Assembly (NCBI GenBank): GCA_007125165.1
Contig: SLDV01000116.1
Span: 1 to 61,004, forward strand
Direction of reading: 5' to 3'
From: Geobacteraceae bacterium
GTDB taxonomy: Bacteria; Desulfobacterota; Desulfuromonadia; Desulfuromonadales; Geopsychrobacteraceae
DNA length: 61,004 nt
Position numbers and translations under genes: made by a program. The notes below the pieces were generated by a model that was given only the letters and a program-made list of their open reading frames with translations, did not search any database and was not told the DNA's origin. Positions 1 to 61,004 of this stretch are shown here, one piece after another (position 1 is the first letter of the stretch; every line of letters starts with the position of its first letter).

Positions 1-270
1 AAGCCCTTCAAGCTGGTAGCCCTGCCCTGGCCGCAGGCATATTATGATCAAGGACAGCGCCTGCCGGCGACCTACGCCAACTTTCTGATCATCAACGGTG
101 CGGTACTGGTGCCCTGCTATCGGGATGCTGCTGACCAGGCTGCCCTTGACATCATCGGCGGCTGTTTTTCTGATCGGGAGATCATCGGCATCGACTGCCT
201 TCCCCTCATCAAGCAGCATGGTTCTCTGCATTGCGTTACCATGCAGTTGCCGGCCGGAGTCTTATCATGA
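1..270 (+). CDS. aguA: Agmatine deiminase, C-terminal part (cut by window start)
   Basis: The reading frame is open from base 1 and ends at TGA 268-270, giving the last 89 residues. Agmatine deiminase hydrolyses agmatine to N-carbamoylputrescine and ammonia in the arginine-to-putrescine route. The visible part has the family's C-terminal signature: ATYANFLIINGAVLVPCY, and close to the end GSLHCVTMQ, which carries the catalytic cysteine expected in this amidinotransferase-fold family. The stop codon overlaps the start of aguB (ATGA), so the two consecutive pathway enzymes are translationally coupled. The start lies outside the window. Confidence 0.93.
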   Translation, partial: KPFKLVALPWPQAYYDQGQRLPATYANFLIINGAVLVPCYRDAADQAALDIIGGCFSDREIIGIDCLPLIKQHGSLHCVTMQLPAGVLS

Positions 271-1151
271 AGAATTTACAGGTTGGTCTGGTACAGCATT
301 CCTGTACCGCAGATCGAGATGACAACATTGCTCACAGCATTAAAGGTATCCGCGAGGCTGCTACCCGGGGCGCCAGACTGGTGGTGTTGCAGGAGCTGCA
401 TACCGGTCCCTATTTCTGTCAGACTGAAGATACCGGCAACTTCGACCTGGGCGAGACCATTCCCGGACCAGGCACAGAAACCTTTGGTCACCTGGCCCGG
501 GAGCTGGAAATCGTTGTGGTCCTTTCGTTGTTTGAAAAACGCACTGCGGGGTTGTACCACAATACCGCTGTTGTCGTGGAAACCGATGGCAGCATTGCCG
601 GTTGCTACCGCAAAATGCACATCCCCGACGACCCGGGCTACTACGAAAAATTCTATTTCACCCCCGGTGATCTTGGCTTTACGCCGATTGTCACCTCCGT
701 CGGCACCCTTGGCGTGCTGGTCTGCTGGGATCAGTGGTATCCGGAAGCGGCGCGTCTGATGGCCCTGGCCGGCGCTGATCTGCTGATTTACCCCACTGCC
801 ATCGGTTTTGACCCGAACGATAGTGCTGAAGAGCAACAGCGCCAGCGCGACGCCTGGATCACCATCCAGCGCAGCCATGCCATCGCCAATGGCCTGCCGG
901 TGATCGCTGTTAATCGTACTGGTTTCGAGCCTGATCCATCCGGCACAACGGCCGGCGCACAGTTCTGGGGCAACAGCTTCGTCGCCGGCTGCCAGGGAGA
1001 ATTACTGGCTCAGGCATCAAGTGATACTGATGATGTGCTGTGCGTCACCCTTGATTTGCAACGCACTGAGCAGGTGCGGCGCATCTGGCCGTTCTTGCGC
1101 GACCGCCGTATTGATGCTTATGGTGACCTGACGAAAAGGTTTATTCGATAG
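267..1151 (+). CDS. aguB: N-carbamoylputrescine amidase
   Basis: 294-residue carbon-nitrogen hydrolase (nitrilase superfamily) that splits N-carbamoylputrescine into putrescine, CO2 and ammonia. The catalytic triad is visible: Glu43 (LQELHTG), Lys116 (RKMHIPDDPGYYEKFYFTPGD region) and Cys153 (VLVCWDQWYPEAAR). The DDPGYYEKFYFTPGD and CWDQWYPE motifs are typical of the AguB branch. I chose ATG 267 because it overlaps the aguA stop as ATGA and begins with the family-typical VGLVQHS strand; an upstream ATG at 231 would run into aguA. The length is normal. Together with aguA it forms the agmatine route to putrescine. Confidence 0.95.
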   Translation: MKNLQVGLVQHSCTADRDDNIAHSIKGIREAATRGARLVVLQELHTGPYFCQTEDTGNFDLGETIPGPGTETFGHLARELEIVVVLSLFEKRTAGLYHNTAVVVETDGSIAGCYRKMHIPDDPGYYEKFYFTPGDLGFTPIVTSVGTLGVLVCWDQWYPEAARLMALAGADLLIYPTAIGFDPNDSAEEQQRQRDAWITIQRSHAIANGLPVIAVNRTGFEPDPSGTTAGAQFWGNSFVAGCQGELLAQASSDTDDVLCVTLDLQRTEQVRRIWPFLRDRRIDAYGDLTKRFIR

Positions 1152-1181
1152 CAGATATCTTTTAACCCGGGACAGGCAATC

Positions 1182-1310
1182 GTCCACTGAAAGCACGGAG
1201 AGCACCGACAAAATCAGGAGAATATGCAACTCATTGGACATCCTGTTTGATCAATGGAGGCTTTGCTGTAATGTTTTAATTTCCGTGTTATTCCGTGTTT
1301 TTCGTGGACC
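1182..1310. repeat. Dispersed intergenic element with inverted CACGGAAA-type arms (copy A)
   Basis: The left arm (1182-1210) begins GTCCAC and carries CACGGAG/CACCGACA units. The right arm (1281-1310) carries TTCCGTGTT, TTCCGTGTT and TTCGTGGACC, its inverted counterpart. The core between the arms is about 70 bases and includes GTTTGATCAA (1244-1253), also present in copy C at 37906-37915. It fills the aguB to ATP-grasp gap. Read as a non-autonomous, MITE- or REP-like repeat; no transposase is nearby. Arm conservation is lower here than in copy C. Confidence 0.6.
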
Positions 1311-1372
1311 AAAAAGCCGATTTCAAGCTTAAACACGATCAACAACCAGCCGCCCCAGTCTTGGAGACGACC

Positions 1373-2536
1373 ATGAACTTTGTCTGTATTTCCCCCCATT
1401 TCCCCCCCAACTTCGTTACCTTCTGGACACGCCTGGCAGCCGCCGGCATCCGTGTATTGGGCATTGCCGAGGAACCTTATCACCAACTCCCGCACGAATT
1501 GCAACAGGCGATGACCGAATACTATCGGGTCGAAAGTTTGGGCGATTACGCCCAGGTAATCCGTGCCTGCGGCTATTTTACCCATCGTTACGGCAAAATC
1601 GACCGCATCGAATCCCATAATGAGCACTGGCTTGAACTTGAGGCGGCACTGCGCACTGATTTCAACATCACCGGCATCAGGGCCGATGAAATTTTTGACA
1701 TGAAGCTCAAGTCACGGATGAAAAAAGCCTTTAAAAAAGCACGCGTTACCACGGTTGATGGCGCCATCGTCAACAACCTGGCGGAGGGGCGTGAGTTTAT
1801 CAGCAATTATGGCTATCCGGTGATTGTCAAGCCGGACAACGGCGTTGGCGCTGCCGGCACCTGGCGCCTTGACAGTGATGAGCAACTTGAACAGTTTTTT
1901 ACGCATAAACCGACGGTTGACTACTTTATGGAGCCTTTTGTTACTGGTGGTATTGAAACCTTTGATGGTTTGGTCGACGGTGATGGCAAGGCGGTTTTCA
2001 CATCGTCACTGGTATACGGTAGTGGTGTGATGGAGAGCGTCAACAACGAAGTTGACCTTTACTATCATATCCCTCGAACACTCCCCAAAGACATTGAAAA
2101 GGCGGGTCTGGCAACCCTTAAAGCCTTCGGTATCCGGGAGCGGTTTTTCCACATCGAATATTTTCGCACACCTCAGAACAAGCTTATCGGCCTGGAAATA
2201 AATGTCCGCCCTCCAGGTGGGTTGACTGTTGACATGTTCAACTATGCCAACGACATCGACATCTTCAGTGAATACGCCAACATTGTCCAGGGGCAAGCGT
2301 TCAGTGCCGAGATTTCACGAAAATACGTTTGTTTTTATGCCGGACGCAAACACGGCAAACCCTACAGCTACAGTGTTGATGATATTCTTGCACGTCACGG
2401 AGCGAACATTATCCATCATCAGTCCATCGATTCGATTTTCAGTGCGGCCATCGGCAATTATGGTTTTATTCTCAGAACCGCAACGATTGAGGAGGGACAG
2501 GCTATTGTTTCCGACATTCATCAACTGGACAACTGA
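1373..2536 (+). CDS. ATP-grasp ligase-like protein
   Basis: 387-residue protein with an ATP-grasp fold; substrate unknown. Seen: an N-terminal pre-ATP-grasp region (NFVCISPHFPPNFV), an ATP-binding strand YPVIVKPDNGVGAAGTW around residues 150-167, and the metal/phosphate-binding segment LIGLEINVRPPGG near residue 275. ATP-grasp enzymes usually form an acyl phosphate from a carboxylate and couple it to an amine or thiol. Start chosen at ATG 1373, which has GGAG 7 bases upstream; the in-frame start at 1295 lies inside a dispersed repeat and is rejected. The esterase gene starts 3 bases after the stop. Following aguAB, an amine-linked ligation is a reasonable but unproven guess. Confidence 0.8.
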   Translation: MNFVCISPHFPPNFVTFWTRLAAAGIRVLGIAEEPYHQLPHELQQAMTEYYRVESLGDYAQVIRACGYFTHRYGKIDRIESHNEHWLELEAALRTDFNITGIRADEIFDMKLKSRMKKAFKKARVTTVDGAIVNNLAEGREFISNYGYPVIVKPDNGVGAAGTWRLDSDEQLEQFFTHKPTVDYFMEPFVTGGIETFDGLVDGDGKAVFTSSLVYGSGVMESVNNEVDLYYHIPRTLPKDIEKAGLATLKAFGIRERFFHIEYFRTPQNKLIGLEINVRPPGGLTVDMFNYANDIDIFSEYANIVQGQAFSAEISRKYVCFYAGRKHGKPYSYSVDDILARHGANIIHHQSIDSIFSAAIGNYGFILRTATIEEGQAIVSDIHQLDN

Positions 2537-2539
2537 CAC

Positions 2540-3322
2540 ATGAGCGCCCATTTGTTGACGATTGAGAATTTTTTCTCCAGTGCCCTTAATGGCACCAGAA
2601 AAATCAGCATCCTGTTGCCACCCGGTTATGCAGCAGAGACAAAGCACAATTATCCGGTACTTTATGTTCACGATGCCCAGAATCTCTTTGACGATAGCGA
2701 GTCCTATTCCGGACAGGCGTGGCACCTTGATCGCATCGTCACTGATTTAATCAACACCGGACAGATTGAGCCGATCATTCTGGTAGCCATCGACCACGGC
2801 GGAATTGAACGACTGGCGGAGTTTGCCCATCAGGATCGCATCCATAAGGGACAGGATATTCGTGCCCTGGGCGACTGCTATGAGGCATTTCTGGCTGATG
2901 AGCTCAAACCCTGTATTGATCGCATATTTCATACCCGCCGTGCCGCACGGGCGAATGCGCTGATGGGTTCTTCCATGGGCGGACTGGTCAGCCTCAATAT
3001 CGCCCTGCGCCGCAGCAGGCAATTTGGTGCTGTCGCTGCCCTCTCCCCGTCATGCTGGTGGAACCCGGCTGCATTGAAAGCCGACTTGCGACGTTATCAA
3101 AACGAATTGAGCGGACTAAAAATCTGGCTCGATATGGGTGGACATGAAGGGTGTTATGGTGATGAGGTCGAGGAGATTGCCGCACATATTGCTGAACTGA
3201 GCGGCAATGATGAGGATATGTTTCGCTACTGCCTCGACCCGGAAGCCGACCATTCAGAAGCGGCCTGGCGCGACCGGGTACATTTACCGCTGAAGTTTTT
3301 ATTTGGCGTGAACAAGAAGTAA
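2540..3322 (+). CDS. Alpha/beta-hydrolase esterase (esterase D / Fes-like)
   Basis: 260-residue alpha/beta hydrolase of the putative-esterase family that includes enterochelin esterase and S-formylglutathione hydrolase relatives. Seen: an early KISILLPPGY strand, VLYVHDAQNLFDD (oxyanion region), the nucleophile elbow NALMGSSMGGLVSL near residue 145, and a late histidine in DPEADHSEAAWRDR. No signal peptide, so probably cytoplasmic. It follows the ATP-grasp gene by 3 bases and is surely co-transcribed with it, suggesting the pair makes and processes one ester or amide metabolite. The true substrate cannot be read from sequence. Confidence 0.82.
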   Translation: MSAHLLTIENFFSSALNGTRKISILLPPGYAAETKHNYPVLYVHDAQNLFDDSESYSGQAWHLDRIVTDLINTGQIEPIILVAIDHGGIERLAEFAHQDRIHKGQDIRALGDCYEAFLADELKPCIDRIFHTRRAARANALMGSSMGGLVSLNIALRRSRQFGAVAALSPSCWWNPAALKADLRRYQNELSGLKIWLDMGGHEGCYGDEVEEIAAHIAELSGNDEDMFRYCLDPEADHSEAAWRDRVHLPLKFLFGVNKK

Positions 3323-3329
3323 TCAATCA

Positions 3330-3421
3330 GCCACCAGGTCACCAAGATAAACAGGGTATGGTTTTTTGTTGTTGCAACCCTCAGGTTTTGCCCTTCTTGG
3401 TGTTCTTGGAGCCTTGGTGGC
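3330..3421. repeat. Dispersed element with inverted CACCAAGA-type arms (element D)
   Basis: The left arm GCCACCAGGTCACCAAGA (3330-3347) is the imperfect inverse of the right arm (3395-3421), which reads TCTTGGTG TTCTTGGAG CCTTGGTGGC. It fills the convergent gap between the esterase and metK, so the foldback may also help end transcription. The architecture matches the CACGGAAA elements elsewhere in the window, but with a different repeating unit. Confidence 0.55.
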
Positions 3422-3430
3422 TATAATTTT

Positions 3431-4600
3431 TTAAAGCCCTGCTCTGGATCTTAATGACTCCACCCGATCTGTCCGCTCCCAGGTGAAATCGGGCAATTCA
3501 CGGCCAAAATGACCATAGGCAGCCGTCTGCCGGTAGATAGGACGCAACAGGTCGAGCTGCTGAATAATCGCTGCCGGGCGCATATCAAACTCGGCCCGGA
3601 CAATTTCGGCAATACGATCTGAGGGGATTTTCCCGGTGCCGAAGGTATTGATCATCACCGAAACCGGCTCAGCCACACCAATAGCGTAGGCCAACTGGAC
3701 TTCACATTTACGAGCCAGGCCTGCAGCAACCAGGTTTTTTGCCACGTAACGAGCCATATAGGAAGAGCTGCGATCAACCTTGCTCGGATCCTTGCCACTG
3801 AAGGCGCCACCGCCATGAGATCCCTGACCACCATAGGTATCGACAATAATCTTACGCCCGGTTAAACCACAGTCTCCCATCGGTCCACCAATGACAAAAC
3901 GCCCGGTTGGATTGATCAGATAGCGGGTTTTACTGTCCAGCAGTTCCGCCGGGAGGTTCGGCTTGATGACTTCTTCGAGGATCGCCTCTTTGAGATCATC
4001 ATAGGTCACGTCAGGTTCGTGCTGAGACGACAGAACCACCGTATCAATCCGCGTCGGTCTGTCATCAATGTACTGGATCGACACCTGCGACTTGCTGTCA
4101 GGACGCAAAAAGGGCAAACGGCCACTCTTGCGTGCTTCGGCCAACTTGCTGGTCAGGCGGTGGGCAAACATGATCGGCATCGGCATCAATTCCGGCGTTT
4201 CATCACAGGCAAACCCGAACATCAGCCCCTGATCACCGGCACCCTGCTCTTTGAACAGCCCCTCGCCTTCGGTCACTCCCTGGGCGATATCCGGTGACTG
4301 CTGATCAATAGAGGTCAACACAGCGCAGGTCTCGTAATCAAAACCCATGGAGGAATCGTTATAGCCGATCTCCTTAATGGTCTGCCGTACAATGGCCGGC
4401 AAATCAGCATAACCGGTCGTGGTAATTTCGCCGGCGATGATTGCCATGCCGGTGGTTACCATCGTCTCACAGGCAACCCGGGCCCTTGGATCCTGGGCGA
4501 GGATGGCGTCCAGAACAGCATCAGAAATCTGATCGGCAACCTTGTCCGGATGCCCTTCACTCACAGATTCAGAAGTAAACATAAAATCGGTCATGGCCAT
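3431..4600 (-). CDS. metK: S-adenosylmethionine synthetase
   Basis: 389 residues, the usual MetK length. It makes S-adenosylmethionine from methionine and ATP in the cytosol. The three MetK domains are complete: [13 protein letters not shown] near the N-terminus (ATP and metal), [12 protein letters not shown] in the middle, and the phosphate loop [16 protein letters not shown]. The start at 4600 has AGGAGG 10 bases upstream; a second ATG two codons in is possible. A sigma-70-like promoter precedes it, so it can be expressed separately from ptsI upstream. It ends the long minus-strand run. Confidence 0.97.
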
Positions 4601-4641
4601 CGGTTTTATTCCTCCTGGTTGTTTATTTTTTTTGGCTGATC

Positions 4642-4670
4642 ACGATATGGGGTTAATACTTTTCAGTCAA
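4642..4670 (-). promoter_or_regulatory. Candidate sigma-70 promoter of metK
   Basis: On the minus strand: TTGACT (4670-4665), a 17-base spacer, TATCGT (4647-4642). This lies about 42 bases before the metK start and leaves a leader too short for a SAM or SAH riboswitch. Confidence 0.5.
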
Positions 4671-4687
4671 CTTAATTTACCTTACGG

Positions 4688-6463
4688 TTATAACAAGGGT
4701 CGGTTAAAAAGGTCCGGCAGTAAAGTGCGCATTTCCTGGTCGATTGCTGCCGACACCTCCTTGCTGGTTGGAAGACTCAACAATTTTTCAATCAGGTCCT
4801 GCCCCTGCTTTCTGGAAACATTCCGCAACACGCGTTTGACCCGCGGGATACAGGACGGGTTCATCGACAGGCCATCCAGCCCCAGGCCGATCAGAACCAG
4901 GGTATAAAGAGGTTCGCCGGCCATTTCACCACAGATACAAACACTGATGCCGGCATCGTGAGCCGCATCACAAGTCATTTTCAGCGCCCGCAGTATCGCC
5001 GGATGAAAGGGGTCATAGAGATAGGCAACATGCTCGTTCCCCCGGTCGACGGCAAGAAAATATTGAATCAGATCGTTGGTGCCGATGGAAAAAAAATCGA
5101 CTTCCTGCGCCAGGAAGGGAGCAATCATGACGGCAGACGGTGTTTCAATCATAATGCCAACGGGCAGATCAGGATTACAGGCTATTCCCTCGTGTTGCAA
5201 TTCAGCGGCAACATCTACCAGTATCCGCTTGCAGGCGCGGATTTCGGCGACGCCGGTAATCATGGGAAACATAATCCGTACCGGCCCCTTCCCTGAGGCG
5301 CGCAGAATAGCGCGCAACTGCACACGGAAGAGGGTTTCCTCCTGCAGGGAAAAACGGATGGCGCGCAAACCCATGGCCGGGTTCACCTCATCTTCAAGGT
5401 TCAATGCCGGAACAAACTTGTCGCCACCGATGTCGAGGGTGCGGATCGTGACCGGCTGTCCCTCCATCCGCTCAAGAGCACTGCAATAGGCGCTGAACTG
5501 CTCTTCCTCGGATGGCGGTTGCTGCCGACCAAGGTACAAAAATTCGGTGCGGTAGAGACCGATCCCCTCTGCAGCATGCTTATGTGCAAGCTTGAACTCG
5601 CTTTCCATTTCAAGATTACCACACAGTGAAATCCGCACACCATCCGTGGTGACTGCCGTTAAATGTCGGTAATCTTCCAGTTCATGCTCAAGTTGCTCGT
5701 AATCTTTCTTGCGTTGTCGGTACTCACTGATCGTTTCTTGGGAAGGATTGAGGATAACGATACCACTCTCCCCATCAATAATAATCGTCTGGCGATCCTG
5801 GGTCAGAGCAGTAACGGTTTCAAGTCCGACAACCGCAGGAATATCCAGGGAACGGGCCAGAATGGCAGTATGTGATGTTCGCCCACCCCGATCGGTAAGA
5901 AAACCGAGCACCCGTGAGCGATCCATCTGCATGGTTTCTGTCGGCGACAGATCGTGAGCAACAATAATAGATTGCTTTTCGACCCTGCTGATCATCCGCT
6001 CCGAGGCACCGCAAAGTATTCGTAACAGCCGCTCACCGACGGCATCCACATCGGAACGACGTTCACGCAGGTACTCGTCTTCAATGTTGTCAAAAAGGCG
6101 ACGCAGCTTTCTCAATACCTGGCGCAAAGCGCTTTCCGCATTACGTTGGGTACGAATGGCAGCTTCTGTTTCGCCAATCAGCATGTCATCTTCAAGGATC
6201 AGCATATGCGTATCGAGAATATACAGATGCTCGCGCAGATGGACCTGACCGGAAACCCGCTCCTTAATGCGATTCAATTGAGCCAGAGCCTCTGCTACTG
6301 CCTCACGAAAGCGCGCAACCTCTGCATCGATTTCGTCCGGCTCGATAGAAAACTCATAGACCGGATAACGCTGATCCAGCAGATTGACCTGACCGATAGC
6401 GATACCGGGTGAAACGCCGATACCAACCAGATAGGTATCTCTTGTTACATTATTCTTCGCCAA
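4688..6463 (-). CDS. ptsI: PTS enzyme I (phosphoenolpyruvate-protein phosphotransferase)
   Basis: About 591 residues. Enzyme I takes phosphate from PEP onto a histidine and hands it to HPr. Seen: the N-terminal segment LVGIGVSPGIAIG, the phospho-histidine motif GGRTSHTAILARSL, and the PEP-binding TIM barrel with RTEFLYLGR, RTLDIGGDK, FFSIGTNDLIQY and the C-terminal CICGEMAG. No ATG fits: in-frame candidates are TTG 6475, GTG 6469 and TTG 6463. I prefer 6463 because GAGG sits 6 bases upstream, giving a 14-base overlap with ptsH and implying translational coupling. Function is certain; the start is not. Confidence 0.94.
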   Translation of the reverse strand: MAKNNVTRDTYLVGIGVSPGIAIGQVNLLDQRYPVYEFSIEPDEIDAEVARFREAVAEALAQLNRIKERVSGQVHLREHLYILDTHMLILEDDMLIGETEAAIRTQRNAESALRQVLRKLRRLFDNIEDEYLRERRSDVDAVGERLLRILCGASERMISRVEKQSIIVAHDLSPTETMQMDRSRVLGFLTDRGGRTSHTAILARSLDIPAVVGLETVTALTQDRQTIIIDGESGIVILNPSQETISEYRQRKKDYEQLEHELEDYRHLTAVTTDGVRISLCGNLEMESEFKLAHKHAAEGIGLYRTEFLYLGRQQPPSEEEQFSAYCSALERMEGQPVTIRTLDIGGDKFVPALNLEDEVNPAMGLRAIRFSLQEETLFRVQLRAILRASGKGPVRIMFPMITGVAEIRACKRILVDVAAELQHEGIACNPDLPVGIMIETPSAVMIAPFLAQEVDFFSIGTNDLIQYFLAVDRGNEHVAYLYDPFHPAILRALKMTCDAAHDAGISVCICGEMAGEPLYTLVLIGLGLDGLSMNPSCIPRVKRVLRNVSRKQGQDLIEKLLSLPTSKEVSAAIDQEMRTLLPDLFNRPLL

Positions 6464-6716
6464 AACCACCCTCAATCAGCTTGCCTATTTCCTGCATTGC
6501 CTGCTCCTCGTCTGCACCGTCCGTTGCAACCAGAATTTCACTCCCTTTGGGTGCCGCAAGCAGAAGAATTCCCATAATGCTTTTACCGTTTACTTCGATA
6601 TCTTCTTTGTGCAGGGTCACTTCAGAAGAAAAACGGCCGGCAGCCTTGACCAGTAATGCCGCTGCCCGGGCATGAAGCCCGAGGCGATTTACAATTGTAA
6701 ATTTACGTTTCTGCAT
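6450..6716 (-). CDS. ptsH: Phosphocarrier protein HPr
   Basis: 88 residues, normal HPr length. It shuttles phosphate from enzyme I to the EIIA proteins. The active-site histidine lies in NRLGLHARAA, and the regulatory serine in NGKSIMGILLLA, the site phosphorylated by HPr kinase, which is encoded upstream in the same cluster. Having both sites means HPr can be read by both PEP- and ATP-dependent signals. It sits between EIID and ptsI. Confidence 0.96.
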   Translation of the reverse strand: MQKRKFTIVNRLGLHARAAALLVKAAGRFSSEVTLHKEDIEVNGKSIMGILLLAAPKGSEILVATDGADEEQAMQEIGKLIEGGFGEE

Positions 6717-6729
6717 GTTCAGAATATCC

Positions 6730-7503
6730 CTAATAATTTAAAAACCCGGCCAGATCGGCCCAAAAAATTCCAAAAATAACAATGGTAAGACAGGTTAAAA
6801 ATATCAACAGCAAGGTCGACAGCCCTTTACGCGCACCCAACCCCAAAATGACCATCGGAATCAGGGTCAACAGTCCCGGCCAGGTCGGCAAATGATGCTC
6901 CGCCAGGTGCGAAAAAACCAGAAAGGCACAGAGTCCGCCCAGGACAACTACTGCAGCCTCCTTGGTATGGATCGCCCAATCCGCCAGGTTGTGCTCCTGA
7001 ATAAAATCTACTGACTGAATGCCATGACGATAACCATATTCAAAAAAAACAATCCTGAACCAGAAAGGGACCAGGTTATACAGCAGTAAGAAAATCAACG
7101 GCGCCCAGATAATTCCCTTGATCGCAAAGAACAAGGTGATTGCGGCAGCCAGCGGTCGCAAACCACCCCAGAACAGGGCATCACCGATTGCAGCATATGG
7201 AGCGGCAACGATCTCCTTGAAATCATCTATGTCGATACTGCGGTCCTCGCCGTGGGTAGCCCGTTCTTCTTCAAGTTTCAGCACGGCCCCCGCTACCAGT
7301 GGAGCCAGGTAGGGGTGGGTATTGAAATAACCGGCGTGACGTTTTGATGCTTCGCGTATTTTTTCTTCGGGGTAGAGTTTGCGTAAACCCGGCAACAGGG
7401 CAAAGAGAAATCCGAGACCCTGCATACGCTGGTAGTTCCAGCTTGCCTGCAGAAACAACAGCCGCAACCAGACGTGTAAACGGGTCTGCCAACCAAGCTT
7501 CAT
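6730..7503 (-). CDS. PTS mannose-family EIID subunit
   Basis: 257-residue membrane subunit of a mannose-family (EII-Man) permease. It has the EIID signature ASWNYQRMQGLGF and, near residue 65, RHAGYFNTHPYLAPLVAGAV, then hydrophobic segments in the second half (AITLFFAIKGIIW, LLILLYNLVPFWF-like, AAVVVLGGLCAFLVF, the C-terminal LLLIFLTCLTIVIF). Start chosen at ATG 7503, which overlaps the EIIC stop as ATGA. Slightly shorter than E. coli ManZ. The sugar cannot be told; in this lineage such subunits may serve mainly regulation. Confidence 0.9.
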   Translation of the reverse strand: MKLGWQTRLHVWLRLLFLQASWNYQRMQGLGFLFALLPGLRKLYPEEKIREASKRHAGYFNTHPYLAPLVAGAVLKLEEERATHGEDRSIDIDDFKEIVAAPYAAIGDALFWGGLRPLAAAITLFFAIKGIIWAPLIFLLLYNLVPFWFRIVFFEYGYRHGIQSVDFIQEHNLADWAIHTKEAAVVVLGGLCAFLVFSHLAEHHLPTWPGLLTLIPMVILGLGARKGLSTLLLIFLTCLTIVIFGIFWADLAGFLNY

Positions 7504-8195
7504 GGGTGTACCAGCCACATCAAAAGAAAAGCCATCCCGAAGGACGCACAGAACAAGGTAATGGAACGACTTACATTAACGGTGCCGAGAATAACCGCCA
7601 CCCCCACCAGCGGTAATGCCAGTTGCAGAAAGCTTGCGGAATGGGAAAATACTCTCGTCAGCAACGGCCAGGCCGGAGGAATCAGCAGCAGGCCGACAGC
7701 TATAATGATCAGATAGGTCAACAAAGAAGAAGCGCCAAAACTTAAAATGCCGCGCAGATGGATCACTTGTGCCTGTCGCCACAGTCCCTGCTCAAGAGCT
7801 CGCTCAGTCTGAGCGGGAAGATGACCGTTGTAATTACGCGCCCGATGATCGAAATACTGGCCGACCTTCCCTACCGGCAAAGCAACGAGCAGACAAACCA
7901 ACATCATCTCTATCGATATTGATTCCAACTGACGGCCAAGAGCAACACTCAGCACCGTAGCGGCAATGGCCACCTGAGTATCGTCCGGAGGAACTGCGGC
8001 ACCGACAGGAAGCCGCGCCAGCCATAAGAGTTCTACCATCACTCCGATCTGCAGACCAATCAGGGGCTCTCCCAGAAAGATACCGGTCAATGGGGCCGCA
8101 ACGATAGGGCGCGAAATAAGAATCTGCAAAATCGCAATTCGATCAAGGCCACATAGCAGCGCCAACGCCGCGCCGATAATCAGCTCAAGCCACAT
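7500..8195 (-). CDS. PTS mannose-family EIIC subunit
   Basis: 231-residue polytopic membrane protein, the channel-forming partner of EIID. The diagnostic segment GLQIGVMVELLWLARLPVGA followed by AVPPDDTQVAIAAT is clear near residues 50-80, and four to six hydrophobic stretches are visible. The start at ATG 8195 shares a base with the EIIB stop (TGATG) and begins directly with a membrane segment (MWLELIIGAALALL); a longer version starting at 8261 would run back into EIIB. Co-translated with EIIB and EIID. Confidence 0.9.
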   Translation of the reverse strand: MWLELIIGAALALLCGLDRIAILQILISRPIVAAPLTGIFLGEPLIGLQIGVMVELLWLARLPVGAAVPPDDTQVAIAATVLSVALGRQLESISIEMMLVCLLVALPVGKVGQYFDHRARNYNGHLPAQTERALEQGLWRQAQVIHLRGILSFGASSLLTYLIIIAVGLLLIPPAWPLLTRVFSHSASFLQLALPLVGVAVILGTVNVSRSITLFCASFGMAFLLMWLVHP

Positions 8196-8689
8196 CAGTC
8201 CGGCTCCCTGATTTCCGGAATCAGCTTGCGCCAGGATCGTTCTGTATCGGCGGGTATACAACGTGCGGTGATTTTGATTCCAGCCTGATCTAGAGACTCA
8301 AGGTCTTTAAGATCAGGCAGATCGAGGAAGACGGTGCAACTGAAACGCTCTTTGCCGTTATCGGCATGCAGGTTGCCCAGATTGAGCTGCTGGTATCCCA
8401 GGCCAAGACGGTAGGCACGCAGGGCCTCGGCCGGCGTTCCGAACAACAGGAGAATTCGATAATCATCAAGGGCATCGGTGAGCAACAGGCGCACCATATC
8501 ATCCACAGTACCGATTTCAACCCGCATCCTGCTCGGTACCGAAGCCTTCATCATCAGTCTTTTCAGCGGGTTAGCGGCGACAATATCGCTAGCTACAACA
8601 ATGCAATTTGCCTGCACGTGGGGCACCCAGGCTTCCAGAACCTGTCCGTGTATCAAACGATTGTCAATGCGGGTCAATACCAGATTCAT
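8195..8689 (-). CDS. PTS mannose-family EIIB subunit
   Basis: 164-residue soluble sorbose/mannose-type EIIB. The phospho-accepting histidine is in LTRIDNRLIHGQVLEAWV at the N-terminus, with the expected ANCIVVASD strand after it. EIIB takes phosphate from EIIA and passes it to the sugar at EIIC/EIID. ATG 8689 is preferred over a TTG six codons upstream because it begins at the conserved MNLVLTRIDNR. Stop shared with the EIIC start. Confidence 0.92.
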   Translation of the reverse strand: MNLVLTRIDNRLIHGQVLEAWVPHVQANCIVVASDIVAANPLKRLMMKASVPSRMRVEIGTVDDMVRLLLTDALDDYRILLLFGTPAEALRAYRLGLGYQQLNLGNLHADNGKERFSCTVFLDLPDLKDLESLDQAGIKITARCIPADTERSWRKLIPEIREPD

Positions 8690-8726
8690 ATTCTCTTCAC
8701 TCGTCAATCATCTGGACCGTCATTAT

Positions 8727-9125
8727 TCAGCGCAACAGCTCAAGTGGACGGATAATCGATGTCCGGGCATATTCCGCCAATTGAGCTGCAAGGTCTTCAA
8801 AGTCACAGGTCACGCGCAAACTTGCACATTTCAGCAGCATGGGAAGGTTGACTCCTGTGACAATGTCAACATTGCCCTCTTCAAGCAGTTCAGCGCTGAT
8901 ATTGGTGGGTGTTCCACCGAACAGGTCGGTCAAAATCAGGACACCATCACCATCGGAACCGGCCTCGTTAAAGGCATCAAATATCCGGTTACGGGCCTCA
9001 TCAACGGAGGTTTCAGGCTCAATATTGACGGCAATAACGGCATCCAGGGGGCCAAGGATCATCTCTGCAGCCCGACATAATTCTGCTGCCATATGCGAAT
9101 GGGTTACAACGACTACGCCGATCAT
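8727..9125 (-). CDS. PTS mannose-family EIIA domain protein
   Basis: 132-residue EIIA-Man fold protein. The N-terminal strand IGVVVVTHSHMAAEL contains the phospho-histidine, and DGVLILTDLFGGTPTN is the conserved second motif. It takes phosphate from HPr. It begins 3 bases after the rapZ stop and precedes EIIB by about 37 bases. As a free-standing EIIA it may also have regulatory partners. Confidence 0.93.
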   Translation of the reverse strand: MIGVVVVTHSHMAAELCRAAEMILGPLDAVIAVNIEPETSVDEARNRIFDAFNEAGSDGDGVLILTDLFGGTPTNISAELLEEGNVDIVTGVNLPMLLKCASLRVTCDFEDLAAQLAEYARTSIIRPLELLR

Positions 9126-9128
9126 CTG

Positions 9129-9989
9129 CTATCCTTTGGCAACATCCCGATGACTGATCTGAACAACCACGTCAGTCACAGGAAAATGGTGATAAAGGTC
9201 TTCCACGATCGACACACTGCGATGGCGCCCGCCGGTGCAACCAATACCAATAGTCAGATAACTTTTTCCTTCCTTGCGATAGTGAGGCAGAAGAAAGATC
9301 AGGAGAGTGTCAAGATGACTGCGAAAATCACGACACTCCGGTTGTGACAGAACGTAATCGCGCACCTGTGCATTAAGGCCGGTCAGAGGCTGAAGTTCCG
9401 GAATGTAGTGCGGATTTGGTAAAAAACGTACATCAAAAACCAGATCAGCTGCCGGAGGCAGGCCATAACGATATCCGAAGGATTCCAGATTGACAATCAA
9501 CCGCGGTGGAGATTCTGTGCCGATACATTCGAGAACCAGCTCACGCAACTGACGGACATTCAGATTACTGCTGTCAACAACTTTGGTCGCTGCGTCACGC
9601 AGCAACTTGAGTTGCCGTCGTTCCTTTTCTATTCCTTCTTGTACTGTTCCCACTGTGGCCAGGGGATGTGCGCGCCGAGTCTCCGAGTAACGGCGTAACA
9701 GCTCATCATCATCCGCTTCAAAAAAAAGAATGTCGACCTGGTGACCAGCGGATCTGAGCTGTTCGAATATGCCGGCATGATCGGTGAGAAAGGTACGATT
9801 ACGCACATCGATAACGACCGCTATGTCAGTATGCTGACATAATTCCTGTCTGGCTCGCTGCATGAAATCGGGAAGCATGACCAGGGGCAGATTATCAACA
9901 ACAAAATAGCCCTGATCTTCCAGCGCTCTGGCGGCTGTCGATTTGCCGGATCCGGACAGGCCGGTGATAATAACAAGACGGTGACTCAT
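9129..9989 (-). CDS. rapZ: RNase adapter / nucleotide-binding protein RapZ
   Basis: 286 residues, normal length. The P-loop GLSGSGKST lies at residues 10-18, followed by the family motif GYFVVDNLPLVMLPDF. The C-terminal RapZ domain is present (FGYRYGLPPAADLVFDVRFLPNP in two parts, IGIGCTGGRHRSV). In enterobacteria RapZ directs RNase E to the GlmZ small RNA and senses glucosamine-6-phosphate; in this lineage its target is not known. The start overlaps the hprK stop (ATGA), so it is tightly coupled to HPr kinase and the PTS genes. Confidence 0.95.
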   Translation of the reverse strand: MSHRLVIITGLSGSGKSTAARALEDQGYFVVDNLPLVMLPDFMQRARQELCQHTDIAVVIDVRNRTFLTDHAGIFEQLRSAGHQVDILFFEADDDELLRRYSETRRAHPLATVGTVQEGIEKERRQLKLLRDAATKVVDSSNLNVRQLRELVLECIGTESPPRLIVNLESFGYRYGLPPAADLVFDVRFLPNPHYIPELQPLTGLNAQVRDYVLSQPECRDFRSHLDTLLIFLLPHYRKEGKSYLTIGIGCTGGRHRSVSIVEDLYHHFPVTDVVVQISHRDVAKG

Positions 9990-10960
9990 TCAAGATTCTC
10001 GCCGATGATGGTATGGGCGTGCAGATAAGCTGCCTCAGCCATACGTTTTTCCAACATATCCTGAAATTCGCGGGCACTGTGATAACCCATTTCCTTGAGG
10101 AGCTGGTTGCGCGCCGCCACCTCGACAATAGTACCAATGTTGCGTCCTGGTGCGACCGGTATGCGCACATAAGGGAGGTCAACACCATGTAATTGATAGG
10201 TGGTTTCGTCGAGCCCATGTCGATCGTATTCCTTGTCATCCTCCCACTTGACAAGTTCAACGACAAGGTCAATTTTTTTACGTTCGCGGATCGACGACAC
10301 GCCGAACAGATGCTTGATATTGAGAATACCCAGGCCGCGAATCTCCATGTGGTAATGAAGCAGATCCATCCCTTCACCGAAAATTACGGAGGGTAATTTA
10401 AAACGGATTTTAATGACATCATCTGCAACCAGACGATATCCACGCAATACCAGTTCCAGAGCACATTCGCTTTTGCCGATACCACTTTTACCCTGAATCA
10501 AGACACCGATGCCGAGGACATCAACCAGAACCCCGTGCAGTGTGGATGTCGGTAGTAAACGTTCTTCCAGAAAGCGGGTCAACAAAGAGATAAAGTCAGA
10601 GCTGAGCAGACGGGTGCGTAGCAACGGCGTGCCGGAAGAGTCAGCCTGTCTGATGAGATAATCGGGCACTGTTTGGTTTTTCGTGACAATCAGGCAACAG
10701 ACTTTCTGCTGACACAGATTGCCAATCCGCTGATCTGCTTCAGACGCAGACATTGAGGCTAAATAGCTCAGTTCGGTAGACCCCAGCACCTGGATGCGAT
10801 CGGGATGCAAACTGCTATGAAAGCCTGCCAAGGCCAGACCCGGTTTCTGGATACGCGGCAACGAGACGGTGTTTTCCATACCGACCCCTCCCGCCAGAAG
10901 CTCCAGATTGAGACCAGCTTCCTTTTCTTCCAGAATTTCCCGAATACTCAGTGTTGGCAT
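9986..10960 (-). CDS. hprK: HPr kinase/phosphorylase
   Basis: 324 residues. It phosphorylates and dephosphorylates the regulatory serine of HPr. Seen: an N-terminal domain with RIQKPGLALAGF, the P-loop GKSGIGKSECALEL near residues 154-167, the following LVADDVIKI segment, and the C-terminal HprK signature IRGLGILNIKHLFG with PVAPGRNIGTIVEVAARN. Gram-negative HprK commonly sits in PTS/rpoN clusters without classical catabolite repression, as here. A 73-base gap separates it from ptsN upstream. Confidence 0.96.
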   Translation of the reverse strand: MPTLSIREILEEKEAGLNLELLAGGVGMENTVSLPRIQKPGLALAGFHSSLHPDRIQVLGSTELSYLASMSASEADQRIGNLCQQKVCCLIVTKNQTVPDYLIRQADSSGTPLLRTRLLSSDFISLLTRFLEERLLPTSTLHGVLVDVLGIGVLIQGKSGIGKSECALELVLRGYRLVADDVIKIRFKLPSVIFGEGMDLLHYHMEIRGLGILNIKHLFGVSSIRERKKIDLVVELVKWEDDKEYDRHGLDETTYQLHGVDLPYVRIPVAPGRNIGTIVEVAARNQLLKEMGYHSAREFQDMLEKRMAEAAYLHAHTIIGENLE

Positions 10961-11033
10961 AACAGTAATACCTGATCTGACGCTTTAGCGGCGGTACCAG
11001 TTGCGTCAACCGGCACAACACATCGGGTCGCCG

Positions 11034-11495
11034 CTAAGAGCCACTCTCATGGGCAAGAATAATCTGATAGATGGCCGTAGCGTCTGCAGCCGCGAGCAAC
11101 TGTTTGCGCATGTCGGAATCTTTAAGCAGTTTGGAAATCCGGGCCAGGGTTTTCAAGTGAACACCGACAGCCCCCTCCGGAGCAATCAGAAGGAAAAATA
11201 ACTGCGCCAGTTGTCCATCCATCGATTCAAAATCAACCCCCTTGCTGCTCCGGGCAAATACCAGTTGCAATGAGGACAAACCTGCAATCTTCCCGTGAGG
11301 AATGGCAACACCGTCGCCAATACCGGTACTGCCAAGTTTTTCTCGTTCGCAAAGAACATCCAGAACCCTGCTACGATCAAGTTCCGGCACCAGGTTGACC
11401 AGAGCATCAGTCAACTCCTCTAAAGCCCCTCTTTTATCTGTCGCTTGCAATTCAGCAATAACTGCCTGCGGGTTCAACAGTTCTGAAATCTTCAT
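11034..11495 (-). CDS. ptsN: PTS EIIA, fructose/nitrogen type (PtsN-like)
   Basis: 153-residue PTS EIIA-2 domain. The active histidine lies in GIGDGVAIPHGKIAGL and the domain ends with LKTLARISKLLKD, both typical of EIIA-Ntr. PtsN proteins regulate rather than transport, for example potassium uptake and nitrogen-related functions. Located just after hpf and rpoN, the classical neighbourhood. It could be called a general fructose-type EIIA, but context favours the regulatory form. Confidence 0.92.
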   Translation of the reverse strand: MKISELLNPQAVIAELQATDKRGALEELTDALVNLVPELDRSRVLDVLCEREKLGSTGIGDGVAIPHGKIAGLSSLQLVFARSSKGVDFESMDGQLAQLFFLLIAPEGAVGVHLKTLARISKLLKDSDMRKQLLAAADATAIYQIILAHESGS

Positions 11496-11564
11496 AAATC
11501 CAATCTTTTCCAGTCAGATAAAGAGACGGGGCCGTAGCCTTATGCCTCAAGCCCCGGTTGTTTT

Positions 11565-12113
11565 TTATTTTCCGTGAGGAACAATCAGTCCGTAATTTCC
11601 GTCTTTGCGCCGATAGACAACATTCATTTCTTCAGAACGGTCATCGGTGAACACGAGAAAATCTTTCTCCAACAGATCCATCTGCATCACCGCTTCTTCA
11701 ACCGACATGGGTTTGATAAAGAAAGATTTGCTGCGAATGATTTCCGGGGCATCCTTTCCTTCATCAAAGCTGGGAGCAGAAAAAACCGTCTTTTCAATGC
11801 GCCGCTGTACTCCTTCACTGCCCTTGTGGTTTTTGAGTTTTTCTTTATAGCGCTTCAGTTGCCGCTCGATTTTATCCACCATCAGATCGATAGCGGCATA
11901 CATATCTTCCTTTTCTTCGGCACTTTTCATGGTAAGCCCCTTGGCTACCATCGTCACTTCTGCGCGCTGATTGATCTTTTTTTGTACTGACAGCACAACC
12001 TGCGCATCAATGGGTTCATCGATATACTTTTTCACCCGAGCCAGTTTTTCCTCCACATAGTCCCGCAAGGGTTCACTGCTTTCCATGTGTCTGAAAGTCA
12101 CGGCAACTTGCAT
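11565..12113 (-). CDS. hpf: Ribosome hibernation promoting factor, long form
   Basis: 182 residues: an N-terminal HPF/RaiA domain (VAVTFRHMESSEPLRDYVEEKL, shown here in part; VTMVAKGLTMKSAEEKEDMYAAID region with IERQLKRYKEKLKNHKG), a linker, and a C-terminal dimerisation domain (IIRSKSFFIKPMSVEEA, FLVFTDDRSEEMNVVYRRKDG). The long form dimerises 70S ribosomes into inactive 100S particles. The start at ATG 12113 has a strong AAGGAGG 7 bases upstream. A TATAAT box and a 9-bp inverted repeat lie in the rpoN-hpf gap. Confidence 0.94.
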   Translation of the reverse strand: MQVAVTFRHMESSEPLRDYVEEKLARVKKYIDEPIDAQVVLSVQKKINQRAEVTMVAKGLTMKSAEEKEDMYAAIDLMVDKIERQLKRYKEKLKNHKGSEGVQRRIEKTVFSAPSFDEGKDAPEIIRSKSFFIKPMSVEEAVMQMDLLEKDFLVFTDDRSEEMNVVYRRKDGNYGLIVPHGK

Positions 12114-12171
12114 AAAAAACCTCCTTGTTGCAGAGAGCTCATTTTTGAGTCTCAATATTTTCCTTCATTAT

Positions 12172-12194
12172 AGCGCAAACACAAGGTTTGCGCT
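12172..12194 (-). promoter_or_regulatory. Inverted repeat and -10-like box upstream of hpf
   Basis: A perfect 9-bp inverted repeat, AGCGCAAAC-5-GTTTGCGCT, lies between rpoN and hpf. On the minus strand its right arm runs straight into TATAAT (12173-12168 region), with no good -35 hexamer at 17 bases. It is compatible with an operator at an hpf promoter or with a hairpin between the two genes. Confidence 0.35.
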
Positions 12195-12226
12195 GAAACA
12201 TCCCGAGATGTACGCCCTCAATCTGG

Positions 12227-13690
12227 TCAGAACAGGCGCTTGCGTTCTGTCGATGACCCTATGCCGAGCATTTCACGATACTTGGTCACTGTCCGTCGTG
12301 CAATGTTGATGTCCTGTTTTTTGAGCAGGTCAACAATCTTCTGATCGGACAGAGGTTTTTTCGGACTTTCGGCAGCAATAATATCCTTGATCCTGTTCTT
12401 GACACTTTCAGAGGCAACGGCATCGCCATCGCTGGTGTTGATGCTGCTATTGAAAAAATATTTAAGCTCGAACAGTCCCTGCGGCGTCTGAACATACTTG
12501 TTCGTCGTCACCCGACTGACGGTTGATTCGTGCATCTGGATGTCTTCGGCGACATCGCGCAACACCATCGGCTTGAGATGCTCTATGCCGCGCTCAAAAA
12601 AATCCCGCTGAAACTTCACGATACTCTGGGTCACCTTGTAAATAGTCCGTTGCCGCTGATGGATGCTTTTAATCAACCAGACGGCACTACGCATCTTGTC
12701 CTGGATGTAATCGCCCGTCTGCTTGTCAACCCCTTTTGACTCCATCAGGGCGTTACGATAGAAGGAGCTGATGCGCAGGTTTGGCAGCCCGTCATCATTC
12801 TGGGTGACAACGTATTCATCCCCGATTTTGTGAACGTAAATATCAGGAATGATATAGTGGGGGTCTTCCTCGTTGTAGGCACTCCCGGGGCGCGGATCAA
12901 GGTTCGAAATCAGCTTGACCGTCGCTAGAATCTCCTCCATCGGTAATTTCAAAGCTCTGGCAATCTGGGAATACTTGCGCGCTTCTATCTCATTGATAAA
13001 ATCGCGCAGCAGAACCGCCTCCAGAGAGTCGGAGAGGTTCAGGCGTTCAAGCTGCAACAGCAGGCATTCCTGCAGATGACGGCAGGCAACCCCGGCCGGA
13101 TCAAAGTTCTGTACGCGCTTCAATGCCGCTTCATAAACAGACACATCTTCATCAGCAGCGGCTGCCAATTCCTCGATGGAACCCTGGAGGTAGCCGGCAT
13201 CATCCAGGTTTCCGATAATCTCCACGGCAGCAACATGTTCGCGTTCAGGGGTGGAAGACAATCCCAATTGCCACAGCAGATGATCGCTCAGCCGCCGCGG
13301 CTGAGTCATCAGACTCTCGTAGGACGGACGGTCCTCCTGTTCCTCATAGTTGTCACGGGCATCATTACTACTGCTGCTGAGGCTGTATCCTTCAAGATAG
13401 GTCTGCCAGTCGATATCGGTGACGCCATCCAGGTCACCGGACAGCTCCTCTTCCGGCGATTTTTCCTTAACCGGTGTGAAGTCGTCTTCTACCAGTGTCC
13501 GGGCCTCCTCATCTTTTTCCTCCTGGACATCGACACCTTCTTCAAGGATCGGGTTTTCCGACAATTCCTGGGTAATAGCGTCTACCAACTCCTGTCGTGA
13601 TAACTGGAGCAGCTTGATCGCCTGTTGCAACTGAGGGGTCATCACCAGTTGCTGGCTAAGCTTTACCTGTAGTCGAAGATCTAACGCCAT
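12227..13690 (-). CDS. rpoN: RNA polymerase sigma-54 factor
   Basis: 487 residues. It directs polymerase to -24/-12 promoters that need AAA+ activators. Seen: the glutamine-rich region I (LSQQLVMTPQLQQAIKLLQL) at residues 10-30, an acidic linker (about 50-110), the core-binding region, the helix-turn-helix, and the RpoN box ARRTVTKYREMLGIGSS at the C-terminus. ATG 13690 has AAAGGAAAC just upstream; an ATG six codons earlier lacks this. It sits in the standard lptB-rpoN-hpf order. Confidence 0.97.
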   Translation of the reverse strand: MALDLRLQVKLSQQLVMTPQLQQAIKLLQLSRQELVDAITQELSENPILEEGVDVQEEKDEEARTLVEDDFTPVKEKSPEEELSGDLDGVTDIDWQTYLEGYSLSSSSNDARDNYEEQEDRPSYESLMTQPRRLSDHLLWQLGLSSTPEREHVAAVEIIGNLDDAGYLQGSIEELAAAADEDVSVYEAALKRVQNFDPAGVACRHLQECLLLQLERLNLSDSLEAVLLRDFINEIEARKYSQIARALKLPMEEILATVKLISNLDPRPGSAYNEEDPHYIIPDIYVHKIGDEYVVTQNDDGLPNLRISSFYRNALMESKGVDKQTGDYIQDKMRSAVWLIKSIHQRQRTIYKVTQSIVKFQRDFFERGIEHLKPMVLRDVAEDIQMHESTVSRVTTNKYVQTPQGLFELKYFFNSSINTSDGDAVASESVKNRIKDIIAAESPKKPLSDQKIVDLLKKQDINIARRTVTKYREMLGIGSSTERKRLF

Positions 13691-13756
13691 GTTTCCTTTG
13701 TATTCCAAACCTGGTGGTTTTGCAATGATCTCATACCGGAGCAGGCATCAGCAAAA

Positions 13757-14482
13757 TCAGAGTTTAAATTTGTCACCGAGATAAATCTCCCTGGCCACCG
13801 GACTGGCGGAAATTTCGTCCGGTGTGCCGGACTCCAGAACCTCTCCTTGATTCAGAATATAACCACGGTCACAAACGCCAAGGGTTTCACGCACATTATG
13901 GTCTGATATCATAATCCCGATACCACGTTGCCTTAATTCGGAAATGATATTCTGGATATCGATAACAGCAATGGGGTCAATGCCGGCAAAGGGTTCGTCC
14001 AACAACAAGAAAGCCGGCTCAAGCACCAGTGACCTGGCAATTTCAACCCTTCTGCGTTCGCCACCGGAGAGCGCATACCCTTTGGAATGACGGATATGCG
14101 CGATATTCAGATCAGCCAACAAATGATCCAGCCGTTGCTGTTGCTCAGCTCTGCTCATATCGAGGGTTTCAATGATCGCCAGCAGGTTTTCGGCAACGGT
14201 CAGTTTACGAAATACCGAGGCCTCCTGGGGCAGATAGGAAATCCCCGAACGGGCCCGCTGGTACATAGGCATATTGGTCAATTCCAATTGATCAAGAAAG
14301 ATCTGTCCTTGATCCGGGGCGGCCAGCCCGACAACCATGTAGAAACTGGTTGTTTTACCCGCCCCATTGGGCCCCAGCAAACCGACGACCTCTCCGGAAC
14401 TGACCTCCAGGTCAACCCCGGCAACAACCTCGCGTCCGGCATAAGCCTTATGTAGTCCAACTGCCTTCAATGTGCGCTTCAC
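13757..14482 (-). CDS. lptB: LPS export ABC transporter ATPase LptB
   Basis: 241 residues. ATPase of LptBFGC, which drives lipopolysaccharide extraction from the inner membrane. Walker [10 protein letters not shown] (37-45), signature [16 protein letters not shown], Walker [14 protein letters not shown] and the switch histidine in [11 protein letters not shown] are all present. It starts with GTG at 14482, overlapping the lptA stop by GTGA. lptF and lptG are not in this window. Confidence 0.96.
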
Positions 14483-14979
14483 GGTGTCCCCGACTTTTTT
14501 TCAGGGAGGATCACGGCACGAACCCGCCCTGAGTCATTACTCCTGACAAGACTGCGATTCTGACCGATAAAGAGGGTTATCTCATCCCCGCTGATGCGGT
14601 TATCCCCCTGTACCACTTCGGCGTTGCCGGAGAGGATCAGGGTATCTTCATCTCGATCGAGAACCGCGCGATCACCTCGCGCATTACGAAGCGGATCTTC
14701 TATCCGCACAGCTCCGTCAGCCTCGATCCGGCGCACGTCATTCTGCCCATCGAAGATTACCGTCAACCGGTCGGTATAAAGGGTCATTTCACCCTGCTCA
14801 GCTACCACATCGCCGATAAACACCGATTTTTGCTGTTCCTGGAAAACTTCAAGCGTATGCGAAGTTATTTCCAGAGGCTGGTCGCGGTCTGTTTCAGCAA
14901 AGAATTCGATCGCCGGAGCATTTGTCGCACCAAAAAAAATCAGGAGCAACATTAATTTAAAAATAAGATCAGTTCTCAC
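14479..14979 (-). CDS. lptA: Periplasmic LPS transport protein LptA
   Basis: 166 residues. A signal peptide ([17 protein letters not shown]) is followed by an OstA/LptA beta-jellyroll: [54 protein letters not shown]. It forms the periplasmic bridge for LPS between LptC and LptD. It starts with GTG 14979, supported by AAGGAG 8 bases upstream, and overlaps the end of lptC by 11 bases. Confidence 0.92.
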
Positions 14980-15550
14980 CCCGCGTCTCCTTTATCTGCA
15001 GTGGCTGCAACAACATCTTGACATCCTCATTTACAATCAGAACACCATTCTCAAGGTCGATCAAAAGACCAACACCGGTTAATTCCATCCGCGGTGCGAG
15101 ATAATGAATTGGTGCAGTCGTCGTCAACTCACGGCGCTGTTCGTCATAACGCAGGGATTCTGTTGTCAACTGTTCTCCACCTCCAGCGGTAACAACAACA
15201 TTTCCCCACACATCCACCTGTCGGATGTCTTCCTGTAATTCTCCTTGGTCAGCCGTGAGAGTTAAATCACCAAAGGATCCGGCATCATAAAAAACCAGTT
15301 GCACCGGAGTCAGGCGGACCAGATTAGCGCTGCGCAGATACTCGGCCCGATCAGACGAGAGAGTCCAGCGTTTTTTTCCGTCCTGTGTCTCCGTGTAATG
15401 AAGATGATCAAGGGCGAGATCAATATCCTGTGGCAGGGTCTCTAGAATATCCTGTACCGGCAACTGTTGAACATGACGCCATATGGCCACACCGAGCAGG
15501 ATGACCGCCACCAGGATAGCTGTCGCCAGAACCCGACGCACATTCAACAT
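14969..15550 (-). CDS. lptC: LPS export protein LptC
   Basis: 193 residues. One N-terminal membrane anchor (VLATAILVAVILLGVAIW, residues about 7-24) is followed by a periplasmic LptC domain (DLALDHLHYTETQDGKKRW, SLRYDEQRRELTTTAPIHY). It passes LPS from LptBFG to LptA. Position directly before lptA and after kdsC supports the call, since LptC sequences are weakly conserved. Confidence 0.9.
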   Translation of the reverse strand: MLNVRRVLATAILVAVILLGVAIWRHVQQLPVQDILETLPQDIDLALDHLHYTETQDGKKRWTLSSDRAEYLRSANLVRLTPVQLVFYDAGSFGDLTLTADQGELQEDIRQVDVWGNVVVTAGGGEQLTTESLRYDEQRRELTTTAPIHYLAPRMELTGVGLLIDLENGVLIVNEDVKMLLQPLQIKETRGEN

Positions 15551-15587
15551 CTCTTCGCCATTACTTCATTATGACACACAGGCCTGC

Positions 15588-16106
15588 TCACGTGGAAAAA
15601 TAACGTGCTGTCTGTTCTTGCCAGTAACCGCCGGCCTGCAACAACAGATCGCAGATCTCCCTGACGGCACCGCGACCACCGGCACGCCTGGTGACATAAT
15701 CAACCCGCTCCAGCAACTGCGGTACGGCATCGGCGACGGTGGCGCTGAACCCGACACGACTTAATATCGGCAGATCAATCAGATCGTCTCCAACATATGC
15801 GACTTGATAATCCTCCAGCCCGTTCTGCTGGAGAATTTCCAGGTAGGGCTCAAGCTTGACCTTTGCCCCCTGGTAGAGGATCTCTACCCCCAACTCTTGT
15901 GCCCGGCGGCTCACCACCGCTGATGAACGTCCGGTAATAATCCCGACTTTAAGTCCGGCTCGCTGTAGCATTTTGAGTCCGTGTCCGTCCTTGACATCAA
16001 ACGCCTTGAGTTCATTTCCATGCTGATCGTAAATAATACGACCATCGGTCATTACACCGTCAACATCAAGCAACAGCAATCTGATAGCTGCAAGTTTCTC
16101 GTTCAC
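15588..16106 (-). CDS. kdsC: 3-deoxy-D-manno-octulosonate 8-phosphate phosphatase
   Basis: 172-residue HAD-family phosphatase releasing Kdo from Kdo-8-phosphate. HAD motif I LLLDVDGVMTDG (residues 10-21), GRSSAVVSRRAQELGVE, and motif IV YVGDDLIDLPIL are present; no cap domain, as expected. The start is GTG 16106, overlapping the kdsD stop (TAGTG). Lies inside the kdsA-kdsD-kdsC block. Confidence 0.95.
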   Translation of the reverse strand: MNEKLAAIRLLLLDVDGVMTDGRIIYDQHGNELKAFDVKDGHGLKMLQRAGLKVGIITGRSSAVVSRRAQELGVEILYQGAKVKLEPYLEILQQNGLEDYQVAYVGDDLIDLPILSRVGFSATVADAVPQLLERVDYVTRRAGGRGAVREICDLLLQAGGYWQEQTARYFST

Positions 16107-17068
16107 TACAACACTCCGGATTTGAGCAGATCGTGAAGATGAATAATACCGACAGGAATTCGGCCTTGTTCATCTTCAAAAACAAATAGTGACGTAATGG
16201 CGTGTTGTTCCATGATCTGTAACGCCTTGGCGGCCAGGTTACGCCGCAAGATACGCTTAGGCGATGTCGACATGGCCTCGGAAATCGGCAACTGCAGTGT
16301 ATCAAGCCCACGCTCCATCATCCGGCGCAAATCACCATCGGTGAAAACCCCCAGCAGCGCTCCCTCGTTATCAACAACTCCGGTGACTCCAAGCTTTTTA
16401 CTGGTTATTTCGAACAGAGCATCGCGCAGCAGGGTATCCGGCGACACCAGTGGAATATCGGCGCCTTTGTGCATCAGGTCATCAACCCGCAACAACAGCT
16501 TTTTGCCCAGCGCTCCACCGGGATGAAACATGGCAAAATCTTCCGGTTTGAAACCACGTTCATTGAGCAGCACTACTGCCAGGGCGTCGCCCATCGCCAG
16601 CGTTGCGGTGGTACTGGCCGTAGGTGCCAACCCCAGCGGACAAGCTTCCTCGGCGACACTGATATCAAGATGGACATCTCCGGCCATACCTAAAGTGCTG
16701 GTCGGTCGTCCTGACATGGCGATCAGAGGCAGTCCCATCCGTTTGATAACCGGCAGAATGCGGCATATTTCTTCAGTTTCTCCGGAGTAAGATACGGCAA
16801 TAACCACGTCACCGCGGGAAAGCATACCGAGATCACCATGAATTCCTTCTGCCGGATGAAGAAAAAACGTTGGAGTTCCCGTCGAAGCCATGGTCGCGGC
16901 AATCTTGTGACAGATCAGCCCCGACTTTCCCATGCCCGTGACAACAACCTTCCCCTTGCAGGCAAGAAGAATTTCTATCGCCTTGACGAAACTGTCGTCC
17001 AGGCGCGCCTCTAAGGCACGGACCGCATCTGCCTCAATCTGTAATACCCGTTGAGCTATATCCAGCAT
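16106..17068 (-). CDS. kdsD: Arabinose-5-phosphate isomerase
   Basis: 320 residues: an N-terminal SIS domain (VVVTGMGKSGLICHKIAATM, HGDLGMLSRGDVVIAVSYSG), then two CBS domains in the C-terminal half (SKKLGVTGVVDNEGALLGVFTDGD in two parts; MEQHAITSLFVFEDEQG). It converts ribulose-5-phosphate to arabinose-5-phosphate, the first step toward Kdo. ATG directly abuts the kdsA stop. Confidence 0.95.
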   Translation of the reverse strand: MLDIAQRVLQIEADAVRALEARLDDSFVKAIEILLACKGKVVVTGMGKSGLICHKIAATMASTGTPTFFLHPAEGIHGDLGMLSRGDVVIAVSYSGETEEICRILPVIKRMGLPLIAMSGRPTSTLGMAGDVHLDISVAEEACPLGLAPTASTTATLAMGDALAVVLLNERGFKPEDFAMFHPGGALGKKLLLRVDDLMHKGADIPLVSPDTLLRDALFEITSKKLGVTGVVDNEGALLGVFTDGDLRRMMERGLDTLQLPISEAMSTSPKRILRRNLAAKALQIMEQHAITSLFVFEDEQGRIPVGIIHLHDLLKSGVL

Positions 17069-17908
17069 CTATACTTCACCTTGAGCCAGAGATTCTTTGA
17101 CTAATTCGTCGATGGCCAACATCTGTTTCAACATCGTCTCCACGTGTGCTAAGGGCAGAGAATTAGCGCCATCACAAAGGGCCCGATCAGGGTCTTCGTG
17201 AACTTCCCAAAACAGCCCGTCAATACCGGTGGCAACCGCAGCACGCGACAAAGCCCCAACAAACTGACGTTGACCGCCGGATGATCCTCCTGCGCCGCCC
17301 GGCAACTGTACTGAGTGTGTTGCATCGAAAATCACCGGATAGCCCAATTGACGCATGATCACCAGGGCACGCATGTCGGTAACCAGGTTATTGTAACCAA
17401 AGGTCGCACCCCGCTCGGTGAGCAGAATCCGGCAATTGCCGGTAGAGACGACCTTATTGACGCCGTGTTCCATGTCCCAGGGGGCAAGGAATTGCCCCTT
17501 TTTGATATTGATCGGTTTGCCCGTTTGCCCTGCGGCCACCAGCAGATCGGTCTGGCGACACAAAAAAGCCGGAATCTGCAATACATCAAGAACTTCAGCA
17601 GCGGCCGCAATCTGGGTAATATCGTGAATGTCGGAGAGAACCGGCAGGTCAAATTCTCTTTTGACCCGTTCCAGAACGCGCAAACCAGGCTCCACCCCCA
17701 ACCCCCGAAAAGACGTGACCGAAGTCCGGTTGGCCTTATCATAGGAGGCCTTGAACACCAGCTCACAGCCAAGTCGTGAGGTAATTTCTTTTAAACCTGC
17801 GGCGATGCGCAAGGTGAGCTCTTCATCTTCGATCGCACAAGGACCGGCAATGAGAACCAATCGTTTGTTGCCACCAAATGTCGTGCTGCCAACCTTTACC
17901 TGCTGCAT
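17069..17908 (-). CDS. kdsA: Kdo-8-phosphate synthase
   Basis: 279 residues. It condenses arabinose-5-phosphate with PEP. Seen: VLIAGPCAIEDEE at the N-terminus, FKASYDKANRTSVTSFRGLG, VLQIPAFLCRQTDLL, NIKKGQFLAPWDM and DATHSVQLPGGAGGSSGGQR. The conserved cysteine at the metal site of the second type is visible in AGPCAIE. Only 4 bases separate it from the pyrG stop. Confidence 0.96.
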   Translation of the reverse strand: MQQVKVGSTTFGGNKRLVLIAGPCAIEDEELTLRIAAGLKEITSRLGCELVFKASYDKANRTSVTSFRGLGVEPGLRVLERVKREFDLPVLSDIHDITQIAAAAEVLDVLQIPAFLCRQTDLLVAAGQTGKPINIKKGQFLAPWDMEHGVNKVVSTGNCRILLTERGATFGYNNLVTDMRALVIMRQLGYPVIFDATHSVQLPGGAGGSSGGQRQFVGALSRAAVATGIDGLFWEVHEDPDRALCDGANSLPLAHVETMLKQMLAIDELVKESLAQGEV

Positions 17909-17912
17909 GCTG

Positions 17913-19520
<1,608 letters not shown>

Positions 19521-19646
19521 TTATCGTCCCTGTTCTTTGATCCAGTTAGCCGTACCCAAAAGCGTGATTCTACACTCAAACGAGGCCGAAAGAAACCCTG
19601 AACTGAAAAAATGAAAACCCTCGAAAGGGGGAGATAACCGCCTGTT

Positions 19647-20411
19647 CTAGCGGCTTTTTTTCTGCTTCATCAAAAACTCGACACGTTCCAGGTCGGCCGG
19701 CGTGTCAACCCCGTGACTGTCCCATAGGGTCTCGGCGACATACAGGCGGATACCACGTTCAAGGGCGCGCAATTGCTCCAGGCGTTCAAACTTTTCGAGG
19801 GGGGTTTCCGGCCAACCAGGATAATCAAGAAGTAATGACCGACGATAAACATAAAGACCGATGTGGCGCCACAAGTCAAGCTGGGGCAAGTGAACGCCCA
19901 GCTCCTCTTCACTCAGATCTCGCGGCCAGGGGATGGGGGCACGGGAAAAATAAAGAGCAAATCCGGCGATATCCCTGACGACCTTGACCACATTCGGGTT
20001 ACGAAAATCTTCGACCCGGGTCAAGCGGGCAGCGAGAGTCCCCATCTGAATATCAGCAGAGTCAAGAAGCGGTTGTACGGCCTGATCAATCATCTGCGGG
20101 TGGATCATCGGCTCATCCCCCTGAACGTTGACGATCAACTCAGCGTCAAGAGTAGCGGCGACTTCCGCCAGACGATCGGTACCCGTCGGGTGATCATTTC
20201 GTGTCAGCATCGCTTCGCCGCCGAAACCCTGTACAGTCTCAAGAATACGCTGGTCGTCAGTTGCAACTATAACCCGGTCGACCAGTTCCGCCGCTGCCAC
20301 ACGCTCACAGACATGCTGTATCATGGGCCGCCCCAGGAGCAGGGCCAAGGGTTTGCCCGGAAATCGCGTTGAATGATAACGGGCCGGAATAACGGCTGTT
20401 ACTTTTTTCAT
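19647..20411 (-). CDS. kdsB: CMP-Kdo synthetase
   Basis: 254 residues. It transfers CMP from CTP to Kdo. Seen: the nucleotidyltransferase N-terminus VIPARYHSTRFPGKPLA, TRNDHPTGTDRLAEV, and VNVQGDEPMI with the metal-binding aspartate. First gene of the long minus-strand run that ends at metK; a 132-base gap separates it from pyrG. Confidence 0.96.
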   Translation of the reverse strand: MKKVTAVIPARYHSTRFPGKPLALLLGRPMIQHVCERVAAAELVDRVIVATDDQRILETVQGFGGEAMLTRNDHPTGTDRLAEVAATLDAELIVNVQGDEPMIHPQMIDQAVQPLLDSADIQMGTLAARLTRVEDFRNPNVVKVVRDIAGFALYFSRAPIPWPRDLSEEELGVHLPQLDLWRHIGLYVYRRSLLLDYPGWPETPLEKFERLEQLRALERGIRLYVAETLWDSHGVDTPADLERVEFLMKQKKSR

Positions 20412-20507
20412 GAGGTTACAATCCCTGGGTACAATTCACTCTGGATCCCCGACAGCAGCACTCGAGGATGACAACATTTGACGATATGGCGAATAGATAT
20501 CAATAAA

Positions 20508-22268
20508 TTATTCGCCAGGGGTCTTATAGAGTCTGGCGATCCGTTTTGACAATGAATAAATCTGTTTGAATTTGTCGGTAATTTCAAACTCGAGCTGCAA
20601 CAGTTTCAGCCGTTCCGCTTCACTTGCTGCCATGCTCTCCACCTGCCGACGAAATGCGCTTTCAACAGTCTCGTTCACTTCTCTACGCAAACTCAAGACG
20701 TCCTGAGCCAGACTTTGATCGTTTTCATTGACAGTGCGCACTGCCAGATCGAGGGACATACAGATATGGGTATGAAGACGCCCGAGAATATCAATTATCT
20801 GGGAGCCTGCCCGCAGAGGTATCTGCGCCATCTTAAAACCCGTTTCCACCAGCTCGGATTCGATAATATCACCGACACGTTCCAGCGTATCGGCGGCCTG
20901 ACTCAGAACATAATATTCATGAGCCTGCTCAGCAGTCAGTTCCTTTTTGCCGAGCATGGACAGATAACTGATAATCTCGGCGTGGAGCAGATCAACCGCA
21001 TCATCCCGCTTCTGCAAGTCACGAAACAGCCTGTTATCAAGCTTCTTCAGCGCAGGCCAGATGGCTTGCGTCATCTGTAAAACCTCCTGTCCGAGATGAC
21101 CAACCTCCATGCGTACCAGGTTCAATGCCGCCGCCGGCGTATCCAGCAGGCGCTTGTCCAGATATTTGGGCACAATAATCGGGGGCTTTTGCGGCTCTAG
21201 CTGTTCCGGTACCAGAATCATGACCAGACGCGCAAAAAACGGAGCAAAACCGATAAACACCAGTGTATTGACAACATTGAACAAGGTGTTGGCATTGGCG
21301 ATTTGACGCGGTGCTTCTGCTGCCAGACGATCAATCCCCTGCAGATGGGCATACTGGGGAGACAAAGACACGGTCAAGGTTGCCAATTGATCGATAAAAC
21401 CGATCCACAACAATACTCCGGCGACATTGAACATGACGTGCACAGCGGCGGCTCGCAGCGCCACCCGTGGCTTACCGATGGTTGCCAGCATGGCGGTAAC
21501 GCAGGTGCCAATATTAGCGCCCAGTGCCAGCGCAATTCCGGCCGGCAACGAAATAAACCCCTGACTTGCCAGGATGATTACCAGACCGGCGGTCGCGGCC
21601 GAGGATTGAATCAGCGCGGTGAAGAGTGCTCCAATCAGCAGGCCGACAAGGGGATGTTCCATCTGCACCATCCACTCAAGAAAAGGTGGGTAGGTGCGCA
21701 AAGGAATCATGGCATCGGTCATAATCCCCATGCCGAAGAAGATCAGACCCAGGCCAAGAAACATTCCACCATAATATTTGGACTGTTCCTGGCGGGAGAA
21801 TGTCTGCATGGCAAAACCGCCGGCGACCAGAAACAGTGCATATTCCGAAACGTTGAAAGCGATGACTTGCGCAGTGAAGGTAGAGCCGATATTGGCGCCC
21901 ATGATGATGCCAACGGACTGACCCAGGGTCATGACTCCGGAACTGACAAAGCCAACCACCAGAACAGTTGTCACTGATGAAGACTGCAGCATGGCAGTGC
22001 ACATGGCACCCACCGCAGCACCATTGAAGCGATTTGTTGTGAAGCGCTCTAAAAAGCTCTGTAATCGCGAACCGGCGGCCGCCTTCAGTGCCTCAGTCAA
22101 GCGGTCAAGGCCCAATAGAAACAGGGCCAGCCCGCCAAAGAGCCCCATCAACATGATTCCCCACGCGAACTTTTGTGCTTCAGGCACACCGATACCGGCT
22201 ACTGCCGGAGCGGTAGCAAGTATCAGTATAAACATGCAGATGACTGTCAGGGTTCGGGCTATCATCAT
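20508..22268 (-). CDS. Na/phosphate cotransporter with PhoU-like tail
   Basis: About 586 residues, Na/Pi cotransporter family II (NptA/YjbB-like). A hydrophobic N-terminal segment is followed by two related membrane repeats, each with a QSS motif: CTAMLQSSSVTTVLVVGF (near 95) and FTALIQSSAATAGLVI (near 220), plus GANIGST and GANIGTC loops. From about residue 355 a helical PhoU-like cytoplasmic domain follows (LERVGDIIESELVE). ATG 22268 is used; a GTG lies one codon upstream. Exports or imports phosphate; direction unknown. Confidence 0.88.
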   Translation of the reverse strand: MMIARTLTVICMFILILATAPAVAGIGVPEAQKFAWGIMLMGLFGGLALFLLGLDRLTEALKAAAGSRLQSFLERFTTNRFNGAAVGAMCTAMLQSSSVTTVLVVGFVSSGVMTLGQSVGIIMGANIGSTFTAQVIAFNVSEYALFLVAGGFAMQTFSRQEQSKYYGGMFLGLGLIFFGMGIMTDAMIPLRTYPPFLEWMVQMEHPLVGLLIGALFTALIQSSAATAGLVIILASQGFISLPAGIALALGANIGTCVTAMLATIGKPRVALRAAAVHVMFNVAGVLLWIGFIDQLATLTVSLSPQYAHLQGIDRLAAEAPRQIANANTLFNVVNTLVFIGFAPFFARLVMILVPEQLEPQKPPIIVPKYLDKRLLDTPAAALNLVRMEVGHLGQEVLQMTQAIWPALKKLDNRLFRDLQKRDDAVDLLHAEIISYLSMLGKKELTAEQAHEYYVLSQAADTLERVGDIIESELVETGFKMAQIPLRAGSQIIDILGRLHTHICMSLDLAVRTVNENDQSLAQDVLSLRREVNETVESAFRRQVESMAASEAERLKLLQLEFEITDKFKQIYSLSKRIARLYKTPGE

Positions 22269-22476
22269 CACTTACAGGGCTTGAGCACGTTGAGGGTGTT
22301 CTTTTATTGTTCCGCTGCGTCAACATCCTGATCATAGGAGCAGGCACATGAGGGCCCTGCCCTAGCCCCCCACAGAGAACCACACCTGCAACAAAAGTTC
22401 AGATATTTATCAATCGACGCAATATCACTACAGAATAATAACAGAGAAGTGGGTTCAGACGATAAATGATTGTGAA

Positions 22477-24006
22477 TCACTTAGCTGATTTATTGCGCAG
22501 ACGGGGAACAACGCCCTGGGCTATAGCCAGCAGAGCGGTCAGCAGCACACAAACAATGGCGAACAGGTCACCGAAGCGTGTGTAAAAAGTTGACTCGGCA
22601 CCAAGTCCGACAGGGCCGGTCATCTGCAATGTTTCAAAGATTGGTCCGGATTGCGTAACTTTTCCGCTCGGCGCAATCAGTGCAGATATCCCGGTGTTGG
22701 CAGAACGGGCGATCCAGATGCGGTTTTCGATAGCACGAAAACGCGCCATGGCCAAATGCTGATAAGGAGCAGAGGAGCGCCCGAACCAGGCGTCATTGGT
22801 CACATTGACCAGCAGGTCAGCCCCGAGGTGGACATGCTCTCTGGCCAGATAGGGAAATATCACCTCATAACAGACCAGCACCCCGAGTTTGTGCTCCCCC
22901 AGCGGAAGGGGCGAAATCGTTCCCGGACTGAAGTCCCCTACTCCAACCACCAGCTTATCTATAAAAGAGAGGAGTTTGCCCAGCGGCACATACTCCCCAA
23001 AAGGCACGAGATGAACCTTGTCGGAGCGCCCGCGGCTGACCCCGTCGGTGTCAATTAGAAATGCGCTGTTGAGATAACGATAATCTCCGGATGATCCGAG
23101 CTCGTAGGCCGGGCTGCCGACCAGAAGTGGTACCCCGGCCTGTTCTGGCAATTCATGAACCCGGTCGGACAATTCCGAGGGGTCCTGCAGGAAAAAGGGC
23201 GTTGCCGCCTCAGGCCAGATAAATAGATCGGGAGCGTCTTTTAGTGCCTGCCGCGACAGGGCCAAATAACGCTCAACAGTTGCCTGTTGCAGGGCCGGAT
23301 CCCACTTTTGGGACTGATCAAAATTGCCCTGAATCAACGCTACCTGCAGCTGTTCAGGGCGCTCATCAACAACCTGTACAGAACGCCAGACTCCATAACC
23401 GAAATGGCTGCTCAGAAGCAAAGCCACTCCAATCACTGCCCAGCGGGTAAAGGGTTGCCTGGGTTGCTGAATCAGTTGCGCGACCAGGACGTTGACCGCA
23501 ATCAGCATCAGGCCGACCCCGTAAACGCCGGTAACATCAGCGCTCTGAATAGCCGGACTGAAATTCTGCTGGGAATAACCGATCAGGGCCCAGGGAAAAC
23601 CGGTCAACAGCCAACCGCGGAAGAATTCAGAGGCCACCCAGATAATCGGCAGACTGAGCAGAACGGGGATGCCAAGTCGCTGTTTTACGCGCCAGGCAAG
23701 CCAGGTTGCTGTTGCGAAAAACAGTGCAAGATAGGCAACCAGAAGCAGATAGGCTACCAGAGATGAAAAAGGGTCAAGACCGCCAAAGGTGGTCATGACA
23801 ATGTTGAGCCAATACAGCACCACGGCAAAAAAGGTGAAGCCGGCCCAGAAACCACTGGCGAAGGGGCGCCTGTCCATAACCAGAAGCAGTGGAACCAACG
23901 CCACCCAGGCCAGCGGATAAAAATCAGGTCGGGGAAACGACAATGCCAGCAGCCACCCGGAAAAAGCCGCTATCAGCAGAGTTTTGTCAATCCGCAGCAT
24001 CACCAT
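22477..24006 (-). CDS. lnt: Apolipoprotein N-acyltransferase
   Basis: 509 residues. About six N-terminal membrane segments, then a periplasmic nitrilase-type domain with the catalytic set Glu (FIWPEAATP), Lys (SDKVHLVPFGEYVP) and Cys (GVLVCYEVIFPYLAR), and a final membrane segment. It adds the third acyl chain to lipoproteins such as BamD and MlaA encoded in this window. It overlaps the corC end by about 20 bases; ATG 24000 is an alternative start. Confidence 0.95.
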   Translation of the reverse strand: MVMLRIDKTLLIAAFSGWLLALSFPRPDFYPLAWVALVPLLLVMDRRPFASGFWAGFTFFAVVLYWLNIVMTTFGGLDPFSSLVAYLLLVAYLALFFATATWLAWRVKQRLGIPVLLSLPIIWVASEFFRGWLLTGFPWALIGYSQQNFSPAIQSADVTGVYGVGLMLIAVNVLVAQLIQQPRQPFTRWAVIGVALLLSSHFGYGVWRSVQVVDERPEQLQVALIQGNFDQSQKWDPALQQATVERYLALSRQALKDAPDLFIWPEAATPFFLQDPSELSDRVHELPEQAGVPLLVGSPAYELGSSGDYRYLNSAFLIDTDGVSRGRSDKVHLVPFGEYVPLGKLLSFIDKLVVGVGDFSPGTISPLPLGEHKLGVLVCYEVIFPYLAREHVHLGADLLVNVTNDAWFGRSSAPYQHLAMARFRAIENRIWIARSANTGISALIAPSGKVTQSGPIFETLQMTGPVGLGAESTFYTRFGDLFAIVCVLLTALLAIAQGVVPRLRNKSAK

Positions 24007-24847
24007 CCGACTCTGCTCGCAACGGGAAAATGCGGATCTGTTGAATCGCGCGCTGGTCCCCTTTCTCTATTAACATGTCAAACTGGCCAACACGGACCTT
24101 TTCTCCCATCGCCGGTACCCGGCCAAACTGTTCAATCACGTAACCACCGACGGTATCGAACTTCTCCCGTGCCACCTCGACATCAAAATATTCCTCGAAC
24201 TCTTCAATATTCAGGCGCCCGTTCACCACGACCGTTCCGTCCGGATCTTCGCTCAACCAGTCTTCCTCCAGATCGTACTCATCCTGGATATCACCGACGA
24301 TCTCCTCGAGAAGATCCTCGATGGTTACCAGACCGGCCGTGCCACCATATTCGTCGATAACAATAGCAATATGCACGCGGGTTTCACGAAATTCGCGCAA
24401 CAGAACGCTGACCTGTTTCGATTCGGGCACCAGAAACGGCTGCCGCAACACCTTTTCAAGGGGAACCTTATCCAGGGGCTGGCCCCAATAATGAAGTAGA
24501 TCCTTGGCGTAGACCAGGCCGATAATATTATCGATATTCCCCTTGTAAACCGGGATCCGTGTGTGTCCGGACTGCAGAATCGCCTCGAGCACATGGGTCA
24601 ACGGCGAAGCGGCATCAACGCAGACCATGTCGGTGCGCGGAACCATGATTTCACGTAGGTAGGTTTCGTCCAGTTCGAGGATTGACTGGAGCATATCACC
24701 TTCTTCCTCATCAATAATACCAAGCTGCTCCGATTCATCGATGAGAAGTTGCAGCTCGCCTTCACTGGTAGCCTGCGGTCGGCTGTGCAGCCGGTTCAGC
24801 AGACGCCTTAGCAACCCCTGCTGTTCCCTTTCCTGGTCATTGTCCAC
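23987..24847 (-). CDS. corC: CorC/TlyC-type CBS-domain protein
   Basis: 286 residues with no membrane segment: an acidic N-terminus, a CBS pair (EIMVPRTDMVCVDAASPL near residue 65; VHIAIVIDEYGGTAGLVTIEDLLEEIVGDI in parts) and a C-terminal transporter-associated domain (VVNGRLNIEEFEEYF, FDTVGGYVIEQFGRVP). Proteins of this group help magnesium/cobalt efflux. Belongs to the conserved ybeY-corC-lnt block; 51 bases after ybeY. Confidence 0.9.
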   Translation of the reverse strand: MDNDQEREQQGLLRRLLNRLHSRPQATSEGELQLLIDESEQLGIIDEEEGDMLQSILELDETYLREIMVPRTDMVCVDAASPLTHVLEAILQSGHTRIPVYKGNIDNIIGLVYAKDLLHYWGQPLDKVPLEKVLRQPFLVPESKQVSVLLREFRETRVHIAIVIDEYGGTAGLVTIEDLLEEIVGDIQDEYDLEEDWLSEDPDGTVVVNGRLNIEEFEEYFDVEVAREKFDTVGGYVIEQFGRVPAMGEKVRVGQFDMLIEKGDQRAIQQIRIFPLRAESDGDAAD

Positions 24848-24898
24848 CTTGTTCAGTTGCTCCTTTTCTACAGATTTTCAGGTTCAAGGCGTAAGTGC

Positions 24899-25363
24899 TC
24901 ATTGCTCCGCCGCCAGAGGAAGTTCCTCTATCAGCCGGGAAAAAATTTCCCGCTCACGCTTTTCCATCTCTACAGCCTGCTTTACTGTTCCGCGCTCATG
25001 GTCGTAGCCGAGCAGATGCAGGATGCCATGGACCAGCAGAAACCAGAGTTCGTGTTCGAAGGGAATTTCAGCCGCTGCTGCATCAGCGGCGGCACGCTCT
25101 GCTGAAATCACCACATCGCCAAGCAGGTACGGTTGAACCCCTGCTCCCTGCCCTTCCTGCATGGCGAATGAAATCACATTGGTCGGCCGGTCGCGCTGCA
25201 GATAGTCCCGATTGATACGCCGGATACCTTCATTGTCGAGAATCAGAATCGACAACTCAGCGTCAGACTTCCCGCAGATATCTAAGATCCGCTGAGCTAC
25301 TCTGCGTAGCGGCCGTTTGAGAACCCGGTACCGGCGTTGGCGGTTTTCGATCTGAATTCGCAT
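24899..25363 (-). CDS. ybeY: Endoribonuclease YbeY
   Basis: 154 residues. Metal-dependent RNase needed for 16S rRNA 3'-end maturation and late ribosome quality control. The zinc motif HGILHLLGYDH is intact, preceded by the TNVISFAM strand. ATG 25363 begins the conserved MRIQIENRQRR and has AAGG upstream; this places the first 33 codons on top of the 3' end of pgpH in another frame, an unusual 101-base overlap. Confidence 0.94.
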   Translation of the reverse strand: MRIQIENRQRRYRVLKRPLRRVAQRILDICGKSDAELSILILDNEGIRRINRDYLQRDRPTNVISFAMQEGQGAGVQPYLLGDVVISAERAAADAAAAEIPFEHELWFLLVHGILHLLGYDHERGTVKQAVEMEKREREIFSRLIEELPLAAEQ

Positions 25364-27668
25364 TGTTGGCCTTGACCTTTTCTCGCGTAGCAGCGGCATC
25401 GCTGCCATCACTTTTGTTTTTGACTATATGGACCGGCTCCGGATAGTCGACCCGATGGTGGAACGAACTTGACAGGACGCGGGTAAAGCTTCTGGCAATT
25501 TCATTCAAATCTTTCAAGGTCAGATCACACTCATTGAGCTGCCCGTCGATAAAGATGTTATTGATCAGTTTTTTCACCATCCCCTGAATGCGCGCCGGAG
25601 TGGGATCGGCCAGGGTACGGCTGGCCGCCTCGACGGCATCTGCCAGCATGATCAGAGCCGCTTCCCTGGTTTGCGGCTTGGGGCCATGGTAACGATAGTC
25701 GCGCTCATTGATCTGTTGTACTCCCGGATCAGCAAGGGTTTTGGCGCGATCATAAAAAAACTTGATCAAGGCGGTACCGTGATGTTGCTGAATGATATCA
25801 ATCAATTCCGATCCGAGCTTGTTCTCCCGCGCCAGATCAACCCCGTCCTTGACATGGGAGGTCAGGATCAGGGCACTCATAGAGGGTGCCAGTTTGTCGT
25901 GCTTATTCCTCTGCCCGCCCGTATTTTCGATAAAGTAAAGGGGTTTGCGTATTTTTCCGATGTCGTGATAATAGGCCGCCACGCGCGCCAGCAGGGGGTT
26001 GGCACGAATCGACTCAGCCGCTGACTCGGCGAGGTTGCCGACCAGAATCGAGTGATGGTAGGTTCCCGGCGCCTGAATCATCAGTTGGCGCAAAACCGGC
26101 GCATTCATATTGGCCAGTTCCAGCAGCTTGATATCGGTTGTATATTTGAACAGCGACTCAACCAGGGGGATGGTACCGTTAACAATGATCGCACTGATCA
26201 TCCCTCCGGCAAAACCGAATCCAAGACGATACAACAACTGCATATCGGCAGCACGTCCGGTCAGCAGATGCAGACCGATCAGCATGGCGACGTTGGCCAG
26301 GCCGAGCCACAGACCGGCACGATAGAGGGTTGTTCGCTGCTGACATTGGCGAACTCCGTGAGCTCCGACAATACTGCCGACCAAAGCATAAAGGGCCACC
26401 AGAAGGTTATTACCGAACAGCACTCCTGCCAGAACGGCACTGGCAACAGCGACAATGAAAGCGGTTTCGGAATTGAGCACAATTCGTACCAGCATCGCTG
26501 CCAGGGCAAAAGGAATAGCATAATGGTAGGTCGCCGCATCGATTGACGTCAGAACCGTCCCCATGCCGGCAGAAACGAAGATCGATACCTTGATCAGAAG
26601 AAAGTGGGCGATAAGGACCGCTCCCAGAAACATCAGGTCACGTCGATCGGGATTGAACTTGCTGATGTTTCCCTGGGCGAAGACAAAACCAGCGAAGATC
26701 AGCAACAGAATACAGATGAGCAGGCCGGCAGCGGTCTGAAGTGAGTGGCTGCTTCGCCCCGACTCCCGCAACGCCTGGAGCTTGGCAATCTGGTCGGCGG
26801 TGATCCGCTCCCCCTCCCTGACCACCATTTCCCCTTTCTTGATCTGAAAAAAAACCGGCGTCACCTGACTTCCTGCTATCAACCGACGGTGCTCTGTTTC
26901 CTGCTGATCAAACTCCAGATTGGGACGCAACTGCTGCTGTACCAGCTTCAACAGAACCTGTTGCTGGGCAGTATTCAGGGCAGCAATACGTGCCAGATGT
27001 CGTTCTGCAGCGTGAAAAGCTTCGTTAAGCCCGATGGCGCGATCAAACCATTGATCCGTCGGCGCCCGCTCACGCTCACCTTCCATCACCACCATTCCTT
27101 GTCGCCGAGCTTCCTGAAAGTTCTGCATGCTGGCAACAATTGGACGATCAAACAAAGGGGTCAGCAGATCACGAATCTGGTGCACCATATCCATGTCAAG
27201 GGGAAGGCTTAAGAGCGGCCCATAGTCATCATCGGTAAGGGGCACGCCAAAATCTGCTTCCAGGCGCGGCAGAAGATCTTCAAATGAGTATAGCTCTGTC
27301 TCACCCAGACGGTGGGACAAAAACACCAGGCCCCGTTCAAGCCTTTCGACTGCCCGCGATCCGACAGTCGGATCGAAACGATAGACCAACGGCACATCAC
27401 GAGCAGCGGATTCGCGTTTGGCACGAGTCAGCTCCACATCTTCAACCAGCAGGTCACGCGGAGACTTGATATCTCTGGGAGCAATGTCTCCGGGCATGTA
27501 GGATGCCGGGATTAAGCCCCCTTTAGGAGCGATAATAACAGCCAGAAGCAGCGCAACGCCGAGGAGTACCCATTTTCGCAACTGTACCGTACTACTCCAG
27601 AAACGACTTTTGTGCCAGTTTTTGAGGCGACTGCGCCCCACATTTTTCTGTTTTTTATCTTTGGTCAT
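25263..27668 (-). CDS. pgpH: 7TM-HD membrane phosphohydrolase (PgpH family)
   Basis: 801 residues. An N-terminal membrane anchor (VLLGVALLLAVIIAPKG), a large extracytoplasmic region, about seven membrane segments in the middle, and a cytoplasmic HD domain (TYHHSILVGNLAESAAES, RVAAYYHDIGKIRKPLYF, DIIQQHHGTALIKFFY). Characterised PgpH proteins hydrolyse cyclic di-AMP; activity here is inferred. The last 40 or so residues are low-complexity and are encoded over the start of ybeY. Follows phoH by 7 bases. Confidence 0.92.
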   Translation of the reverse strand: MTKDKKQKNVGRSRLKNWHKSRFWSSTVQLRKWVLLGVALLLAVIIAPKGGLIPASYMPGDIAPRDIKSPRDLLVEDVELTRAKRESAARDVPLVYRFDPTVGSRAVERLERGLVFLSHRLGETELYSFEDLLPRLEADFGVPLTDDDYGPLLSLPLDMDMVHQIRDLLTPLFDRPIVASMQNFQEARRQGMVVMEGERERAPTDQWFDRAIGLNEAFHAAERHLARIAALNTAQQQVLLKLVQQQLRPNLEFDQQETEHRRLIAGSQVTPVFFQIKKGEMVVREGERITADQIAKLQALRESGRSSHSLQTAAGLLICILLLIFAGFVFAQGNISKFNPDRRDLMFLGAVLIAHFLLIKVSIFVSAGMGTVLTSIDAATYHYAIPFALAAMLVRIVLNSETAFIVAVASAVLAGVLFGNNLLVALYALVGSIVGAHGVRQCQQRTTLYRAGLWLGLANVAMLIGLHLLTGRAADMQLLYRLGFGFAGGMISAIIVNGTIPLVESLFKYTTDIKLLELANMNAPVLRQLMIQAPGTYHHSILVGNLAESAAESIRANPLLARVAAYYHDIGKIRKPLYFIENTGGQRNKHDKLAPSMSALILTSHVKDGVDLARENKLGSELIDIIQQHHGTALIKFFYDRAKTLADPGVQQINERDYRYHGPKPQTREAALIMLADAVEAASRTLADPTPARIQGMVKKLINNIFIDGQLNECDLTLKDLNEIARSFTRVLSSSFHHRVDYPEPVHIVKNKSDGSDAAATREKVKANNANSDRKPPTPVPGSQTAATQSSSADLRYLREV

Positions 27669-27675
27669 GAATCCT

Positions 27676-28761
27676 CTAGGTCAAATCAGGCGAGGGCGTT
27701 TTGACAGGGCTGGACTGGGAAATGTCAGTCTTTGAAGGGGTTTTCTCATCGCTACGCTGATAGGCCTGTACGATCGCCTGAACAATTGGATGACGCACAA
27801 CATCAAGATCACTGAACCAGGTGAAAGCGATATCCGGGACATCGTGCAGCACCTCGACGGCATTGAGCAGACCTGATCCGGTTCCGCGTGGCAGATCAAC
27901 CTGGGTCACATCACCGGTAATCACCGCCTGGCTGCCGAAGCCGATCCGGGTCAAAAACATTTTCATCTGTTCTGATGTTGTGTTCTGGGCCTCATCCAAT
28001 ATAACAAAGGCATCATTAAGAGTACGCCCGCGCATAAAGGCCAGTGGAGCCACCTCGACCACACCGGTATCGACCAGGCCTCGGGCCTTTTCAAGATCAA
28101 TCATATCATAAAGAGCATCATAAAGCGGCCGCAGGTAGGGATTCACTTTCTCCGCCAGATCCCCCGGCAGAAAACCCAGCTTCTCTCCAGCCTCAACTGC
28201 CGGACGGACAAGCATGATACGGCTGACCTCTTTGCGCATCAGAGCGGCAACCCCCATGGCCATAGCCAGATAGGTTTTGCCGGTTCCTGCCGGACCAATG
28301 CCGAAAACAATCGTTTTGCTGCGGATCTGATCAATATAGCTTTTTTGCGCCAGACTTTTGGGGGTAATCAGTTTGTTGCGGGCCGAAACAAATACGGTAT
28401 CGTAAAAAATGTCGCGCAGATTGGTTGAAGAGTCGGTTGACAGAATGCGAATGGCGTAATCGATGTCGGCAGGATACAGAGGCATCTCATCACGCAACAG
28501 CGCACAGAGTTCCTCCAACACTCGGTAGCCAACCTGTACCTGCGCAGGATCACCGGACAGTTGCAGCGCTGTCCCCTGACTTCCCAAGCGAATCCCCAAC
28601 TTCTTTTCTATCAGCTTCAGGTTCTGATTCTGCTGGCCGAACAGTTGGGCCGCCAACGCAGCATTGCCGACATCAAAAGACTTGCGGGGGTTCATATGCA
28701 ACATATCGATAGATAGAAAGTTTGAGTAATCACGGCGGAAATCTAGCACCAAACGATTCAT
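27676..28761 (-). CDS. phoH: PhoH-like ATPase
   Basis: About 361 residues. N-terminal KH-like region (KLIEKKLGIRLGSQGTALQL), then a helicase-like ATPase core with GIGPAGTGKTYLAMAMGV (Walker A) and AFVILDEAQNTTSEQMKMFL (Walker B). It is usually linked to RNA handling and sits before pgpH and ybeY in many bacteria. Start uncertain: ATG 28761 is used, GTG 28776 and ATG 28707 are in frame and no site has a strong ribosome binding site. Confidence 0.92.
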   Translation of the reverse strand: MNRLVLDFRRDYSNFLSIDMLHMNPRKSFDVGNAALAAQLFGQQNQNLKLIEKKLGIRLGSQGTALQLSGDPAQVQVGYRVLEELCALLRDEMPLYPADIDYAIRILSTDSSTNLRDIFYDTVFVSARNKLITPKSLAQKSYIDQIRSKTIVFGIGPAGTGKTYLAMAMGVAALMRKEVSRIMLVRPAVEAGEKLGFLPGDLAEKVNPYLRPLYDALYDMIDLEKARGLVDTGVVEVAPLAFMRGRTLNDAFVILDEAQNTTSEQMKMFLTRIGFGSQAVITGDVTQVDLPRGTGSGLLNAVEVLHDVPDIAFTWFSDLDVVRHPIVQAIVQAYQRSDEKTPSKTDISQSSPVKTPSPDLT

Positions 28762-28839
28762 CAATGCAAGAGGCACATCCTTAAGATGACGTCATTCCCC
28801 TCTAACCTGTCTCATGATATAATTCTATTTTATTAAATG

Positions 28840-28995
28840 ATTAGCACCAATCTTCCGCTTGAACCCTTCTCCTGAGGGAGAAGGTGGCTGAAAGCCGGAT
28901 GAGAGGGCTTTGGATGGTCAAATCTCCCCCCTCACCCTGGTCCTCTCCCTCAGGGAGAGGGGATAAGATTGCATCCACGGAAGATTAGTTCTAAT
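28840..28995. repeat. Composite palindromic intergenic element
   Basis: The outer ends ATTAGCACCAATCTTCCG (28840-28857) and CGGAAGATTAGTTCTAAT (28978-28995) are inverted copies with two mismatches. Inside are two short hairpins, CTTCTCC-tga-GGGAGAAG (about 28866-28883) and CCTCTCCC-tca-GGGAGAGG (about 28942-28960). The layout is that of a small non-autonomous mobile element. It lies in the 389-base gap between divergent phoH and the HEAT-like gene; apart from this and the next repeat I see no gene in that gap. Confidence 0.6.
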
Positions 28996-29033
28996 CCGGC
29001 TTTATTATTGCTGTGGCGGTTAAATATTGAAAT

Positions 29034-29101
29034 GGGGCGCGATTCATCGTGCCCGATTGTCAAAACAGGTCCACAAAACAGGGCGCGATGAATCGCGCCC
29101 C
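29034..29101. repeat. Inverted repeat GGGGCGCGATTCATCG type
   Basis: GGGGCGCGATTCATCGTGCCC (29034-29054, 21 bases in all, here named only by its ends GGGGCGCGATT...GTGCCC) and its near-perfect inverse at 29081-29101 flank a 26-base loop. The arms are G+C-rich and each is nearly self-complementary, as in REP-type elements. It ends 65 bases before the GTG start of the HEAT-like gene. Confidence 0.55.
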
Positions 29102-29165
29102 GACACCAACGCAGGATTCAGATATTTATACACCGGGTCAGTATGTCAGACACTAAGGGCGAAAA

Positions 29166-31325
29166 GTGGATCCAGTTTATTCTATTTACAACGACGAAAA
29201 AAACAGCTCTTCAGCTATTGAAACACTGCTGAAACAACTGAATGTAACCCGCCGGATGATCGGACTGTACCCGACCGATCATCCGCAGATTCGCACCAGT
29301 ATCAGCCGGACACTGACTATCCTTAATCGGTTGTGGGATGAAAACCGGCTACTGACTCTGGGCATTACACCGACGACAATTTTCGTTAATAATCGTCGTA
29401 TCGAACAGCAGGATCCGATTTACAGGGAATTTGCCCGTTTTTTTTTCCACGCCGGCGTCGCTTCTATCAGTTTTCACAAAGGCCTTGACGCACAGGAACT
29501 GATCCGCTTTCATCGACTTCTCCAAAACAAGGATGAGTCTGCCCTCCAGGAAGAATCCTTAGTCGCACTGCTGGAAGAAGAGAAAATTTTTAATATCAGC
29601 GTCCAGATAATCGATTATGCAGCTTTCCGTGAAAAATCAGTGGATCCGGCAACCGGACAGAATGCGGACGACAGCCTCTGGGAAGATTTTCTCCACAGGT
29701 TACAGGAAGGGGTCCTGGAGACGACCGGCTATCTCAACTCCGATCATCAGGAGGAGGTTGCTGAACTCTTCAGACGTAAACTCTCCGGCACACCCACCGA
29801 GCAGGAGCAGGCCGCAGAAGGCAGCAGACACCTGTTGTCTTTTGGTTATTCCGGTCGGCAATCGGCCATCTCTTTACAAAATTATGACAAAAAGCTCAAC
29901 ATGCTGCTGGAAAAGCTCGCACCAGAAACAAGGAATGACTTTCTCTACAAGGGGCTGAAGCGTCTCGAAGACCATGAACAGTCAAGCCTGCAATTAGCAT
30001 TGAAACGCATTTCTCCAGGATTTCTTGAAGGAATGCTGGCACATTCGACCAGACTCAACAGTGCTCTTTCTCCGCGCCTGCTCAATCTGATCAACACTCT
30101 GTCTAGCGATAGCAATCCGGAAATAACTCCTACTGCCAAAAGTTTTTCCGCCGAGGAAACCCGCACCCGGATAGATGTCCTGTTTCAAGAAGAACAGGAA
30201 GATATCTATATGCCTGCCGGCTATCAGCAGGCCCTCCGTACAGCGATCAGCACCAGTGTGTCGGGAACTCTGTCAGTAGAAGACCGGGATGCGCTGAACG
30301 AACTACTCAACAATCAATCTGTTGAGGAACACACGGCACGGATCATTTATGAACGCCTGCAAACACGCCCCAACGCCCAACTGGCAGTGACATTTCAGAA
30401 TCATCTGCTTGATTTCTCACGCATGTTTCTCGAAGCAGGTAATTATGTCGCCCTGCACTCTGCTTATCAGCACTGGACCCGGTTTGTCAGCCAGAGCGGG
30501 AGCCCCATCGAACTGCTGGCGGAAAAACTGGTTGCCTACCACACCCAGGCATCATTCATGGCCGAGGTCCTTGACGGATTTGATCTCTGGGAAGCTGACA
30601 GACACCAGGAAATAATCGACTATATCGTCCTGGTCGGCAGCCCTTATTGCGAACCGATCGTCGAACGACTGGGACTGGCACGTCACTACACAGAACGCAG
30701 GCGCTGGATTGATCTGCTAACCCGAATCAGTGGAAATGCCCAGCAGATAATGATCACCTTCCTTGGCGATGAGCGTTGGTATCTGGTACGTAATCTGGTC
30801 ATGGTTCTTGGCGCCGAGCCAACTCCAGCGGTTCTTAAGGCGATACAACCCCTGTACCAGCACCCCCATCCCCAGGTCCGAACAGAAGCAATCCGTCTTC
30901 TTTTTTCCTGTAATCCGGCCACCGCCAATCGCCTGTTACTGGCAGAGCTGAATTGTCGTGATGAGGAGGCCTGTCTCGCGGCGATAGGCATTGCGCATTT
31001 AAGCCGTGACCCGGAGGTATTGACATTCCTGCACCGGCAACTTGAGAAAGAGCCGAACAGCGATGGTGAGTTGACTCGCTTAAGAGCCGTTATTAACACC
31101 CTGTGCCGACGTGGAGAAAAGGAAAGCCTTGTGATCATGCGGCGAGCCCTCAACCGCAGCGGCTTGCTGATTCATCGACGCACCCGTCAATTGCAGCACG
31201 ATATCATTTCCGCTCTTGCCGACTTCAAACACTCTGCTGCCGACAAACTGCTGCAAGAATTGTCGACAGGAAAATTCCGCCGCGATGTTGCTGCAGTCAT
31301 AGCCAAACGCCAGGAGTCGCTATGA
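29166..31325 (+). CDS. HEAT-repeat-like protein, cassette copy 1
   Basis: 719 residues, no family name that I recognise. No signal peptide or membrane segment. Residues about 15-155 form a domain shared with the other three proteins of this locus (RMIGLYPTDHPQIR, LLTLGITPTTIFVNNRRI, ISFHKGLDAQELIRFHRLL, SVQIIDYAAF). The middle is helical. From about 500 the C-terminal part looks like HEAT repeats: DERWYLVRNLVMVLG (535-549), HPHPQVRTEAIRLLF (566-580), NPATANRLLLAEL. The start is GTG 29166 with AAGGG 7 bases upstream. It overlaps the next gene by ATGA, so it is probably made together with that HD-GYP protein and may bind it. It is paralogous to the protein at 32563-34707. Confidence 0.85.
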   Translation: MDPVYSIYNDEKNSSSAIETLLKQLNVTRRMIGLYPTDHPQIRTSISRTLTILNRLWDENRLLTLGITPTTIFVNNRRIEQQDPIYREFARFFFHAGVASISFHKGLDAQELIRFHRLLQNKDESALQEESLVALLEEEKIFNISVQIIDYAAFREKSVDPATGQNADDSLWEDFLHRLQEGVLETTGYLNSDHQEEVAELFRRKLSGTPTEQEQAAEGSRHLLSFGYSGRQSAISLQNYDKKLNMLLEKLAPETRNDFLYKGLKRLEDHEQSSLQLALKRISPGFLEGMLAHSTRLNSALSPRLLNLINTLSSDSNPEITPTAKSFSAEETRTRIDVLFQEEQEDIYMPAGYQQALRTAISTSVSGTLSVEDRDALNELLNNQSVEEHTARIIYERLQTRPNAQLAVTFQNHLLDFSRMFLEAGNYVALHSAYQHWTRFVSQSGSPIELLAEKLVAYHTQASFMAEVLDGFDLWEADRHQEIIDYIVLVGSPYCEPIVERLGLARHYTERRRWIDLLTRISGNAQQIMITFLGDERWYLVRNLVMVLGAEPTPAVLKAIQPLYQHPHPQVRTEAIRLLFSCNPATANRLLLAELNCRDEEACLAAIGIAHLSRDPEVLTFLHRQLEKEPNSDGELTRLRAVINTLCRRGEKESLVIMRRALNRSGLLIHRRTRQLQHDIISALADFKHSAADKLLQELSTGKFRRDVAAVIAKRQESL

Positions 31326-32467
31326 GTCTGAGAGATAAAGACAGACTGGAGAAGCTGCTACGCCTGCTGACCACGGCTGCCGCCAACGCAACCCTGTACA
31401 ACCTCGAGCATCTGCAGGTACTGCGACTGAACAAACAAGCGATGGTGGAGCTGCAGGCGCTCTTTTGTAAGAATGACGAAATCAACCTAAAAATGATCGA
31501 CAACTTGCTGATCTACAACAATCAACCCGTGCCGGAAACTCCACCGGCCAGACGTTTCATCGACGCGCTTAAAAGGAATGGCATTAATTTTCTGCGCATC
31601 ACCGCGGGAATCTACAACGAGGAGCTGCTGGGACTCATCAATATCCTCAGCAAAAGCGCAGATCGGCCGGTGGCCATCAACAGTAGCGAACATCTGTATT
31701 TTGGCCAGTTGGAAGTACGACGGCGGGTGCAAGGAAGTTTGTTCCCGGGATGGGAATTACAGCAGATTGCGGCTCAAGAGGCCGATCATCTGCTGGAAAT
31801 ATACGACGCTGTTCGCGCCGGCGAGAACCTCGACCTGACCGCAGTTCACCATATTGTCGACGGTTTTATCGCTTCTTTTCATCACCAGAAGGACGCTTTT
31901 ATGGCCTTCGCTCCATTACGCTCCATGGACGAATATACCTACACCCATTCCACCAATATCTGCATCCTCAACATCGCCCAGGCACAAAGCCTCGGCATTG
32001 AAGGCAAACTGCTGACCGATATCGGCCTGGCAGCCATGCTCCACGATGTCGGGAAAATGTTTGTTCCCCATGACATTCTCGCCAAAGCGGGGCAACTCAG
32101 TGAAACCGAATGGCACATCATGCAGCAGCACCCGGTTCTCGGTGCCGACTATCTGCTTAAGACTCCAGGTGTTCCGCGCCTGGCCGTCGTCACCGCCTAC
32201 GAACATCACATGCGTTACGACGGCACCGGATACCCACGCTCTGAGCATCCCTGGACCCAGCATCTCTGTTCTCACATGACCGCCATTTCCGATGCCTACG
32301 ATGCCATGCGCACCCACCGGGCTTATGATGAGGCCATGGATCTCGACCAGATTACGACCATCATGCTCAACCTCGCCGGAACCAAGCTGCATCCTCAGTT
32401 GACCCGTAATTTCATCGCCATGCTGCGCCGCCTTGAATCACCAGATCAACCCCCTGATACCTGCTGA
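31322..32467 (+). CDS. HD-GYP domain protein, cassette copy 1
   Basis: 381 residues. Residues 1-130 carry the same N-terminal domain as the HEAT-like partner (ATLYNLEHLQV, INLKMIDNLLIYNN, YNEELLGLINILS, HLYFGQLEVRRR). The rest is an HD-GYP phosphohydrolase domain: THSTNICILNIAQ, LHDVGKMFVP (His241-Asp242), QQHPVLGADYL, YEHHMRYDGTGYP (His295-His296, GYP 303-305), SDAYDAM. All expected metal ligands are visible, so activity is likely; cyclic di-GMP is the usual substrate of this family. The glutamate that normally follows the His-His pair is methionine. No receiver or sensor domain. ATG overlaps the upstream stop. Confidence 0.88.
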   Translation: MSLRDKDRLEKLLRLLTTAAANATLYNLEHLQVLRLNKQAMVELQALFCKNDEINLKMIDNLLIYNNQPVPETPPARRFIDALKRNGINFLRITAGIYNEELLGLINILSKSADRPVAINSSEHLYFGQLEVRRRVQGSLFPGWELQQIAAQEADHLLEIYDAVRAGENLDLTAVHHIVDGFIASFHHQKDAFMAFAPLRSMDEYTYTHSTNICILNIAQAQSLGIEGKLLTDIGLAAMLHDVGKMFVPHDILAKAGQLSETEWHIMQQHPVLGADYLLKTPGVPRLAVVTAYEHHMRYDGTGYPRSEHPWTQHLCSHMTAISDAYDAMRTHRAYDEAMDLDQITTIMLNLAGTKLHPQLTRNFIAMLRRLESPDQPPDTC

Positions 32468-32509
32468 CTCCCGGCTGCTACCATCAATGCGACAGATAGC
32501 AGTTTCTAG

Positions 32510-32540
32510 TTGACAGCACCCATTAGAGTAAACTTATAAT
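32510..32540 (+). promoter_or_regulatory. Candidate sigma-70 promoter of cassette copy 2
   Basis: TTGACA (32510-32515) and TATAAT (32535-32540) are separated by 19 bases; reading CTTATA as the -10 gives 17. The gene starts 23 bases after the -10. Both hexamers are near consensus in an otherwise ordinary 95-base gap, suggesting the second cassette can be transcribed independently of the first. Confidence 0.45.
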
Positions 32541-32562
32541 AATGGGCGCCCGAGGTTATCAA

Positions 32563-34707
32563 ATGAACACTGCTGATCAGCAAAAAATAAATGAAAACAG
32601 AGGCCTGTCCAATTTTGTTCATGAGTTGAACGTGTTCCGGCGACAGATTGCTCTCTACCCCCCGGCACATCCAAAGACTCTGGCCGGAGCCGGAAAGATT
32701 CTGGCGGAGCTCGCAAAGCTCGGCAAGTACGGCGACTGTATCAGTCTTGGCGTCACCCCTGACAGCCTTATTTTCAAAGACAAGTTCCTGGACCTAGACA
32801 ATCCGAGCTGCCGCGATCTTGCAACTTTTTTCTCAAAGCTGGATATTGCCGTTGTCAGTTTCTACCAGAACCTGAGCACAGAGGAACTGATTGAATTTTG
32901 GCGATTACTCTCCAGCAGAATCAGTGGTCGACAGTCAACAGCTCTTGAGCTGGCCCTCAAAGAGCACCAGATCATTCATATCCGTCTCCAGGTCACGGAC
33001 TATAGCGCTTTCACCAGTGCAGCTCCTGGCTCTGCGCCATCGGCAGCAAAAGCCGATATATGGAAAGAGTTTGTGCAAACCTTGATGCCCGGCAACGATA
33101 GCGCGATTGCCGACGTTGCCGATAATCATGCCGACCAGTTGGCGCAGATGTTGAATAATGCGGTCACGGACGGCATAGACTGCACAGCCATGACTGGAAA
33201 ACTGGTTAGCCGCCTTCTTGAACAATGCCGGGGATCTGTCAACGGCATCGGGGGACAACTCTACGAATTCAGCAAAAAGCTCAAGCCGAGCATCCGCCAG
33301 AGATTCCATGAAGATACCCTGCGGACCCTTGAGCAACAGCCCCACGCCGCCGGTGAAATTATTTCAGGCCTGCCCGCTGATTTTATCAGCGAGGCCCTGC
33401 TCTCACATAGTGGCAAAGAGAAACAACTATCAAACCGTCTTACCGATCTGCTCAGCACCTTTGCCGCGAACACCCCTGAAAAAGGTCGTCAGCGAATTAT
33501 TCAACCTGAGCGCACCAGTGTTGCACAGCAGCAATCACATATTGAGCTGCTGCTGCTGGAAGACCAGCACAATGAATACCTGCCTGATAATTACCAGCAG
33601 ACATTACAGAAAATTCTTACCGGACAAATCCGGGGCAGCCTGCCGGAAAATCTCGCCCAAAAATATCGAAACAGTCTGGCCGAACAGATGGTAGAACACC
33701 AGTGCTGCGAGATTATCTTCGACCTGCTGGAAACAGACACCAACACTGAAACAGAAGGCGTCCTGCAAAGCAACCTGGCTGATCTTTCCCGGTTTTTTCT
33801 TGACACCGGAGATTTCCAGGCCCTGCAAAAGACATTGTCACGCTGGCTGTCCTTCACAAACAGCGGCCGATCAAAAACAAATATACTGACTGAAAAACTC
33901 TTCAGTTCGCAGCTCCAACCCTCTTTTATTGCAGATGTGTTGAATTCTGTTCCGATATGGCACAACGAAAAACTTGCGGAGATATCTGATTACCTGACTG
34001 AAGTCGGGGAGCCTTATGTGGAACCGCTGGTCGAACGCCTCGGTGGAGAAACGGATAAGAATCTGCGTAAAATCTGGATGACACTGCTGCTCGAACTTGG
34101 CAGCTCGGCTCACCCTGCTATCCTGGCGGCTCTGGATGATGGGCGCTGGTATCTGGTTCGCAACCTGCTGGTTATCATGGAGCAGCAGAAGGGAAAAATA
34201 CCACCAAAGACCCTTCTGAAGTTATGTGATCACCCTCACCCTGAAGTCCGCTGCGAAGCATTGCGTTTTCTGTTCCGTGTCAATCCTTCCGCGGCCAATC
34301 GACTGCTGACAGCAGAGCTGGAAAACGCAGACCCGCAGACCCTCAAAGTCATGATTCCTCTGGCTGTGTTGAGCAGTAATGACAGAATCTTTAACCAGTT
34401 AAACAGGCTGCTCGAAACAGAACCGCTAACCGCGGAAAACCTGGAGATCAAACTGGTCGTTCTGGCAAGCCTGTCGACAGCACCACATCCCGACTGCCTG
34501 TTATCTGTCATGCGCCTGGTTGCCAGAAAAGAATTTTTTCTCAACCGTCTGCGCAAACGGATAAAATCGGCGGCTACGGACACGCTGAGAGCCTATCCGC
34601 GCAAGCAGGTCATTGCCTTGTTGCGCCACATGGAAGACAAACAAAGAACAACCATCCAGGACACCTTGTCCTCACAGCCTTTATCAGCATCGAGGCAATC
34701 ACAATGA
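32563..34707 (+). CDS. HEAT-repeat-like protein, cassette copy 2
   Basis: 714 residues, paralogue of 29166-31325 along its whole length. Shared N-terminal domain: RRQIALYPPAHPKT, CISLGVTPDSLIFKDKFL, FYQNLSTEELIEFWRLL, IRLQVTDYSAF. Shared C-terminal HEAT-like part: DGRWYLVRNLLVIME (near 526), HPHPEVRCEALRFLF (557-571), NPSAANRLLTAEL. The middle has diverged strongly. ATG 32563 is preferred over 32542 because GAGG lies 7 bases upstream. ATGA overlap with the next gene repeats the arrangement of copy 1. Function unknown; probably a scaffold or regulator of its HD-GYP partner. Confidence 0.85.
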   Translation: MNTADQQKINENRGLSNFVHELNVFRRQIALYPPAHPKTLAGAGKILAELAKLGKYGDCISLGVTPDSLIFKDKFLDLDNPSCRDLATFFSKLDIAVVSFYQNLSTEELIEFWRLLSSRISGRQSTALELALKEHQIIHIRLQVTDYSAFTSAAPGSAPSAAKADIWKEFVQTLMPGNDSAIADVADNHADQLAQMLNNAVTDGIDCTAMTGKLVSRLLEQCRGSVNGIGGQLYEFSKKLKPSIRQRFHEDTLRTLEQQPHAAGEIISGLPADFISEALLSHSGKEKQLSNRLTDLLSTFAANTPEKGRQRIIQPERTSVAQQQSHIELLLLEDQHNEYLPDNYQQTLQKILTGQIRGSLPENLAQKYRNSLAEQMVEHQCCEIIFDLLETDTNTETEGVLQSNLADLSRFFLDTGDFQALQKTLSRWLSFTNSGRSKTNILTEKLFSSQLQPSFIADVLNSVPIWHNEKLAEISDYLTEVGEPYVEPLVERLGGETDKNLRKIWMTLLLELGSSAHPAILAALDDGRWYLVRNLLVIMEQQKGKIPPKTLLKLCDHPHPEVRCEALRFLFRVNPSAANRLLTAELENADPQTLKVMIPLAVLSSNDRIFNQLNRLLETEPLTAENLEIKLVVLASLSTAPHPDCLLSVMRLVARKEFFLNRLRKRIKSAATDTLRAYPRKQVIALLRHMEDKQRTTIQDTLSSQPLSASRQSQ

Positions 34708-35828
34708 AACCGATCACAGAATCTCCGGCACAGCAGTTTGTCCGCAGCCTTACTACCGCCCTGGCGACCATTCGCCTCTATGACGCCAATCATCCGCAGG
34801 TAGTGAATCTGTGCCGTCAGGCGATGGATCAGCTACGTCAACAATTTCTTGACACGGATAACGTAACGCTGAAGATCATCAATGACAAGCTGGTATTTCA
34901 GGATGTCAGACTTACAGACAACCTCTCCGTCGAACGCCTGCTCCGCGCCATGCATGCTCATGACCTGAGTTTCATCATGCTCGATGCAAGAGTCGGTCTG
35001 GAAGATCTGGTGCAGATGGCGGAAAAACTCAGTCGTGATTCTCGTCAGGTAACAGCGCAACCCCTTTTGCCTAACGACACCATTGTGTACGGCAATGTTG
35101 CAATCCGCCGCCCGGCTCAAAAAGCTGCGCCAAGCGCAGCCTCTGACTTTCAGGCGGTTGCTGATGAAAACCTCGACAAATTCATGGATATCTACAGCAG
35201 CATCGGTCATGGAAAAAAAATTCATGCAACCGGCCTGGGAGAAATTGTTCAGCAGTTTGTTTCGGTGTTTCACGATCAGCAAAATGTCATGCTGGCACTG
35301 GCGCCGATTCGGTCGATGGATGAGTATCTTTACACCCACTCCACCAATATCTGCCTGCTCAATCTTGCTCAGGCCCGACTACTCGGCATCGATGGACAAA
35401 TGCTCAACGATATCGGGATTGCTGCCATGCTGCACGATGCCGGCAAGATGTTTATCCCTGCTGAGGTGCTCAACAAACAGGGAAAACTGGATGACAGGGA
35501 GTGGGAACTGATGCGCAGCCATCCGCGCCTCGGTGCACAATACCTGCTGAACTGCCCCGGCATTCCGCGACTGGCCGTGGTGACGGCGTACGAGCATCAC
35601 ATCGGCTATGATGGTACCGGATATCCTGTGAGTTTTCGCAAACTGAATCCCTGCAGCTACATGACATCCATATCCGACATCTACGATGCCTTGAGAACCC
35701 GGCGAACCTACAAAGAGCCTTTGAGCTTCGATCAGATTAAAAGCATCATGAGCGACAGTGCCGGCAAGGCACTGCATCCGCACCTGACCCACTCTTTTCT
35801 GACGGCATTATCTAAATTGGAGCAATAA
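34704..35828 (+). CDS. HD-GYP domain protein, cassette copy 2
   Basis: 374 residues, paralogue of 31322-32467. N-terminal shared domain: IRLYDANHPQVV, VTLKIINDKLVFQD, GLEDLVQMAEKLS, TIVYGNVAIRR. HD-GYP domain: YTHSTNICLLNLAQARLLG, LHDAGKMFIP (His244-Asp245), RSHPRLGAQYLL, YEHHIGYDGTGYP, SDIYDAL. Ligand histidines and aspartates are kept; the residue after His-His is isoleucine, not glutamate. It should act as a cyclic dinucleotide phosphodiesterase or as a sensor of such nucleotides. ATG overlaps the upstream stop. Confidence 0.88.
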   Translation: MKPITESPAQQFVRSLTTALATIRLYDANHPQVVNLCRQAMDQLRQQFLDTDNVTLKIINDKLVFQDVRLTDNLSVERLLRAMHAHDLSFIMLDARVGLEDLVQMAEKLSRDSRQVTAQPLLPNDTIVYGNVAIRRPAQKAAPSAASDFQAVADENLDKFMDIYSSIGHGKKIHATGLGEIVQQFVSVFHDQQNVMLALAPIRSMDEYLYTHSTNICLLNLAQARLLGIDGQMLNDIGIAAMLHDAGKMFIPAEVLNKQGKLDDREWELMRSHPRLGAQYLLNCPGIPRLAVVTAYEHHIGYDGTGYPVSFRKLNPCSYMTSISDIYDALRTRRTYKEPLSFDQIKSIMSDSAGKALHPHLTHSFLTALSKLEQ

Positions 35829-35940
35829 GGCTCCAGTTACTGAGAATTGCTTCCCATGACAATTTAACCCGAAGCAACCGGATCCCCTTGCGACCTGCAC
35901 AGTTCGAATGTTATACACTTATCCATAACATCGCTTTTAA

Positions 35941-36062
35941 GTCCACGGAAGCCCCGAAAAATCACGGAAAATCAGGACATTACAACAAACAGCCAGGCAA
36001 CAATCAGGTTGCTCTATGAAGTTGTATATCTTATTGATTTTTTCCGTTTTTTCCGTGGATAA
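35941..36062. repeat. Dispersed element with inverted CACGGAAA-type arms (copy B)
   Basis: The left arm (35941-35970) begins GTCCACGGAAG and contains ATCACGGAAAATCAGGA; copy A has the same AAAATCAGGA just inside its left arm. The right arm (36041-36060) is TTTCCGTTTTTTCCGTGGAT, its inverse. The 326-base gap between the second HD-GYP gene and ettA contains this element and otherwise no gene that I can support. Confidence 0.55.
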
Positions 36063-36154
36063 CTGCTTTTTCCAGGGTTAATCCGCTCCGGTGTCCGATT
36101 CGCGTCCGGGGTCAATCAATTTCAGCATTCTAAAAAAAGCAAAAGGAACAGGTC

Positions 36155-37831
36155 ATGAGTGAAGACACAAAAAAAATCATCTATTCGATGATGCGCGTCA
36201 GTAAAAATTACAATAAGCAACCGATCATCAAGGACATTTCCCTCTCCTACTACTATGGCGCCAAGATCGGCGTCCTGGGTTTGAATGGCTCAGGGAAATC
36301 GACCCTGTTGCGGATCATGGCCGGCGTCGACAAGGAGTTCAACGGTGAAGTGGCCCTTTCCCCCGGCTATACCGTCGGTTACCTGGAACAGGAACCGCAG
36401 CTCGATGAAAGCAAGACCGTGCGTGAAATAGTCCAGGAAGGGGTGCAGGAGATCGTCGACCTGCTGGCGGAATTTGAGGCCATCAACAACGCTTTCGCCG
36501 ATCCCGACTGCGACATGGACAAGCTGCTGGAGCGTCAGGCCAAGGTTCAGGATCAACTCGATGCCGCCGATGCCTGGGAACTCGACTCGCGTCTGGAGCT
36601 GGCGGAAGAAGCCCTGCGCTGCCCGCCACCGGAAACCCCGATCAAGGTGCTTTCCGGTGGCGAAAAACGCCGTGTTGCCCTGTGCCGCCTGCTGTTAAAG
36701 AAGCCCGACATCCTGCTGCTGGATGAGCCGACCAACCACCTCGATGCCGAAACCGTCGGCTGGCTGGAACAACACCTGCAGCGCTATCAGGGCACCGTCA
36801 TCGCCGTCACCCACGATCGTTATTTTCTCGACAATGTCGCCGGCTGGATCCTTGAACTCGATCGCGGTCACGGTATTCCGTGGAAAGGCAACTACTCGAG
36901 TTGGCTGGAGCAGAAGCAGGAACGCCTGCGGCGCGAGGAAAAGTCGGAAAGCAAGCGCCAGCAGACGTTGCAACGTGAACTGGAGTGGATTCGCATGTCC
37001 CCCAAGGGGCGCCAAACTAAAGCCAAGGCGCGCATTACCTCCTACGAAAAGCTTCTCGGCAACGCCGCGCAGGAGAAGGAAAAGCAGCTCGAACTCTACA
37101 TCCCACCGGGACCACGCCTGGGTGATGTCGTGGTCGAAGCTGAAAAGATCAGCAAAGGGTATGGTGACCGCCTGCTCATTGACGACCTCAGCTTCCGCCT
37201 GCCTCCCGGCGGCATTGTTGGCGTCATCGGCCCCAACGGCGCCGGCAAGTCGACCCTTTTCAAGATGATTATCGGCGAGGAACAGCCTGACAGCGGCAGC
37301 TTCAAGGTCGGGGAAACGGTGCGCCTGGGTTATGTCGATCAGAGTCGGGAACTGAACGCCGATAAAACCATCTGGGAAGAAATCTGCGCGGGTCAGGACC
37401 TTGTTCAGATGGGTGGGGTGTCGGTCAATTCCCGCGCTTATGTTGCCCGTTTTAACTTCTCCGGCTCCGACCAGCAGAAAAAGGTCGGGATCCTCTCCGG
37501 CGGCGAGCGCAACCGTGTCCATCTGGCCAAGATGCTGCGCGAAGAAGCCAACGTTCTGCTACTGGATGAACCAACCAACGATCTCGATGTCAACACCCTG
37601 CGGGCGCTCGAAGAAGGGCTGGAGAATTTTGCCGGTTGCGCGGTCATCATCAGCCACGACCGCTGGTTTTTAGACCGGATCGCCACTCATATCCTCGCGT
37701 TTGAAGGGGATTCCCAGGTGGTCTGGTTTGAGGGGAACTATTCCGATTACGAAGCCGACCGCAAACGTCGCCTCGGCAAGGAAGCAGATCAGCCTCACCG
37801 GATCAGGTATCGCAGTTTGACCCGTCAATAA
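36155..37831 (+). CDS. ettA: Energy-dependent translational throttle protein EttA
   Basis: 558-residue ABC-F protein, close in length to E. coli EttA. Two ATP-binding cassettes without membrane segments: first Walker [11 protein letters not shown] (41-50) with [15 protein letters not shown] and [16 protein letters not shown]; second [14 protein letters not shown] with [15 protein letters not shown] and [20 protein letters not shown]. The linker ([15 protein letters not shown]) and the arm match EttA, which binds the ribosomal E site and gates translation by ATP/ADP ratio. Start ATG has AAAGGAA upstream. Confidence 0.95.
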
Positions 37832-37855
37832 CAAATTCAGCCAACAAAAGCGGTT

Positions 37856-38000
37856 GTCCACGGAAAATACGGAAAGACACGGAAAAAACCTTTAGAGTAA
37901 AACACGTTTGATCAAAAAATGATGTAATGACATTCCATCTCTTTCTGAGCTTGGTTTTTATATTGTTTATATTCCGTGTTCTTCCGTGTTTTCCGTGGAC
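37856..38000. repeat. Dispersed element with inverted CACGGAAA-type arms (copy C)
   Basis: Best preserved copy. The left arm (37856-37888) reads GTCCACGGAAAATACGG then AAAGACACGGAAAA. The right arm (37971-38000) reads ATTCCGTGTTCTTCCGTG then TTTTCCGTGGAC, its inverse. It contains GTTTGATCAA (37906-37915) as in copy A. It fills the convergent gap between ettA and the HIT gene, and its right arm encodes the C-terminus of the HIT protein. Confidence 0.65.
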
Positions 38001-38386
38001 CCAAAAGCGCGCTTTATTTTTTCAACCTGCTCCGAGCCGTAACCGATTGACGCGCCGTGCCCCCACACCGGTCCCGGCCAGGCTGGATCGTTCTGCCTGC
38101 GACCGACATGATGCAGATGCAACTGGCTGACCACATTCCCCAAGGCGCCGATGTTGAGCTTGTCGAATTGAAAACACCCCGTCATCCACACCGACAACTG
38201 GTGGCTCTCACGCCATAACTGGTCACGATCTGCCGGCTCAAGCTGATAAATTTCAGTGATACCCTCACGTCTGGGCACCAGAATCAGCCAGGGGTAATGG
38301 GCGTTGTTCAATAACAACAGCTCACACAAGGGCAGGCTCGCAACCGGGAAGGTGTCGCGCTGCAAGCGTTTATCGAGTTTGAACAT
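37967..38386 (-). CDS. HIT-family hydrolase
   Basis: 139 residues. Histidine-triad nucleotide hydrolase/transferase; the active-site triad is QLHLHHVGR (His-x-His-His form), preceded by LNIGALGNVVSQ and an N-terminal NNAHYPWLILVPRR. Substrate unknown. Start at ATG 38386 has AAGGAAGA 6 bases upstream. The last 11 codons (Gly-Ser-Thr-Glu-Asn-Thr-Glu-Glu-His-Gly-Ile) come from the right arm of repeat copy C, which also provides the stop, so the tail is probably not ancestral. Confidence 0.88.
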   Translation of the reverse strand: MFKLDKRLQRDTFPVASLPLCELLLLNNAHYPWLILVPRREGITEIYQLEPADRDQLWRESHQLSVWMTGCFQFDKLNIGALGNVVSQLHLHHVGRRQNDPAWPGPVWGHGASIGYGSEQVEKIKRAFGSTENTEEHGI

Positions 38387-38407
38387 GAAAAGTCTTCCTT
38401 GTGTCAC

Positions 38408-40579
38408 TTACAACCTTCTTATCAACCAGCACTGATGGATGCGTGGATTTCGAGCAAAATCCGCCGGCAGGGTCTGTGCTGTGATATTTTCCAGGGAAAG
38501 ATCGTCAAAAGCAGCGACCGCCATCTGGAAGGTGCGCAGGTTGGTGGAAAACATCAGTTGTCCACCATCGGCCAGCAGCCGCAAGGTGTTACGCAGCAAG
38601 TCAACATGGTCACGCTGCACATCGAAGGTGGTCTCCATCGATTTGGAGTTGGAAAAGGACGGCGGATCGAGAAAGATCAGATCAAAGACGCCAGCCCGGC
38701 GGGTCTGCATCTGCTCCAGCCAGACCAGACAATCGGCTTGAACAAACTCCTGGCGGGCACTGGCAAAACCGTTGAGATCAACATTCTTGCGCGCCCAGTC
38801 AAGATAGGTGCGCGACATATCGACGGTTGTCGTTGTCGAGGCACCCCCTTTGAGCGCATGAACTGTCGCAGCACCGGTATAACCAAAAAGGTTGAGAAAT
38901 CGCTTGCCGTCAGCCATAGACTGAATTTTCTGCCGCGTCAGGCGGTGATCAAGAAACAGGCCGGTATCGAGGTAATCGGTCAAGTTCACCAGAAACCTAC
39001 AATTACCTTCATGGACCTCTTTCAATATTCCGCGACGGGCCTGCTTTTCGTACTGATCGGTGCCCTTTTGCTGCTGGCGGACTTTCAAATGAATCTGATC
39101 CGGCGCAATATCCAAAACCCGCGGCAGTGCGGCAAGGACGTCGCGGATGCGCTCGGCGGCCTTGTCGGGATCGATGCTGCTCGGCGCACGATATTCCTGC
39201 AGATGTACCTCATCACCGTAGATATCCACCGCCACCGCGTATTCCGGCAGGTCGGCATCGTACAGGCGATAGCAATCGACCCCTTCACGCTGGGCCCACT
39301 TGCTAAGCTTTTTCAAGTTTTTACGCAAGCGGTTGGCAACCATTTCTGCTCCGGCAGACAGCGGTTTTTGTGCTACCCGTTGCGCCTTTGCGGCCAGGGA
39401 TTGCCAGTGATTATCGGCGTTCAGAACAAACTGCAATAGCTGACATTTCAGCGCGCCGTTATAAAGCACATTGATCTTATCGGCCCGCAGGCCGATGGCA
39501 CGCCCCAACTCCTGCTCACTGGTAATCACCCCACCGTGCCACCCCTGGCACTGCTGCGCCATGACCTGACCCAGTTGATTATACAGGGGTACCAGCTCAG
39601 TGCTGTTGCCGAGGCGCTCACCGTAAGGGGGATTGGCAATAAACAATCCGGTGCGGACGCCGGATGGGGGAACAAACTCTGCCAGGCGACGGCGCTCGAA
39701 ATGAATCAGCTTGTCCATCCCCGCCTGTTGGGCGTGATCCCAGGCCGCGCGAATCGCCCGTGGATCGGCATCATAACCGACAATCGGCACCTTCAGTGCG
39801 CCGACGCCGACCTGATGTTTGTCGTCGGCAGCCTGCCGCACCTCCTGCCACGCAGCATCATCATGCTGTTTCCACCCCATAAAACCGTAGTAGGTGCGTA
39901 ACAGCCCCGGAGCCGTGTTGGTGGCCATCAGCGCAGCTTCCAGCGGCAAGGTGCCGGAACCACAGAGGGGATCGACGAGGCCGCCACCGGCCGCGCAAAT
40001 CTGCGGCCAACCACAACGCAGCAGCATCCCGGCGGCGAGATTTTCTTTCAGCGGAGCATGGACGCCGTCAAGACGATAGCCACGACGGTGCAAACTTTCA
40101 CCAGACAGATCGAGGCTCAAACTCGCCTGATCCTGATAGAGATAGAGATTCAGGCGAACGTCAGGACGCTCGAGGCTCACAGATGGGCGATCCCCCGTAC
40201 GGACACGGAATTGATCGACAATCGCGTCCTTGGTTTTCTGTTCGGCATAGCGCGAATGGGTTATCTGAGACTTGCTGGTGGCACAATCGATCGCCAGGGT
40301 CGAATCCGCAGCCATATGCTCGGACCAGTCGATGCCCTGCACCCCGGCATAGAGCTGATCAGGATCAGCCGCGGCAAACTGTGCCAGCGGCAACAACACC
40401 CGACTGGCCAGGCGCGACCACATACAGATACGATAGGCATCCGCCAGGCTGCCGCTACAACTGACCCCGGCCCGCTCCTGCTTAACCTCATCCAAACCAA
40501 GGCTGATCAACTCCTCAACCAGCAGTGGTTCCAGTCCGAGGGCGGCGGTGATAAATAATGAATGGTTGGTGGTGCTCAT
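38408..40579 (-). CDS. rlmKL: 23S rRNA methyltransferase RlmKL
   Basis: 723-residue fusion of two methyltransferases. N-terminal THUMP region, an m2G2445 (RlmL) domain with DPLCGSGTLPLEAALMA and IANPPYGERLG, then a C-terminal m7G2069 (RlmK) domain with FLNLFGYTGAATVHALKGGA and IFLDPPSFSNSKSM. It modifies 23S rRNA during 50S assembly. The length is near that of the E. coli protein and both SAM sites look intact. A 346-residue antisense frame over it is a shadow. Confidence 0.94.
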   Translation of the reverse strand: MSTTNHSLFITAALGLEPLLVEELISLGLDEVKQERAGVSCSGSLADAYRICMWSRLASRVLLPLAQFAAADPDQLYAGVQGIDWSEHMAADSTLAIDCATSKSQITHSRYAEQKTKDAIVDQFRVRTGDRPSVSLERPDVRLNLYLYQDQASLSLDLSGESLHRRGYRLDGVHAPLKENLAAGMLLRCGWPQICAAGGGLVDPLCGSGTLPLEAALMATNTAPGLLRTYYGFMGWKQHDDAAWQEVRQAADDKHQVGVGALKVPIVGYDADPRAIRAAWDHAQQAGMDKLIHFERRRLAEFVPPSGVRTGLFIANPPYGERLGNSTELVPLYNQLGQVMAQQCQGWHGGVITSEQELGRAIGLRADKINVLYNGALKCQLLQFVLNADNHWQSLAAKAQRVAQKPLSAGAEMVANRLRKNLKKLSKWAQREGVDCYRLYDADLPEYAVAVDIYGDEVHLQEYRAPSSIDPDKAAERIRDVLAALPRVLDIAPDQIHLKVRQQQKGTDQYEKQARRGILKEVHEGNCRFLVNLTDYLDTGLFLDHRLTRQKIQSMADGKRFLNLFGYTGAATVHALKGGASTTTTVDMSRTYLDWARKNVDLNGFASARQEFVQADCLVWLEQMQTRRAGVFDLIFLDPPSFSNSKSMETTFDVQRDHVDLLRNTLRLLADGGQLMFSTNLRTFQMAVAAFDDLSLENITAQTLPADFARNPRIHQCWLIRRL

Positions 40580-40670
40580 ATTGTTAAAATCCGTATAGGG
40601 AAAATGTGATCATTGATAGGCCCGCACCCACGCATACACAAACGGCATTTTGTTATCCCGACTCCAACAT

Positions 40671-43622
40671 TCAAATCCGGCGAATCTCCAGCCTCTTCTC
40701 CCCTAAATTTTCATTCGCCCGCTTCAATGCCGACTCGCCAGCCAATACCGCCACGGCGCTCTCGCCGTCCTGCAGGTAGCGTTTGGCAACCCGGATCAGG
40801 GCAGGAGCGTCAACCTTGAGCAATTGCCGGCGGAAGTCGTTGCGCATTTCCAGGGTAATCCCCCGGCGTAAACAGGCAAATTCATGAGCGGCCAGACCGG
40901 CCGGTGACAGGGGCTTATCGAGATCGCTGAACACCGCCAGAATCGCCTCTTCGACCGAGACATCTTCGAATTGACCACTGATGACCCAGGCAATGGCATC
41001 ATCAAACACCTGCAGGGTACGCTCCAGATGCGGATCACGATAGGACAACATGCTGAACAGGCCGGCGCCACTGTTGTGCCCGGCCATGCCCCCGTAAGCG
41101 CCACCCTTCTCACGAATTTCACGATGGAGAAACTCCGCCCGCAGCAAACGCGCCAGCACCGTCAAGGGAGCGCTATCAGGGGCGCTGAAAGGGACGGTTT
41201 TAAAAACGCGGGTGACATACTGCACCGGTAGCGACCAGACCAGGCCATGCCGTCCCGGTTGCCCATTGAAAGCTTGAGATAACGAAGGCGTTGCCTGCGA
41301 GCAGTAACTCAAGCTTTCCAGCAGCGCTGCCAGAGCGCCTTCGAAAGAGGAAAAATGCTGTTCTTCGACCGCAACAGCCACCTGCAACTGCGCCTGATCA
41401 AATAAGGATCGGGCAATAGATGTCAATATCGTCGCCAGTTGGTCCAAGTCATCGACGGATTTTGATGCCAACTCACGGACAAGAGCAATTTGCGACAACC
41501 CCGACCACTGTTCACGCAATTGCGCCGCCGGAGAAAGCCCCGCCGCTGCCATCCGCGCCGCGTAGGTATGACCTGACTGCGGTACCGAGTTTTCCATGGA
41601 AACCTGCAACTGACCAAGAACCTTGTGCAAGCGGGTCAGGTCAGAAAAATCCGGGGTCCGGAGAAAATCCTGCAACAAGCCGAACAGGGGTTCAGCATTG
41701 CGGATGAGAGCTTTGCCTTTGAGCTCAAAACCGGCGTCAAACTGCTCAAGATCGGCAGGACTATCCAGCAGTGATGTCCGTGCAGAGATCCCCCCGGTAA
41801 CCGCCTCCATCGCTTCAGCCATTTCCAGATAGTTGCGTCCGCCGGCACCAATCTGGGAGAGCAGGCTGCTGAACACCGGCAAATGTCTCAACTGCTCCGC
41901 TGTGAGCTTGTCAATGGAAAAGCTCAAAGTCACATAACCGATACCATTGGTTGGCTGAGTGAACCAGTAGGTAGTAACCTGACCATGCTCAACTTTTTTT
42001 ACCGCGACCGGCGTTTCCTCAGGTGGAATATCAGCAAGGGTCAAGGTCGGCAGACAGGACAGATCTTCCGGCGCTTCCTGCGCTTGCTTGAGTTGTTTTG
42101 CTTCTTCCACCAGGCGCTGACGCTGCTGTTCGTCAAACTGTTGTTGTTTGGCGTCGAGCGTGGCGCGGATTGCGGCCTCCTCGCGTGCGCCCATCTCGAC
42201 ATCCGGTTCCAGCACCAGGGTGACGCGGTGCGGGTTATCGAGCAGCCATTTACGAAGCAGTCCCTCGAAAAAACCACCCTGTTCGACATCCTTACGCAAA
42301 CGCCCCAGTTGTTCGGAAAAATTCAGCACATCCAGCGGATCGCCTCCGTGCAGCCAGGGGCCGAAAAGACGCATTAACAGCAACAGAGAATAGGGGTAGG
42401 AATCGCCGGTCACCTCACGGGTAGAAAATTCGAGACGATGGATCGCTGCTTCAATCCGCTCAGCAGAAAATCCGGTCCGTGCCACTTCCTCCAACGTATC
42501 AATAATCAGTTTTTCAATGGCCTGGCAATGCTCAGGTTCGGTACCCTGCAAACCGACCGAAAAAAAGGTGTTGCGGTAATCGTCATGATATCCGGTAGCC
42601 GGGGTCAAATTGGCACCCAGGCCTGAATCGAGCAACGCTTTGTATAGCGGTGCCGCCGGCGTTCCCAACAGCAATGCCGAGAGCAGATTCATAGACAAGC
42701 GCTCATAACTGTCATTGATATCGGATGTCAGCCACGCCAACTGCACCATTGAACGTTTTTCCAGGGGTTCGCCCGGATCAAGAGGGTAAAACTCCTTCAC
42801 CTGAAGAGGCTCGGAAAGGTGTTGCTCCAGTGGCACTGCACTGTCGGGGTCAATCCGTTCAAAACGCTGCAGCACCCGGTCCTCGACAATGCTGAGCAAT
42901 TCGGCCAGATCAAGGTTACCGTAACTGAAAAACCAGGCGTTACTCGGATGATAATAACGGGCATGAAAATCGCGCAATTGCTGCCAGGTCAGGTTCGGTA
43001 TATCCTCCGGCTCACCGCCGGAATTATGACGATAGGTGGTGGTTGGGTAGAGATGGCGGGTCAGGCGCCGTCCCAGCAAAGACGAGGGATCGGACATGGC
43101 CCCCTTCATCTCGTTGTAGACCACCCCCTTGTATTCCAACGCTGATGCGGGATCATCCATTTCAGCAAACTCAAGACGGTGTCCCTCCTGACGAAAATCC
43201 CGTTCGAGCAAACGCGGGAAAAATGCCGCATCCAGATAGATCTCCAGCAGGTTATGAAAATCCTTGCGGTTCATGCTGGAGAAGGGATACAGGGTCCAGT
43301 CACTGGCGGTCATGGCATTCATGAAACTGTTGAGACTGCGCTTGAGCATGGAAAAAAACGGATCGCGCACCGGAAAGCGCTCCGAACCACACAGCACCGT
43401 GTGTTCCAGGATGTGGGCCACGCCGGTGGAATCATCCGGCGGCGTTCGGAAGCCGACGCCGAACAGGGCATTGTCATCATCCCTGATCAGATGCATAAAA
43501 CGGGCACCGGTCTTCTCGTGGCTCAAGCGGACCATGGTCGCATTGACATCCGGCACAGGATCAACGCGATCGACAAGGAAACCGCTCAACCGTTGACCGG
43601 GACTAAATTCATGTTGTTGCAT
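40671..43622 (-). CDS. M16C zinc peptidase (presequence-protease type)
   Basis: 983 residues. Large insulinase-superfamily peptidase resembling presequence protease / Cym1. The inverted zinc motif HILEH lies in STGVAHILEHTVLCGSE near residue 60, with the downstream FNAM-like segment SFMNAMTASDWTLYPF and EYKGVVYNEMKGAMSDP. Four M16 domains are expected at this length. No signal peptide, so probably a cytosolic oligopeptidase. ATG 43622 with AGAGG upstream is preferred over an upstream start at 43670. Confidence 0.91.
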   Translation of the reverse strand: MQQHEFSPGQRLSGFLVDRVDPVPDVNATMVRLSHEKTGARFMHLIRDDDNALFGVGFRTPPDDSTGVAHILEHTVLCGSERFPVRDPFFSMLKRSLNSFMNAMTASDWTLYPFSSMNRKDFHNLLEIYLDAAFFPRLLERDFRQEGHRLEFAEMDDPASALEYKGVVYNEMKGAMSDPSSLLGRRLTRHLYPTTTYRHNSGGEPEDIPNLTWQQLRDFHARYYHPSNAWFFSYGNLDLAELLSIVEDRVLQRFERIDPDSAVPLEQHLSEPLQVKEFYPLDPGEPLEKRSMVQLAWLTSDINDSYERLSMNLLSALLLGTPAAPLYKALLDSGLGANLTPATGYHDDYRNTFFSVGLQGTEPEHCQAIEKLIIDTLEEVARTGFSAERIEAAIHRLEFSTREVTGDSYPYSLLLLMRLFGPWLHGGDPLDVLNFSEQLGRLRKDVEQGGFFEGLLRKWLLDNPHRVTLVLEPDVEMGAREEAAIRATLDAKQQQFDEQQRQRLVEEAKQLKQAQEAPEDLSCLPTLTLADIPPEETPVAVKKVEHGQVTTYWFTQPTNGIGYVTLSFSIDKLTAEQLRHLPVFSSLLSQIGAGGRNYLEMAEAMEAVTGGISARTSLLDSPADLEQFDAGFELKGKALIRNAEPLFGLLQDFLRTPDFSDLTRLHKVLGQLQVSMENSVPQSGHTYAARMAAAGLSPAAQLREQWSGLSQIALVRELASKSVDDLDQLATILTSIARSLFDQAQLQVAVAVEEQHFSSFEGALAALLESLSYCSQATPSLSQAFNGQPGRHGLVWSLPVQYVTRVFKTVPFSAPDSAPLTVLARLLRAEFLHREIREKGGAYGGMAGHNSGAGLFSMLSYRDPHLERTLQVFDDAIAWVISGQFEDVSVEEAILAVFSDLDKPLSPAGLAAHEFACLRRGITLEMRNDFRRQLLKVDAPALIRVAKRYLQDGESAVAVLAGESALKRANENLGEKRLEIRRI

Positions 43623-43740
43623 AAAAAATAACCTCTTTCTGATAGGTTCAGTGTGCTCCCACGGGCACACAGGATAAAAAGATATGGTGACCGATTGGTC
43701 TCCAGGTAAAGAAAAAACAGGGCAGCTTGCGTCAGTGTCA

Positions 43741-43760
43741 TCCTGCGCGAAGCCGCAGGA
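43741..43760. repeat. Short REP-like palindrome
   Basis: TCCTGCG-CGAAGC-CGCAGGA is a perfect 7-bp hairpin in the sequence GTCATCCTGCGCGAAGCCG. Single copy in the window. The 351-base gap between the M16C gene and tRNA-Pro otherwise shows no coding region. Confidence 0.4.
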
Positions 43761-43973
43761 TCCAGATTATTAACGGGTCACATCGGGCCCGAACCTCTAA
43801 TCACGATAACTGGAGTACCGTGGATAACCAAAAAAAGTAAAAAAGGCAAATCGAGCGCGGTGTCATGTACACCTCAAAGGTAACAGATTCGGCGGCACAT
43901 AAGGGTGGTTTTGGCTGAATTCAGCAAAAAAAAGATTGAATATTTGTTTCCCCCGTGGTACCTGTATCGCCCT

Positions 43974-44050
43974 CGGAGCGTAGCGCAGCCTGGTAGCGCG
44001 CCTGGTTTGGGACCAGGATGTCGGAGGTTCGAATCCTCTCGCTCCGACCA
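43974..44050 (+). tRNA. tRNA-Pro (anticodon UGG)
   Basis: 77 bases including an encoded CCA. Acceptor CGGAGCG pairs with CGCTCCG; D arm GCGC-AGCCTGGTA-GCGC; anticodon stem CCTGG-TTTGGGA-CCAGG with TGG at the centre; T arm GGAGG-TTCGAAT-CCTCT with one G-T pair. The discriminator base is A, as expected for proline. A strong terminator follows 10 bases later. Confidence 0.96.
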
Positions 44051-44060
44051 TTAAAAAATA

Positions 44061-44087
44061 CGTCGGCCATCTGGCCGGCGTTTTTTT
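44061..44087 (+). terminator. Intrinsic terminator after tRNA-Pro
   Basis: CGTCGGCC-ATCT-GGCCGGCG forms an 8-bp G+C-rich stem (one G-T pair) with a 4-base loop, followed by seven T. Confidence 0.8.
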
Positions 44088-44275
44088 ATAACATGAGAGT
44101 GGGTTCGAAGCGCCAGGGAGCTGACTTGATGTCAGAAAAGCGGCCATGGAGGGCCGCGTCAGCGAGTTTATTCACTGGCTGTTCGGTGGTTGACTACTTT
44201 ACTGTAATAAATCTCTTGTCCTGTTTTTACGTGGATCAACAGACGTTTTCCGGACTATTAACCTGACAAACAACA

Positions 44276-44309
44276 AAAAGGCACAACCCATAAACTGGAT
44301 GGTGCCTTT
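44276..44309 (-). terminator. Intrinsic terminator after mlaC
   Basis: On the minus strand AAAGGCACCATCC and GGGTTGTGCCTTTT form an imperfect stem of about 13 bp with an 8-base loop, ending in a T-rich run (TTTTTGTTG). It lies 30 bases after the mlaC stop and so closes the crcB-mnmM-mlaA-mlaC run. Confidence 0.65.
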
Positions 44310-44339
44310 CGTGATTTTATGTCCCAGATCCGACCTTGC

Positions 44340-44930
44340 TCAGCCCGCCGTCAGCGCCGCAACACGCTCTTCCATCAGCCGAAATAAACCATCATAACCC
44401 TGACGTCGAATGATCTCACCGTAACTGGCGCGGTAGTTCATAATCAGACTGACCCCTTCAATGACGATATCAAACACCCTCCAGCTTCCACCTTCGTAAA
44501 CCATGCGGTACTGTACCGGCAATTGAATCTCGTCGGCGATGATCATCGTATCAACGATGGCGCGATCATCCCTGACCCGTTGCTGCAAGAACTTGACACT
44601 GCCACCGGAATAATCATCTATTCGATTCAGGTAGGTCTCTTCAAGGATACGGGTGAACAGATAGGTAAAGTGATCCCGCTGCTCCGGGGTGGCCCCGTTC
44701 CAGTAATCGCCTAACGTTCGCTGCGACATGGCTTCAATACTCAGAAATCTGTGAGCATAGCCACTGAGTTGAGCCTTTTTTTCAGCAAGGCTCATTCCCT
44801 TGTCATCCAACACCTCAAGAATGGAGTCGACCATGGACTCGATCGCATTAAGGGGCCCCGGCTGAGCATACACAGGAGTGGCCAGAAAAAATGCCAGCAA
44901 ACAGATGATAAGTTTTTTTGTTATTGCCAT
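44340..44930 (-). CDS. mlaC: Phospholipid transport protein MlaC
   Basis: About 196 residues. Signal peptide LIICLLAFFLATPVYAQ, then a Ttg2D/MlaC domain (RFLSIEAMSQRTLGDYW, DHFTYLFTRILEETYL, VYEGGSWRVFDIVIEGVSLI). The periplasmic carrier for phospholipids between MlaA and the inner-membrane MlaFEDB complex. It overlaps the 3' end of mlaA. ATG 44930 is used; ATG 44942 four codons upstream is equally possible. The mlaFEDB genes are not in the window. Confidence 0.92.
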   Translation of the reverse strand: MAITKKLIICLLAFFLATPVYAQPGPLNAIESMVDSILEVLDDKGMSLAEKKAQLSGYAHRFLSIEAMSQRTLGDYWNGATPEQRDHFTYLFTRILEETYLNRIDDYSGGSVKFLQQRVRDDRAIVDTMIIADEIQLPVQYRMVYEGGSWRVFDIVIEGVSLIMNYRASYGEIIRRQGYDGLFRLMEERVAALTAG

Positions 44931-45844
44931 AACCTGAACCATTCCAGAGGGTTTAATATATCACTGTCAAAAACTGGAGCCTGCAGAATATTAAGATTAT
45001 AAACAGGTTCTCCAATTTGTGCCAGTCTGCGTTGAGCGTAAGAGGTACGAATAAAAAGATAGGGATCGAGGGCATCTCGAACTATTCCCTCATACGTATC
45101 ACGATCTAGTGACAATCGATTGGTTGAATCAAAAGCCCGTATCAGCAACAAATCTTCTGTGGCGACGCCGCTGTACCTGAAAGGGTCGGCAAACGAATCG
45201 ACGAAAGTTCCGGTCCCATCACGCAGGCTGGAAGGCCCGACAATAGGCAGCACCAGATAAAATCCATGGCCAAAACCATAGGTTCCCAAAGTCTGACCAA
45301 AATCAGCGGGGACCCTGCGTACACCAGCCACGCTGGTCGCCGGATCAAACAACCCGGCAACACCAATGGTGCTGTTGACAATAAAACGATAGGTTTCCGT
45401 ACCAAAATTGGCCAACTTGAGTTGCAACAGCGCGTTGCCGGCGCGCACAGGGGTCGCCAGATTGTTGAAAAAATTGCTGGCCGACACCCGTGCCGGTCGT
45501 GGTACGACCGCCCGATATCCGCGCGCTACCGGCTTGAAAAGGTAAAAATAAAGTTTGTCGTTGACCCAGAATACGCCCCTGTTGATCGGTTCAAAGGGAT
45601 CAGCAATGAGCTTGACAGGAGCATCCCAGTCGTTAAAGTCATCGTTCCAGCCACCAAAGTCGTCATCAAAGGCCTTGTCAGTATCTGCGTCGAAAGATTC
45701 TCCATCGATCGGCGCACCCTGTTGCCCTACCGGACCCGTCATGGCCGGGTCGGCTGTATTGGCAGGTGTCTTCGACGGAATGGCAGCGCAACCAGAGAAA
45801 ACAATGCAGGCGGCAACTATCAGTGGCAACAAGCGTTTTAACAT
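44921..45844 (-). CDS. mlaA: Outer-membrane lipoprotein MlaA (VacJ)
   Basis: 307 residues. Lipoprotein signal with lipobox FSGC near residue 18, an acidic linker (about 25-75), then the MlaA domain: DPFEPINRGVFWVNDKLYFY, VRAGNALLQLKLANFGTETY, RFIVNSTIGVAGLFDPA, FGQTLGTYGFGHGFYLVLPI, GPSSLRDG. It removes misplaced phospholipids from the outer leaflet. The start overlaps the preceding methyltransferase by 7 bases. The acidic linker is longer than usual. Confidence 0.94.
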   Translation of the reverse strand: MLKRLLPLIVAACIVFSGCAAIPSKTPANTADPAMTGPVGQQGAPIDGESFDADTDKAFDDDFGGWNDDFNDWDAPVKLIADPFEPINRGVFWVNDKLYFYLFKPVARGYRAVVPRPARVSASNFFNNLATPVRAGNALLQLKLANFGTETYRFIVNSTIGVAGLFDPATSVAGVRRVPADFGQTLGTYGFGHGFYLVLPIVGPSSLRDGTGTFVDSFADPFRYSGVATEDLLLIRAFDSTNRLSLDRDTYEGIVRDALDPYLFIRTSYAQRRLAQIGEPVYNLNILQAPVFDSDILNPLEWFRLWQ

Positions 45845-46485
45845 GACCCCCTCCCGGACCCGGTTCTTTTTTCGACGACAAAAAGACCGGGAGCCTGACG
45901 ACGATTACTCAAAGACATTTGCAACACATCGAAAAATCTACTGTCAAGAGCGGAAAAAAATCCGCCGACCAACACCGCCTCACTCTCTCCTCCAGAATGA
46001 CCGGGATAAACCACAACAGCCATCCGCCCTCCGGCAACAAGACTCTCAAGGGCTTGCCTCAATGACGAGAGCGTGGTTTCCGGGCGCGTTATCAGTCGTT
46101 GATCACCGCCGGGCAGATATCCCAGATTGGCAATAATGGCTGCCGGCGACGCCGCAATTACCTCCGAATAGCGGCTGTGGCATATCTCGACCAGGTCGAC
46201 CCCGGGCCGTATCGGCACAGGCAGATGAACCTGATCAATTTTCCGCACCGGAACTTCGGCAGCGAGAAGCCGTTGTTGCGTCATTTCAAGTGCACAGGCC
46301 TGAACATCGAATGCGACGACTTGCCCCTGTGTCCCGACCATCTGCCACAAGGCCAGAGTATCCTGCCCGCGCCCGGCAGTGAGATCGACAACAAAGCTAC
46401 CAGGCGTAACAGCCTCGGCGAGAAGCTCATGCCCCCAGGGAATAATCCGACTCAAGCTGTTGTTGTTGCAGGCATCCTGTTTCAT
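45838..46485 (-). CDS. SAM-dependent methyltransferase, MnmM/YtqB-like
   Basis: 215 residues. Rossmann methyltransferase: FVVDLTAGRGQDTLALW (SAM site) near residue 32, VVAFDVQACALEMTQQRL, and ANLGYLPGGDQRLITRPETTL, the hallmark of the YtqB/MnmM group, which methylates the wobble uridine of some tRNAs. The last 30 residues are basic. Lies between crcB and mlaA, overlapping mlaA by 7 bases. Function is by family resemblance only. Confidence 0.8.
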   Translation of the reverse strand: MKQDACNNNSLSRIIPWGHELLAEAVTPGSFVVDLTAGRGQDTLALWQMVGTQGQVVAFDVQACALEMTQQRLLAAEVPVRKIDQVHLPVPIRPGVDLVEICHSRYSEVIAASPAAIIANLGYLPGGDQRLITRPETTLSSLRQALESLVAGGRMAVVVYPGHSGGESEAVLVGGFFSALDSRFFDVLQMSLSNRRQAPGLFVVEKRTGSGRGSC

Positions 46486-46523
46486 GATCAGTAAACAGCC
46501 TCTTTTCGGAAATTACATGCCTG

Positions 46524-46901
46524 CTAACCGGTAAAATAACGCGCTACCAGCACTCCGGCAAACACGCCGGTCAGACACAGGATTACGTTGAGCAGAATAT
46601 TAGTGCCGGCGGACCAGTAGCTTCCCTCTTCCAGCAACATCAGCGTCTGATAAGAGAAGGTTGAAAAAGTGGTAAAACCACCGAGAAATCCCACCGACAA
46701 TCCCAGACGCAGTTCCGCTGAAACAGGAAACTGACGAATCCCCAGGGACAACAACAGCCCCAACAGAAAGGACCCGGAAACATTGACCAGTAACGTTCCG
46801 TAGGGGAAGCCCCGACCCAACAGCTGCTGGGTCCAAAGGGTTAACAGATAGCGCGAAATACAGCCCAATCCGCCAAAAAGACCGATATAGAGAAGCTTCA
46901 T
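46524..46901 (-). CDS. crcB: Fluoride channel CrcB/Fluc
   Basis: 125 residues with four membrane segments. Signature segments: FGGLGCISRYLLT, PYGTLLVNVSGSFLLGLL and LSVGFLGGFTTFSTFSYQT, which carries the phenylalanine and TFST residues lining the fluoride pore. It exports fluoride as an antiparallel dimer. Start ATG 46901 removes an unlikely ten-residue extension. No fluoride riboswitch is visible upstream. Confidence 0.94.
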   Translation of the reverse strand: MKLLYIGLFGGLGCISRYLLTLWTQQLLGRGFPYGTLLVNVSGSFLLGLLLSLGIRQFPVSAELRLGLSVGFLGGFTTFSTFSYQTLMLLEEGSYWSAGTNILLNVILCLTGVFAGVLVARYFTG

Positions 46902-46939
46902 AAGCCCCCACAAAAAAACTGCCGAAAACAAGCCCGGCT

Positions 46940-46968
46940 ATTATCGATGACACAGAAGACACTGTCAA
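46940..46968 (-). promoter_or_regulatory. Sigma-70 promoter of crcB
   Basis: Minus strand: TTGACA (46968-46963), 17-base spacer, GATAAT (46945-46940). Near-consensus, 39 bases before the crcB start. Confidence 0.6.
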
Positions 46969-47015
46969 TAAAGGGTTTGATGAAAAAAGGACAGCCTTCA
47001 TCAGCAACAGAGAGA

Positions 47016-47044
47016 TTGACAAAAATTTCCGGATTCCGTAGTTT
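47016..47044 (+). promoter_or_regulatory. Candidate promoter of bamD
   Basis: TTGACA (47016-47021), 17-base spacer, TAGTTT (47039-47044). The -35 is perfect and the -10 weak. It faces away from the crcB promoter. Confidence 0.35.
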
Positions 47045-47081
47045 GAACTATTGTCAACATTTAGCTTAGGAGCTAAGCAAC

Positions 47082-47828
47082 ATGATCGGATTTCTCAAGT
47101 TTTGTACCGTTTTGTTAGTAATTGTCCTGACTGCTGCCTGCAGCAGCTCTCGACCGACGCCGGAACAGGACGCTGTGAAATCGTTTGAATCAGCAGAGCG
47201 CCTGCTTGAACGCGGACTATGGGAAGAGGCAATCAGTGCCTGGGAACAGGTACGAGACACTTACTACACCCCAGAACTGAGCATGCTCGCTGAATTGAAA
47301 ATTGCCGACACCTACTTTCTCTCTGAACGTTACGCAGAAGCAGCGATCAGCTACAACGAGTTTCTGCGTCGCTATCCGAACGATTTTCGCACCCCGACAG
47401 TGCTCTTCCGCCTTGGTCAAAGCTACTATCGCCAAATTCTTTCACGTGACCGTGATCAAACCAATACCCGCATGGCGCTGAGCACTTTCGAAGAGTTTGT
47501 ACGCAAGTATCCTGACAATCCGAATGTCGATCAGGCAGCCCAACTGGCATTGCGAGCCAGAACCCGCCTTGCTGATCACGAAGTCTACGTCGGCAGATTT
47601 TACCTGCAACGCAAACAGTATCAGCCGGCCATTTCACGTCTGGAAAATATCCTCAGGGAGTTTCCCGATTATTATTTTCGTGACGAAGCCTTCTTCTTTC
47701 TCGGTCGTGCCTATATTGGCGCCGGAAAAACCGACCAGGCACAACAGATTCTGGAACGACTGGTCGAAGAATTTCCAACCAGCACCTACCACGACAGAGC
47801 GCGCAAAATACTTTCCCGCGAGGGGTAA
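47082..47828 (+). CDS. bamD: Outer-membrane assembly lipoprotein BamD
   Basis: 248 residues. Lipoprotein signal VLLVIVLTAACSSS (cysteine near residue 20), then about five TPR units: AERLLERGLWEEAISAWEQV, ADTYFLSERYAEAAISYNEFL, RRYPNDFRTPTVLFRLGQSYY, FYLQRKQYQPAISRLENIL, FFLGRAYIGAGKTDQAQQIL. It is the essential partner of BamA in inserting outer-membrane proteins. AGGAG lies 9 bases upstream and overlaps a small inverted repeat (TTAGCT-TAGG-AGCTAA). Confidence 0.93.
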   Translation: MIGFLKFCTVLLVIVLTAACSSSRPTPEQDAVKSFESAERLLERGLWEEAISAWEQVRDTYYTPELSMLAELKIADTYFLSERYAEAAISYNEFLRRYPNDFRTPTVLFRLGQSYYRQILSRDRDQTNTRMALSTFEEFVRKYPDNPNVDQAAQLALRARTRLADHEVYVGRFYLQRKQYQPAISRLENILREFPDYYFRDEAFFFLGRAYIGAGKTDQAQQILERLVEEFPTSTYHDRARKILSREG

Positions 47829-47925
47829 AAAACGAATTATATCCTGACGGACAAGAAACGCGCTGAGACCTTGGCGACATTTTTACCAGAAGTGATAATT
47901 TAAAACCTGGAACCTATATTTTCCC

Positions 47926-47953
47926 TTGACTTACCGAACATCAGCATTATATA
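47926..47953 (+). promoter_or_regulatory. Candidate promoter of the CoA-transferase gene
   Basis: TTGACT (47926-47931), 16-base spacer, TATATA (47948-47953). It would give a leader of about 180 bases before the start at 48139. Confidence 0.45.
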
Positions 47954-47971
47954 AGAAACGCTGTTATTTTC

Positions 47972-48024
47972 GAGCCGGACAATAGATTCACAACGAGCAC
48001 CTCTGTAGTCGGCTCAATTTTTTT
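47972..48024 (+). promoter_or_regulatory. Terminator-like structure in the CoA-transferase leader
   Basis: GAGCCGGAC (47972-47980) pairs with AGTCGGCTC (48007-48015), with one bulge, enclosing a 26-base loop, and is followed by AATTTTTTTG. Downstream the leader has CTGTT-TT-AACAG and GGTGC-CTTTT-GCACC hairpins before the AGGAGG. The arrangement resembles an attenuator or an unlisted regulatory RNA; it could also be a plain terminator of bamD read-through. The 310-base gap 47829-48138 holds no other gene. Confidence 0.4.
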
Positions 48025-48138
48025 GTTTTCATTTTAAATCAATAAGTTAAAACTTGCCTGACTGAACATAGCACTGTTTTAACAGCGCTTTAACGGGTGC
48101 CTTTTGCACCATTGATTCCAGCTACAGGAGGAGAGAGA

Positions 48139-49725
48139 ATGTCCGAATTCGGAACCTTACAGGATCGTGTACGCCGCAAATCCTTGCTCAACAAGGCCAT
48201 GTCCCCGGAAGACTGCATTCAGTTTTTCAAGCCGGGACAAAACCTCATGTGGTCCGGCTTCACCCCGGCGGGCTACCCCAAGGCGGTGCCCATTGCATTA
48301 GCAGACCATGTAGAAGCCAACAACCTGCAGGGCAAGTGGAAGTTCAATCTGTTTATCGGCGCATCTGTTGGCGCTGAAACCGAAGACCGCTGGGCAACCC
48401 TTGACATGATTGACCGTCGCTGGCCCTATCAGACCGGCAAAAACATAGCCAAAGGGATCAACGAAGGGCGTATCCGCATGGGTGACAAGCACCTTGGACA
48501 CTTTGCCCAGGATGCCGGCTATGGCTTTTACACCAAAAATGGTCGCTATGATATCGGTATTGTTGAAGTTTCTGCCATCGCAGAAGATTGCGGCCTGGCT
48601 CTGACCAGCTCTTGTGGTATTGTCGCCGAAGCCCTTCACCTCTGCGACAAAATCATCATCGAGGTCAACACCGGGCAGCCCTCTTTTGAAGGGATGCACG
48701 ACATTCATATGCAGCAGAAGCCACCGAATCGGGCACCCTTCCTGATCACGGAAGCTCATACCCGCATCGGCACGCACTATGTTCCTTGTGATCCCGACAA
48801 GATCATTGCCGTAGTAGAGTCCAAACATCGCGACAAAGGCCGTGCCTTTGCCGACATGGATGACACTTCTGAAGCGATTGCTTCTCACATCATGGAATTC
48901 TTTGCCCATGAAATCAAAATGGGGCGCCTGCCTGAAAACCTGCTTCCATTGCAATCAGGCGTCGGCTCTATCGCCAACGCTGTTGTCGGTGGGCTGGCCA
49001 AAGGGCCCTTTTCCAACCTGTCGGTTTACACTGAGGTTCTACAGGATACGATGCTCGACTTCTTCGACGGCGGCAACCTCAAATACGCCTCTGCCTGCTC
49101 CCTGTCGCTGTCAGAAACCCCCGGGTTTCCACGCTTTTTCGACAACTGGGAAAAATACTTCGACAAGATTGTCCTGCGCCCCCTGTCGATCTCCAATTCT
49201 CCTGAGCCGATCCGTCGTCTTGGCGTTATCGCCATGAACACACCGGTTGAAATTGACATGTACGCCCATGCCAATTCAACCCTGGTCGGCGGTACCCGCA
49301 TGATTAACGGTCTCGGCGGTTCAGGTGACTACCTGCGCAATGGCTACCTGAAAATAATGCATACTCCGTCTATCCGCCCGAGCAAAACTGACCCCCTGGG
49401 TATTACCTGCGTCGTTCCGAAAGCTCCGCATATCGACCACACCGAACACGACCTCGACGTGGTCGTTACTGAGCAGGGCCTGGCCGATCTGCGTGGCGTA
49501 GCCCCGAAAGAGCGCGCCAAACTCATCATTGAAAAATGTGCTCACCCTGAGTACAAGGCAATTCTTCATGACTACCTGGAAATGGCCACGAAAGAGTGCC
49601 TGGCCAAGGGTGTTGGTCACCAGCCACAACTGTTTGACCGGGCCTTTAAAATGCAACAGAACCTGGCCGTTAACGGCACCATGCGCATCAAGAACTGGGA
49701 TATAAAGATCGACCTGTGTGAATAA
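48139..49725 (+). CDS. Acetyl-CoA hydrolase/transferase family (succinyl-CoA:acetate CoA-transferase)
   Basis: 528 residues. Full N- and C-terminal CoA-transferase domains: GQNLMWSGFTPAGYPKAVP, FNLFIGASVGAETEDRW, GMHDIHMQQKPPNRAPFLI, GLGGSGDYLRNGYLKIMHTP and DVVVTEQGLADLRGVAP. In acetate-oxidising Desulfuromonadales this enzyme couples acetate activation to succinyl-CoA conversion in the TCA cycle. ATG 48139 follows AGGAGG; an upstream in-frame ATG at 48097 is rejected. It has its own long leader and a strong terminator, so it is a single-gene unit. Confidence 0.9.
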   Translation: MSEFGTLQDRVRRKSLLNKAMSPEDCIQFFKPGQNLMWSGFTPAGYPKAVPIALADHVEANNLQGKWKFNLFIGASVGAETEDRWATLDMIDRRWPYQTGKNIAKGINEGRIRMGDKHLGHFAQDAGYGFYTKNGRYDIGIVEVSAIAEDCGLALTSSCGIVAEALHLCDKIIIEVNTGQPSFEGMHDIHMQQKPPNRAPFLITEAHTRIGTHYVPCDPDKIIAVVESKHRDKGRAFADMDDTSEAIASHIMEFFAHEIKMGRLPENLLPLQSGVGSIANAVVGGLAKGPFSNLSVYTEVLQDTMLDFFDGGNLKYASACSLSLSETPGFPRFFDNWEKYFDKIVLRPLSISNSPEPIRRLGVIAMNTPVEIDMYAHANSTLVGGTRMINGLGGSGDYLRNGYLKIMHTPSIRPSKTDPLGITCVVPKAPHIDHTEHDLDVVVTEQGLADLRGVAPKERAKLIIEKCAHPEYKAILHDYLEMATKECLAKGVGHQPQLFDRAFKMQQNLAVNGTMRIKNWDIKIDLCE

Positions 49726-49758
49726 TCAACATACTTAAGTTGCTCAAGTCACACTAAA

Positions 49759-49794
49759 ATCGCCCCATCGGTAGCGCCGATGGGGCGATTTTTT
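49759..49794. terminator. Bidirectional intrinsic terminator
   Basis: ATCGCCCCATCG and CGATGGGGCGAT form a perfect 12-bp stem with a 7-base loop, followed by TTTTTT on the plus strand. It lies between the convergent CoA-transferase and dynamin-like genes and can serve the plus strand best. Confidence 0.85.
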
Positions 49795-49837
49795 ATATCA
49801 GGGGGGTAAGGTCAGACATAACTCAGTCAAAACTCAG

Positions 49838-51613
49838 TCAATTGTGCTCTTCTTCCTGCCAGCATTCCCGAGCAAGGGTCTGTAGTTCGGCAATAGTAGC
49901 ATCCAGCAGCTTAATCTGTTCTTCAAGTTGTTGTTGCTGACTCGACTTCTTCTGCAGGGCGACATCCATCGCTGCTTTGGTTGCATCTATGACTTTATCC
50001 AACTGGGCGTCAAGCTGCAAACCGAAGCGGCGAAAACTCTCATCCAGGCCCCGCCTGAGCGCCCAGTTTATCTGCTCGGTATTTTCGTTGATCAGTTTGT
50101 TAGTCTCCTCACGCAAACGCTGAACTGTGCGTCTATGTCTGAATTTTTTAGTCATCAACTTGCGGGACAGTTTCTGGCCCAGGGGGTCCAGGTCTGAGAT
50201 AAAAAGCTCCTGACTCCAGCCCGGAGAATCAAAGTGTGCATAGATTCTCTCAACCAGAGGGGCATGATAGGGGATGCTAAACAGATCTGCCGCAGTCTTT
50301 CTGACCCGCTCAATGAGCTTGTCGCAGCGTTTTTGATGCAACGCAAGAATATCTACAGCCTGCTGCCTGATGGTATCGTCGACCCGGCGCATGGCCGGAG
50401 CAAAAAATACCGGCAGTTCAGTAGATACAATTGAACGGATCTGCCTTTCCAATTCCTCGGTATCTGCTACCGATTGAATCTGCCCCTCCACCCGTGGCAG
50501 TATTTTTTGCTTTGCTGCTGTTCGAACCGATTCAACCTGTTGGGCAAGAGATGCCAGAACACGCTTCAAATCGCCGCCGAGGATATCTGTTGCCGCCTGT
50601 TTTTCCCGCTCAATCTCCGGCAGAATTTCCAGGAATTGGGCAATTCTCTCTTTTAAATCAACTTCAGGCAAACGTAACGCCTCAAGGGACAACTGCAGGT
50701 GCATGATCCGGGTATTGAGTTGATCTTTTACTCGTCGCCGTAACGATAATTCGAGGGTCTGCTGTTTTTCCCGCGCGAAAAAATCGATCAGGTTTTGTTC
50801 TACCTGGTGCATGCCGCTGTGCTTCCACTTCTCGCTATCTTCTTTCAACCGCGCTATCAGACCGTTTTTGGCTGAAACCGGTAGCACCTGGGGAGTACCA
50901 TCACAGACAGGCTTCAATTGTTCGGCAAGAAAAGTCAGTGACGCAACCTTTTCTGCTTCATCAAGATAGTCGACTTTATTCAACAGAAAAAAGGTGCGCG
51001 GCAACAATTCACTGATCTCACGCAGGTATCTTATTTCAGCTTCGGTAATAGGGGGGTCCGGCGATACCAGAAAAACAGCCGCGTCGCAATGGGGAAGAAT
51101 TTGATATGCAACCTCGGTATTGTGAAGATAGGTCGATCCGACTCCCGGCGTATCAACCAGCACGACCCCCTGTTCAAGAATGGCTGCAGGGTGCCCTATT
51201 TCAACCCGTTCAACCTGGCGATGGTTATCCGGATTGCCCGCTTCGGTAACATAAGCGTGAAGAAAGTCGGCCAGGCTTTCGTCCTGGTCCCTGTCAAACG
51301 TGAACGGATCCTGTTCATTAGCGAAATATACCGTGGCAGTCAGAATATCTGCCGAGCGGATAAAGGTCGGGATCGCCGTTACCGGCAGGATATCTGTCGG
51401 CAGCAGATTCTCTCCGAGCAGAGCATTCAGAAAGGTGCTTTTTCCCCTTTTAAACTGCCCGAGGACCGCAAGATGGAAAGCGCCTTCCTGTTGTCGTGCC
51501 TGCAATTCAAGCAGTGTACTATCCCCTGCCGGCCATTGAGAATCGACAGCAGACAATGCCTTTAAAGCCTGATCAATAATAGCGTCCAGAGAAGTATTTC
51601 CGTCTGATTTCAT
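49838..51613 (-). CDS. Dynamin-like GTPase
   Basis: 591 residues. N-terminal dynamin GTPase: P-loop GQFKRGKST (52-60), switch threonine region LPVTAIPTF, G3 DTPGVGST near 158, G4 LLNKVDYLD near 215. From about 290 a long helical stalk with coiled-coil character, a short more hydrophobic stretch is lacking in this copy's middle, and a glutamine-rich coiled coil near the C-terminus (KKSSQQQQLEEQIKLLDATI). Bacterial dynamin-like proteins remodel or protect membranes. It stands alone, without the partner gene often seen in tandem pairs. Function inferred. Confidence 0.85.
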   Translation of the reverse strand: MKSDGNTSLDAIIDQALKALSAVDSQWPAGDSTLLELQARQQEGAFHLAVLGQFKRGKSTFLNALLGENLLPTDILPVTAIPTFIRSADILTATVYFANEQDPFTFDRDQDESLADFLHAYVTEAGNPDNHRQVERVEIGHPAAILEQGVVLVDTPGVGSTYLHNTEVAYQILPHCDAAVFLVSPDPPITEAEIRYLREISELLPRTFFLLNKVDYLDEAEKVASLTFLAEQLKPVCDGTPQVLPVSAKNGLIARLKEDSEKWKHSGMHQVEQNLIDFFAREKQQTLELSLRRRVKDQLNTRIMHLQLSLEALRLPEVDLKERIAQFLEILPEIEREKQAATDILGGDLKRVLASLAQQVESVRTAAKQKILPRVEGQIQSVADTEELERQIRSIVSTELPVFFAPAMRRVDDTIRQQAVDILALHQKRCDKLIERVRKTAADLFSIPYHAPLVERIYAHFDSPGWSQELFISDLDPLGQKLSRKLMTKKFRHRRTVQRLREETNKLINENTEQINWALRRGLDESFRRFGLQLDAQLDKVIDATKAAMDVALQKKSSQQQQLEEQIKLLDATIAELQTLARECWQEEEHN

Positions 51614-51695
51614 TACAAAGAACTCTTTTATGATAGGTTCATATATATTCAGATGCGTACTGGAAACAACATAAACATAAAATTTACTGGTGCTT

Positions 51696-51709
51696 TGCCG
51701 TCGACGGCA
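51696..51709. promoter_or_regulatory. Perfect 14-bp palindrome upstream of the dynamin-like gene
   Basis: TGCCGTCGACGGCA is fully self-complementary and lies 83 bases upstream of the dynamin-like start in the gap 51614-51849. It is a possible operator; chance occurrence cannot be excluded. Confidence 0.25.
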
Positions 51710-51754
51710 GTTCCAGTTTTAATGAATTTAGCACATAAGATCGGGGAGCAAAAG

Positions 51755-51859
51755 ATGAATGCCGCGGATCAGGACGATAATCATCATCTTCGCCATTCTT
51801 TTTTTAGAACGGGGGGAATTTATGTCAAGCAGGAAAATCTGAACCAGATTCAGCCCTGA
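51755..51859 (+). CDS. Possible 34-residue small protein
   Basis: ATG 51755 has GGGGAG 7 bases upstream and opens a 34-codon frame ending at 51859, overlapping the 3' end of the convergent Smr gene by 10 bases. The product is polar with a His-rich start (DDNHHLRHSFF) and no recognised motif. It may be a gene remnant or noise. Confidence 0.2.
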   Translation: MNAADQDDNHHLRHSFFRTGGIYVKQENLNQIQP

Positions 51860-52533
51860 CGCTGTCGCAGAAACATCACAATAGCACCATCACCGCCATA
51901 TTGACGCGGCGCCCTCCCCCACTCAGAAACCTGATCACGCCCCTGGTCGTGCAGAAATTCCTCAACCTCGTGACGCAAAACACCTTTTCCTTCTGCCGAA
52001 TGCAAACCTTTGCCGGTAATCACCAACAGCACTGACCATCCGTGATAGCGTGCGTTAGTAATAAAGGCAGTCAGCCTGGCGGCGACCTCCTGACGCTTTA
52101 CGCCATGCAAATCAAGGGTTGCCTGCGGAACCAGTGTTCCTCTGTTAAGTTGTTTCATCCGCCGTGGCAGGTGTTGACTCGCTGGTTCTTCCTGCTCTTC
52201 TGCATCAAAGGAATCATCAAATTTCACCTCGAGCTGTAACATCGCCGCCAGAAAAGTCTCTTCTTCTGTAATCTGCTCAGACGATTCATTCTCCAGCGTT
52301 CCAGCATCCGAACCCCTATCAGTACCCGGTTCATCCTTATGGAGCGGACGTACTCCGTGACTGGCCATGTGGGCACCGAAATCGATCTCCTCCGGGGTCA
52401 ACTCATTCTTGGACACAACACTTTCCGGAGCAGACGACGTTTCAGGTGATTCTGCACAAACAGCAAACCCCTTCAGGGTTCTGAAGGGGTTATGGAGGTT
52501 TTTTTTGCAATCTGTTTTTTTCTTCTTCGACAT
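51850..52533 (-). CDS. Smr-domain protein
   Basis: 227 residues. The C-terminal half is an Smr (small MutS-related) domain: the LDLHG motif in ATLDLHGVKRQEVAARL, then VLLVITGKGLHSAEGKGVLR with the GKG loop. The N-terminal half is acidic and poorly ordered, with a basic start (SKKKKTDCKKN). Stand-alone Smr proteins have nicking or RNase activity in several bacteria and some act at collided ribosomes. The target here is unknown. 14 bases downstream of the TPR gene. Confidence 0.88.
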   Translation of the reverse strand: MSKKKKTDCKKNLHNPFRTLKGFAVCAESPETSSAPESVVSKNELTPEEIDFGAHMASHGVRPLHKDEPGTDRGSDAGTLENESSEQITEEETFLAAMLQLEVKFDDSFDAEEQEEPASQHLPRRMKQLNRGTLVPQATLDLHGVKRQEVAARLTAFITNARYHGWSVLLVITGKGLHSAEGKGVLRHEVEEFLHDQGRDQVSEWGRAPRQYGGDGAIVMFLRQRQG

Positions 52534-52547
52534 ACCAGGCTACCTGA

Positions 52548-53273
52548 CTACCTGAGAACCTGCTTGCGGCGACCGGTCAGAGCTTTGGTCTGTTTCTTGA
52601 TAATAGCACCCTGTTTTTCCAGATGGAATTGATACCATGCATCCCCGAACCCCTTCATCTTCATTTTCTTGCCGGCTTCAAGCAGGGCAATGTTTTCACT
52701 GAGGCGCTCATCATCGCCGGTTTTTTTCAGGCCTTTTTTAAGAATATCGATCGCTTTGCTTCGCTCACCAATCCGCTCCAGACAATAGGCATACAAAGCG
52801 TAAACCATCGGCTCTTTTTTGTTGCCGGTCATGTTTTTTTCAAAAGTAGCACGCATTTTACTGTGCTTGTTTTTTTTCATGTAGGAAATGCCGAGCATTG
52901 ACATGCTGACCCAGTTGCGGACAAAACCTTTTTCCAGGTAAGGCAGCGCCTCGGTGAACTCCCGCCTGAGATAATGAATACTGCCGATCTGGGAAAAAAT
53001 CTGCGGCTTGACATAAAACTGCCAGGCTCCGAGCTTTAATCCATCCTTTAAGGTTTTAATCGCCCGATCTCCGCGATTGGCCAGCACGTCCCGCTGTGCT
53101 GATTGCATGAGATTGCCTACTTTCTTCATGACGATACGGGTAATCAGAACAAAAGATGCCAGAAAAACCACCATTGAAACGGCCATTGCTATCCAGGTAT
53201 TGTCCGTTACAAAACGCAGCATCAAGGCGGTGGTAAAAATTGATGCGGTCATTGAAATCAACATATTAAGCAT
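52548..53273 (-). CDS. Membrane-anchored TPR-like protein, unknown function
   Basis: 241 residues. Two N-terminal membrane segments (ISMTASIFTTALMLRFV; MAVSMVVFLASFVLITRIV) followed by a basic cytoplasmic helical region with TPR-like units: SIHYLRREFTEALPYLEKGF, YALYAYCLERIGERSKAIDI, LKKGLKKTGDDERLSENIAL. The C-terminus is strongly basic. I do not recognise a named family. It is co-oriented with and close to the Smr gene, so the two may be co-expressed. Confidence 0.75.
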   Translation of the reverse strand: MLNMLISMTASIFTTALMLRFVTDNTWIAMAVSMVVFLASFVLITRIVMKKVGNLMQSAQRDVLANRGDRAIKTLKDGLKLGAWQFYVKPQIFSQIGSIHYLRREFTEALPYLEKGFVRNWVSMSMLGISYMKKNKHSKMRATFEKNMTGNKKEPMVYALYAYCLERIGERSKAIDILKKGLKKTGDDERLSENIALLEAGKKMKMKGFGDAWYQFHLEKQGAIIKKQTKALTGRRKQVLR

Positions 53274-53415
53274 GGCCTGAAAATCCTTTAAACATAGGTT
53301 TGGATCATAAAGTAAAACGGCATAGCAGCAGAAAAAACAGCGAAGCCCTTATAGCAATCCGGTTGGTAAAAGTCAAAATAAAGGGTCACTTTGAGCGAAC
53401 CCGGCATGAGACAAG

Positions 53416-55035
53416 CTATCCCTGATGGCCGGCAGGCACAAGTAATGTAAGCTCCTGGCCAGGGCGCAGAATGTGCTCACGAGACAAATCGTTCCACTGG
53501 CGAATCTGATCAATATTAACGGCAAACCTGCGCCCGATTCCCCACAGTGTATCGCCGGGTTCAACCTTGTAAACCATTCTGCTTGTCGGCTGCGGTGTGG
53601 TATTTGCCTGGGCTGTCACCCGACTCGAAGGCTGGGAAACCAGCAGCACCTGCCCCGGGCGCAGCAGGTTGCTCCAGCCGAGACTGTTCCAGACCCGCAA
53701 CTGCTTTTCCGTGACCTCGAAACGCCTTGCAATAGACCAGATACTGTCACCAGACTGCACCGTATAACTGCGTCGACGGCTACGAACATAACTGTCGGCC
53801 AGCGATTCCACCGGACGCTGAGTGAACCCTTCACGCAGTGGCAAAATAAGGTCTCTGCCGATCCGAAGTGTCCGTGGATTACTGATATTATTCAGGGCAA
53901 TAATGTCATCAACCTGAATCTGATAGCGCTGCGCCAATAGTAGGAGAGTATCTCCCAGTTGAATTTGATGACGATGGTAGCGGATACGTTCATCTACCGG
54001 CAACTCTGCGTAAAGTCGATTAAACCTCTCTGCCGTTCCCACCGGAATACGCACCTGATAGTTGTTCACTCCCGGCGGTGTTGACCAGCGTTTCAGAGCG
54101 GGGTTGAGATCTTTGATCTTCTGATAGCCGGCCCCGCTAAGTTCAGCAATAATTTCCAGATCGGTCTGGGTTTCTACAACCACCACCTCATAATCGATAG
54201 GGTCGGCCAGGTTCAGATCGGCAAACCCGTAGCTTTCGGGGTCGCTGATCAAATGAAGGGCGGCAAGCAACTTCGGAACATATTCTACCGTTTCAGTTCT
54301 CAACACATTGCCATTGGCAAGGTCCCAGAAATCGCGGCTGCCGCTGGCACGTATAGCCTGAGAAACACGCCCCGGGCCGGCGTTGTAAGCGGCCACGGCC
54401 AGGTACCAGTCACCGTCAAACCGGTTATAGAGATCCCTCAGAAAACGAGCGGCAGCCCGGGTCGAGCGCTCTAGATCGAGGCGGTCGTCCTGCCACCAGT
54501 CGTTGTTGAGTCCGTACATGTGACCAGTGCTTTCAATAAACTGCCAGGGCCCGGCAGCATGTGCCCAACTGTAGGCACGAACGTTGAAACCCGACTCAAT
54601 CATCGCCAGATAAGCGAGATCCAGAGGCAGCCCTTCACTGGCAAAAACCAACTGCATTTTAGGAATATAACGTCCTGAGCGTTGCAGCCAGGTAACCATC
54701 CCTTGTTTGTGGCGTCCCTGGTAGCGGTCAAGGAAATCCATCACTCGCGGATGATCGCTCAAAGGAAAATCGCCTGAATAAGGGAGCAAAGGCTGCTGTT
54801 GCAGAAAGCTGCCGACCGACTCGGGCAAACCGTTGGACAAGTCCTTTACGGCAAGAACCGAATTTACCAGAAAGGGATCAGCCTCGGGAGGTTGAATAAC
54901 GGGCTCTGCGGCAACCTTCGGCACTCTGTCCATTGTTGCAACAGTGGTATCATCTGTTGCAACGACAGGAGAGCCGAACTGACAACTGCTGAGCACAGGA
55001 ACCAGTAAAAATAGCAATAAAAAGAATTTTAGCAT
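53416..55035 (-). CDS. mltD: Membrane-bound lytic murein transglycosylase D with LysM repeats
   Basis: 539 residues. Lipoprotein signal LLLFLLVPVLSSC, then an SLT transglycosylase domain with the catalytic glutamate in LAYLAMIESGFNVRAYS and AAGPWQFIESTG, AAYNAGPGRVSQAI. Three LysM domains follow: HQIQLGDTLLLLAQRYQI, YTVQSGDSIWSIARRFEV and YKVEPGDTLWGIGRRFAV. It cleaves peptidoglycan. ATG 55035 is chosen because it places the signal peptide at the N-terminus; the in-frame start at 55116 would add 27 residues overlapping hflX. Confidence 0.93.
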   Translation of the reverse strand: MLKFFLLLFLLVPVLSSCQFGSPVVATDDTTVATMDRVPKVAAEPVIQPPEADPFLVNSVLAVKDLSNGLPESVGSFLQQQPLLPYSGDFPLSDHPRVMDFLDRYQGRHKQGMVTWLQRSGRYIPKMQLVFASEGLPLDLAYLAMIESGFNVRAYSWAHAAGPWQFIESTGHMYGLNNDWWQDDRLDLERSTRAAARFLRDLYNRFDGDWYLAVAAYNAGPGRVSQAIRASGSRDFWDLANGNVLRTETVEYVPKLLAALHLISDPESYGFADLNLADPIDYEVVVVETQTDLEIIAELSGAGYQKIKDLNPALKRWSTPPGVNNYQVRIPVGTAERFNRLYAELPVDERIRYHRHQIQLGDTLLLLAQRYQIQVDDIIALNNISNPRTLRIGRDLILPLREGFTQRPVESLADSYVRSRRRSYTVQSGDSIWSIARRFEVTEKQLRVWNSLGWSNLLRPGQVLLVSQPSSRVTAQANTTPQPTSRMVYKVEPGDTLWGIGRRFAVNIDQIRQWNDLSREHILRPGQELTLLVPAGHQG

Positions 55036-55112
55036 CGAATCTAAATATCCTATGGCGAAATGATTCGGCAAAAACAACAATTTCTTCCTTGTCGTAACAT
55101 CAAAAGGGCAAC

Positions 55113-56777
55113 TCACTGACCGTACTGGTCTATAGATGAGCCGGTGGTGTTCTCTTCAGGCCAGAAGCGGCGCTGCATCTCGTCCAGCAGAGGGCCAAAG
55201 CTGGCACGATCAAGGGCACAGATTGGGATGGCGTGAAAACGACGACACAAGTGAGGAAGCTCCTCGATCGACACCTGATCCGTTTTGTTGAATACCAGCA
55301 ATCGCTTGCTGCCGCCAAGTTTAAGATCATCCAGGGTCTTTTCGACCGCCCTGATCTGCTGCTCATAGCCCGGATTGGACAAATCAACCAGGTGCAGCAG
55401 CAGATCGGCATCTTCAAGCTCTTCCAAAGTTGCTCTGAAGGCGCCCATAAGGCTCTCGGGCAGGTCGCGAATAAACCCGACGGTGTCGGTAATAATCACT
55501 TCCCGATCCAGAGGAAAACGCAAACGTCTGGTTGCCGTGTCCAACGTTGCAAACAATAGATTCTCGGTAAAAACATCACTTTGTGTCAATGCATTTAATA
55601 AAGTTGATTTGCCGGCATTGGTATAACCGACAATAGAGACTATCGGCAGACCGGCGCGAATCCGTTTCTGCCGGCGCTGCACCCGCCCCCGTCCAAGTCC
55701 GTCAAGCTGCTTTTCCAGGCGCCGGATGCGATCGCGGATACGGCGTCGATCAATCTCCAGTTTCGTCTCTCCCGGACCGCGGCCACCGATACCTCCCATC
55801 AAACGCGACATGGCCGTTCCTTTTCCGGTCAGCCGCGGCAGGATGTACTTGAGCTGAGCCAATTCGACCTGGACCTTGCCGTCACGGGACTGGGCACGGC
55901 GAGCAAAGATATCGAGGATCAACTGGGTGCGATCAATAACCTTCATCTCGGTAATCTCCGAGATGGAACGAATCTGATTCGGACTCAAATTCTGATCGAA
56001 AACCAGCAGGGTCGCACGCTGCTGCAGTGCGCGAATAAAGATTTCACGCAACTTTCCTGACCCGACCAGATAGCGTGGATTCAACTGCCGCGGACGTTGT
56101 ATAACCCGATCAATTACCGCCAAATTCGCCGTTCGCGCCAACTCTTCAAGCTCCGCCATGGAGGCTTCGACCACCTCGCGGCCCGCCTGGGCAACGGAAA
56201 TCAGCAGAGCGCGCTCGCGCCCGTCGCTTAAATCGATGGTTTCAGCCGCCAGCCCTTCCATCTCCTGATCGAGGGCCTGAATAAATGCGGCAAAGTCCAG
56301 CCTGAGTCGGTAAAAATCATTCAGAGTGACGGTTTCAATCTGGGCCTTGTCCTGAGTAGGAAGCAGGTGTGCGTAGACAAGAGCCCCGGGCAGACCATCA
56401 TCACGTACGCCGATAGCAGCGATCAGATCGAGGCGCAACAGCTCAAGGTCGGCAATGTCGTCCTGATTGAGGGGTTCCTGCTTGAGGTGGGTATGGACAC
56501 ATCGCAGGCCACGCAAGCCACTGCGTCCGAGACCGAAGCGTGACAGGTCAGGGATAACAATTTCCCGATCATCGCCGACAATAACATGGTGGATGACACC
56601 GGCTCGGTCGATGATCAGGCCGATCTGCCGTTCAATATCACGGGAGAGTTCGGTGAGATAACGAGCCAGATCGGCACCAATCAACTCGTTGGCGGGGGCT
56701 TTGCGTCGATAGATACGTTCTAACGCCCTGATCTGTCCGGCTTTGAGGCCAGTGATTTTACCCTCAATCATGGGCAT
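55113..56777 (-). CDS. hflX: GTPase HflX
   Basis: 554 residues, longer than most HflX (about 430) because of an N-terminal domain of roughly 180 residues (LIGADLARYLTELSRDIERQ; VHTHLKQEPLNQDDIADLEL) seen in part of the family. The HflX domain (NPRYLVGSGKLREI; GGIGGRGPGETKLEIDRRRI) and GTPase domain (VGYTNAGKSTLLNALT; DTVGFIRDLP; FNKTDQV) follow. It splits stalled 70S ribosomes. ATG 56771 is an alternative start. Confidence 0.94.
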   Translation of the reverse strand: MPMIEGKITGLKAGQIRALERIYRRKAPANELIGADLARYLTELSRDIERQIGLIIDRAGVIHHVIVGDDREIVIPDLSRFGLGRSGLRGLRCVHTHLKQEPLNQDDIADLELLRLDLIAAIGVRDDGLPGALVYAHLLPTQDKAQIETVTLNDFYRLRLDFAAFIQALDQEMEGLAAETIDLSDGRERALLISVAQAGREVVEASMAELEELARTANLAVIDRVIQRPRQLNPRYLVGSGKLREIFIRALQQRATLLVFDQNLSPNQIRSISEITEMKVIDRTQLILDIFARRAQSRDGKVQVELAQLKYILPRLTGKGTAMSRLMGGIGGRGPGETKLEIDRRRIRDRIRRLEKQLDGLGRGRVQRRQKRIRAGLPIVSIVGYTNAGKSTLLNALTQSDVFTENLLFATLDTATRRLRFPLDREVIITDTVGFIRDLPESLMGAFRATLEELEDADLLLHLVDLSNPGYEQQIRAVEKTLDDLKLGGSKRLLVFNKTDQVSIEELPHLCRRFHAIPICALDRASFGPLLDEMQRRFWPEENTTGSSIDQYGQ

Positions 56778-56791
56778 CCGCCGAAACGACC

Positions 56792-56813
56792 AAAGGCCCC
56801 GATCGGGGCCTTT
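56792..56813 (-). terminator. Hairpin between fabI and hflX
   Basis: AAAGGCCCC-GATC-GGGGCCTTT is a perfect 9-bp stem, 27 bases after the fabI stop. The following T run is short (TTT within the stem), so termination may be partial. Confidence 0.6.
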
Positions 56814-56840
56814 GCAACAGGATCAGAGCAGCAGCCAAAC

Positions 56841-57608
56841 TTAACCGGCATTGAAGTTGAATCCGGCGTCAACGTAGTGGATTTCTCCAGTCACTCCGGA
56901 AGCGAGGTCGGAGAGCAGATAAAGTGTCGCCTTGCCGACGTCCTCCTGGGTAACCAGCCTTTTTAACGGTGAACGTTCTTCGGCGACCCGCAACTTCTCT
57001 TTGAAGTTGGCAATACCGGAAGCCGCAAGGGTCTTGATCGGTCCAGCTGAGACTGCGTTAACGCGGATCCCCTTTCCACCCAGTTCTGCCGCCAGGTAAC
57101 GTACTGACGATTCGAGGGCCGCCTTGGCAACTCCCATGACGTTATACTCAGGAACCGAACGTACGGAACCAAGGTAGGTCATGGTAACAATGCTACTCCC
57201 TTCCTTCATAACCGGTAGAGCACAACGGGTCAAGGAGATCAGTGAGTAGGCACTGACATCAAGGGCCAGACGGAAACCGTCACGGCTGGTCTGGCTGAAG
57301 GGATTTTTCAAATCTTCGCGATTGGCATAGGCAACTGCGTGGACAACAAAGTCGACGGTCCCCCAGGCTTCTTGCAAAACATCAAAAACCGCCACCATTT
57401 CTTCTTCGTTCTGCACATCGCAGGGGAGAATAATGGTTGAATCCAAACTCTCCGCCAGCGGTCGCACCCGTTTTTCCAGTGCCCCGTTTAAGTAAGTAAA
57501 AGCCAGTTCAGCACCTGCAGCTCGCAGCTGCTGGGCAATCCCCCAGGCGATACTTTTATCATTGGCAACACCGAAAATCACGCCACGCTTTCCAGCCATT
57601 ATTCCCAT
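56841..57608 (-). CDS. fabI: Enoyl-ACP reductase FabI
   Basis: 255 residues, normal length. It does the last reduction in each round of fatty-acid elongation using NADH. Seen: GVIFGVANDKSIAWGIAQ at the N-terminus, CDVQNEEEM, the catalytic Tyr-x6-Lys in EYNVMGVAKAALE, and VSAGPIKTLAASGI. ATG 57608 has AGGGAG 8 bases upstream; a longer start at 57677 is rejected. Confidence 0.96.
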   Translation of the reverse strand: MGIMAGKRGVIFGVANDKSIAWGIAQQLRAAGAELAFTYLNGALEKRVRPLAESLDSTIILPCDVQNEEEMVAVFDVLQEAWGTVDFVVHAVAYANREDLKNPFSQTSRDGFRLALDVSAYSLISLTRCALPVMKEGSSIVTMTYLGSVRSVPEYNVMGVAKAALESSVRYLAAELGGKGIRVNAVSAGPIKTLAASGIANFKEKLRVAEERSPLKRLVTQEDVGKATLYLLSDLASGVTGEIHYVDAGFNFNAG

Positions 57609-57802
57609 ATTTACATCTCCCTGGAGTTTAAAATTTTGGTAAGTACAACCCCGTATTTTTAACAAAAGATCCGTCATAAGGCAAGTTATGATGAGATCAA
57701 CATACCAGTTGTTTTTTTATCACGCCCCTACCCTTCCGGATGCAGATTAGGCTAAACTGACAATCACGTAATTTTTCAACACATTCTCAAGGAGAAGAGT
57801 CC

Positions 57803-59215
57803 ATGGCGAAAACCCTGTACGATAAACTCTGGGACGCCCACCTCGTCAGTCATGATGACAACGGCACCAGCCTGCTGTACATTGACCGCCAATTGCTCCA
57901 CGAAGTCACCTCGCCCCAAGCCTTCGAGGGGCTGCGGCTGGCAGGTCGCAAACCCTGGCGCACCGATGCCAACCTGGCGGTGCCCGATCACAACGTGCCG
58001 ACCAAGGATCGCGCTGCCGGCATCAGTGACCCCGTATCGCGGCTGCAGATCGAAACCCTGGAAAAGAATTGCCGCGATTTCGGCATCAACCTGTTTGCCA
58101 TGGATGATCCGCGCCAGGGGATTGTCCACGTTATCGGCCCGGAACAGGGGGCGACCCTGCCCGGCATGACCATCGTCTGCGGCGACTCCCACACCGCCAC
58201 CCACGGAGCCTTCGGGGCGCTGGCCTTCGGTATCGGCACTTCTGAAGTCGAACATGTGCTTGCCACCCAGTGTCTGATCCAGAAAAAATCCAAATCGATG
58301 CTGATCGAGGTCAACGGCACGCTGCCTCCGGGCCTGACCGCCAAAGACATCGTCCTGTCGATTATCGGGCGCATCGGCACCGCCGGCGGCACCGGCTATA
58401 CCATCGAATATGGCGGCTCAACCATCCGCAGCCTGTCGATGGAAGGGCGCATGACCATCTGCAACATGAGCATTGAGGCAGGAGCACGGGCCGGACTGAT
58501 CGCTGTCGATCAGACCACCATTGACTACATCAAAGGACGCCCTTTTGCTCCCACCGGCCCGCTCTGGGATCAGGCGGTCAGTGCCTGGCAAGAATTGCGT
58601 AGCGATCCCGATGCCGAGTTCGATCGCGTCGTCCATATCGATGCCCGCGATCTGCAACCCCAGATCAGTTGGGGTACCTCACCGGAGATGGTGGTGACCA
58701 TCGACGCCTGTGTTCCTGATCCGAAAGATGAGTCCGATTCAACCAGGCGCGAAGGGATGATAAATGCCCTCAAATATATGGGGCTGACCCCCGGCACACC
58801 GATGACCGAGATCCGTCCTGACATCATCTTCATCGGCTCCTGTACTAACGGTCGCATTGAAGACCTGCGCGCTGTTGCTGCTGTGGTCAAAGGGCGCAAG
58901 GTGGCCGACTCCATCAAGCAGGCGCTTATTGTCCCGGGCTCCGGACTTGTCAAACAGCAGGCGGAAGCCGAAGGCCTCGATAAAATTTTGACTGACGCCG
59001 GCTTTGAATGGCGCGAACCGGGCTGCTCCATGTGCCTGGCGATGAATAACGACCGCCTGAAACCGGGTGAGCGTTGCGCCTCGACCTCGAATCGCAACTT
59101 TGAGGGGCGTCAGGGGCAAGGGGGGCGCACCCACCTGGTTAGCCCCGCCATGGCCGCTGCGGCGGCGGTTACCGGTCACTTTATCGATGTGCGTCAACTG
59201 GAGGTGCAGGCATGA
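57803..59215 (+). CDS. leuC: 3-isopropylmalate dehydratase, large subunit
   Basis: 470 residues, the E. coli-type length. Aconitase-family subunit carrying the 4Fe-4S cluster: ligands in [13 protein letters not shown] and GCSMCLAMN are present; [20 protein letters not shown] and [10 protein letters not shown] are the other family marks. Second step of leucine synthesis. AAGGAG precedes ATG 57803. Overlaps leuD by ATGA. Confidence 0.97.
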
Positions 59216-59865
59216 AACCTTTTCAAACTCTTACCGGCATGGTTGCCCCCCTTGATCGCTCTAACATCGACACCGATGCGATCATTCCCAAGCAGTTTCT
59301 CAAGTCGATAAAGCGTACCGGCTTCGGCCCCTTTCTCTTTGATGAATGGCGCTATCTCGATCATGGTGAACCTGACATGGACTGCAGCGAGCGGCCGAAA
59401 AACCCGAATTTTGTCCTTAATCAACCGCGCTACAGCGCAGCCCAAATACTCTTGACCCGCGCCAATTTCGGCTGTGGCTCGTCCCGTGAGCACGCCCCCT
59501 GGGCTCTGCTCGACTACGGTTTCAGGGTCATCATTGCACCCAGTTATGCCGACATCTTCTACAACAACTGCTTCAAGAACGGCATCCTGCCAATCGTGCT
59601 GTCGAATGACACCGTAGAGCGGCTGTTCCGTGAAGTTGAAGCAACCCCCGGCTATCAGCTGACGGTCGACCTGGAACAACAGACCGTCACCACCCCGACT
59701 GGAAGCAGCTACAACTTCGACATTGATTCATTTCGTAAACACTGCCTACTGCTCGGACTGGATGACATTGCCCTGACCCTGGAAAAAGTTACGGCGATAC
59801 AAGAATTTGAAGAGCGACATCGGCAGCATTCACCCTGGCTGTTCAGTCCTCACCCGGAACTTTGA
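59212..59865 (+). CDS. leuD: 3-isopropylmalate dehydratase, small subunit
   Basis: 217 residues. The swivel-domain subunit: [19 protein letters not shown] at the N-terminus, [19 protein letters not shown] with the substrate-binding serine and arginine, [15 protein letters not shown]. Coupled to leuC by start-stop overlap. leuA and leuB are not in the window. Confidence 0.97.
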
Positions 59866-59988
59866 GCTTCTCTGCTTTTCAACTTCAGCAGCGATGAGTT
59901 TACTTTTTTTAAGGGAAGTCAACTCCCCGTCAATGAACTTGATTCACCTGCCAAGTCCATTGCCACTTCAAGTAAAGGATCTGTGACC

Positions 59989-61004
59989 ATGCTCCCTGCT
60001 CCGTACCAGGACTTTTTGAAAACTGTCAGCAAGACCCTGCCGAAAAAGCAATTGACTACCGATCCGCTGAAGACGGTCACGTTCGGAACCGATGCCAGTT
60101 TTTATCGGTTGATTCCCAAAATCGTCATCCATGTTGAAAACCAGGACGAGGTTCAATTGATTCTGCGTGAAGCCAACAAGCGCAAACTGCCGGTCACCTT
60201 CCGGGCCGCAGGCACCAGCCTCTCGGGACAGGCGATCAGTGACAGTATTCTGGTCCAGTTGGGCAAGGGCTGGCAGGGCTACCGGATCTTCGACAAAGCC
60301 CGCAAGATTGAGCTGCAGCCCGGCATCATCGGCAGTCGTGCCAACTTTTTGCTGGCCGAGTTCGGCAAGAAGATCGGCCCTGACCCGGCCTCCATCGACA
60401 GCGCCAAGATCGGCGGTATCGTCGCCAACAACGCCAGTGGTATGTGTTGCGGGGTGGCCGAGAACAGCTACAAGACCCTGGATAGTCTGAGAATGATCCT
60501 GGTCGATGGAACCGTTGTTGACACCGCTGACGACAAAAGCCGCTCCGCTTTCACGCGCAGTCATCCGCATATTCTGCAGGGGCTTACCGAGCTACGTGAC
60601 CGGGTTGCCGCCAACCCTGAATTAAGTGAGCGTATCCGCTATAAATTCAAGATTAAAAACACCACCGGTTACAGCCTGAACGCCCTGGTCGATTTCAAAG
60701 ATCCCTTCGACATCATGCAGCAACTGATGGTTGGCTCGGAAGGGACCCTCGGCTTTATCGCCAACGTGGTCTACAAGACAGTTGTCGAGCATCAACACAA
60801 GGCCAGCGCGTTGATCATGTATCCTGACGTTTCCACCGCCTGCAGCGTCATTCCGCTGCTGCGCGACAATCTCCCGGTTGCGGCTGCGGAACTGATGGAT
60901 CGCGCTGCCCTGACCTCCGTCCAGAACGAGCCGGGCATGCCCGCCTATCTGGCCGGACTCGCCGATGACGTCACCGCCCTGCTGGTGGAGACCCGTGCGA
61001 CCAG
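59989..61004 (+). CDS. FAD-binding oxidoreductase, GlcD / D-lactate dehydrogenase type (cut by window end)
   Basis: ATG 59989 opens a frame that stays open to the last base (338 codons). The part seen is an FAD_binding_4 domain: FRAAGTSLSGQAISDSILVQ, IELQPGIIGSRANFLL, SAKIGGIVANNASGMCCGV, KIKNTTGYSLNALVDF, LMVGSEGTLGFIANV. Many Desulfuromonadales relatives have a C-terminal iron-sulfur (CCG) part fused on; that would lie outside. Likely oxidises D-lactate or a similar hydroxy acid. AAAGG lies 11 bases upstream. No gene is seen in the 123-base gap after leuD. Confidence 0.9.
   Translation, partial: MLPAPYQDFLKTVSKTLPKKQLTTDPLKTVTFGTDASFYRLIPKIVIHVENQDEVQLILREANKRKLPVTFRAAGTSLSGQAISDSILVQLGKGWQGYRIFDKARKIELQPGIIGSRANFLLAEFGKKIGPDPASIDSAKIGGIVANNASGMCCGVAENSYKTLDSLRMILVDGTVVDTADDKSRSAFTRSHPHILQGLTELRDRVAANPELSERIRYKFKIKNTTGYSLNALVDFKDPFDIMQQLMVGSEGTLGFIANVVYKTVVEHQHKASALIMYPDVSTACSVIPLLRDNLPVAAAELMDRAALTSVQNEPGMPAYLAGLADDVTALLVETRAT

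Follow-up and report, generated by a model that had tools for sequence, protein, structure and literature searches.

The described proteins closest to the HD-GYP enzymes reported here are the PmGH-type c-di-GMP phosphodiesterases. PmGH (PDB 4mcw) and PA4781 (PDB 4r8z) share the catalytic domain with these enzymes by sequence (E value of 4e-24) and by fold, and the best PDB matches comprise PmGH, V-cGAP3, PA4781, DvhD, and Bd1817. Where PmGH has a GAF sensory domain, the enzymes reported here instead carry an N-terminal domain that is common to a separate HEAT partner encoded upstream. V-cGAP3 (PDB 5z7c), which is known for its specificity for cGAMP, is similar in the HD-GYP domain (E value of 5e-19), and no HEAT partner has been described for it. 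HD-GYP proteins have been split into an E/D-T-G subfamily, which is trinuclear, and a Y/F subfamily, which is predicted to be dinuclear, with the ligands listed from PmGH (PMC4159591). DvhD from Desulfovibrio vulgaris (PDB 9rbz and 9rc0) is a structural match to the same domain. It is membrane-bound, has PAS and dCache domains, and lacks the HD and HH ligands, and it too has no described HEAT partner. DvhD is a c-di-GMP receptor because its HD and HH motifs have been lost, and it provides a precedent for HD-GYP proteins that act via partner proteins (PMC13090378).

For the HEAT proteins, the C-terminal repeats match HEAT_2 and PBS-lyase-type HEAT proteins and the designed alphaRep scaffolds, and the Foldseek matches are generic scaffolds such as SF3B1, the PP2A A subunit, and karyopherins. 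None of these generic scaffolds is paired with an HD-GYP enzyme, unlike the HEAT proteins reported here, and the PP2A A subunit is comparable only as a functional analogy.

The window analyzed here is a stretch of DNA of 61,004 nucleotides from a Geobacteraceae bacterium, and it contains two consecutive cassettes, each made of a HEAT gene followed by an HD-GYP gene. The ingredients, an HD-GYP enzyme, a HEAT solenoid, and c-di-GMP signaling, are of known kinds; what is new is the fixed pairing of the two proteins through a common, uncatalogued domain (the N-domain). Neither HEAT with HD-GYP nor HEAT with PilZ was found as such a system in the databases and open-license literature searched, in agreement with the sequence-only reading, which knew of no described system of this form.

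The tandem cassettes and their proteins

Both pairs lie on the plus strand between positions 29166 and 35828, and in both the two genes meet at a 4-nt ATGA junction. This confirms the layout that had been proposed from the sequence, with HEAT proteins of about 715 residues (719 and 721 amino acids) overlapping HD-GYP proteins. The features of the locus are as follows.

29166-31325, plus strand: HEAT A, GTG start, 719 amino acids, with the shared N-domain and a long alpha-solenoid
29208-29597, plus strand: shared N-domain in HEAT A (match to an N-domain profile, E value of 5e-18)
30543-31319, plus strand: conserved C-terminal HEAT solenoid of HEAT A, with RWYLVRNL and HPHPxVRxEA within it
31322-32467, plus strand: HD-GYP A, 381 amino acids, with its ATG within the ATGA overlap with the HEAT A stop
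31322-31720, plus strand: shared N-domain in HD-GYP A (E value of 1e-41)
31979-32398, plus strand: HD-GYP domain A (Pfam match)
32542-34707, plus strand: HEAT B, 721 amino acids, with the likely true start at the ATG at 32563
32599-32988, plus strand: shared N-domain in HEAT B (E value of 9e-17)
34704-35828, plus strand: HD-GYP B, 374 amino acids, with an ATGA overlap
34704-35108, plus strand: shared N-domain in HD-GYP B (E value of 1e-38)
35319-35768, plus strand: HD-GYP domain B (domain match)

The start of HEAT B is more likely at 32563 than at 32542, because this ATG is closely preceded by a GAGG and is also the start used in the closest relative (L041:8802). For HD-GYP A, a 454-amino-acid open reading frame from 31103 was rejected as a mere mechanical upstream extension, and the 381-amino-acid start is preferred. 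Promoter and terminator scans around the cassettes gave scores no better than those of shuffles. A TTGACA-19-TATAAT-like stretch upstream of HEAT B was noted by eye only; its spacing is outside the scan range, and no promoter is claimed. No transmembrane segment was found in the cassette proteins, in which the 19-residue Kyte-Doolittle mean nowhere reaches 1.4.

HEAT A and HEAT B are 29% identical over 694 residues (E value of 5e-98), and HD-GYP A and HD-GYP B are 43% identical over 366 residues (E value of 2e-110), with an HD_5 match in both enzymes. Conservation between the HEAT proteins is highest in the C-terminal half, both RWYLVRNL and HPHPxVRxEA are found in each copy, and the middle has diverged, as described in the sequence-only reading. 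A third HEAT/HD-GYP pair is present in the same genome, on contig C93.

The HEAT_2 model (PF13646; Pfam cut-off of 27.7 bits) scores 32.4 bits in HEAT A, where the match spans amino acids 532 to 579, and 22.5 bits in HEAT B. TIGR02270 matches HEAT A only, at 18.6 bits, which is below its curated cut-off of 206.8. The AlphaFold2 (AF2) model of the HEAT protein consists of the N-domain and some 30 helices; its C-terminal solenoid is ordered, and the pLDDT is mostly above 90 from residue 460 onward. Within this solenoid, D535, R537, W538, and R542 (HEAT A positions) are invariant.

The HEAT and HD-GYP proteins begin with homologous segments of ~130 residues each. Profile-profile comparison of the two N-domains gives a probability of 99.6 and an E value of 1e-24 over 133 of 142 columns, and a hint of the same relationship is seen in the pairwise BLAST of HEAT B against HD-GYP B (E value of 2e-5). 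The N-domain is marked by the signature LYPxxHPxV, located in a helical hairpin; two strands come next, and then helix, strand, and helix in turn. The AF2 models of the HEAT and HD-GYP N-domains present the same secondary-structure order with high local confidence. The N-domain is matched by no Pfam or NCBIfam model, and annotation would consequently label the two genes simply as a HEAT protein and an HD-GYP protein with no relation to each other. No PDB sequence match was found for the N-domain or for the middle of the HEAT protein, and Foldseek was run on whole models, for which the matches were dominated by HD-GYP and HEAT and not by the N-domain. In the genome of the window, the N-domain occurs in exactly six proteins, which are the members of three pairs (two in the window and one on C93). 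The homology of the N termini of the two partners is a feature absent from the sequence-only reading.

Pairing and co-inheritance across genomes

Neighborhoods were taken from relatives and family-level genomes, from named genomes, and from phylum-level genomes, and the tally was de-duplicated. An N-domain HD-GYP gene lies directly behind 151 of 162 distinct N-domain HEAT genes; among the remaining 11, three partners are cut by a contig end, one case is undecidable, and seven are without a partner. Conversely, 160 of the 163 N-domain HD-GYPs in the fetched loci have a HEAT gene upstream, a proportion biased by the fact that most of these loci were found through HEAT. A search with the N-domain in 30 genomes of the class, 28 of which gave matches, retrieved 45 N-domain HD-GYPs, and 42 of these lie behind a HEAT gene: 39 are pairs by position, and in three (L076, L079, and L248) the HEAT N-domain is below threshold and the pairing is visible in the loci. 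Lone N-domain HD-GYPs number three (L243, L244, and L245). Given the 263 HD_5 matches across the 30 genomes, the cassette enzymes make up about one in six. In the genome of the window there are only four HD_5 proteins, and three of them are directly behind an N-domain HEAT gene. Chance adjacency of HEAT and HD-GYP is negligible, and the pairing is nearly obligate. It is the single pair that forms the widespread unit, and there is nothing special about the tandem copy as such. A 4-nt start/stop overlap forms the junction in 41 of 65 pairs, and no natural HEAT/HD-GYP fusions were found among the open reading frames scanned.

The seven HEAT genes without a partner fall into several kinds. L246 is a decayed pair, as a 92-amino-acid stretch behind it resembles the C-terminal tail of the missing enzyme. 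L276, L277, and L279, from outside the class, consist of the N-domain and HEAT repeats and end in a cNMP-binding domain and PilZ. L093, L273, and L278 are N-domain HEAT proteins with neither an HD-GYP neighbor nor a known c-di-GMP domain. In addition to these seven, two further relatives, L296 and L297, have the N-domain, HEAT repeats, and a cNMP-binding domain with no Pfam PilZ call. PilZ is an established c-di-GMP receptor domain, and the cNMP-binding and PilZ domains of L276, L277, and L279 give independent support to a role in c-di-GMP signaling for the HEAT partner.

The flanks of the pair vary. A fixed third partner gene was considered and rejected, because a neighbor survey of 134 pairs gave clade-level synteny only, with ABC-F downstream and PhoH and the 7TM-HD protein upstream in the family of the window, CoaE and a small HEAT gene next to the short subtype, and various histidine kinases whose positions near the pairs differ. 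In the window the cassettes are surrounded by core genes. PhoH and a 7TM-HD protein are encoded upstream on the opposite strand, the gene for an ABC-F ATPase lies downstream, and RlmL, apolipoprotein N-acyltransferase, and CTP synthase are encoded at a greater distance. No sign of phage, defense, or transfer functions was found around the cassettes.

Two main subtypes of the pair were observed, a long one with HEAT proteins of ~720 amino acids and HD-GYP proteins of ~380 to 400 amino acids and a short one with HEAT proteins of ~525 to 560 amino acids and HD-GYP proteins of ~435 to 447 amino acids that carry an extra C-terminal domain. By the record titles of the named loci, the pair is present in at least seven phyla, the lineages being Desulfuromonas/Geobacter-type Deltaproteobacteria, Nitrospirae, Methylomirabilota, Acidobacteriota, Actinomycetota (Acidimicrobiia and Coriobacteriia), Eisenbacteria, and Gemmatimonadetes; many of these loci are from metagenome bins, so single lineage names could be wrong. 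The HEAT profile matches 131 of 296 sampled genomes of the GTDB phylum of the window (E value of 1e-10), and a HEAT B homologue is found in 94 of the 98 relatives searched, which speaks for vertical inheritance.

Distances in the HEAT tree and in the HD-GYP tree correlate at r = 0.92 for 123 pairs (about 121 distinct), a mirrored pattern that also arises from linkage and common species phylogeny. At seven tandem loci, the observed assignment of partners ranks first among all 64 swaps (r = 0.96 versus a swap mean of 0.37), a comparison that does not separate linkage from function. As physical linkage alone could give both results, they support the unit and not a particular mechanism. The cassette was duplicated as a unit with no exchange of partners, and the duplication is old. 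The proposal that a stable pairing implies a functional unit, with a neighborhood survey as its test, is supported by these data: the two genes co-occur in many genomes, HEAT homologues are not mostly unpaired, the trees are mirrored, tandem partners are kept, and the catalytic residues are kept, as detailed below.

The HD-GYP enzyme and a putative c-di-GMP module

HD-GYP A and HD-GYP B score 64.1 and 54.9 bits with HD_5 (PF13487), above its cut-off of 27.2, whereas the NosR-family model NF053512 matches only their HD-GYP part, at 68.7 and 60 bits, below its cut-off of 400. In or just before the Pfam match, HD-GYP A presents H209, H241, D242, K245, H270, H295, H296, the GYP motif (303 to 305), and D324. 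Residues D203, Y205, H209, H241, D242, K245, H270, H295, H296, D324, D327, and R333 of HD-GYP A correspond to D183, E185, H189, H221, D222, K225, H250, H276, H277, D305, D308, and R314 of PmGH, respectively. H209, H241, D242, H270, H295, H296, D324, and D327 are kept in 122 to 123 of the 123 pair enzymes aligned. All seven family-wide metal ligands of the PmGH-type phosphodiesterases (H189, H221, D222, H250, H276, H277, and D305 in PmGH numbering) are thereby retained, which points to selection for catalysis. K245 is found in 121 of the 123, and the GYP motif has G in 122, Y in 122, and P in all 123. The position of PmGH E185 is occupied by a tyrosine (Y205) in 120 enzymes, followed by a threonine in 110. 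This is not E/D-T-G but the Y-T-Y signature of the Y/F subfamily as defined previously (PMC4159591). The HD-GYP proteins are thus probably catalytically competent phosphodiesterases of the predicted dinuclear type. At the site of the guanine contact K317 of PmGH, the pair enzymes differ from one another, so the substrate could be c-di-GMP or another cyclic dinucleotide.

The pairing, the N-domain in both partners, the intact active site, and the co-inheritance are read from sequence, and from them we infer a model that covers activity, substrate, docking, scaffold or regulator role, and target. In this model, which we consider probable, the cassette specifies a two-protein c-di-GMP module in which an active phosphodiesterase is bound to a HEAT scaffold of its own. 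Each cassette would encode one such signaling module. The HD-GYP protein would be a cyclic-dinucleotide phosphodiesterase, probably dinuclear (Y/F) and most likely acting on c-di-GMP, and the HEAT protein would be its dedicated partner, a soluble alpha-solenoid platform. The N-domains of the two partners, of common ancestry, would dock on each other, and the solenoid would either hold the enzyme at a target or be switched by the enzyme there. This target would be bound by the diverged middle and the C-terminal repeats of the HEAT protein, and the tandem copies may represent two modules with different targets or inputs. The genome of the window gives 25 GGDEF, 8 EAL, and 7 PilZ matches.

The N-domain and the HEAT relatives with PilZ offer the best leads to the mechanism, and neither figures in the sequence-only reading. 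A more specific form of the model, which is plausible and is put forward tentatively, is that the phosphodiesterase and a HEAT effector meet via their paralogous N-domains, whereas in another lineage the N-domain HEAT platform has cNMP-binding and PilZ domains in cis in place of the enzyme in trans. The result would be a local c-di-GMP switch, insulated and built on a HEAT scaffold, with a distribution over at least seven phyla.

Such relatives with PilZ in cis resemble effectors, and one dedicated partner per enzyme suits local signaling. Both observations would also fit an HD-GYP protein that mainly senses c-di-GMP, with binding or turnover switching its contact with HEAT, the solenoid as the output, and bulk degradation as a secondary effect. 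HD-GYP domains can indeed serve solely as c-di-GMP switches, and DvhD is one such case (PMC13090378). However, DvhD has lost its HD and HH motifs, whereas here practically all of the 123 enzymes retain the metal ligands, and a mainly sensory role is unlikely. An inactive receptor of the DvhD type was rejected as the main reading, as the HD and HH metal ligands are intact in the cassette enzymes.

It is quite improbable that the module acts on another cyclic dinucleotide, such as 3',3'-cGAMP, or on a different phosphodiester. HD-GYP enzymes for cGAMP exist, the second-best PDB match is V-cGAP3 (5z7c), the K317 position varies, and Geobacter relatives use Hypr-GGDEF cGAMP signaling (PMC6456294). 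The PilZ domains on HEAT relatives and the 25 GGDEF domains point instead to c-di-GMP. In addition, we know of no Hypr signaling in many of the lineages that bear the cassette, which also counts against such a substrate.

HD-GYP proteins are commonly dimers. The N-domain could therefore homodimerize each protein separately, with the operon serving co-expression only; two proteins of one operon need not touch, a few partners do occur alone, and DvhD is an example of such a dimer (PMC13090378). Still, the two genes remain neighbors in at least seven phyla although their flanks change, overlapping junctions are frequent, and both partners carry the same domain, which makes mere co-transcription of the two proteins very unlikely. 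Defense loci can contain HEAT proteins as well as HD phosphohydrolases, but an anti-phage or other conflict system is scarcely credible here and was rejected, as PADLOC gave no system match and only partial matches to HEAT and Cas3-HD models (E values of 0.005 to 0.03), the surroundings are the core genes named above, and the presence in 94 of 98 relatives indicates vertical inheritance.

Specificity in c-di-GMP signaling

The HEAT/HD-GYP pair is genuine, old, and widespread, and no description of it came up in the sources searched. It is present in cultured strains, which include Desulfuromusa kysingii DSM 7343, Geomonas oryzae S43, and Geothermobacter hydrogeniphilus HR-1. How specificity is achieved among the dozens of c-di-GMP enzymes in a cell is a long-standing question, and the pair makes this question testable, because each enzyme has one dedicated partner, tandem partners are kept, and the common domain can be swapped or deleted.

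Upstream features of the cassettes

The cassettes, each composed of a HEAT gene overlapped by an HD-GYP gene, are preceded in the window by the following features.

25263-27668, minus strand: 7TM-HD protein gene, with 7TMR-HDED, 7TM-7TMR_HD, and HD domains
28839-28996: inverted repeats, imperfect and nested as a set, CCCTTCTCCTGAGGGAGA among them
29034-29101: inverted repeat with 21-nt arms, GGGGCGCGATTCATCGTGCCC / GGGCGCGATGAATCGCGCCCC, and a 26-nt spacer

The 7TM-HD gene, on the strand opposite to the cassettes, adjoins PhoH, and the synteny of these two genes with the cassettes is retained in approximately 35 loci of the window's family. Proteins of the 7TM-HD type are known to hydrolyze cyclic di-AMP.

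The 29034-29101 repeat is located immediately upstream of HEAT A (29166-31325, plus strand), the first gene of the first cassette. Its arms also occur on nine other contigs of the same genome, and two sites 46 nt apart are found at four places in total; the repeat therefore looks like a small repeated element. The set at 28839-28996 is possibly another miniature repeat element.

Short-subtype flanks and incomplete cassettes

Pairs of the short subtype (HEAT protein of ~525 to 560 amino acids; loci L080 to L099) are usually flanked by coaE and, downstream on the opposite strand, by a gene for a small (~190-amino-acid) pure HEAT-repeat protein, an arrangement that is local synteny.

Three HD-GYP proteins (L243, L244, and L245, all in family f5) carry the N-domain, the ~130-residue N-terminal domain common to both partners, without an adjacent HEAT gene. 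Complete pairs are present at other sites in genomes of this family, and the HEAT partners of the three proteins may be products of distant loci. One further locus is a cassette whose enzyme was lost.

L246:6958-8879: short-subtype HEAT gene followed by only a 92-amino-acid remnant of the HD-GYP C terminus

N-domain in other architectures

Large single proteins in which the N-domain and HEAT repeats are joined to a cNMP-binding domain occur at five loci (L276, L277, and L279, listed below, plus L296 and L297), spread over several genera within another order of the window's phylum; three of the five end in a C-terminal PilZ domain.

L276:5075-8932: N-domain, HEAT repeats, cNMP-binding domain, and C-terminal PilZ
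L277:3014-8056: same architecture
L279:5920-8676: same architecture
L247:4818-6947: 709-amino-acid protein with a remote N-domain copy

The L247 protein has no Pfam matches. Its gene is flanked on one side by a gene for a PP2C-like phosphatase and on the other by a Ser/Thr-kinase-like gene, both assigned by eye, which suggests that the N-domain also serves outside c-di-GMP signalling.
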